Below, in pieces: positions 1-64,000 of a stretch of DNA of 64,000 nt (its first letter is position 1; every line of letters begins with the position of its first letter). Position numbers and translations under genes: made by a program. Origin of the DNA: Antedon mediterranea (taxonomy: Eukaryota; Echinodermata; Crinoidea; Comatulida; Antedonidae); NCBI RefSeq assembly GCF_964355755.1, contig NC_092676.1, forward strand, positions 7,298,288-7,362,287, given 5' to 3'. The notes below the pieces were generated by a model. That model was not told where the DNA came from and did no database searches. It saw only the letters and a list, made by a program, of their open reading frames with translations.

Positions 1-2883
<2,883 letters not shown>

Positions 2884-2986
2884 TAAAGTGAACAATGGTT
2901 AATATTTCTTTAAATGGCCGCGATTCTTGACAAAAAGGGAAAACATGTTTTTGTCAATGAACCTACAAATATTTGAAATATATTAG

Positions 2987-3135
2987 GAATGAACTGGAAT
3001 AGGAATGAACTGGAATAAACTGGATTAGGAGTGAACTGGAATAAACTGGATTAGGAGTGAACTGGAATAAACTGGATTAGGAGTGAACTGGAATATACTT
3101 GATTTGGAATGAACTGGAATGAACTGGAATAAACT
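2987..3135. repeat. Minisatellite, about 26-bp unit
   Basis: Units of the form GAACTGGAATAAACTGGATTAG recur four to five times, degenerating at the right into shorter GAATGAACTG units. The array lies about 100 bp past the NSUN4 stop. It has no coding sense. Confidence 0.9.
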
Positions 3136-3620
3136 ATGTACGTTTTAATATTTACTATAAATCTATATCAAACTACAAATGTTCACCAATTTATTGGTTC
3201 ATATGAAATAAATGATTAAAACATCTACAAAGACAGGTTTTTATATATTTTTATTCTTATTTAGAAAAAGGTATCTATTATACGATATTAAATAAAACAA
3301 AAAATAATTATTGATTTGTTTGTGTGGATGACTGAAGTAAACTGTACTATTAGTAACCCATAACAATTCCCATTTATACTCATTATAGTGTATCTATCTC
3401 TTTGTAATGTATAAATTTAAGGATATGTAGGTTCATTTTAAATCAGTCACATCATAAATATATTAATTTACTCCATTCACCATAATATTAAAATCCTAAA
3501 AATCTGTTTTAAATGAAAGACTTCATTAAAATAATATTCAGAAGTAGGGTGGGTAAATATAGGCTGTGATTCACATAAATATAAATGGTTTTATCTTGAC
3601 CTTCTATCAGAGCAGCATCT

Positions 3621-3783
3621 AAAGCTTTGTCTACACTATCAAACTTTATGTGACAAAAAAATGGTATGTGCCTTTATATGGACATGGTGATGAAAACTAC
3701 CATTTTTGGGTATATCACTACCATATTTGGGCACATCACACTTTCTTTTGTCAAACTAGTTTGATAGTGTAGACAAAGTTTAA
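3621..3783. mobile_element. MITE, CTGTCTACACTATCAAAC family
   Basis: The ends form an imperfect inverted repeat: AAAGCTTTGTCTACACTATC at the left and GATAGTGTAGACAAAG at the right. The interior carries the short unit TTTGGGCACATCACAC that other copies share. Further copies: about 896-1015 (degraded), 9057-9193, 20401-20875, 24258-24567, 24928-25079, 31220-31640 (expanded), 32088-32231, 37283-37446 and 57946-58083. No coding capacity, so a non-autonomous DNA element. TA-type targets are likely but not proven. Confidence 0.85.
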
Positions 3784-3924
3784 GATATAAAACTTGCATC
3801 ACAATTAAATAGTTGTGGGTAGATATTATTGTCTTTAGTGTTTTACAATAAACAAAAATAATCAATACAAAATATCAGTATTTTTAAAATAATAATAATA
3901 CGGTAATACAATTAACATTATATG

Positions 3925-6617
3925 TCATTGATCATGAGGATATACATGTTTAAGCCATGGTCTTGCTAGGTAACGGGTTCCATCAAAACCTTCAAAATAA
4001 TCATCTACGTCGGGGTGAATAATCTGCAAAGACAAACAAATATTAATTTTTACAATCCAATGTTTGTTAAACCAAGGCAATCGAACAACAGGATGCTGAG
4101 TTCTGGAGATCAAAGGGTTTATCTGTGGCTGCGACATGATCAGTTCCACGCCCTTTAACAGATGTCGCGCCGCGGAGTATATGTACATAGTGCAGTACTG
4201 TTGGTATTTGTTGCAGCCAGACATAAGATCAAAGGACTGTTGCGACTTCCTATCTTGGCAAGGCAAGCTCTGTGTCCTGTTGTTAGATTGCCTTGGTTAA
4301 ACTCATTAACAATCATAGAGTTATTATATAAGAAACTAGAGAGTCAACTAGTCAACAACGAAGTGATGTCAACAGGACATAGCTGATAATACACTTGCCT
4401 TCATATTGCCTATTAATTCTATATTTTCTTGTGGAATGTATGTAGTCACTGCTGCAGATGATACATCCCTTGTATCCACTAGGATTGAATAGTTTGGCAT
4501 GTTTCTCCAATGCTGTTAAAGGAAAAGTATAAGGGACATCAAACTGTACAACTTGCGATACTGTGTTACTGGAAAAATATGTTCTTTTGTAAGAAATCAA
4601 TACAAGTTATTAAAAAACTATTCTATTCGAAAAGATCATCATGCGTTTGATCCAAAAATGAATGAGGTAATAATATGTACAGCGCTTAGAGTTTTCACAA
4701 CAGTAGGTGCTTTATAAATCCAGGATATTATTGTGTACTGATCTTCGGTGCTGCACTGCTGGCTGCCATGGGTCTTTAAAGGGCCTAAAATCCAATTTTA
4801 GTTAATTAGTTAATCATTTAAAGAATATTATTATGTTTAAAATCTAAATTTTACTTACTGGCTTATCCTTAGGATGCATTTCTTGGATCCAACTTTCAGG
4901 GGCCTAAATAAGAAATAAATATACAAAAATACTTATAGGTGTATTATCCTCTAAAAACATCAAAAATGAAGATTAATTATAAATCAGACTTTGAATGGGT
5001 TTATTTTTTAGTTTATCAAGTTAATCACTTCTGCAGAAAAAAAAAGCAAAAGTTTTCACTTATAAAAAGACAAACAGACGGTTATATTCAAACAAAACTT
5101 CATTGGCTGGCTGCCAATTTGACTTTTTTTTTTGCTTCATTACAGTTTTTCAGGTAAATCATTTTTTTATCCAATTTTTGGTCAAAGTTAATAACTATTA
5201 TGGAACAACAAAATGACATATTCAACAACAAAATAATTTTGTTCAATTAAATATACAGTATCTTTAATAATAAAACTTTCTTTGCCAAAAATGAATTGTA
5301 AAAGACATTTTAAAGTGTAAATAAATAACAAATGAATCACAATACCTGTGCAGTTTCATCCCAGCCTACAATGATCCCTCGATATCCCCATAACTTATGC
5401 CTAATCACTTGACCAATTCGGAATTTCACTTCAGCAGGTCGTTTAATTCTAGGATCTGGTGAGCCTACAAAAAAAAATCCCAAAAATGGTTTAGTTTTAG
5501 TGGAATACAAAAGCTTATTAAAGCCTACATCTCTTGTGAGATGTATACATATTGATAGGAAATGATTTTTAAAAAATTAATGTAATCAATTTATTTAATT
5601 ATTTAATTCTTACCTGCAAAATGCCCATTCGCTTTAAGCAAATTTAAAACTTCTACAGCCGGGCTTTCCCCAGCATCGTCATTTTCATCTCCATAACTCG
5701 CTCGTGTTTTACCCTCTAATAAGTTAACTATTTGTTTATACTTCTGTACAATCCATTTTTTCCATAAAAAAACATCGAAAGCCTTTGTTCTCCAATTTTC
5801 AAATTTCCAAGCTAACCTTTGGAAGGAAAAAATAAATAAAAATACAATAAAATAATCCAGTGGTATACTGTAAAACCTCTATTTAGGGGACACCTTGAAA
5901 ATGGGCTGGCTGTAGTGCCTTCTTGTTCATTTCACGGGAAAGAGTACCTTTCTATAATAGAAATGCCCACTCTGTCCCCAATATCTAGAAAATCCTTGTC
6001 ATCATACATTGGCAATTTTGTCAAGCCAATGTGCAAGAATTTGTTTTTACACTCTGTTGATTGGTCACAAGATAACATGTGACAGCAAACTGAGATTATC
6101 AAGATTATCAATGCAGCATGCTTTTTCCGTATTCAATAATAACAAGTATTGTAGCCATATTGTTTTTCATTTTTTGTATTCCATATTGTAAATATGCGCA
6201 TGAAAGTAGGTGGATGATGCAATGAAGGTGATCTAACAACAGGATGCTGAGCAGCTTGGGAGATCAAAGGGTTCATCTGTGGCTGCGACACGATCAGTTC
6301 CACGGCCTTTAGAAGACACTACACGCTGCGGAGAATATGTACATAGTACAGTACTGTTGGTATTTGTCGCAGCCAGACATAAGATCAAAGGACTGTTACA
6401 AGTTCCTATCTTGGCAAGACGAGCTCAGTGCCCTGTTGTTAAATTGCCTTCAATTTTTGGCCTTTTAATAAAATCTTGGAACATGATAAATTACTTACTG
6501 GTGAAGGGAGTCTCGTCTTTGAAGATCAGTGACTGGTTTCCATGTTGTTAGAAAGTACTGAATAGGTACAACCAAGATTAGAATGCATAGTGACCAAGGG
6601 ATACCTTGTGGCATCAT
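3925..6617 (-). CDS. YccV/HspQ-like (hemimethylated DNA-binding fold) domain protein with N-terminal membrane anchor
   Basis: Six coding exons on the minus strand: 6499-6617, 5614-5816, 5346-5464, 4859-4903, 4399-4512 and 3925-4023. They give 232 aa. Residues 5-25 form one hydrophobic segment (about SLCILILVVPIQYFL) after a short N-terminus, so a signal anchor or uncleaved signal peptide is likely. A basic, Trp-rich stretch follows (about 41-70), then an acidic linker. Residues about 119-232 match the YccV/HspQ-like domain: FRIGQVIRHKLWGYRG, then GWDE, then PNYSILVDTRD, then PQENIEL, ending IIHPDVDDYFEGFDG. The same domain ends vertebrate FBXO21, but no F-box is present here. The start is the first of two adjacent ATGs just after a 3' splice site. 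A non-coding first exon probably begins its donor at 7517. Function is not known to me. Confidence 0.82.
4074..4296. mobile_element. MITE with AAGGCAATCTAACAACAGG ends
   Basis: The left end reads like the reverse complement of the right end (CCTGTTGTTAGATTGCCTT). The interior is also partly palindromic (GATCAAAGG near the left, CCAGACATAAGATCAAAGGA near the right). It lies in the last intron of the YccV-like gene. Relatives are at about 6225-6450 and 11308-11608. Short and non-coding. Confidence 0.85.
4397..4398 (-). other. GC-AG intron donor
   Basis: The intron between the last two exons of the YccV-like gene begins with GC in the strong context AAG|GCAAGT. It ends at the acceptor next to 4023. 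Joining here gives an in-frame IGNMK-IIHPDV junction that fits the domain. No GT donor nearby does so as well. Confidence 0.75.
6225..6450. mobile_element. MITE, same family as 4074-4296
   Basis: Inverted ends GATCTAACAACAGG and CCTGTTGTTAAATTGCC, with the same interior words. It sits in the intron upstream of the second coding exon of the YccV-like gene. Confidence 0.82.
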
Positions 6618-8029
6618 ACACTGAAACAAAATAATATTGATAAAATATGTTTCAAATTACCAACTATTACTACCATAGTTACTAAAGGTTTCAAGTGCTA
6701 CATTTCATAAATTGAACTAAACTAACTACTAAACTAACAACTAAACTTTGTACAAATTATTGTGATCATTTTTGTATTATATTTAATTTAAAAAAACATG
6801 AACAATCATTGTTAAAACATGATCGCAAAAATTAGTTTATGATGTATGTCATCCTATGGCCTAATGCATGCATATACGATTATAGTGCTAATGTGTCATA
6901 TAGAGTCATATACAGCATACTGTATATCATTATCTATATACAGTGTAGCATATATTGTAAGAATAGAATCTAATATTAATTAAAAGCCTTATTATATAAA
7001 TAATAGTATTCAGTCTACACCACAATCTAGGATGCCCCATCAATACTCTTTACTCTATTGTATGCTGTACTGGATGCAAAAGATAGAGTTATTAATATTA
7101 GGGCAACGCCTATATTTTTTATAGGGAATATAGGCCTATCTATATATTATATATTTGTTTTTGTAATTTAATCTAGGCCTAGGCCTAGCTTGGCCCTAAC
7201 TAATTACTAAATTAATTAAATAAATCAAATAGGCCTACTATTTTAAATGGTTCCCCAAATGTTAACAATAATTTGGAAGTAAATTTACAAGAATCTGTCA
7301 TGTATTTCAAAGTAATCATCAGGTCTAAAATTAAAAACTACTTCGGTTAGGCCTAGCGTTATAGATAGCACTGGTCAAAAAATGCAACGGGCGTTGGAGT
7401 GGTTTAACCCGGTACAAAATTGTCGGAGCGTGCGTTCGATTGCGGCCTAGCTTTTAGACGCGTTATCATCTATGTATCGTATACTAATATAGAAAATTAA
7501 TCATCAAATTTACATACCAGGACTTAAACTGCACGTATATTGTATTGAATTAATATGTGCTGTTTGCAATCAAACAATATTTTAACAATTTTATATCACA
7601 TAAGGACACGTTGCATTAGCCATTTTCCCCGTTGGTTGTTTACGTTTTCTTCTTCTTTCTTAAGAGGGCGCACGTCCAAAACAATAATATCATTATTTTT
7701 GCAACTCTGGCCATGATGACAAGCATTATGTAAGACCAAAATAGTTTTAAATTAAAAATAAATAATAAAAGAAATAAAAATACTTTGAGTTATTCTGTAA
7801 AATGTAAGTATGCACAATTCTGAATATTCATAGTCTCTTTTATGAATCTTGTGTTTTGGATAAAGATATTTAATTCTACATTTAATTGAAAACTTGTGAT
7901 AATATAATAAATCATAATGCGGCCATATAGTGAGAATAAGATGACAGAGAGTATGGATGTTTGTTTCTTCTTGTTTTTGTACTGTATAATGCAGTATAGG
8001 TCTCATTTTATTTCAGACACTGTACAACA
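6618..8029. promoter_or_regulatory. Shared head-to-head region of YccV-like gene and COQ3
   Basis: The two genes diverge here. A candidate 5' UTR donor (CTG|GTATGT, minus strand) lies at 7517. TAGGCCTA words are frequent at 7130-7450. The stretch about 7380-7470 is richer in CpG than its surroundings. No other gene seen. A bidirectional promoter near 7450-7700 is likely by position only. Confidence 0.5.
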
Positions 8030-10053
8030 ATGAAGTTGCAGAGTTTGTTACGAAATATGGGAAGGTATCAATTTGCAAATTGTAGACAGAATAAAAGGTA
8101 CTGTATCAAAAGACATAATTTTCATCACTTATCACCACTACACCATCATTGAGTTGCGTTGGTCAAAACACTGTTACTTTGAAGACCATCATCCCAAAGA
8201 CATTGATTGAGTGTGAATAGAAAGTAAACACCCCAACTCTTCAACCTAGCACCTGCAAATTGCTAATGAGAGTACTAAATATCTAAGTTTCTTTTTCTCT
8301 TTTCAGATGTATGAATACAAACAAAGGTACGAGTGAAATGGATCCAGAAGAAGCAGAACATTTCCGGAAGCTTTCTGGCAAGTGGTGGGATTACAATGGA
8401 GTTTTCAAGCCCCTGCATAGCATGAACATCCTACGAGTGCCTTTTATACGTGATGCATTGTTTCCATTTTCAACGTCTACTTCAGAATCCAGACCCCTAG
8501 AAGGCATTAACATCCTTGATGTGGGTTGTGGTGGTGGACTACTAAGTGAGGTACAGATCAAGTGTTGTTAATCTAGGCCTAGATAACTATCTGGAGATTA
8601 TGAGACTCCAGACTATCTGAAGATTATGAGACTCCAGACTATCTGGAGATTATGAGTTTCAAATTTTACATGGAGAACAACATTTTGCATTAAAACAAAA
8701 CATCTCTATTTTTTCAGCCACTTGCAAGGTTAGGCGCCAATGTCACAGGAATCGACCTTGTATTGGAGAACATTAAAGCTGCCGCAGCACACGCCAATAA
8801 AGACAATACCCTAAAAGAGCATCTGACCTATTGTCATTGTTCAGTGAATGATCTGCTGGCAGAGAAGAGTGGTCATTATGATGCTGTGGTGATGTCAGAG
8901 GTCATTGAGCATATTACCAATAAAAATGATATTGTTCAACCTTGTTGTGCATTGCTAAAGGTATACAATATATTTTTGTAAAATGTATTTTTCATTTTAA
9001 ATACAAAAAAACAAGAAAAACCTCTTTTGCATAATTATATAAACTTTTTTTTTTTCTTTAGCTCTGTCTTTATGTAACAAAACAAAAACTGTGATGTGCC
9101 CATAAATGAACACGATGATGTCATAATACTACCACATTTGGGCACATCACACTTTTTTTTGTCAAACTAGCTTGATAGTGTAGACAGAGCTTTAATGATT
9201 GTTTTTCAGGACAGAGGTTCAATATTCATTACAACGATAAGCAAAACAATACTGTCACAAATACTTGCAGTATATGCAGTAGAATATATATTCAACATTG
9301 TGCCAAGGGGAACACATGATTGGAACAAGTTTATTCAACCGGAAAAAATGAAAAATATTTTGAAGCTGAGTAAGTTTTTACTGTAAAAGACAGCATTCCA
9401 ACAGTGGTTTAACAGCTATGAGCACTCACTGGCTAAACACAGTTGCCCCGGAGCTCATAAAGCTAAAAACGTCAGAGGCCTCCAGCGTTGGAGGGCCACT
9501 TAGGGTTCCAAAACCAGGGGCCTCAGTTCTCTACGTTATGCCACTGCATTCCAATATGGTTGTGAGTGTGGTAAGGGCATGTGGCGCAGTGTGTTGAACG
9601 CCAGACTACTGATCGTGAGATTAAATCCAAAGCTCATCACACTGCTTGTATCCTTAGGCTAGACACTTTACTTATGTTTGCCTCTAACACCCATGTGCTC
9701 AAATGGGTACCTGGTATAGGTGAAGACACAACCGTGTTGATTATGGCTGCAACATTATGGGAGTATGTTTCCTAATGGTTTGATCCAAAACATTACCGTC
9801 CGGGGTAATAATGTGAAGGCTTTGTGCATTAAGCGCTGTATATGATCAACGTATTATTAATATTTTTGTGAGACTAACTAATATACCAACCATCCTTATT
9901 GACAGGGTAATTAACCATTGTAAATTCATAATTGCAGATAACTGCCGTACGACCACTACAAAAGGAATGCAATTTAATCCAATCACAAATCAGTGGAGCT
10001 GGTCATCTGACGTCAGTATAAACTATGCTCTACATGCTGTCAAAGAAAGCTGA
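8030..10053 (+). CDS. COQ3: COQ3, ubiquinone biosynthesis O-methyltransferase
   Basis: Five exons: 8030-8097, 8307-8550, 8718-8960, 9210-9369 and 9938-10053, giving 276 aa. COQ3 is a mitochondrial, matrix-facing SAM-dependent enzyme that carries out both O-methylation steps of coenzyme Q synthesis. Seen: a short basic N-terminus (MKLQSLLRNMGRY) fit for import; the family start FRKLSGKWWDYNGVFKPLH; SAM motif I ILDVGCGGGLL at about 92-102; GIDLV; MSEVIEHI; SIFITTISKT; and the typical end IVPRGTHDWNKF...NQWSWSSDVSINYALHAV. Length is close to the mature enzyme of other animals. The final exon is joined through a phase-1 intron with donor A|GTAAGT. MITE and SINE copies lie in introns 3 and 4. Confidence 0.94.
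9415..9548 (+). repeat. Dispersed repeat, GCCTCCAGCGTTGGAGG family
   Basis: A related sequence lies in inverted orientation at about 13018-13190, and part of it at 25120-25205. Shared words are GAGCACTCACTGGCTAAAC, CAGAGGCCTCCAGCGTTGGA and a final ATGCCACTGC. Class unknown. Confidence 0.7.
9573..9850 (+). mobile_element. tRNA-derived SINE, family B
   Basis: It begins with GGGCATGTGGCGCAGTGTGT, a tRNA-like A-box region, then a degenerate B-box near 9615-9640. A body follows with TGCTTGTATCCTTAGGC and AATGGGTACCTGG, and it ends in AATAATGTG...GCGCTGTATATGA. Copies with the same order: 59225-59515 (+) and 63105-63305 (-). A tail fragment is at about 4660-4745. No target duplication worked out. 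Confidence 0.75.
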
Positions 10054-10768
10054 AGGAGTTGCAATAGTCGAGTGTTGGTACCAGAAATATAAGTGCTTGA
10101 CCACAACACAGGAGAAATTGGGGTGGACATACCAAAATGCCATGTCCAGTTGCCTATAAAGATTGACATATTATATTTGCAACAAGGACACATGTACTAA
10201 TCATATTTATGTCAAAGAGCATCATTTAACTGAGAGTCTTTTTGCTTAAGTCACATGCTTAAGTGAAAAACTGAGGGTTTTATTTATAAAAAGAGTTTTT
10301 TATCTCATGGATGGACTTCCATTTATAAATATTATTATATTATTTAAGGTTAAGATAATTTTTGTTTAAACTCTGCAATTCTTTTGTATAGAACACCAAA
10401 CAAACAAAGGTATAATGTTTTCAATATTTACTTCTCTGGTAAACAGATAAATATGTTCTGTTCTGAAAGCATAAATATATAGAACAGTATAGTATTACAA
10501 TGTCTTATTTAAAATGTTCCATATCAGAACCTCACTCTCTACAATTGATGGTATATATTACTGTTTTTCTAAAAATCACAGCACATAATTAAAGTTGGAT
10601 GAATTCAGTCAATCCACTAATTTCTGTTAATAATTTATCGTTTATATGAAAACATAAATATAAAACCTCTAAAAAAGTATAAAAATGTTTTACTTAATAG
10701 ATATAGAAAAAGCTTTTTAAAATAATATGTTTTTGAAAGACATAATTGTTGGCACCTATATGTTAAAA
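10054..10768. other. Convergent intergenic region, COQ3 / MATCAP
   Basis: COQ3 3' UTR and AT-rich spacer up to the MATCAP stop. No gene or clear repeat seen. Confidence 0.6.
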
Positions 10769-13700
10769 TCAACATTTCCATAATGGTTTAGGCTTTTCTT
10801 TCGATTTTTCAAAAGTGTTTGGACAGGAACGAGGCCGTTTGGAAAGCATCCACTTGTGCGGCGAATAAGGAATTGGCGACATGATTGACGACGATTGTGG
10901 AGCAATCCGATTACAAAAAGTCCGAACAGTCTTCTTTGACGGCTGACAACTCTTCGAATATTTCTTTGCAGATGGTATAGTTACAGAAATATTTATCTTC
11001 TTTAACTTAGCGCGTTTTGGCGAAAGCTTATCTTTAGACACTAGGTTATTCACAACAGCGATGTTCCAAAGGTTTTGTTTGTATTTCGCAACATCTTGAA
11101 GGAATGTCGGTAGCTTGATGCAATTCATGCGGGCTAGTCTCCGTATGCGAGGCAATTCCTCAACGGCGATTCGTCCACTGTATAGCAGTACGAAATCTGT
11201 TTCATCAATGTTTCGTAAAAGTTGCACAGCACCTAAAAAAAGAATTTACAATTGTAAAAAAAAAACTACACATATTATTAATAGGCTTACAGATCAGTTA
11301 ATTATACCAAGACAATCTAACAGGACACTAAGCTTCCCTTGCCAAGATAGGAACTTGTAACAGTCCTTTGATCTTATGTCTGGCTGCAACAAATACCAAC
11401 AGTACTGTACTATGTACATATCCTCCATGGCGTGTCTGTTAAAGGTTGTAGATCTAATCGTGTCACAGCCACAGATAAACCCTTTGATCTCCAGACACCA
11501 ACAGTACTATGTACATTATTCTCCGCAGCGAGTGGAACGGAGCGTGTTGCAGCCACATATAAGCCTTTGATATCCGGAGATCAGCAACCTGTTGTTAGAT
11601 TGCCTTGATCTGTACAGAGAGGAAAGTTATAGAGTGGAATCTCTATTAATAAAAGGACCCAACAAAGATAGGTGTCCCCTGAATAGATGTTGACCATAGT
11701 GTTTCCCCTTGTTCATTTTATAGGAAAGTGTTTTAATATACAGTAGGTGTCCCCTGAATAGGAGTTTCCAAAGGATTTGTTCCACTGTACAATGGGACAA
11801 TTACATGCATGACCTATTGTGCAATAAAAGAGATTTCTGTTTAATCTGTGCATACCTCATCTCAATCTATGTAAGCTTATTTAAAAGGTTTATACTTGTG
11901 TAGTCCTCCTCTTACCTGTAAAATAGCATTGATCTTTTCCGTAGCCACCAACATCATTGACATCATCAAGTACTCTTTTCACTCTCATCACCAGTTTCCA
12001 GCGATAGTTAGAATCTCTTACATACGTCCCTAGATGATCATACAGCTGTTGAAATGACATCTCTAAAGATTTGCATGCAGTGTCTGAAAAAAAAGAAATA
12101 AATATACTTATGAACTTCAGTAACTGGACATGTACAGATAATATAATTTAAAACCTTGAAAAGAAGCCCATGGGCCTCTTTTTTAGTACTTCTTTTTTTT
12201 CATAATAGGCTTTTTCTTCTTTTCAAAATGAATGCTGTACATCTTGTGAATTGCTTCTAGGATTTTTGACACATTACCTACCAATTTTACATATTTGTGA
12301 TCAACATACCATTTTAAACTGTAAAATAAATGTATGATATACTGCAAACTCGATCATACATTATATCATCTGCATCACAATCTGACATTAAATCACCATG
12401 TTCCTTTGATATTCAAATAGTCTATTTCGAAAAGAAGCTCAGTGGCTTGATTTTGAGATGGGTTTCTTATTGATGTTTTATGGTAATTAATATTGGTGCA
12501 AGGTTCTGAACATCATCACAAGTTATCTAGTATTAAATCACCTTGTTCCATTGATATTCAAATAGTTTATCTCGAAAAGAAGCCATAGTATATTGAAAAG
12601 AAGCCCAGCATGCTTGATTTCAAGATGGCCTTCTTTTCGAGATGGGGTTCTCTTGAAGGTATTGGTGCAAGGTTCTGGACAGCAATTTTAGCTCTAAAAT
12701 GATCATATTTGATTACTTACAATACAACAAAGCTGGTTTCCAGAGTAGTTGATGTTTAGCTTTCAGCAAGGTGTTGATAGTTGCTAGCCCTTCCTCTGTT
12801 TCAAGAAGTTTCTTTGATCTTAAACGGCCAATGCCAAATTGCTGTCGCTGAGAAAACCAAGGCTGTAGGCCATCATTGTACATACGAAGCTTTGGAAAAC
12901 CAGTTAAGGAGACATAACATAACATTTATGCAACACCATTAACTAAATAACTAATAGTGCCTGGTTAATGATTGACAAAAATGCACTTTTGTTTCTATAA
13001 TCTTAACACATTTCGCAGTGGAATAACGCAGAGGCACTCCAAGTTCCAACGTTGGAGGCCTCAGGTGTTTTTAGCCTTTTTTATCATATTTGAATGCCTG
13101 TTTTTTCCTCTGGACACTGCTCAGGGGCCACCATAAGCTCTGGGGCCCCTGGGTTTAGCCAGTGAGCACTCATAGCCAATACGCCATTGACATTTGACAT
13201 GATCAATCAAATTGTTTTTTTTTTAATATGCAGTATAAATTATAAACAAAACATTATGACACATGTCTGTTCAATGCAAATGAGACATTTATCATTCTCT
13301 GTGATAAAAAACATTTAAAAATAATTTGGATACATAGTGCGTTCCGATTTCATGATCCGCCAGGCAGACGATTCCATGCTCACGTAAAAACATGTTTTCT
13401 TTTGAATTCTGCAGTAACAGGTTGAAAGTCCTTGCTTCGGGTCGGTTAGCTTGGATACACGGGCCATGCCAACACATCTTGCCACTGAAAAGAAAAACAA
13501 ATTTAACATTCTAGTTGTAGTTGTCCCATGACCTAGATGATCGTAGGGGCTTAGCAGATGAGATACAGTAGTAGTACTCATCATGATACAATACACATTA
13601 ATTTGTTTAACCCTATTGCAATGACAAGCTGAGAGAGTAATAAATAACTAGTACTGGTTAGGTAAAACATTTCTGCTACAGATAAAAGAATATTACACAA

Positions 13701-14671
13701 TTACACAGTTCGGACACCTACAGTACAGGCCCTAAAAAAAGTGTCCCTTTAGTAGTGTTAAAAAAAAAATAATATTCATTAATTTCACAGGAAAGTGTTA
13801 CTTTAATAGGGTGTCCTCTAATAGGGTGTCCCCTAATAGGAATGTCCCAAAGGAGGACTGTATTGGCAATAAGGAGCGGTCTGATAAATTACCGCATCAA
13901 ACCAAATCAAAACCCAATGAACCACAGTGAACACATGGCTTTCAGTTTCTCACCATTTTCCTAGAGGAATGTTTTCTCATGTGCACTTTAAAGAACCTAG
14001 TACATCTTTCAAGAGGAGTAGGGGATTACACCAGTGTACCAGCCACTGATCATACCTGGGCCCTCTGGGTCAATTCAATTCAACCATGTGCGACTATACT
14101 CAAATGAGGTTTTGCACTGTATTGGATGATGATGAAGCATGACCCGTCATTTGGTTACTTCGTCAGACCTGTTTCATTTGGGGTTCATCATTGGAATGGG
14201 ATTCAGTGTCGTTCATTCAGTTTCCAAAAGGAGTATTTAAAATCTATTATACCTGCAAAGCAAGTCTTTACTCCAACATATTTTCACTTGGTTATTGCAG
14301 TTGTTTTCATACAGGTATCCCTTCACTTTATCAGTTGCCTCATCTACCGTTATTTTATCACCGAATGTTTTATTAAGGAACACATCACCACTTCCAAACA
14401 TACTGCACACTTTTTCTAAAACTGCTACCGCCTCGGGGAGAAGGTCAAACTTTATGTCTATGTGTCGCGCCTTCTGATTGTGCGACGCACAAATCTGGAA
14501 CTGCGGAATCTGGCCACGTTCAAGGAAATTGTCACGTAGTTCAAGATGATTGATGGGGTCTAGTTTAGACTTGAACCGATTTGGTGTTTCGTCAAAAGAC
14601 TGAATAACAATTGAATTCGTCCGGCGAGGTGCTGAAGATGCTTTTCTCGACTTTTCCTTTTTCTTTCTCAT
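10769..14671 (-). CDS. MATCAP: MATCAP, microtubule-associated tyrosine carboxypeptidase (KIAA0895/DUF1704 family)
   Basis: Five exons on the minus strand: 14253-14671, 13334-13484, 12721-12889, 11916-12083 and 10769-11232. They give 456 aa, in the range of the vertebrate paralogues. The family are metallopeptidases that remove the C-terminal Tyr of alpha-tubulin. Zinc site seen: HEIGTHY at 184-190, split from LRMYNDGLQPW by an intron placed right after the Tyr, then TEEGLA at about 221-226, which should hold the third ligand. The sequence around KMCWHGPCIQANRPEARTF and LLWKPALLYY is also typical. The N-terminus is basic (MRKKKEKSRK), as expected for a microtubule binder. The last exon has a Lys/Ser/Pro-rich, probably disordered tail. 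Vertebrate MATCAP1 and MATCAP2 cannot be told apart here; probably a single pre-duplication gene. Confidence 0.92.
11308..11608. mobile_element. MITE, AAGGCAATCTAACAACAGG family (longer copy)
   Basis: Ends GACAATCTAACAGG and CCTGTTGTTAGATTGCC are inverted. The interior duplicates the ACCAACAGTACT block. It lies in the last intron of MATCAP, 75 bp from the final exon. Confidence 0.82.
12170..12690. repeat. Degenerate tandem duplication with GAAAAGAAGCC words
   Basis: The segment at about 12385-12510 is repeated at about 12530-12680. Both copies have TTAAATCACC(A/T)TGTTCC, TTGATATTCAAATAGT, CGAAAAGAAGC and GGTGCAAGGTTCTG. Purine and pyrimidine words (GAAAAGAAGCC / GGCTTCTTTTC) occur in both orientations, so the strand could fold. 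In MATCAP intron 3. Confidence 0.75.
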
Positions 14672-15848
14672 CTTGAAAAAAATAACTTCCCACCTTATGG
14701 CTAAGAGTCGGCCTACTACAACCTCAGAGCCTAAAAAGTAAAATATTTTTGAAGGTTACAAATGAGGAAAAAATAAAATTGCATGAAATAAAAAAAGTTT
14801 GTTATAAATTTCAATATTTTATGAAATACACATTCCTGTCTATAAAATATGTTTACAAATGACTTGGCCTAGCTAGCTAGGCGCGTAGGCCTATAAACAT
14901 TGTATGTTAATTCTATACTGGGCTCCTATACTGAAGAGAATACTAGCCTAGGCCTAGAGTCTCAACCGAGCACTGCACAACCAACCAAGCCTAGGCCTAG
15001 GCTAGGTAGGCCTAGGCCTCCTCTAGCTAATAAAGTAATATTAATAAATACTTGTCTTTAGGTCAAGGTAGGCCTATCAAATATCATATTATTGTATGGT
15101 ATCAACAAAATAAATTAATGTATACCTAATGTACAGCGGTAAACTGCTCTTATTTAAACTGTTTACATTACTGCATTGAGGGAGTAGGCCTAGGCATCAT
15201 ATCAGGACAGAAAAATACTGTTGTTGTTACACCGCCAACACACATGAATCATGATGATAGGAAAAACCCCAACCGAGCGAGTCGCGTTGCTAGGCAATAT
15301 ACTTTTAAAGATTTTAATGCGCATGCGTCATGAACAAAATTACAACTTTTTACTTCCGTGTTTTTTATATCGAGTATCCTTCAGTTTTGATTGGTCAACC
15401 TTAGTTAATATAATATGCCTAGATAAATTCACAAATAACGCTGGATTTGGGCGCAATAATAAACATATCAGATATTGGTTATATATAAACAGTTTAAGAC
15501 CTATATACATTTCTTCAAAATATTCATACAATAATTGGCACAAAAAAACAGTAATGATATACTGTGTTTTTAAAACTGTATTTTATTATCATGATTTTAA
15601 CAATGGCAAAAACTCATAACAGAGTAAAACAAAGTTTGTTATGGCCACCAGTAGCCATATAGTATAACAATTTATTAGTAGATTAATACCAAAAAATTGA
15701 ACCAATAAACAGGGAAACACAAAGTTATATAAATATTTCATACTTTATTTTTTAGGTTAAAATTGTAATGTTTTAAAACAGTCCTCCATTTTATCATCAA
15801 CTAGAAAACACTAATTTAAAATAAGTTTTATTATGACTTTTTAAAGTG
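14672..15848. promoter_or_regulatory. MATCAP upstream region and CTU1 3' flank
   Basis: The probable MATCAP promoter, with many TAGGCCTA words at 14870-15080 and 15180-15200. The block at 15235-15330 (CCAACCGAGCGAGTCGCG, GCGCATGCG) is richer in CpG. GTTGCTAGGCAAT at 15286-15298 resembles an RFX X-box. From about 15350 on it is AT-rich CTU1 3' flank with no gene seen. Confidence 0.5.
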
Positions 15849-18800
15849 TTAAAAGTCTGCAGTTTGTTTCACAACATTTTCTGTAGGTCTTTGAAACTGT
15901 TCTTCTTTTCTCCTCACTGGTAATAATCCAAGACCAAGCTAAAGAAAGAAAACACACATATGAACATATAATAATAATCCAAATTAATCAAAATACATAC
16001 ATATGTATGTTATTTAATTGTCACTTTAATATTATTCTTGAAGCTGTTGATAAATTCCATGCAACTAGAATTCATTCAAATTTAATTTTTCTTATTTCAG
16101 TAATTCATATCCATAGAAATACTACAGTATATACAGCAATAACTTAAAAAAAAACTTTAAAATTCAGTAGGCAAGGGCAATATTTGACTGAAATAACTGT
16201 AAATATTGACTTCGTATATTATCTTTTACCTTCTTTCTAGCTTTGTGCGATTTTCCAATAGCCAGTCTGAAAAAAATATAATATAATAATAAGAGAAATT
16301 TATATAGCAACAATTCAAAAATGTATAAAGGCACTGTATATATATAAATATATATATATAAATCCAAAGGCAAATTACTAAAAATAATGACAATGCTGTG
16401 GGTATCAGTGGCTGGATCTCAATGGAGAAAATCAAAAAAGCAAAGTAGGAGATGCAGAATTTTGAAGTTATCAAAAGTACCCTTCAGGATTACAGCAAAT
16501 TTAGATCAAAATTGATACAAACAGTAGTATACAAACCAGTGTTTAATACTAATATGATTTTAGGCAAAGCTCTACTGAATACTATGCCCAGACCAATGTT
16601 GTTTGTACATGAAATAGGCATTCAAACTTTAAGTGTTATTTGGCTTACTTTGGTAGTCCTTTGTTCAAGCCTTCTAGTAACACACATGCTTTGCATATAG
16701 TGTGACTGGAGATATAGCCACACTGGTTACAAGTTCCCTGTGTCGGCATTTTAACATCTTTCTTTATCGATAAGCTCTCACCAGAATGAATTATATCTGA
16801 AATTCAATATAGAGAAAATCAAATGGTCAAAATTAAACATTCTTTATATATTTATATTTTGGATAATCTCCAAACCTTTTGAAATTTGTTTTCTTTATGT
16901 CTTTTCACTTATTTTTCCAACTCGCATAGGTCATTTAATTAATTATTATGTATATTTCTCACTGTATTATACTATTAATAATTCTTCAATAGCAGGCTCT
17001 CAATGAAAATGTTATATAGAGAAAAACAAAATTGTTTATATAACATAATGCTCAGTGAATTTTTTCATTTTGCCCTAAAGCTTTCAAACTATGGATTGAA
17101 ATGAATGCATTTATACATATTGTTTTTGAGTGTGCATATAGTAATAGATTACATAATTGTTAACATTTATTCAACTTTTTTGTAGTACAGTATTACTACT
17201 ATCTCACCTATAATTGTACTCGGCCGGATTTTCTCCAAATCTTTTAGGAATGTACGAGCATGACCTCGGTACGCATTTGGAGAATAAATGCATTCAGTTG
17301 AAAAGTAATCTAGCTTCTTAAAATATGCGTACCTGTTTAAAGAAATTAAATATTTAAAATAAATAAAACAATGATCAACTTTTAGTGAATGTTATGTTGT
17401 ATATTGTATTGTAAATTTAAACAGAATAAAAACTTCACTTACATTACAATTTCTTTCTCATAAGTATATTTAAAAGGTTTACATCTTGGTAGAAATCCTT
17501 CATTACCCTGTTGATAAAAAATGAGTTTTGTTTTGTTGGTTTTATTTGATTTCCACAAATAATGCATAATACATTTCTTTATAAATAATTAGTTAAGTAT
17601 AAATGTGGAGTTCAAGAAAAGGAATATTGGCATACAAATGAATAACATGTCACAGAACCATAACAGAGTGTCTACTGCCCTCTATTTATGATATACATTA
17701 TTTAATAATTCTATACATCAGTTAATTTATTTATTTATTTAGGTTTAAAAACACATACAAAACAGCAGCCATTGGCTGATAACGTTTGTTTACAATCAAT
17801 ATACATTATAATTAAAAGTAAAAGAGGCACAATTACAAACAGTATAGAAAAATAACTATATATTATAAAACTCAAAATACAATATTATTCGGTAAAATTG
17901 GTACTCACCGTCATTATTGCAGTACACCTCCTTAATCTGGCAACATCTCCTCTTAAAACTGGCAAACAAAAAAAGCAATTCACTTTTTAAAAATAATTTT
18001 TATTTATAAATATTATTTGTTTAAAGATGTAGTGTTCCCCCAAAAACATGAAAAATGAAGATTCATTTTAAAAGACGTTGAATAGGCCATTTCGCAGTTT
18101 GAATAATGTTAATCACTCCCGTAGAAAAAAACAAATTGTGTTTTCACTTATAAAAAGACAAAATAAATGGTTAAATTCAACCAAAATCCCATTGGCTTCC
18201 AGTCAATATGACTATTTTCTGGTAAATAATTTTTTCTTAATCCGATTTTTGGTCAAAGTTTAAACTACATTATGTGAGATTAAAATGGCATATTCAACAA
18301 AAAATGTTAAGAATTATTTTTTAGGGGGACGTCTTTAAAGGTATCTCTTATATTTCCCAACTATCGCTATATCTATCGTTCTTGTCACACATTGTGTTAT
18401 GCATAATAATAATAATACTTACTATTCATTAAAACTGTTTCTGCAATATCGTCTGCATTGTGACCTAAAAATAAGTACAACTCAAAATCATTATCAAGAG
18501 TTAAAAACTGAAAACAAACTGTAAACTACTGCATAGTGTTTAATGGACTCTGGTCACAAACTAAATTTTAAATAACTATTTAATAAATTACTATTAATAT
18601 TTGTATTGAGCACCTCCACATGACATGGTTTACCTTTTACAATGCATAGTATGAATACATATATCTGTCAAATAATTTGTTAAAATTACCCGTCACAATT
18701 TTGTCAGCGTTTACTAGCACTGCACCCCGATCAAGGGCTTGTCGTCTAAATACACCACAGAATGTGCCTGCAATGATAGCAAATAATGGTAAACTGCTAA

Positions 18801-21800
18801 GCTAAAAATAAACTTGGTTAAGTTTCTTTTGAGGTAAATTGGCTACAGGTACAATAGCATTAAAAAAGTATCTCTAATATTGTGTCAGTGTTGACTATGA
18901 TTTTAATAAACGAAATCCATTGATTCCACTCAACCATGCCATAGAAAATCCAATATTATATCCAGGTACAGTATTAAACAATTATATAATAATACTAATA
19001 ATGAATATAAGGCTGGAAATAGATCTATGATTCTACTTACAATTGTTCTTCAATCCAATTTTTTCAACTATTTTATCCATTGTCCATCCATACAATTCCT
19101 ACAAATAAAACCAACACAAATTCTATATTAAAACAAGAACAATAATTAAAACTGATACTGCATTGAAATATTTTATTTATTGATTTGAAATATTTTATTT
19201 ATACTGGGTAGCCTCTTCAGTCGAAGACTGGTCTCACAGAAAGCCAAGTTATGATCAGTGGTTGTGATTTACACCGGGGTAACCCCCTACTCGTCTCGTC
19301 TCTACTAGTCCTTTTCCGATAAGACTCGTTCTACCACCAGAATCATGGAGCGAGTGAGCCTCGAACCCTTGCTGATGTTATGGCTACGTAATTATGGTCT
19401 CACTGTCTTAAGCGCTCGGCCAATCACTGCATTAATATTAATAAAACATAATTGACTCATCAATCTAACAATTGGTTTTTTAATCCTGGAATTGGTGTAC
19501 TGAATAATAACACACCTCGTAAGACACAATTTTCAATGGTAGATCATACTGTTGTTGATTGCGTTTCACTGTCTGAAATGAGAAAAGAATAACATAAACA
19601 TGATTCTGAAACAATAGGATGATATAAGATTTAGAATAAGGTGTCAGCTAAATGTATGTAACTAGGGCCCCTGCCTTTACTGCTCAGCCATTTGACTCGC
19701 ATCACTTTGTATTCACAGCTGTCACCTTCTATCGAGTAGAAACTTATGAGCGAACCCACTCACCTCAAGAGAATCATCCCGGTAACCACTAATACCTTCG
19801 TCAACCGACAACAAGAATAGATTTAGACCATAGTCATAGCGTTCATTTAACACCTTCATTACATGTGCTAACACAGTGGAATCTAAAACAAAAATCATTT
19901 CATTATCAGATCTATTTATGTTGCCTTTTTACTTTTATCTGTATTTATCAAACGATAGAGTGAACTTGAAGTCAGAGAGTTGTAACTTGTCCCTGACTGA
20001 ATAATGCTCAAATTGTGCATGGAAGTCTTAATAAATTAAACAGGTCACAAAACTATTTTTTATTTTTGTTAGCGGATACTAGTAGAGAATTATCCCATCC
20101 TTATATAATAATGATACAGTACTCAATTAAAAATAATCTACAAGTAAAATAAAAATACCTTTTCCTCCAGATGCACCGATTGCGACAGTTTCTCCACGCT
20201 TGAATAACTCTGCATCAATTATCGTCTGGTGGATTTCGGTTTCAAATGCATGATAGAAGCAGTCTTTACAGAGGGCATCCCCCTAAAATAGTAATATGAA
20301 TAGTTGAACAAGATTGTGTACAACTAGATCATGTAAAAGCTGATCTTACACAATGGTATCTTGCAGTAAAGCGATTCAAACAATTCTAAACCCTATTCTT
20401 AAGCCCTGTCTACACTATCAAACAAAATGTGATGTATCCATATATATAGACATGTTGATGTCATACAGTATCACTATCAGATTTGGGCATATCACTACCA
20501 CATTTGGGCATATCACTACCACATTTGGGCATATCACTACCACATTTGGGCATATCACTACCACATTTGGGCATATCACTACCACATTTGGGCATATCAC
20601 TACCACATTTGGGCACATCACTACCACATTTGGGCATATCACTACCACATTTGGGCATATCACTACCACATTTGGGCATATCACTACCACATTTGGGCAT
20701 ATCACTACCACATTTGGGCATATCACTACCACATTTGGGAATATCACTACCACATTTGGGCATATCACTACCACATTTGGGCATATCACTACCACATTTG
20801 GGAATATCACTACCACATTTGGGCACATCACACTACATTTTTTGTCAAACTAGTTGGATAGTATAGACAGAGCTTTACACTAGTAGTAGCTAAAGTTATG
20901 TTGGATTATTTTGACAATGTAAAGACTCAGTAGTTGAAGATTTGAATTTGAAGATTTATTTATATTTGTTATATTTGATGTAGGGCATTCTGGTCATTGT
21001 TTTGAAAGGGCTCCTTATAACTCCTATAATCATAGTAGCTAATTTTGGTTTTCAGTAAGTACTATATAAAAGTACTATACGTATATATAAAAGGATAGTT
21101 TTAGTTTGGAAATGTGGAACCAATTAGTTTTATCTAGAACCACTTCAACCATCCTTCTTTTTCAATACGAAGAAATTTTATAAATATGCATTTAATTTTA
21201 ACCCTAGAAAGTATGTTTTCTCATGGAGTAGTTTTCTACTACAGAGGAAAACTTGTCCAACAAGATGACTCACATAAACAACATATTTTAAAATTACAAT
21301 TACTACTTGAACACTTTTAATGTTTAGAGTTAATACCAATGATAGTTTAAGTGGACCAAGTATTCTATATCAAGGGTCATCACATGTTGTAATTCTGTTT
21401 AATTAAACAGATGTTTTGAGGAAACTCCATCCACTTGATTTCATACAATGATAGTGAAGTTTTATATCAAAATTATAGTGTTTGTTTTTATAGTGCCTGA
21501 GATTCTTCTCCCTAAATAGTCACATCATGTCAGTGATGCCAACAATGGTGCCATACATCTGTCCACGACAGAGGATGTGTGAGCTAGTACACCGGGGTAA
21601 CCCCATACTCATCTCGAGAGACGGATTTCAAGAAGCGAACGTTTTTAAAAGTACACAAAAGCATTATTGTATACAATACTGGACCTATGGTTTAAATTAT
21701 AGTCCTTATCCGAGAAGACTTGTTCTACCACCAGAAACGGTTTAGTGGAAAAAAGACTCTAATTATGCAATAAAATTTTTTTTTCACTCCCCACAAATGC

Positions 21801-24800
21801 TAAATACATATCTCCTATACCAAACAAGTGACCTAATGATCTAATTCTGAATATAAAACTAAGACACAAGATCGGAAAAATTTAAGAAAAAATCCTAATA
21901 AAAGTATGATACTCCGATTTAACCATTTTCAGCACCAGCTCTTAAATCTCTTTGACCATATTCATTTTGTATTCAACAATTCTGCACAGTATACAACTAG
22001 CAGATGTGTTGCCAGAATCTAAATTACTGGTTTCAATGATCAGATATTTAATACAATTAGCTAAACAATAGGTTGCTCAATGCAAGACAACTAAAGAAGA
22101 CCAAACAATTAAGTACTCATTTTACACACTGTTGTTATTCCAATTACAGTTCAATGCTCCATTAGTATTGAAGGTATAATTATGTTGCTCAAAATTTGTA
22201 TACTATTGTTAAAGATGTATTGTCCCTCTGAAAAATAATATTTTTTTTAAATGTAATATGCCATTTAATGTCAAATAGTTATCCACTTTTACCAAAAATG
22301 AGATCTACCAAAATTTATTTACCTGCAAAAAAACTGTAATTTAAAGCAAAAAATAGTCAATGGATTTTTGGTTGAATTTAAAGCCCCATTCCCTACGTTT
22401 TTTAGATCTAATTTAAGATCACAAACTATATTTAATGTAAAAATAATACTATATGGTCCTATTGCGATAACTTTTTTCGTCTTTAAACGGTTAAAAATGT
22501 GAAAAATAAATCGATTCTAATAATTATAGCGGCCCGCTATAAATCCCAAAATGCATTGCGCGCGGATTGATATTTTTGTTTTTCACCTGTAATTCGCCCA
22601 CTTTTCGATCGATTGTGAAGCCAAAACAAATGGAAGACTCCTAACTTTTCAGCGAAAATACCGGGTTTTCCCCAATTTGTATCAACGGAGTCTGGCAAAA
22701 ATAGAAAGACAATTAATGCAGCAAATATACAACGTCAGGCTAGGTATATAGCTAGCGTACGATGTTCGTACGTTATCGATGTTTACCAGCTAGGCCTACA
22801 AAACTAAGCCTAGCTAGGCTAGGCCTAAGACCGTCCACGAGAGGTCGATCGTCGCGAGCTACTTAGGTAGTGCATTGTTTCTCACTTTTTATCATAATTT
22901 ACCATAAAACGTACATTTAAGACAAGGAATGACATGGTTTAATGTTTTTAAAGTGATATATATGTATTATTTTCCAAAAAACGTCCAAAATTGCAGGGAA
23001 GGGGTCTTTAACCATTTTATTATGTTATTTTATTAGTGATTTACAGAAGTGAATAACTTTATTACAACTACAAAATTACCTATTCAAAGTCTGATTTAAT
23101 TAATCTTCATTTTTTATGTTTTTGTGGGACAATGCATCTTTAATGTTACCAACTTCCCTTTACAGTCTATCATAATGCTAGGCTTTGTTATGTTATTATG
23201 CTGGTATGGTAAACAAATTAAGCAAAATAGATATTGACAGAAATATTCCATAACTGCCTGTTATTTGGTATTCATTTCTATAAAAGGATACATTAGATCT
23301 TTTTTTTTATAACTTAAGAAAAGATAAAGAAAAAAAATCGAAGATGCTGTTCTATTTTTTAATTTTTTAAACACTATTTAACATAACATTATTATTTCTA
23401 TTTAACGAAGTACCACTATAGGATTTAGGTTTTACTTTGTATCAAAAACTTTTTACTAAATCATCTGGGTTATGCTGACTGAGGAGAATTGTTCAAAGTA
23501 TTTAAAAATTAACTGTTAACACAGGCTTAACTTGGCCAGTATAAATCTTAATCCACATTACATCTCTTTATTAAATAACTTAATATTGTTTTATTATGGA
23601 AATTACTATGCATTTGTATTGTAACGGCAGCACTTGACAAGCACTCAGAATATACCATAGTTCTCACTATTAAGTATACATAGACTAAATATTAGCTTAG
23701 GATGTCATAATCTAATGATAACAATTAAATTCTAATCTGAACAATATCGTGAAAGGTGGCAAAAAATACAACAGCAGGTACAAATATGATTTCTATTATA
23801 AACTCCTTAATCAAGAATAAATAGAGGTATTATAACACCATACAACATACACAGTACATATGCTATCCTTTATGCTATGCTTAAAACCAACAATTAATTT
23901 CTCATTGCAGTCGCTCAAGCGCGCAAGTGCACACTTTATACTCAGACTAGAATGAGAAATCAATATAAAGGCGATTCAGAATAAGTAGTGTAAACTCAGG
24001 CCAATAGGGAAACTTTTGTTCTACATTTAAATCAAAAGAATTAAGCTTTATTAAATTGGTAGGACACATGCTAGGCTGGTGCCTGAATTGGTAAACACAA
24101 AGCAAGAATTGGTCAAACAGATGTGGGCAAATACTGTACTGTAGGCATTAATGGTTTCTTATTTTGTCTATGTGTAAGTCTCATGTACTGTAGGTCTCTT
24201 GTATCTTACACACACTTGACATCATTTCTGTGCAAGAGAAAGTTATGGTTTTTAAGGCTCTGTCTACACTATCAAACTAGTTTGACCAAAAAAGTGTGAT
24301 GCACTGTGCCTAAATATGCTAGTGGTATGCCCAAATATGGTTGTGATATGACATCATCATGTACATCTTTCGAGACGAGTAGGGGGTTAACCCGGTGTAC
24401 TACTGTAGTATACACACAGCCACTGTCACTCATCAAGAGGGCCCCTTGATTGTCAGCATACGCTGTTTAGGGTCACCCTTTATAAATTACTGTAGGTGTA
24501 ATAAAAATAAAACAAAAATATATGGGCATACAGTAGCACATAAGTTTGATAGTGTAGACAGAGCTTTATGTATTTTATATATTGAAAAACATTGCCGCCC
24601 CTTAATATGAATTCTTTTTTTTTCTTTTTTACTGTTAATAAGTCCGTAGAATTTGTGCTGCTTGATGTTTTGTAATTGTGAACTGGCATTATTAACTTTT
24701 TGTATAGCTGTATATATATTGTAACTACTGTACGACTATATTTTGTAAACATTTTGTATGGGTCGAACCTCTTGTTACGAGACTGTTCCTATGTTTTAAA

Positions 24801-27775
24801 GGAGAGTAACCAATAAATATTATTATTACAGTATTATTCTTATTATCAATGATATTTAAATGGCCTAATGTCATCAAGGCAGTGAGTGATGATGTGACTA
24901 GGCTAAAGCTCTATAAAATATCATAAAGCACTGTCTACACTATCAAATTGTGCTGTGCCCATATAATATGGATATGATGGCGTCATATCACTACCCTATT
25001 TGGGTATATCACTACCATTATGGGCACATCACACTTTTGTTGTCAAACTAGTTTGATACAGTAGTGTAGACAGAGCTTAAGAAAGATTGAGATTGTAGCT
25101 GTGGTCAGTGAAATATGTCTAAAAAGGCTTAAAACGTCCGAGGCCTCTAGCGTGAGTGGGGCCACTTTTGGTGCCTAAACCAGGGGCTCAGGCATTTGTG
25201 TATGCCACTGATTAAAACATTGAAAATTGACAAGAATATATGAATTCACAGACAGCAATCTAATGTTTCTTATCTTACACAGTAATTTGTGAAAGTACAA
25301 TACTAAACTGATTATTAGGCTCTTATCCCTACTTGCATTAATAAACAATAGACAATAATTGTAGTAAACAATAGACAATAATTGTAGTAAACAAAAGCAT
25401 ACTTTAAAGATATATTGTCCCCCTAAAAAAATATTTTATTTAAATTTTTTTGTTGAATATGTTATTTTAATGTCACATAATAATTATTCACTCTCACAAA
25501 AAATTGGGTCTGAAAAAAATTTATTTACCTGAGAAAAATGTAATTTAAAGCAAAAAATGGTCAAATTGTCTGGAAGACAATGAGTTTTTCGGTAATTTAA
25601 CTGTTTATTTTGTCTTTTTATAGGTGAAATAATTTTTTCCCCCGTTTTCTTTCTTATGGAAGTGAACAACTTCATTAAAACTGCAAAATGGCCTATTCAA
25701 AGTCCGATTTTAAAAATATTAATTTTTCATGATTTTGGGGGACAATACATCTTTAAAGTAATTTTTTTAAACAAACACACTAACTACTGTACACTATTAA
25801 ACATTCTTATCTATAATTGAATACAGAGAATGCAATAATATAGTCTGACTTGTATTGAGTTTGTCTCGTTAATTCTATAACAATACTTCAACAAATTGTG
25901 AAAAACAATGCACATTTAATACTACATTATGGCCTATTCTTTGAATATTTAAATGTTTAATGAGATTATTCAGTCATCAAAGTGTATTGTTCTGTTTAAC
26001 AAACACTATAATGAGTATGTTGCATTGTATCTCTGATTACACATATTGTTCCAGGATCTTATAATTCAATCACACCCTCTTTGGAACACAGAATGGAATT
26101 GTGAATTAGTTAGGGCCTTTGACATTTCTTTGAAATGAATTAAATTAAACCACGCTCTCAGTTACTCTAACATATTCCAAAATATCTGCAATCATGAACA
26201 AAAAATCATGTATTTTAGGAATATAGGCTTAGTAAGTGTAAACCCAATCATATTCATATCAATCTATATTTAATATATTAATATATTATTATTACTATTA
26301 TTAGTATTATTATTAGTATTAAACCATATACAGTATACCTCCATGATTAAACCAATTTGATGGTTTCTTACTTCAATCTTATTAAAACAATGGCGCTAGT
26401 TCCGTTTCGCACCTGTTTTTATTTCGACTTCCTTTTGACTCCAAATTGTTAAGCAACTTATTGTGAATACCACACCTTAAAATTGGGCCTCATGAGTACT
26501 TTTATGAAGAAGAATCACATAAAAAGTAACAAATAAATCCTTAAATTGATGATTTTACAGACATGATTCTCGCATACCGTTTGCGAATTTAGCTTACTCG
26601 AAGTTCAATATTTTCGTTTCTATGGAGCGCCAAAAGAGCAACAACAATAGATGGTTAAAAACTCAGTGGAATGCGTCTTGATGCATTTATTATTGAAATA
26701 CACGTTTAATTTTAATATATTTTGTCAATAAAAAAAATGCTGTAACATTTTAATACTAATAATTTGCTGTTTTCAAATAGCAACCAAACCTAGGCCTAAC
26801 TAAGAGTAAGACTATAGCCTAGACTAAGAGGAATATTATTTAGATTAGTATCACTATCACTATCAGGTATACTGTACCCCTACATACAGCAGTACATGTA
26901 ATATGATGATGAATTTGTCGATTTTCATTCCTAAAAGTTCCTGCAAAAACCATGTACAGTATCAACAGTAATATTTTTGTTGCATTGACATTGATAAAAT
27001 ATGATAAAATTGAACGTAATTTTCACCAATAAATGCAATAAATATACGCAATTTACTGAGTTTTTAGCCCTCTATTATGATTGCTCTTTTGGCGCTCCAT
27101 AGAAACACCAACATTGAACATGGAGTATGCGAAATTCACAAACCGATGTGCGAGAAACACGTCTGTCAATTCATCAATTTATAGGATTTATTTTTTACTT
27201 TTTGTGTGATCTCCTTCGTAAAAGTATTTTTGAGGCCTAATTCTAAGGTGTGGTACTCATGATAAAGTTACTTAACCAATTTTGAGTCGAAATAAACGAC
27301 AGGTGCGAAACGGAACTAGCGCCAAAACAATTTGGAACAAATATTTCATGCATTTTTTTTAAAAATATTTATATACTAGGTCTAGGTAGGCTAGATAGTA
27401 TATTAAACACAGGCGTAAACACGTTTGCGTTATTTAATATCATTATCATGTTATCTACATCTACCGAGGTCACACACACTGCTGAATGGGCCTCCTTCAT
27501 GCAGCCGATGCTGTCTGTCCTCTTCCCCTAAACTCTAAAAGGTTTGAGGAGAGAGAGCTAGGGCCTAGCTATTACTAGTATTTTGGGCTAGGCTAGCCGC
27601 TAGCTAGTAGGCCTACCCTGCCTAGCTAGGCATAATAAACTGAGCCTCCTTGTTGGTAGGCCTATATAGCATTTTCAGTCAGAGAAGAACAACTGACAAA
27701 TAAATTATGTATATTTACAGTTTTCGGTCGTTTTAAAATTGCATTCTTTTCACACAATCCACAAGAAATCGGCAT
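15849..27775 (-). CDS. CTU1: CTU1, cytoplasmic tRNA 2-thiolation protein 1
   Basis: Thirteen exons on the minus strand: 27719-27775, 20159-20282, 19764-19882, 19516-19572, 19041-19098, 18690-18767, 18423-18464, 17909-17958, 17443-17507, 17208-17332, 16649-16796, 16230-16266 and 15849-15938. The joins give 349 aa; human CTU1 is about the same. With CTU2 it 2-thiolates U34 of Lys, Glu and Gln tRNAs in the cytosol, using sulfur from URM1. Seen: an N-terminal CxxC (C5, C8) with a second CxxC at 24/27 after the first intron, the PP-loop SGGKDS at 57-62, [55 protein letters not shown], and the C-terminal zinc cysteines [11 protein letters not shown]...CKAC. Very small exons (37, 42 and 50 nt) split the gene. 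The first intron is 7.4 kb and holds many elements. Confidence 0.94.
19203..19437 (-). mobile_element. tRNA-derived SINE, family A
   Basis: On the minus strand it begins at the right with a tRNA-like head: TGGCCGAGCGCTTAAGAC (A-box) and, 60 bp on, GGGTTCGAGGCTC (B-box). The body has the words GAACGAGTC, GACGAGTAGGGGGTTACCCC and GATCATAAC. Other copies or fragments: about 13995-14070, 21500-21745, 24362-24430, 51340-51717, 56350-56690, 57470-57545 and 59690-59945. The GGCCGAGNGGTTAAG head is Leu/Ser-tRNA-like. Confidence 0.8.
20401..20875. repeat. MITE with internal 21-bp minisatellite (about 17 units)
   Basis: The flanks are the inverted ends of the CTGTCTACACTATCAAAC family (GCCCTGTCTACACTATC left, GATAGTATAGACAGAGC right). 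Between about 20476 and 20832 the unit CCACATTTGGGCATATCACTA repeats about 17 times with rare C/A or C/T changes. Other family copies hold only one or two such units. All frames through it are open (for example GHITTTF repeats), but only because 21 is divisible by three. Confidence 0.95.
22213..23139. mobile_element. TTAA-flanked MITE (outer), interrupted by a second MITE
   Basis: The ends AGATGTATTGTCCCTCTG and GTGGGACAATGCATCT are inverted, and both are bordered by TTAA (22209-22212 and 23140-23143), as for piggyBac-type insertions. Other copies, each bordered by TTAA: 18025-18334, 25408-25752, 28051-28363 and 30609-30955. A left end alone is at 42877. Degraded relatives are near 4945-5275 and 61140-61330. 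The whole element is close to a self-complementary hairpin. Confidence 0.88.
22382..23007. mobile_element. TTAA-flanked MITE (inner), nested in 22213-23139
   Basis: The left end is AGCCCCATTCCCTACGTTTT and the right end ACGTCCAAAATTGCAGGGAA followed by GGGGTCT. Both are bordered by TTAA (22378-22381 and 23008-23011). It splits the outer MITE cleanly inside its GGTTGAATTTAACCATTT region. The interior is more GC-rich (GCGGCCCGC, GCGCGCGG). A truncated relative occurs at about 58225-58390 in a CTR9 intron. Confidence 0.85.
25408..25752. mobile_element. TTAA-flanked MITE, complete copy
   Basis: Inverted ends AGATATATTGTCCCCCT and GGGGGACAATACATCT, bordered by TTAA on both sides. About 345 bp, no coding sense. 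Confidence 0.87.
26392..27323. mobile_element. 932-bp foldback element with 8-bp target duplication
   Basis: Two inverted arms of about 245 bp (26392-26643 and 27082-27323) begin with GGCGCTAGTTCCGTTTCGCA and end on the inner side with GGAGCGCCAAAAGAGCA. A unique core of about 440 bp lies between them. The element is bordered by a perfect direct repeat AAAACAAT (26384-26391 and 27324-27331). An 8-bp duplication is typical of hAT-type insertion. No transposase. Confidence 0.9.
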
Positions 27776-28861
27776 TTTATCTGAAGGTATTTGGCCCTTG
27801 TGAATTATCATATAATACACATGTCAAGACGCGTCGTCTGCTTACGATATGTTGTGAAATCAAAAGATTGGCAGAATGTTCCAAATTTGCAACCCTTTCC
27901 AACACTGCACTCGTACTGTAACGCTGTGTGTGTATAATACAGGAAAAATGAATATTTTAAAATAGTATATTATCCTTTATTATCCTTCCTATAGGAGTTT
28001 ATAAATGGCGTTCCGTAATTTAATTTTGTTGATATAAAAGTAGGCCTTAATATGTATTGTCCCCTTGAAAAAATAATTCTTAAATTTGTTGTATGGCATT
28101 TTAATGTCGCGTAATAAAAAAAAAATGGATAGAAAAAAAATATTTACCTGAGAGAACTTTAATCTAAAGGGAAAAATAGTCAAATTGGTTGCCATCCTGC
28201 TAATATGTTTTTGGTTGAATTTAACCATTTATTTTGTCATTTTATAAGTCAAAACAAATTTTTTTTTCTACAGAAGTATAACTTTATTCAAACTACAAAA
28301 TAATCTATTCAAAGTATGATTTAATTAATCTTCATTTTTCATGTCTTTGGAAGACAATATATCTTAAAGAAAAGAAAATGTAATAATTATGTTATTATTA
28401 AATTTTTTGTTAATTTTATTGGCAGGTAGCCTAAACAACTTTTTTGTAACGGCACGATTATCATTTAGCTTTGATAGTTGTGGAACAGTAATTGTTTATG
28501 TACAAAACAAAAATCTTAATCGCGGTCATTCTTAACAATTACTATTATTATTTTGTTTTATCTATTGTCTCACCATATGGCAACACTTTGGCCTATACAT
28601 ACAGCAAACGTCGTACGCATGCGTTGCTCGTATTATAAGTTTCCTGACCAATCATGCAAGCTTGTTTTCTCCAGTCACGGATAATTATTTTTAAACAATA
28701 GATTGAAAATCTGTGATAGACACAAATCCTATGGTGGATTGAAGATTTGTGATTCTCAGTTTTTCTTTATTAAAATGTTGCCAGGGGCGAAGATTAAAGA
28801 GACTATTTAAACTCACAGCAACAACAGGAGGACATTTTATTCACTTTAACTTTGATAGCTG
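27776..28861. promoter_or_regulatory. Head-to-head region, CTU1 / Olig
   Basis: It contains the presumed CTU1 promoter and Olig upstream region, and one complete TTAA MITE (28051-28363, ends ATGTATTGTCCCC / AAGACAATATATC). The stretch at 28600-28680 (GTCGTACGCATGCGTTGC) has clustered CpG. No gene seen. Confidence 0.5.
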
Positions 28862-29689
28862 ATGATAGTAGGCCTTGGAAATAAAAAGCGGGACAAAATA
28901 AGTTCGCAGATGTCTAAATCTGAGTTTGGAACCACAACCATGGTCGAGCAGCAGCAGCAGCAGCAACACATTAGTTTTGATAGGGAAGCTGATCCCGTTT
29001 CTTCCAATATAATGACAGAAGAAAGAAAACAATTCGTTAACATTTGTGATTTCGATCAAGAGCCATATAGAGTAAGACGAAAGACAAGATCTGAAAGTGA
29101 AAATGAGAAAAAAGATAATGCACTATCCGAAGAAGATCAGCATGTATTGAGAATGAAAATAAACAGTCGAGAGAGAAAACGAATGCATGATTTGAACTCA
29201 GCGCTAGACAACCTGAGAGAGGTGATGCCGTATGCCAACGGTCCTTCGGTTAGGAAGCTGTCAAAGATTTCTACACTGATGCTAGCTAGAAACTATATCA
29301 TAATGTTGAACAACAGCGTGGATGAGCTGAAAAGGTTACTCGGCGAAGTGTACCACCAGAGAGAACAACCTCCTGCTAGACTACCATCCCAGAGGACGAC
29401 GCCGGCGGATCGACAGCGGGTGAGTCCCATTCTGCATCCAACAGCAATAATCGCACGTCCACCACCACTAGGCAGATCATCTTTGTCGCCTCAGAAGTCT
29501 CCACATTCAGCTCCGGACGGACGCTATTCCGCAATGGACAAACCTACGCCCGGGTCTACGCCGTTATCCTCGCCACACAAAATGACAGTACCCTCGTCGT
29601 GGTCTGGTATTTGTTCCTGTTCTCATTGTACGAATCCCCGAATGAGCGCATTTTTAAAAGTTAAACCAGCCAAGAAAGACGAAGTATAG
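28862..29689 (+). CDS. OLIG: Olig-family bHLH transcription factor
   Basis: A single-exon gene of up to 275 aa. The bHLH domain (about 97-160) has the basic region [16 protein letters not shown] with the DNA-contacting Glu, then [26 protein letters not shown] and [12 protein letters not shown]. The tract [16 protein letters not shown] fits the Olig group rather than BHLHE22/23, which have VIPYAHSPS. A Cys-rich patch CSCSHC near the C-terminus parallels the CPCSMC of vertebrate Olig2, which supports the call. The N-terminus has a polyQ run; the C-terminal half is Pro/Ser-rich. Start is uncertain: ATG at 28862, 28910 or 28940, the last in the best context (ACAACCATGG). Olig proteins repress transcription in neural and glial specification in vertebrates. 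The lack of introns agrees with vertebrate Olig genes. Confidence 0.9.
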
Positions 29690-30360
29690 TTTTTACAGAC
29701 AATTTTTGAGACAATTAGGCCTAATTGAATAATGCGGACAATGTTAGGATATATTTCCAGGTACATTCTCTCGTTATGCCTATACCATGGAACGAGATTG
29801 ACGAGAAAGTGAACCATACATTAAATACGAGTAACTCTTCTTTAAATGTCTAAAAAAGCAGAACTGATAATCATATAATGTCTATGATAGGCCTATATGT
29901 GAAACAAATGTGATGCTATATTAGGGAATTTTCCTATGATACTGGAAGAATGTGAAACAGTACCGAGAACCGGTGTGATATAACAATTACCGTACCATAA
30001 GAAAAGTATGAAAGAAACATTGCTCAAACGTAATTCAACGTTAAGCCCTTTAACTAAATAGGACAAAGGTTAAAAACGTAAATTTAGGTAAAGATACTAT
30101 TGATAATTTCTAACGAATGAAACCATTTTAATACGGTAACATATCAGGTAATTGGAATTTGCTATTTTTCACTTAAAATGTTAAGTCTCATTTGGCTCGT
30201 CTCGTCTTAGGTCGCTAGATTATCATTTTGATATAAATTCTTCCCATTATAATTTAGATATTTTAATTTGTAATATAATGTAAATTGACATAGTGATGAG
30301 TTATGAGATATTAAAGAAATTGACGTTAACATTATTCTTTTCTATTGAATCTTATCAGAA

Positions 30361-30480
30361 TGGTGATGGGGGTGACTGTCGCGCGTACATCGCGTTGTTG
30401 TCGCGCGTGATGGGGGGTGACTGTCACGCGTACATCGCGTTGTTGTCGCGCGTGATGGGAGTGACTGTCGCGCGTACATA
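30361..30480. repeat. CpG-rich 45-bp tandem repeat
   Basis: The unit GTGACTGTCGCGCGTACATC followed by GCGTTGTTGTCGCGCGTGATGG repeats about 2.5 times (period 45 then 44). It is a GC/CpG island in AT-rich surroundings, 670 bp past the Olig stop. Confidence 0.9.
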
Positions 30481-30608
30481 GCCTATACTTAAAGCATAAA
30501 AACCAATTAAGATTAGGCCTAATAAAATCAAACTTTGACTAAAGTGAATAACTATTATGGACATTAAAATGACATTAAAAGAAATATAAATGGACAATTA
30601 TTTTTTAA

Positions 30609-30955
30609 AGATGTATTGTCCCCTTGAAAAAATAATTCTTACAAAAGTTTTTGTTGAATATTCCATTTTAATGTAACATAATAGTTATCCACTTTGACCA
30701 AAAATTGGATCGAAAAAAAATGTATTTACCTGAAAAAAATGCAATTTAAAGCAAAAAATGGTCAAATTGGCTGCCAGACAATGGATTTTTGGGTGAATTT
30801 AAACTTTTATCATGTTATTTTATAAGTGAAAACATAATTTGTTCCCGTTTTTTTTTCTACGGAAGTGATTCCCTTTATTAAAACTATAAAATAACATATT
30901 CAAAGTATGATTTAATTAATCTTCATTGTTCATGTTTTTGGGGGACAATACATCT
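30609..30955. mobile_element. TTAA-flanked MITE, complete copy
   Basis: Inverted ends AGATGTATTGTCCCC and GGGGGACAATACATCT, each next to TTAA. About 347 bp. Confidence 0.87.
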
Positions 30956-31234
30956 TTAAGCTGGACAATTATTATCTGTAATCTTATCTTCAACAAGAAA
31001 TAATTAAAAAAATGCCTGCTCTCCAAAAAATTAAAATAATCATATGGTTCAATTTTATATTGATACATTGCTATATTTTAATTGGAAAAGTTAATGCGTC
31101 GTAAAAAGTCAATGACCTCAAACGTCATCCTCATGGGTGTCATCATAAATAAATAGTCGCATCACAATTTTCTTGATGACATTTTAGACCATTGGAATAT
31201 CATGGACCTATACAATCATAGAGCTCTGTCTATA

Positions 31235-31620
31235 CTATGAAACTTATGTGCTGTGCCATATGGACATGACATCATATCACTACACACAAATTTGCGTATA
31301 CACTACCATAGCCTATTTGGTCACATCACAGTTTTTTGTTTAAAAAATATTTAGGCCAAACAAACTTATGTGCTGTGCCATATGGACATGACATCATATA
31401 TCACTACACACAAATTTGCGTATACACTACCATAGCCTATTTGGCCACATCACAGTTTTTTGTTTCAAAAATATTTAGGCCAAACAAACTTATGTGCTGT
31501 GCCATATGGACATGACATCATATATCTCTACACACAAATTTGCGTATACACTACTAGCCTATTAATTTTGGGCACATCACAGTTTTTTGTGTCAAAAATA
31601 TTTAGGCCAAAAATGCTGCA
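31235..31620. repeat. Three tandem copies of a degenerate MITE interior
   Basis: Blocks beginning CTTATGTGCTGTGCCATATG occur near 31243, 31363 and 31488. Each runs through ACACAAATTTGCGTATACAC and CACATCACAGTTTTTTGT to AATATTTAGGCCAAAC. The first is preceded by the MITE end GAGCTCTGTCTATACTATG. Period about 120-125 bp. Confidence 0.85.
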
Positions 31621-32500
31621 CTATCAACTGGATTGGAATATTAGACTCTACAGTAGACATAGAGTTAATATTGAAGTATAAACAAAGTAATATAGTTGTT
31701 TCGAAATGCCATTTGTTTATTGCGAGATCATAACCTCGTAATTTGCATAACAAAAAATAAACACGTGCGATAGAAAATAGACCACGTGCACGAGGGTATT
31801 GCCCGGAATATTAGCTAAAACCTTGTCCCTAGTGGTTCTAGTTCCATATGCTAGTAAATCTACCGTAGCTAATTTGTTTCACATTTCGATGACAAATTTG
31901 TTTATGAAATTAAATAGAGGCAGCTTTAACAACCCCATGGTCGTGGGTTCTAATCCAAGATATCACTATTCTAGAATGTAACGATTGATTGTTTTCATTG
32001 ACGAAGTAGCGTGAAATACACTATTTAGTATGGCTTTGTATATCATGTTGTAAGAAATGTGCAAGATGAACAGTGCAACGTGTTAAGCTCTGTCTACACT
32101 ATTAAAACTAGTTTGACGAGCCCAAATATGGTAGTGATATGCCCAAATACGGTAGTGATATGACAGTCATGTCCATATATGGGCACATCACATTTTTTGT
32201 CGCATACAGTTTGATAGTGTAGACGGCTTTAAAAACGATTTTTTTTAATCGATTTTGGTAGGCAAACTCCAATCCTGCATACATAAAATGAAAACAAGAT
32301 TACTATTCCTGTATTTAATTATACTTTGCCATGATTTATACAATATTTTTAAAAAGCTTTTGCAATTTTGGCAATCAAGGTCTACCAATAGTATCTTTAA
32401 TTTGCTAATTCAATATAAATATACAAACATTATACTGTATAATGATCAAATTATTTCATTAATTACAAGTCATAATTAATGAGAAACAAGTAATATATGT

Positions 32501-32959
32501 GGTTCCCACTAGACACTGTACAATTGTTTAACCTTATAGTAGTCATAGGGCGCTTTAAGTGCAATTATCACTGTGTTATTTTTATGTCTGAGGACCCCAA
32601 TTGAAATAAGTTTTCTTTTAAACTTTCTTTGGTTATTCCTCGGTTCATTCTTTTAATATTGTTATCTTGTGCTTTTTTTCTGTTATGTTTGTCTTTGTAT
32701 TTTTGAGTGAACCGAATAAAACTGAACTGAACTGAACGCGACACAACGACGTACAAACGCAACGCAAGGGATTTGACCAATCACAAGCGATAAATTATTC
32801 GATGTGTCGCTTGTCATTGGTCAACTCGCTTGCGTTGCGTCTACGTCCTTGCGTTGCGTCTCTAGTGGGAACCAAGCTTTACTGGCTATTACTTCGCTTG
32901 TCATTGGTCAACACGCTTGCGCTGCGTTTACGTCCCTGCGTTACGTTCTAGTGGGAACC
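32501..32959. mobile_element. Foldback element with GGTTCCCACTAG / CTAGTGGGAACC ends
   Basis: The left end is at 32501-32512, with right ends at 32862-32873 and again at 32948-32959, so the right-hand subterminal block is duplicated. That block is rich in ACGCAACGCAA and its complement around CATTGGTCAA. A lone right end of the same family is at 43503-43514. Confidence 0.8.
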
Positions 32960-33130
32960 AAACTTTAATGATTACAAAACAGTTAGCTAAAAACAATCTA
33001 TTGCACACATTTACTTTTTCTTTAGTCACATGACTCACAGTAAAACAAGTAAATCATTTGAAGAAGTAACTTCTACAGCTTCAGCTTTGTCTTTTATACA
33101 TTTGACAATTAATGTGATAATGGCTAGTTA

Positions 33131-33337
33131 AAGCCTGTTTTCCAGTCGACGTTATTCGACGCTATCGTTAACAATAATTGGCAATCTTCTACGTTAACAA
33201 TGAAATGTTAACGATTTACAGGAAAAGGTACTCGCTATGGTTATCATTTCAACTTGATCGTTTTCAAACGATCATTGTTGAACTGTTAACGATCAACGAC
33301 GATAGCGTCGAATAACGTCGACAGAAAAACAGGCTTT
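33131..33337. mobile_element. Palindromic MITE, AAGCCTGTTTT ends
   Basis: The left arm (AAGCCTGTTTTCCAGTCGAC, then GTTATTCGACGCTATCGTT) is mirrored by the right arm ending in GTCGACAGAAAAACAGGCTT. TA lies on both sides. About 207 bp, able to fold on itself. Resembles a Tc1/mariner-type MITE. Confidence 0.88.
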
Positions 33338-33743
33338 AGTTCTAATATCTTATTGTACACAGCTTGTGAACAATAATACAGCTACGTAGAGGACACTGAC
33401 CCAAGCGGCAAAAATCTACCCTACGATCTATACTCACTACTTAAACAATGACATAGCATTAATATATTGTTTGCATGGTGAAATTAATATGTTGATATAG
33501 TTTGCAGTAAACCATGTGTATAATAGATCTGAAAAGAACTGTTAGGTTGCTTGACGTTTTGAAAAATTTTCTTTGATCGTCGTCAGGAGTGAGAAGGGGG
33601 AACAGTTCTTTTCAGAACTATGCATATATACGTGTTGTAAAGCAAACTTTATATCAACATAACATTACTTAATTTAAACTACATTTAAATATCCTCTCCA
33701 CTATATAAAATTTCATTTTCTTTTTATTTTTCACCATTTCTTC

Positions 33744-38815
<5,072 letters not shown>

Positions 38816-39442
38816 TTTTAAAAGTAGAATACAACTTAGCTCGTACTCCCGCTCTTGTCTCAACAAAACAGTGTGGCCCAGCGATCGAAATGAAATTATG
38901 CTAGGTGGCAGCATAAAATTATGCCAGATGATGCCAGACACAATATTAAGGCTAAAATTGCACCAAAACAGTGTATAAGAGGGCGGTGTATGTGTATGTT
39001 TTATGTACCACAAAGGTGGGAAGCAAAACAAAAAGGGTCTTCAGGTTTTCGGTCAAATTTGCTAGATTGTGTACAAACTATGCCAGATTTGTTTGCAATT
39101 ATGCCAGATAATATGCTATTAAATCGTGCTGAATATGCTGTAGATTTGCGTTTTTCAAATTATGCCAGATTATGCCAGATTTTCTCAAATTATGCCTAGC
39201 AATATTAAATGCCAGATGCCAGATGGGTCAAAATTATTATTTCCCGGAGGTTCATATAGAACATCAAGGCCCGCATCAAGTCCACGGACACCCCTCCCCC
39301 TATTTTAAATGTGCCCTTTTTTAGAGGTTCAATTATCTTAATCGTGTAATGGGGGGGGGGGGGGGTCGTTAACGTGATCTTGTTTGTCTGGTTAGCGTGA
39401 TGCTCTCGGGCACGCATGATCTTACGAAGTTATCATGATATC

Positions 39443-39583
39443 AAATACCCGCACACAATAATACGAGGATGCAATTCCCATTTAGGCCTATGACACCTAT
39501 GTGACGCAAATATTATTTGCTTCACATAGGTATCATTCATAGGTAAATGCGAAGCATTATCGTATTATTGTGTTCGGGTATTT
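39443..39583. mobile_element. Foldback MITE, AAATACCCGCACACAATAAT ends
   Basis: The left arm AAATACCCGCACACAATAAT and the right arm TATTATTGTGTTCGGGTATTT are inverted, and the inner arms (GACACCTATGTGA / TCACATAGGTATC) continue the hairpin. About 141 bp. Confidence 0.87.
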
Positions 39584-39808
39584 TCAAGATGGACATCCAT
39601 TAGACAGTGTATATAGGCTCACCATGATCGGAAAACACCCGGCCCGGCCCTATTTGGGGCAAATCGAACCTAAATTCGTCAATACCTAATTATCTAACTC
39701 AATTTAATTAGTAGGGTTAGTGGTTAAAATCAGAACCGAACCAATTATATATAGGCCTACCATCGGGTAAACATTCTAGATCCGCGATTTACCGAATTTT
39801 ACCCTTAC

Positions 39809-40004
39809 TTAAATTTATATATAATACACCTGCACAAAATGTAGGCCTTAGTAGCCCATACAATGTGAATGCATTTGTCGCTTTTATGCGTTCCAGTAAA
39901 ATCATCTTACGTCACAGTGACGTACACAATTTACTTTTATGTTAAAGTCGTCACACGTGTTAGGCCTACTTATGTCACGCTGTGTATCAAGATTTTGCCT
40001 ATAA
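39809..40004. repeat. 190-bp direct repeat, left copy
   Basis: Shares long stretches with about 43190-43380 in the same orientation: ACACCTGCACAAAATGTAGG, CATACAATGTGAATGCATTT, CGTTCCAGTAAAATCATCTTA and GTGTATCAAGATTTTGCCTAT. The two copies bracket the kinase gene. About nine bases in ten agree by eye. Confidence 0.85.
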
Positions 40005-40109
40005 TTATGATAAATAATACATAACACATTCTTCAGTTAAAATAGATAATCATATTTATTTGTTGGTCAATCATATATTATTTGAAACAGCATAAGTTTT
40101 AAAGCAATA

Positions 40110-41851
40110 CTAATTTTGATTCTTCTTGAAATTAAAAAATTCGAATTCAATGTGATCAATTAAGTCTTTGATGGCTGGTCTTTGGTTTGGTCTGGAATGA
40201 AGGCAGGGTCCGCTGATATTCATTAGCGGCATTAATGCTTTGTTGGCGGCAATTCCTTCAATTATGACACCAAAACTGTAGATGTCTGAGGCAAAGGTCG
40301 GTGGTGTGTTGATGTTATACAGCTCTGGTGCATTTTCTGGCTGATCTTGCATGAGGTCGAAGACATCGGCTTTGTCGGTATTATTCAATTGGAAGACATC
40401 AAACGATGCTTCTGCGGTGCAAACTGAACCAAAGTCGACAATTTTTGCAGAGATACGGGGACCCTTATTGTAAATAAGAACATTCCGAGTTGCCAGGTCA
40501 TTATGAATCAAACCATTCCTCTGAATTACCTCAACTCCTTTTGCGATGTCAAAAATAATGCGAAAACAATCAATCGTGGTAATATGTGGTGAACCAGATG
40601 CTAAAGCTTTCATCAATGATGTTGATTTGAATGTTGAGTCGCCAACAAATTCCATAACAATGGCCCACTGTGTGTCGGAGGTAACTGCTTCACAAACACC
40701 ATAAACCCATGGAAACACGTCGCTTTTTTGGGATAACACCTTCATTATCCTAGCTTCAAGGGAAACTGCCAGCTTGTCGGCGAACCGATTGAATTTTCTA
40801 GACTTATTGGTTGTTGTGATGATAGCCTTAACAGCCACAAGTTTGCCGTCTCCAAGGCGATTAAGCAAAACTCTGCCATAGGAACCAGTGCCAAGTACTA
40901 TCTATAAAGTAAACACGTATACAATAATTTAAAATGTTTCTTTCTGTCATAAAAACATTTAAAGATTATCTGTCAAAAGCTTTGATTGAAGTGTTGAACA
41001 TTTCAAATTCAATTAAACCTACCTGGTGACTATCCTTCGTTGCTGGATACAGGCAATCAGATGGCAAACATTGAACATGGTTTTTAAGATTTGCATCCAT
41101 TATCCGAATTTCAATTGACATGCGTTTTATCCAGTGTTCTGAAGTTGGAGAAGTCTTGAAGTCTTGTTTGCTCCAAGTGTTACTGAACAATGATTCATCG
41201 TTATGGTGATTGCTACATCTTGGTGATGAGGTCAGTGGGCTAGACAGACTTATGTGGATGTTACTGTCCCTTCCATCTAGTGTGTATCCAATTGCCGGTA
41301 CATTATTGATAACGTCCAGGAGGCACCATTTTCTTATCCAGTTAAGAGCTAGCATTGAGTCAGGTTCGCCGTTTCTACGTCCAAAGACGCGTCCATCCAG
41401 AATTAGGAGATCTCTTGCAAATCCACATATTATACCAAATGGCAATTCTTGGTTATCGTATCCGATGGCCGATGTTTGGGGCAGGGTGAGAATAGCAATT
41501 CCATAAATGATTTGGATAATTGCTATTCTCAATGCAGGTGGTACGCTCAACCAGGTTTGAAATGATGTTTGATCATTGTCATCATCGTTGCCATTGTAGA
41601 AACAACACAGGACATATTTACTGAAAAAGCCTGAAATGGCTGACCGGCTGAAAATTAAACAAAAATATTTCGTTATTGTATTTTTGGGGTTTTTTAATCA
41701 TCATAATAATCATTATACTTCGTCATACGTTTTCATACAATTTTTTTCTCTGCTGAAAAAAACAGAATTGACTGTATGTAACATACCTGTTCTTAAAGCA
41801 TTTTTTGGGTTTCCAAGTTTTAAAAGGGGTTTTCCAGAACCTTCCAGGCAT
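40110..41851 (-). CDS. Protein kinase of unknown family, unusual N-terminal region
   Basis: Three coding exons on the minus strand: 41787-41851, 41023-41647 and 40110-40901, giving 493 aa. The ATG lies directly at a 3' splice site; non-coding first exons are likely at about 42270-42315 and from 42577. Residues 231-493 are a kinase domain: GTGSYGRV loop, VAVK (K255), helix-C Glu at about 279, HNDLATRN (catalytic Asp 365, Asn 370), DFG at 386-388, APE at 421-423, and DIYSFGV. All key residues are present, so activity is likely. HND replaces HRD, and LATRN resembles the LAARN of tyrosine kinases. Residues 1-230 match nothing I know: a basic start (KTPFKTWKPKK), then a hydrophobic Trp/Leu/Ile-rich region (about 50-135) and a Ser-rich linker. 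No death-effector domain seen. It diverges from the pseudokinase gene to its right. Confidence 0.8.
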
Positions 41852-44187
41852 CTGTGAAACAAAAAGGACACATGGTACAGTAATGCGTAGGCTTAAATCC
41901 ATGTTACGATAGACTGCTAAGGTTCGTGTTACTTCGACCGCTGCCCCATATACAAATGCAAGATGCCCTATTAACTACACTTACACTTAATGTTTGAAGG
42001 TATTATTTCAGGTTAGTGCCTATTTGCTTCTATGTCTAGTCCTAACAATGTCAAGTCTCGACTTAAATGTATTGACTGAGGGAGATTGAATAACTGACTA
42101 GGGCCGGGCAGGGCATTCCAATTTTTTATTATTCTGATAGAAAAAGGGGTTTTTCTTCACTAAACTAATTCTCTATTTATGAATAAAACAGTCTTTGTTA
42201 ATACAATATCTGCGCCATATACAAATAAATGCCCTATAAATAATGAATATTATTTAAAATATTGCTTACCTCTAGTAGTCTAGAAGGTTTAAGTAGAAAA
42301 ACAGAAAGTATTCAATCTAAAATACAAAACGGAAATATGTTTTAATCATTATCAACTCCAATTGATGCTTGATTCTTGAATCGAATATACCAGGAGAAAC
42401 AACCAAGTGAAACGTGTTTCTAAGTGTGCCTAAAAAGTCAGACGGGGTTTTGATTCTTTCTCTCAGTTGTTATAAGCTCTAAACTGATTCATATCCAAGC
42501 GAATTGAAGTATTTAACATTTGAATTAAGTATACATTATATTGTAGTATAATAATAAACAATAAGTAGAAACTTACTGAGCTTTGTAGAGTCCGTGTTCA
42601 CTCTTGAAAATTCATCCAAGTTATGTTTTGTTTAGTTGTCATGCAGTTCCTCATGGAAACATCGTTACCTTGGCACAAGCGCGCGCGTAAGGAAGTGTGC
42701 ATGAAGAAAGCGGAAATGCGTTACGCGTACGGCTAGCAACACACGTTGATGGTTGGATTGAATCTCTATACAAAGTGAGGTAAAGCTATATAAAATCATT
42801 GATCTATACATACACACTAGGCCTATGCTGTTTTAAAATAATAATAGATTCCAATTCATATCTGTGTGTTGTTTAAAGATTTATTGTCCCCCTGAAACAA
42901 ATATTTTTTTTTTTTAATATGCCATTTATTTATAGTTATCCACTTTTAAAAAAAATTGGATCGAAATAAAACAAGGCCAAGCAGTCATAAGTCGCGTTCT
43001 AAAACGCATAGTGATACCGGACCGACAGACAGACCGACCGACCGACCGACCGACATAGTGAACTATACAGTCGCGTCCACGTGACTAAAAAAAATTATCG
43101 AAAAACCTGTAAAGTGAAAAATAGACAAATTGGTTGCCAGCCAATTGATTTTTGGTTGCGATTAACCATTTATGTTGTCATTTTACAAATGAAATTTATA
43201 AATTATACACCTGCACAAAATGTAGGCCTTAGTAACCCATACAATGTGAATGCATTTGTCGCTTTTATTCGTTCCAGTAAAATCATCTTATGTCACAGTA
43301 CGTACACACTTTTTTTTGGTAAAGTCGTCACATGTGGTAGGCCTACATATTTCAATCTGTGTATCAAGATTTTGCCTATGACTGTAGGCTTATACATTAA
43401 GACTGTTCAGCGCAACGCAAGTCATTTGACAAATCGCAATTTCAACCGATAGAATATTCAAACTGTCGCTTGTCATTTGTAAACTCACTTGCGTCCACGA
43501 CCTAGTGGGAACCAATTAGGGATGGTATCAAATTGAAAAAAATATAAAGGCCACGATTACAACGATTTTCAATTTTAATGTTATATTTTTATTTATGTTA
43601 AAAAAGACGCACCACGGATCCATGATTGTCCAGATGATGTGGAATTCCTTATCACCAACTCATCGACAGCCATATTACATGGACACCTCCTACGACCAAT
43701 ATGGAGTTTTCGAGTTTTCACCCCGAACCAGACATGGCGTCAACAATTGAACCCGGCTACTCGTTTCCACTGGGTATAACCATTGCTGATTGATTTATGC
43801 CATTCATTTGTAAAAACAGACCTTTGTCCATTTATATCAACATTAACCCGGGAAAACAGTAAGGCTGAACTAATGTTTTATTTTTTATATAATAATAGTC
43901 ATAATCATAAAAGTTTAAGATTTACAACACCCGTACAATTAAAACAAGAAACTTTAATTTCCCCATGTTCTATTTTTAAACTTCATAATAGTTTAAAATG
44001 TACGCATGAATTAGACCTATTGAATAAAATTACTAACCAATCATTTGTAAAAATATACCTTTGTCCATTTATATAACAGATTAACATAACTCCCGTGGTA
44101 CAAACAGTAAGGGCAACTGAACTGAACTAAAACAAGAAACTCCATGTTCTATTTTTAAGCCGAAACTGTTACAGGTAATGTGAAAAC
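41852..44187. promoter_or_regulatory. Head-to-head region of the kinase pair
   Basis: It holds 5' UTR exons of the left kinase (donors at 42269 and 42576, minus strand), GTTACCTTGGCA at 42664-42675 (X-box-like), a CpG-rich patch (42675-42735), the left end of a TTAA MITE (42877), a GACC microsatellite (43021-43055), the right copy of the 190-bp repeat (43190-43380), a lone CTAGTGGGAACC end (43503-43514), and a short duplicated block ending CCTTTGTCCATTTATAT (43787-43840 and 44032-44075). The upstream exon of the right-hand gene, if any, was not found. Confidence 0.5.
43190..43380. repeat. 190-bp direct repeat, right copy
   Basis: Same orientation and order as 39809-40004. The copy follows on from the remains of a TTAA MITE. 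Confidence 0.85.
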
Positions 44188-47100
44188 ATGACAGCTTCTT
44201 TACGAAAATTTAAAAAGTCTGATTTTGAGTCAGGAGGACAACCATTAGGTAGCAGTGTTGTATTGAAAACATGTACTAAGTCTGGAGGTAAATTAGTTGT
44301 GAAGAGGGTGATTGCATCAGATAGCAAGGTAGAAATGTTGGTAGGCCTACAACACAGAAATATTGTCAGTCTACTAGGAAAAATAAACTATGGAATGGAG
44401 ACAGGCTTAGTTTTTGAGTACGCGATTCATGGTAATCTGTATGAATTGATAGATAAAGCACCAACCAGTATTTGCTTACCGTCGTTAAGCTTTTGCAAAC
44501 AGGCAACACGAGCAGTTGCCTACATCCACGAAAAAAATATGACACATCGGAAAATAAAATCAGCAAGTTTTTTAGTTTTTGGAAATGTTATTAAACTTGC
44601 TGATTTCAATTTGTCAGAAAAAAACACTGATGTTTTTTCAGCAGTAGGCCCGAAGGTAAGTAGCTTTAGAGATGATATGTGTTGGATGTCTCCAGAGGTT
44701 TTGAATGACAATGAAGACATTGATCACTTTAAATCGGATGTATACTCATTGGCAATTGTCTTGTGGCAGTTGTATCATATGCAGAGCCCATATAAAGGGT
44801 GGAATATTGAGGCGATATTCAATCACGTGGCTGCGAGGAAAGATCATCTAGAAATTGACACAGAATGTTGCCAAGAATTTACTAGTATGTTGCTGAGCTG
44901 TTGGAAGAAAGACCCATCTCTGAGGTTAACCGCCAATGAAATGTTAAGGTCGATCAACAAAGTAATTGTTGCTAACAATGCATCAGAAGGAACAGAAACA
45001 TCAGATACGGTAAGAATGAGTTCTCAAAGATGGAATTCGAAACAGAATATCAATTAAAATTGGAAGAAAATGCTTATTTTTAGAGTTTTTAATACGTAGT
45101 GTGGGGTAGTCCTACAGTAACACCTAACTTGCAATGTTGTCACAATCATTTTCATCACAATGAAGTGGTTGCAGATACCACCATTATTTCAGTGGTTTCT
45201 AAGGAATGGCTGTAAATTTTAATTATGCAAATTGGACTACTTGGCCAAAAATGGACGAATGTTTTGTAGCGTTTAAAAAACATGCAATTTCAAAATGATT
45301 TGTGTATTTCAACGGAGACATTTTAATGAACAAGATAATATAAAACAGACTCCTAAAAATGTTGTTTATTGTTAGCAAACATTATTATAAATGGATCTGT
45401 TATAATTAAAATAAAATGGTTCATTACCTTTGATGTTTTCACTCCTGCAGGGGTGAAATAACCGTTCAATCATCTCTTTCGACTGATGTAATTTACACAA
45501 AATATTATGATTAAAATGATATTATCAAACTTTTTAGGGTAACAATTTTATTTTTGCATTGTAATCGTATTCATTTTATATATATTTATTTCTGTCTTTT
45601 TCAAACACAAGGTAATACCGGTTAAATGTAAATTTAGAACCTGGCCACGATGTAGAGAGCCGCAGTTGGACGACCACCGAGTTGATAAAGTACGGCCCGT
45701 ATCAGAGTAAGTTCTACGGTGGCTGATTTCTACGGGTGGCTGATTTCCGCCAAAGAAAATAATTATTTTATAATAATACGGCGTTATAACGCCATAATTA
45801 GGGCGTTATAACGCCGTATTAGGGCGTTATAACGCCGTAATAGGGCGTTATAACGCCGTAATTTAGGGCGTTATAACGCCCTAAATATACAATTTTCACA
45901 CATACATGCGCATGCGTAGTACATCAACAAACCTCTCAGCGCATTCACAGATTTTAGAAAGTCACGTGGTATATTACTGGCCATCTCTGTGTCCAACTAT
46001 GCCTATGTAGTGTATGGAATCGAGTCATTTGCTTAAAAAATGTATAACATTATTCACGAGGTTTTAAATATCTAATATCAAAACAATTGTTTAAAGGTTT
46101 TTGTTAAGATAACGCAATTATAAAGTTACTGCAGGGAAGAGTTAAATTACAATTTAACTCTTCCCTGGTTACTGCGAAGATTATTTTAAACAACGAAATG
46201 TAAAAACAATGCATTAAGTTAAATGGAATACAGCTATTTTGTTTGTTTAAAATCATCAAAATAATATTATTATTTTAACAAAAACCTTTAAACGAATTGA
46301 TTCAATCCATCCATTCAAAGTCGTCGCAACTGTTATGGCTCTGGGTTTGTTGATGTACTACGCATGCGCATGTACATGTACGCGTGAACGGATTGTATAA
46401 TTATATTATATAACGCCGTATTATTATAAAATAATGTTTTCTTTGGCGGAAATCAGCCACCGTATATTTGTAACGACTTGACTTCTTTTCTTGAAATAAA
46501 TGTGTTATTTGTATATAAATAAACCCTGTCGTCGCTCATGCTATAAACTCATCACCATAGTTCATTATCATTTTTAAATATTACGAAATAATAACTGTTC
46601 TTTTTTATAGATCATATCAAATACCAACTGAAGAGGAAAAAGAGAAGTTCAGGAATTTTCTCAAAGAGTTTAGTGATAAATACAGTTCGCCTAGTAAGTA
46701 CCGCTGGATGCGTTTCCTTCTATCCGATATATTAAACATCGCATGTCTATCCCGCAAAAACATTCCTTGTCTTGAATTATTTAATGAACTTCACGCAAGA
46801 GGTAACATTTCATATGACAATGTGAGTATTCTTGAAGAAATTGCCGAAGTAACCGGGCAGCATTTAGCCATAGTGGTTGTACGTAAGTACAAAGAATGTT
46901 GCCGAAATCATGTTATGACGAGGAATCATACATTGACAAAATATCGCAAAGGATTCTTTCAGTCTCTTAATGAAATGGATGAAAATCGGTTTCCGACTCT
47001 GCTTGCTTGTTATGAACTTGAGCCTGATGATATCAGCAATATTTGGGATTTAGTTTTTTACTTGGAGAAAGAAAACAGGTTGAACTGTCATACTGACAAA

Positions 47101-47763
47101 GTTAAATTCGCAAAACTGCTAAACAAAAAAGCAGAAAGTCTATTTTTGGTAAGTAACATTTTATAAATTCTCTATTTAAATAAATAAAGTAATATGAACT
47201 TTAATAGAAATCTTTCTAAAATTGAAGAACAAATGAAAACGCTCACAAATTGAATCGAACTAGCACAGGCCTATTGACTGAACACCAACTTGAGACTAGA
47301 TATATAAACTACAGATTTATTGACTGATAGACTTTTAAATAGGTTTTACCATTCCAAATATGAATTACAATTATTTTGTATGGAGAGAGATTAAGAAAGG
47401 GTAGAAAGAGTACCCTTTTAAAAATGAATTGAAGGTACTGTATATTAGAATTATACAGTACTGTATTATTCGAATAACTCAAAAAGGCCTTGGATATACA
47501 CACAAAACATTGTATTAACAACACAATTATATTAGTAGTAGAATTAATTGACTACTAAGCATTTTTAATGCATCACTGTGCTTTGTTTGTTAACCAACCC
47601 CCTCCTTAACAAATGCCTCGAGGGGTTTATTCGAATTAAGTACAGCATCGGTGTTCTTCTTTTACATGTCGAGTGGGTGAGTATACATTATAACGTAAAA
47701 AATGATGAAAATATTTGTAATTAGTTTCCTTTTGCATTACAGGACAGTTTGAACGAAGTTTGA
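44188..47763 (+). CDS. Pseudokinase fused to tandem death-effector-like domains
   Basis: Four exons, 44188-45009, 45612-45706, 46611-47148 and 47743-47763, join in phase 0, 2, 0 and give 491 aa. Residues about 15-265 are a kinase fold: VVK (K39), HRNIV, a helix with YIHEKNMTHRK, then ADFN, MSPE (168-170), SDVYSLAIVLW, and LRLTANEM. The catalytic loop reads HRKIKSAS, so the proton-acceptor Asp is Lys122 and the metal-binding Asn is Ser127. DFG is DFN, and the Gly loop is degenerate. It should be inactive. Residues about 315-400 resemble a death-effector domain (FRNFLKEF, WMRFLLSDIL, LELFNELHARGNIS, SILEEIAEVTG, VVRKYKE). Residues about 415-480 look like a second (YRKGFFQSLNEM, ISNIWDLVFYLEKENRL, KFAKLL). 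Probably a cell-death or immune adaptor. Domain calls are by eye. Confidence 0.82.
45715..46464. mobile_element. 750-bp foldback element with TACGGTGGCTGATTTC ends
   Basis: The left end TACGGTGGCTGATTTCTACG is followed by a second GGTGGCTGATTTCCGCCAAAG; the right end reads CTTTGGCGGAAATCAGCCAC then CGTA. Further inverted pairs lie inside (GCGCATGCGTAGTACATCAA at 45908 on, and its complement near 46350-46374). Other internal features: a run of GGCGTTATAACGCC palindromes (45779-45890), and a 35-bp hairpin with GGGAAGAGTTAAATT arms (46134-46168). In intron 2 of the pseudokinase gene, starting 8 nt past the exon. Confidence 0.88.
45779..45890. repeat. Tandem palindromes GGCGTTATAACGCC
   Basis: Five perfect or near-perfect palindromic units with spacing of about 21 bp, joined by GTATTAG or GTAATAG. 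They lie in the left half of the foldback element. Confidence 0.92.
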
Positions 47764-50054
47764 GTTTAAATTAACTACATATGTAATAACAGCAAATAAC
47801 TTCATCAGGCTTTATTATCTGTATATAGACAGGAGGTTTGTAAATTGAAATGCGTGTTCTGAAAATTAAAGGTCAAATTATAAAGTATTATATTATCATT
47901 TGGACTGATCATCTTACAAGACCGCGATAGGAGCCAGGATCGTTTTTTTTTTTCGAAGAGCTGCAGTCAAATCATTTTTGAAGGGGTAACATTGCTCAGC
48001 TCCCTGCTAGACATGCTGTCACAGTGTCATTTGGCGTTTATTATCGATATCATATAAATATTATAACAAGTACATTCTTGTCATTTGATTGGACGCTTGT
48101 GTGTCACATATGCAAATTACAAATGTTATGTAACACTCTCGACAGTTGTTTACCATATTACTGCATACTGACATTTTTGTTACACCAGTAGGCTTATAAT
48201 TACGTTTCAATGGGTCAATTTAGAAAACTAAATCCCTAAACAAACTTAACTTAATCCTCTAATAATCACTTCATTATGTTGTGAATAATGGTGGCGCTGT
48301 ATTAAAAATATGCGTGCTCATGTTAAAATTATAAATTAATTTTCATTACAATACTGTATTTGAATAATGAAACCCCCGGAATGAAACTTTAAAAAGGTAA
48401 TCATTTTATTATATTATATATAAATATGACTTTATTGTTTTCATTATTTTATATAATTGTTTATTATACAAAGTATTTCCTCCATGGTATTATGTATAGC
48501 AGAAAGCATGCCTGATTTGTATGTAAATGGACGGATTTTTAATAAGACAAACAACTGCAAATAGAAGGTACATTTATTTATTTCAATGACACCAATTTTA
48601 ACAGAGACACACACTTCTATGATAAATAGATACTGTAAGTTAATTGAAAGTTGTTGCTGAGATATTAAACAGACACAATGCAAAAAATATTGCTTTGTCC
48701 ACATTCATTGCACTACATAATATTCTTACTTTAGAAAACATATTAAAAACCTGTATACTAATACTGTACTACCTATGCATTTGTTTTTACTCAAATTGTA
48801 TTAAAACACACCATACTATTACTAGACACAAATACTTAATTATCATATAAAATATTGCATACACTAAACCCATTACAAAAACACATTTAAATTACAAAAA
48901 CTGGACAAATTCAACTAATCATAAAGCAGTTATCGTGGGAAATATTTTGGTGGTTTTTATACAAAAAATTGTTAGTGTCTTTAGTTCTATAAAAATTATG
49001 GTACAATCGTTCATTTTTGGGAAAAAATACTGATGTGGTTAAACACTTGAATCATCTCAACAAGTTGATAAAACATGAGAATTACTTAAAGTCAGTCAAG
49101 GAATGCATTTGTTTTCATTAATTTTTAACACACGTATTTGTAATCACAACCAATACAATTAGATACTGTATGTGGAAAATATGGTGTGCTATAAATATTT
49201 ATAAATAGGCTCATACAGAAATATGGTATTTATAGCCATAAGATATTGTGATTGTGAAGTCCAATGGTATACATGCTACTAATAGGTATAATGATTATAT
49301 TTTTCCATGGGTAAAAATAATAATACCTGATAATTTTATTATATCTAGCTACAGCATTTTATACTAAACAAGTACCTCAAACATTAATACTGCTATTTTA
49401 TAACACTAATCTGAAAGACACTGTATTACTTTAACATAACAACACAACTTTAGCACATTTAGATTCAAATATTGTTTTTACTGATTAAAAATTGTATACA
49501 AAGTTTTTTTTTTAATGTAAATTACATTGTATCAAAATGTTAAAATAATATGGAATATTATCACCAATTTTACAATAATTTTAATCACAAAGAGGGTTTA
49601 AATTCTAGCTGACCCTAAAAAATGAACCTTTAATAACATTTTAAGATGTATTTTGCCAGATTTGTAATGTTTTTTTCTTCATAACTAACAAATATTTGTA
49701 ACATAGCATAGTTGAATAAGATGCATTTAACTACTGTACCTGATGATGTCACAATAATGTATAATTATTGCAATTGTAATTTGTCATAGATAATTGCATT
49801 CTTTTCTGTCCCATTATTACAGGTACAGTTTAATAGTACAGTATTTTAAATTGCATTTGTTTGTGTTAGTAGTTACATAATTGTTAATAAATTTTACAAT
49901 GCCTAAAAACATTTTAAGGAATACTTGAATCAATATCAATAAATAATAAACTAATTTATCAAAGGTATTACTGTATATCATAATCAGTGAATGAATTATT
50001 TATAAAATGATAATTTTAATAAATAACTAGTCAATTAATAAATCAACTAATTAA
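47764..50054. other. Convergent intergenic region, pseudokinase / TMEM35
   Basis: 2.3 kb of AT-rich sequence. It should contain both 3' UTRs. No exon, RNA gene or clear repeat recognised. Confidence 0.6.
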
Positions 50055-50890
50055 TTATTTGTTCTTTTTTAACTCTTCTTTCACTTTTACGCTTTCTTCC
50101 TCTGTTTTCTGTAATCGTTTTCTCTTGGCTATGAACTGATTTTGGAAAGAGATCACCATTCGTCCTATCAACAGCACAGCGATAACAAATATTCCCGAAC
50201 ACCGCCTCATAGGATCTCCGATAGCAACATGGGTGTGTACAACAAAGGCAGTGATAACGAGAAGCATAACGTTTGCTACCATTAGCGACCGTCGGCCTGG
50301 CAAGCATAGCATTCCTATGCCGCCTGCGACCTCTAGGCCACCAGCAAATGTACGATAGTCCTTGCCTTTCAACTTCAATTTCTTCTCCTTCAGAAACGGT
50401 TTAAGCGGGCTAACTTTAGCATACTTGATAAAATGACTTTTCTAAATAATTATAACAAAAAGCATTGATTCTGAATATTTATCTTGAATTAATTTATGAT
50501 GGATTTTTCTTAACTACTAGGCCCTAGGCTAAATAAAATGTAAATATAGGAGAATAATTAAAATCAAGCAAATAGCAGTACCAATTATTCATTCCCTATT
50601 TTAGAATGATAGAAGCCAGTAAAGCCTAGCTGTCTGATTCGTCCGTGTCTCAGGAGGTGGTTTGGTGGGGCGCCCGGATCATGATGTTTTGTTGTTTTAA
50701 CCTATCCTATGGGCCTAGCCTAGGGGCGTGTTTTACTGTCTTTAAACGTATTATAAAAACACCTGTACATTACCAGTGATGAGTGTAGATCTTTGCTGAG
50801 TTTTGGTGTCATTTTAGCAACACCGAATATGATAAAATAGATGCCGACAGCAATCGACAGCAAAGCTACTGCTTTGTTGGAAGAAGCCAT
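50055..50890 (-). CDS. TMEM35: TMEM35 / NACHO-like acetylcholine-receptor chaperone
   Basis: Two coding exons on the minus strand, 50774-50890 and 50055-50441, joined in phase 0, give 167 aa, the same length as human TMEM35A. Seen: N-terminal hydrophobic segment LLSIAVGIYFIIFGVAK followed by MTPKLSKD, then SPLKPFLKEKKLKL, FAGGLEVAGGIGMLCLPGRR, a hydrophobic block VMLLVITAFVVHTHV, GDPMRR, IFVIAVLLIGRMVI, and a charged Lys/Glu tail. The pattern LTPxLSKD ... GxLEVxxGIxM ... PGR ... GDPxxR is that of the TMEM35 family (DoxX-like four-helix membrane proteins). Vertebrate TMEM35A (NACHO) is an ER chaperone for nicotinic receptor assembly; TMEM35B is less studied, and an invertebrate gene may precede that split. 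The long Lys-rich C-terminal tail is a plausible ER-retention signal (ends KKNK). Confidence 0.92.
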
Positions 50891-53800
50891 CTTTCGTCGA
50901 GAAAAAAAATGTGGCACTAAATTAAATAGCGCCACCAACGGTGGCATGTCTAAAAAAACCGTATGTATTAAAACCCCAACTGACACAAAATAAGGCCTAA
51001 AATATTCCCATGTTGTTCAAAATGTATATTTTTCACGCTGCTGCTTTAGCCAGCTACATCCCCAGAGTACTACTCATTGAAGCTATATCAAGCAGCAAGT
51101 TATAGTTCTAGAGGCTGACGTTTTTGATAATTTGTAAACTAGGACAGGTCATGCTCAAATTACAAACCCCAAAGGACGTCTGGGAGAAGAGAGTCTATGA
51201 AAACATTTGCTGATTTTATTTTATTTATTCGACTTCTCACTAACTCAGTTAGAGAAGGATCTGGACCAACAGGTCAGGTGGTAAACACCTCTAAAACGGT
51301 CCAGTCCCAATTTGCACAGTGGTTGTGTGTGACAGTGGCTGTGTTTGTGTGGACTAGTACACCGGGGTAACCCCCTACTCGTCTCGAAAGATTTTTTTTT
51401 ATTTATTCGGTATATAAAAATATATTACAAAACGACAGTCAAGGACTGAAATGAAATGTATTACAAATGACTAAAAATTAGTTAAAATTGCTATAAAAAT
51501 AGAAACATCTTAATAAAATTAGATATCGTACCATATAATTAAAAAAAAACATACATGAATAAAAAACCTTAAAACATTCACTTATCACATATTTAAAAAA
51601 GAGCTAGTGGTGCCTATTAATGTACTGTAGGTGTACTAGGTTCTTTAAAGTGCGCATGAGCTATGTGTACACTGGACCTAGGGTTTATAGTCCTTATCCG
51701 AGAAGACTCGTTCTACCCAGGGGTGGCGCCAGGATCTTCCCGACGCGGGGGCTACAATCCCCGACGAGGGGGCTATGCGAGCGAAGCGAGCATCACAAGG
51801 CTGGGGGGCCAGGGGGCCGCCAAGGGCCCTCGGTGGGGGTCCAGGGGGTGAAGCCCCCGGAAGCAACGCGTTCTAGCGTCATTTGAGGTCATTTTAAGCA
51901 GATTTAGGGTAGCCATTTTTTCCATTTTTTATAATGCATAAATAAAATACTGCGTGCAAAAAAACGATGCGCGATGACTGTTTCAATCCATATTTTTCAA
52001 TTTAAAAAATAAAAGTTCAAAGAAAATTTAGAAAAATAGAGTTGGAGGTCCTGGAAATTGGACTTATTATACTTCAAAACATGAAACAAAATATATAAGT
52101 CCCTATCATGGTTGTGACTAGGCTAAGAAATGTTTGAAAAATAGAGATGTTAGGTCCCGGAAAATGCACTTCTTGTACTTCGAAATATGACCAGCTTTAT
52201 TGTTGGGGCTGAGCTAAGAAAATGTTTAAAACTAGAGCTGCAGGTCTTCAAAAAATTGCATTTTATACTTTGGAAACATCAGGCCCAGAGGCTTAAAAAA
52301 CGCAAGCGTAGACCTTTTTCAGTCGGGGAAATAAGTTTATTCCTCCCAAGTGTATGCCTGCGTACCATCTGGACTTCCGGGTGGTGAGAAATTCATGACA
52401 TACAGGACATTGAAAATTTAATAACTTAGCTATAATAAGATGTTGGCTAAGCGAATATGGCATGTTTTTTTGTTTAGTAATGGATGAAATATTTATTTTA
52501 GGTGCCCCACGGTACAGAAGGTTACTTGTAAATTAAAAAAATTGGTGAACATACGAACAATTAACATAATTCGTTTTTGCTGTAGTGTAGCGCACGTCGA
52601 CACAGTACACGACGTAACCGTCGGTAAACTTCGCCTGGAAAATAACTACAGTACACATTTTGGTCTCTGGATGGAACATGATATCACGACCCAACGTTGA
52701 ACGATTCGTACAACGGGATACCGCCACACAAGTGCGTACCTATAGCTATTGTTTAGTAGTAAGTTAGATCGCTGGCAATAATGAATGCATATAAAGTGCA
52801 TAATATCACTCTGACGTACTCTCACGGTCAATGAAACGTCGAGGTTTTCTAGGCGCTGAAGCTACGAAGTGAACGCGAACGAATTATATTCCCCGACAAA
52901 AAGTACCCGAACCGTCGGTAAACTTCGCCTGGAAAATAACTACATTACACATTTTGGTCCCTGGATGGAACTTGATATCACGCGTCTCGACCCAACGTTG
53001 AACGATTCGTACAAAGGGATACCGCCAGACAAGTGCGTACCTAGCTAATGTTTAGTAGTAAGATCGCTGGCAATAATGAATGCATATAAATTGCATAATA
53101 GCACTCTGACGTACTCTCACGGTCAATGAGACGTCGCGGTTTTCTAGGCGCTGAAGCTACCAAGTGAACGCGAACGTTTTTTACTGTATATTATATTCCC
53201 CGACAAAAAGTACCCGTGTTCCCTTCGGTAACCGTCGGTAAACTTCGCCTGGAAAATAACTACATTACACATTTTGGTCCCTGGATGGAACATGATATCA
53301 CGCGTCTCGACCCAACGGTGAACGATTCGTACAAAGGGATACCGCCAAACAAGTGCGTACTAGCTATTGTTTAGTAGTTAGATCTCTGGCAATAACGAAT
53401 GCATAAAAGTGCATAATAGCCCTCTGACGTACTCTCATGGTCAATGGAACGTCGTGGTTTTCTAGGCGCTGAAGCTATATGAAGTGAACGTGAATTTTTT
53501 TTACTGTATGTTATATTCCCCGACAAAAAGTACCCGTGTTCCCCGACGGGGGGGCTAGGCTCCCCGACGAGGGGGCTAGAGCCCCCGTAGGCCCCCCCCC
53601 CCCGCTGGCGCCACCACTGATTTTGGTCCCTGGATGGAACATGATATCACGCGTCTCGACCCAACGTTGAACGATTCGTACAAAGGGATACCGACAGACA
53701 AGTGCGAACCTAGCTATTGTTTAGAAGTAAGTTAGATCGCTGGCAATAATGAATGCATATAAAGTGCATAATATCACTCTGACGTACTCTCACGGTCAAT

Positions 53801-55308
53801 GAAACGTCGCGGTTTTCTAGGCGCAGAAGCTAGCTACGAAGTGAACGCGAACGCTTTTTACTGTATATTATATTCCCCGACAAAAAGTACCCGTGTTCCC
53901 TTCGGTAACCGCCGGTAAACTTCGCCTGGAAAATAACTACATTACACATTTTGGTCCCTGGATGGAACTTGATATCACGCGAAAGCGTGTCGACCCAACG
54001 TTGAACGATTCGTACAAAGGGATACCGCCAGACAAGTGCGTACCTAGCTAATGTTTAGTAGTAAGTTAGATCGCTGGCAATAAATGAATGCATAAAAGTG
54101 CATAATAGCCCTCTGACGTACTCTCACGGTCAATGGAACGTCGTGGTTTTCTAGGCGCTGAAGCTATATGAAGTGAACGCGAACATTTTTTACTGTATAT
54201 TATATTCCCCGACAAAAAGTACCCGTGTTCCCCGACAGGGGGCTAGGCTCCCCGACGAGGGGGCTAGAGCCCCCGTAGCCCCCCCGCTGGCGCCACCACT
54301 GTCTAAAAGTGATGACAGTAGAATCATATACTAAGTTTCAAGTTCAAAAGTTGTTTGCTGGCGTAAAAGTAGGCCTATTGGAGCTACTGGACCGGACGGA
54401 ATTACCAACAGAGTCATAAATTCGTGTATGTCACCACCCGTCTGTACCGACCTTTTCCCAACTGTTAAACATAAACACATTTTTAACTTTTCAAATTACA
54501 AAAACTGCAGTACAGATCCAAGGATGTGTATTGTCCCACATTCTGTTTCATGATTGGTCTCCGATTTCTAATCTTTTCCTATCGCAGCAAAATTGTGCCA
54601 AAAAACCGGCTAAATAATGCCGCGGCATTATGCCTCGGATGCCGTGTGGGCCTCAATAATGCCAAACATTTTCACGCTGCTATTTTTTTAACGCTTTTCG
54701 AATTTCTAACAAAACGGTGCCGTTCTCCGCTTCGTGAAACGGAACAGGTACGTGTGAATGCCCCTCTTAATTCAAGAAATGCCAACATTGATTATATATG
54801 ACGTCACATTATCGTTCCTGGGTAGATGCGTTTTATAGGTGTCATATTTCTCTGGTGTAACGCGTTAAAAAGGTATTGGACATAATCTTTATTATTTTCT
54901 TGGAATAGAAAAAAAATGAATTTTAAAAATTTAATACAAATATAAAAATTATTTTAAAATATTAATTATTATTATTATATGTAACATTCGGTACACACAA
55001 GCATAAAGACCAGCCAGGGAGTTGTTTTTACAACTCCCTGGACCAGCCTTCATACGGGCCTTCATACCTAAAACTGATAAGGTACGCGTTACACCTCGAG
55101 AGTAGACAACGCAATAATCATTTAGTCAACGGGGGAATCGTCATCGACTCGACCATGCATTTCCATTTCAATTTTGGGTTTTTCGAGGAAGGAAAAAAGA
55201 AGAGTGGTTCTCGAGAAGATTATTCTGTTTTCCCTTTCACCATGTCCATTTTGTAATCAGTATTTGGTATTTTTATTGTAGCCATAGTTTCTTTAATTCA
55301 TAGCAAAT
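50891..55308. promoter_or_regulatory. Head-to-head region of TMEM35 and CTR9, invaded by elements
   Basis: TMEM35 promoter side with TAGGCCTA words; a SINE A fragment (51340-51717); a TTTATTCGGTATATAAAAAT repeat (51390-51490) whose sister is at 35135-35225; the long element at 51718-54301; then CTR9 upstream sequence including a GGGAGTTG/CAACTCCC hairpin near 55016-55044 and a CpG-rich stretch 55080-55160. The frame at 51620-51886 is repeat sequence, not a gene. Confidence 0.5.
51718..54301. mobile_element. 2.6-kb inverted-repeat element with internal satellite
   Basis: The left end CAGGGGTGGCGCCAGG and the right end CTGGCGCCACCACTG are inverted. Both are followed inward by alternating GGGGGCTA / CCCCGACGAGGGGGCTAG blocks. 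Inside, a unit of roughly 300-330 bp starting ACCGTCGGTAAACTTCGCCT (or GCCGGTAAAC) recurs at about 52616, 52914, 53228 and 53907. A further partial unit starts at 53619. A complete right-end block also occurs internally at 53543-53619, so the last 680 bp look like a tandem duplication. No target duplication is clear (GTTCTACC against TCTAAAAG) and there is no transposase frame. Confidence 0.78.
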
Positions 55309-63817
<8,509 letters not shown>

Positions 63818-64000
63818 GTAAACATTATGCTTTATTGAAATACAAAATATTGAGAGACTACATGAAAGCGTGGTTAAACAATGAAAATTGCTATAAACAT
63901 TTTTACAAACACCAAATTATAGACGGTGCTAGGTTAACTTGTTTACTAACATACTCCTGTCTGAGAATGAGCCAGACAGTGGCAGGGAAACATTAGACAG

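Follow-up and report, generated by a model that had tools for sequence, protein, structure and literature searches.

Within a stretch of 64,000 nucleotides of Antedon mediterranea DNA, the whole of which is called the window here, one gene raises the question of whether a kinase that has lost its catalytic residues has been joined to a module of tandem death-effector domains (DEDs), and, if so, what such a protein might do. Known death-fold kinases typically carry a death domain (DD) or a CARD, and tandem DEDs are familiar from caspases and FLIP. We did not recognise a kinase-DED fusion in the open-licence literature. At this locus there is good support for a tandem-DED-like module fused to a catalytically degraded kinase, and, as far as sequence can tell, the gene very probably has a pseudokinase-tandem-DED architecture. 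It most likely belongs to a small kinase-tandem-DED family, as a dispersed member whose kinase is catalytically degraded, judging from the gene model, from relatives found elsewhere in the genome, and from profile comparisons of each half of the predicted protein.

On the forward strand, at 44188-47763, four exons (Table 1) join into a single open frame of 491 codons and a stop (492 codons including the stop), with exon-start phases of 0, 0, 2, and 0. The joined frame bears out the original prediction of a four-exon, 491-residue protein with matching splice phases, in which exons 2 and 4 stand as predictions. The model calls for exon 2, since the kinase donor is in phase 0 and the DED acceptor in phase 2, and joining them directly would break the frame. 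If exon 4 is left out, the frame runs five codons past 47148 to a stop at 47164-47166, and an AATAAA occurs some 13 bases beyond that alternative stop. A counterpart to exon 4 was sought behind six DED exons of the C10 array described below, and no clear one was found there. The idea that a conserved donor follows the module was considered and rejected, as a GTAAG-type pattern occurs at that position in just 3 of 27 copies. The first in-frame Met of the window DED exon, Met339, falls inside the stretch matched by Pfam, which means that coding sequence must precede the exon; among open reading frames (ORFs) of at least 60 amino acids, the nearest candidate upstream on the same strand is the kinase exon. 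The probable foldback element in intron 2 contains internal repeats around GGGCGTTATAACGCC, at a spacing of 21-23 bp.

Table 1. Coordinates of features of the kinase-DED gene, numbered from the first letter of the window.
Feature	Position	Strand	Content or basis
Exon 1	44188..45009	+	Start codon and predicted pseudokinase domain, aa 1-274; donor ACG/gtaaga, phase 0
Lys39 (VAIK lysine), kept	44302..44304	+	Sequence and kinase alignment
Lys122, replacing catalytic HRD Asp	44551..44553	+	Sequence and kinase alignment
Ser127, replacing catalytic-loop Asn	44566..44568	+	Sequence and kinase alignment
DFN, replacing DFG; Asp139 kept, Gly lost	44602..44610	+	Sequence and kinase alignment
Exon 2	45612..45706	+	Predicted 95-nt linker exon; acceptor weak by eye
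Probable foldback / terminal-inverted-repeat element	45711..46466	+	Most of intron 2; ends placed by eye
Exon 3	46611..47148	+	Tandem-DED-like module, aa 306-485
DED1 (Pfam stretch, aa 334-391)	46693..46866	+	Pfam DED
DED2-like second unit (aa 415-485), starting with a YRxxL stretch	46936..47148	+	Colinear match to caspase-8
Exon 4	47743..47763	+	Predicted terminal exon, six codons and stop; doubtful

The kinase fold that had been read from the sequence is confirmed by a match to Pfam PK_Tyr_Ser-Thr over residues 23-255 (E 2.7e-35), by which the protein belongs to the protein kinase superfamily. Two of the replacements claimed for it, catalytic Asp to Lys (HRK) and loop Asn to Ser, are present as Lys122 and Ser127. 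The third, DFG to DFN, also holds, with the correction that Asp139 is kept and the loss is limited to the Gly; the VAIK lysine, Lys39, is kept as well. The residue set of an active kinase (HRD Asp, loop Asn, and DFG) is thus replaced in the window protein by Lys122, Ser127, and DFN, a pattern suggesting that the kinase is probably inactive. The column that we assign to the helix-C Glu holds Lys, and the Pro and Glu of the APE motif and the Trp and Arg of the C-lobe are retained. Searched singly against PDB, the window sequence found FGFR4 and FGFR3 first and MAP3K12 third. Among the best 60 of 927 PDB matches to a five-row kinase profile, most are MAP3K12, ZAK, TAK1, CTR1, or RAF, but the first-ranked row carries the label EGFR and a further row is a tyrosine kinase; RIPK is absent. 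By these comparisons the kinase appears TKL-like, an assignment that is not settled. PADLOC returns 30 families for the kinase exon at E<=0.01 (best 5.9e-43, mad6), which we take to reflect the kinase fold, and the exon-3 module has zero matches.

A genome search with the window kinase exon, in which all 80 candidates were scored, gave 47 matches at E<=0.001. After the window copy itself, the four best belong to one array on contig C10, at 20.23-20.34 Mb, with 43-45% identity to the window kinase and E values between 6.8e-56 and 2.0e-47. The array holds one more match, a partial one (47% over 93 residues); the best match outside it, on C8, has an E value of 1.4e-25. On C5, at 3868855, a weakly matching kinase near DED exons looks TSSK-like by eye and was set aside as a separate neighbour. 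All five C10 kinase exons have a tandem-DED exon next on the same strand, across gaps of 385, 516, 181, 2660, and 384 bp, four of the five pairs being seen within one locus. In the window gene and in the C10 relatives L032, L033, and L037, the kinase exon ends with a phase-0 donor; L032 and L033 have no linker exon, their kinase and DED exons joining directly, in frame and in phase 0. L034 has a similar donor after its kinase, by eye. For L031, a GTAAG-type donor was sought after the kinase and not found, and the DED acceptor is in phase 0; for L037, which has the donor, the attempted kinase-DED join used a position lacking AG.

Three of the four full-length C10 kinases (L031, L032, and L033) retain the Lys, the HRD Asp, the Asn, and DFG, and the remaining one, L034, is degraded, with HND and EFG. 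Glycine loops in the C10 kinases are noncanonical by eye, so that calling the kinases of L031-L033 active is only a guess. A kinase tree of ten rows, which left out L036 and the partial L037 and for which a long-branch warning was printed, groups the window kinase with the four full C10 kinases at support 100/99.

The window gene might be a decaying, non-functional dispersed copy whose catalytic residues drifted unconstrained. It is a single copy outside the C10 array, a large inverted-repeat element occupies its second intron, and L034 provides a further instance of a degraded relative. The window kinase matches 84 of the 160 columns that are invariant across the three intact relatives (L031, L032, and L033); at that level of conservation, loss of the HRD Asp, the Asn, and the DFG Gly is not improbable by drift, and, taken with the Lys in the helix-C Glu column, it makes relaxed constraint on the kinase possible. 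Yet 491 codons run without a stop or frameshift between usable splice sites, and the VAIK Lys, the DFG Asp, and the APE and C-lobe residues are all kept. The window DED exon is intact too; among the 150 scored matches to the module in the genome, five have internal stops and the other 145 are intact. We consider decay an unlikely explanation, if one deserving some weight.

What, then, is the module to which the kinase is joined? The Pfam DED model matches the whole protein at E 1.5e-5 and exon 3 alone at E 7.5e-7, both scores being below the curated cut-off of 35.9 bits, and Pfam lists no DD or CARD for the protein. The same model matches 26 of 29 module copies at E<=1 (best 2.5e-10), and TRADD-N is not among the Pfam families listed for those copies. 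Searched alone against PDB, exon 3 gave 0 matches; only a profile of the 29 copies reached DEDs, finding the caspase-8 DED prodomain at E 7.5e-8 and then PEA-15, FADD, and cFLIP. The best caspase-8 chain score sums two stretches, and several other caspase-8 chains give one colinear match extending to profile position 152-154. A profile of the first half, DED1, matches caspase-8 (E 1.1e-6), PEA-15, and FADD. On these profile matches the identity of DED1 is solid, and with at least one DED by profile the protein belongs among DED proteins.

The second half of the module behaves differently. Its profile alone matched no DED in PDB, Pfam DED is found in the second half alone in just one of the 29 copies, and a comparison of the DED1 and DED2 profiles revealed no resemblance. 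When caspase-8 DED2 was shuffled, 0 of 500 shuffles reached the real score (28.5 bits, versus at most 21.2 for the shuffles), whereas shuffling only the part after helix 1 of that domain allowed 337 of 500 to reach it. Support for DED2 is therefore confined to its first helix, and a second DED in the module is likely by position only. The original prediction had placed two DEDs at the C-terminus and had proposed a search of that region with the Pfam HMM; the first is recovered by this search, below the curated cut-off as noted, while Pfam finds no second, which is suggested by colinearity with caspase-8, in helix 1 only.

The module is abundant. It matches at least 150 places in the 354-Mb genome, window included, with E values up to 1.2e-15 (150 of 408 candidates scored), a figure that sets a minimum for the places matched and does not count genes. 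For NACHT domains we surveyed 20 ten-kilobase loci around module copies, mainly top-ranked and with two overlapping, a span beyond which NACHT would be missed; a NACHT P-loop lies downstream of the module on the same strand in five of them. An ORF from each of these five loci has a Pfam NACHT match, which exceeds the curated cut-off in four and falls short of it in L011. A P-loop pattern in a sixth locus, L009, was discounted, being glycine-rich and on the strand opposite to its DED exon. One of the 20 loci, L012, carries a kinase exon of the window kinase family.

Two further kinds of sequence were noticed near module copies. A second, more distant type of DED-like exon occurs at L020 353-892, L018 6710-7312, and L021 1938-2627, with Pfam DED matches of 7.6e-5 to 0.0024 that do not reach the curated cut-off. 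ORFs that by eye resemble parts of non-LTR retrotransposons adjoin tandem-DED exons at L013 7614-9858 and L014 486-4141, and others lie beside such exons at L020 2966-3756 and L023 3574-8367. Elements of this kind are linked to the shuffling of DED/TRADD-N genes in a part of PMC8195603.

Caspase-fold matches in the genome number 33, and on C5, at 22.03-22.14 Mb, eight of them form a run on one strand. A caspase fused to the module was considered and rejected: among the caspase places compared none adjoins the module, and the caspase-type motif Q[AS]C, sought in the module loci examined, is absent from them. These observations bear on a second account, raised with the original prediction, in which the window protein recruits DED caspases or FADD directly and serves as a kinase-scaffolded death adaptor. 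The best solved relative of the module is, after all, the caspase-8 prodomain, and caspase-fold genes, including the run on C5, exist in this genome. But the 24 caspase places compared lie at least 64 kb from the tandem-DED exons compared, a comparison that may miss caspases with divergent DEDs given the share of DED candidates scored, and we think direct recruitment of this sort quite improbable.

The two halves of the gene may not have travelled together. The highest pairwise identity of the window DED, 41%, is to a kinase-linked DED of C10. In the DED tree the window DED has a long branch, occupies a weakly supported place (81/74 in the first tree), and stands apart from the C10 DEDs; a tree constrained to unite them is worse by 38 log-likelihood units (AU p 0.0009). 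That p value comes from a repeat of the clade test in which a distant C10 copy was out of the group and the long-branched L027:5801-6343 was removed, the refined group having been defined after the first tree was seen; the first test, with the distant copy in the group, gave p 0.00014. Because the kinases group and the DEDs do not, the two parts of the gene may differ in history, through exchange of the DED exon, through two fusions, or through homogenisation of the C10 array. Exon 2 and the differing acceptor phase fit exchange of the DED exon and do not prove it. Such differing histories would make this a possible case of modules being swapped within a gene family of immune type. That the kinase and DED exons are instead two neighbouring genes, their fusion an artefact of prediction, is very unlikely: exon 2 is short with a weak-looking acceptor, and the window and C10 DEDs do not form one clade, but the order of kinase and then DED recurs five more times on C10, L032 and L033 make in-frame phase-0 joins, and in the window DED exon no start codon precedes the DED.

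The explanation that we prefer overall, with a probability of roughly 0.5, is that the gene encodes a pseudokinase-tandem-DED regulator within a kinase-tandem-DED family. Sensors bearing the same module, the NACHT proteins of this genome included, would oligomerise and nucleate DED filaments, and these filaments would recruit kinase-tandem-DED proteins through homotypic contact. Intact members of the family would then signal by proximity-driven phosphorylation of their neighbours. The window protein could enter the same filaments without phosphotransfer, as a scaffold or a brake, much as FLIP, the pseudoenzyme counterpart, acts on caspase-8. By analogy with RIPK1/2 and FLIP, recruitment of the window protein to DED assemblies seems somewhat more likely than not, and for a regulator role as scaffold or brake we would put the chances slightly under even. 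It is conceivable, though doubtful, that tandem-DED NACHT receptors recruit tandem-DED kinases directly, without a FADD/caspase hub, and that dead paralogs tune the route. Were there such a direct route from sensor to kinase, DEDs here would serve kinase signalling and not caspase activation.

Several known systems share part of this arrangement. RIPK1 and RIPK2 resemble the window protein in placing a kinase at the N-terminus and a death-fold recruitment module at the C-terminus, but the C-terminal module there is a DD or CARD, which the window protein does not have, and here it is a DED module. MLKL is also a pseudokinase in a death pathway, but its domain order is opposite and, to our knowledge, it has no DED. 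In the relevant parts of PMC11507063, MLKL is described as an N-terminal four-helix bundle followed by a C-terminal pseudokinase, and RIPK1 of Ambulacraria as being without a RHIM. Caspase-8, caspase-10, and FLIP carry a tandem DED like the one predicted here, and the profile of the window module is colinear with the caspase-8 prodomain; however, the window module is C-terminal to a kinase instead of N-terminal to a caspase domain, and its DED2 is very divergent. DEDs joined to NACHT are reported from amphioxus and sea urchin in a section of PMC2575513, and NACHT ORFs likewise lie behind the same DED module in this genome, whereas the window gene has a kinase and not NACHT. Parts of PMC8195603 describe lineage-specific expansions of DED and TRADD-N with varied partners in invertebrates, echinoderms included, a pattern that the present family resembles. 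The same parts place S/T/Y protein kinases among the C-terminal partners in a TRADD-N clade; in the window protein, by contrast, the kinase is N-terminal and no TRADD-N is matched.

A kinase-DED family with both intact-looking and degraded members would provide a natural test of whether DED assemblies drive kinase, and not caspase, signalling, and the presence of at least 150 matching modules in one genome adds to that test. The family may point to immune or cell-death signalling that is wired unlike our own.

Elsewhere in the window, a second kinase-like ORF lies on the reverse strand at 40110-40901, some 3.3 kb away from the gene; by eye it has HND and DFG motifs, its Pfam match is 7.2e-22, and it is not among the genome matches to the window kinase exon. 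At 62065-62499, on the forward strand, an exon identified as TPR by Pfam contains a unit of about 23 residues repeated four times in tandem, the copies being nearly identical. A tandem repeat of short units, open in several frames, occupies 20344-20866.
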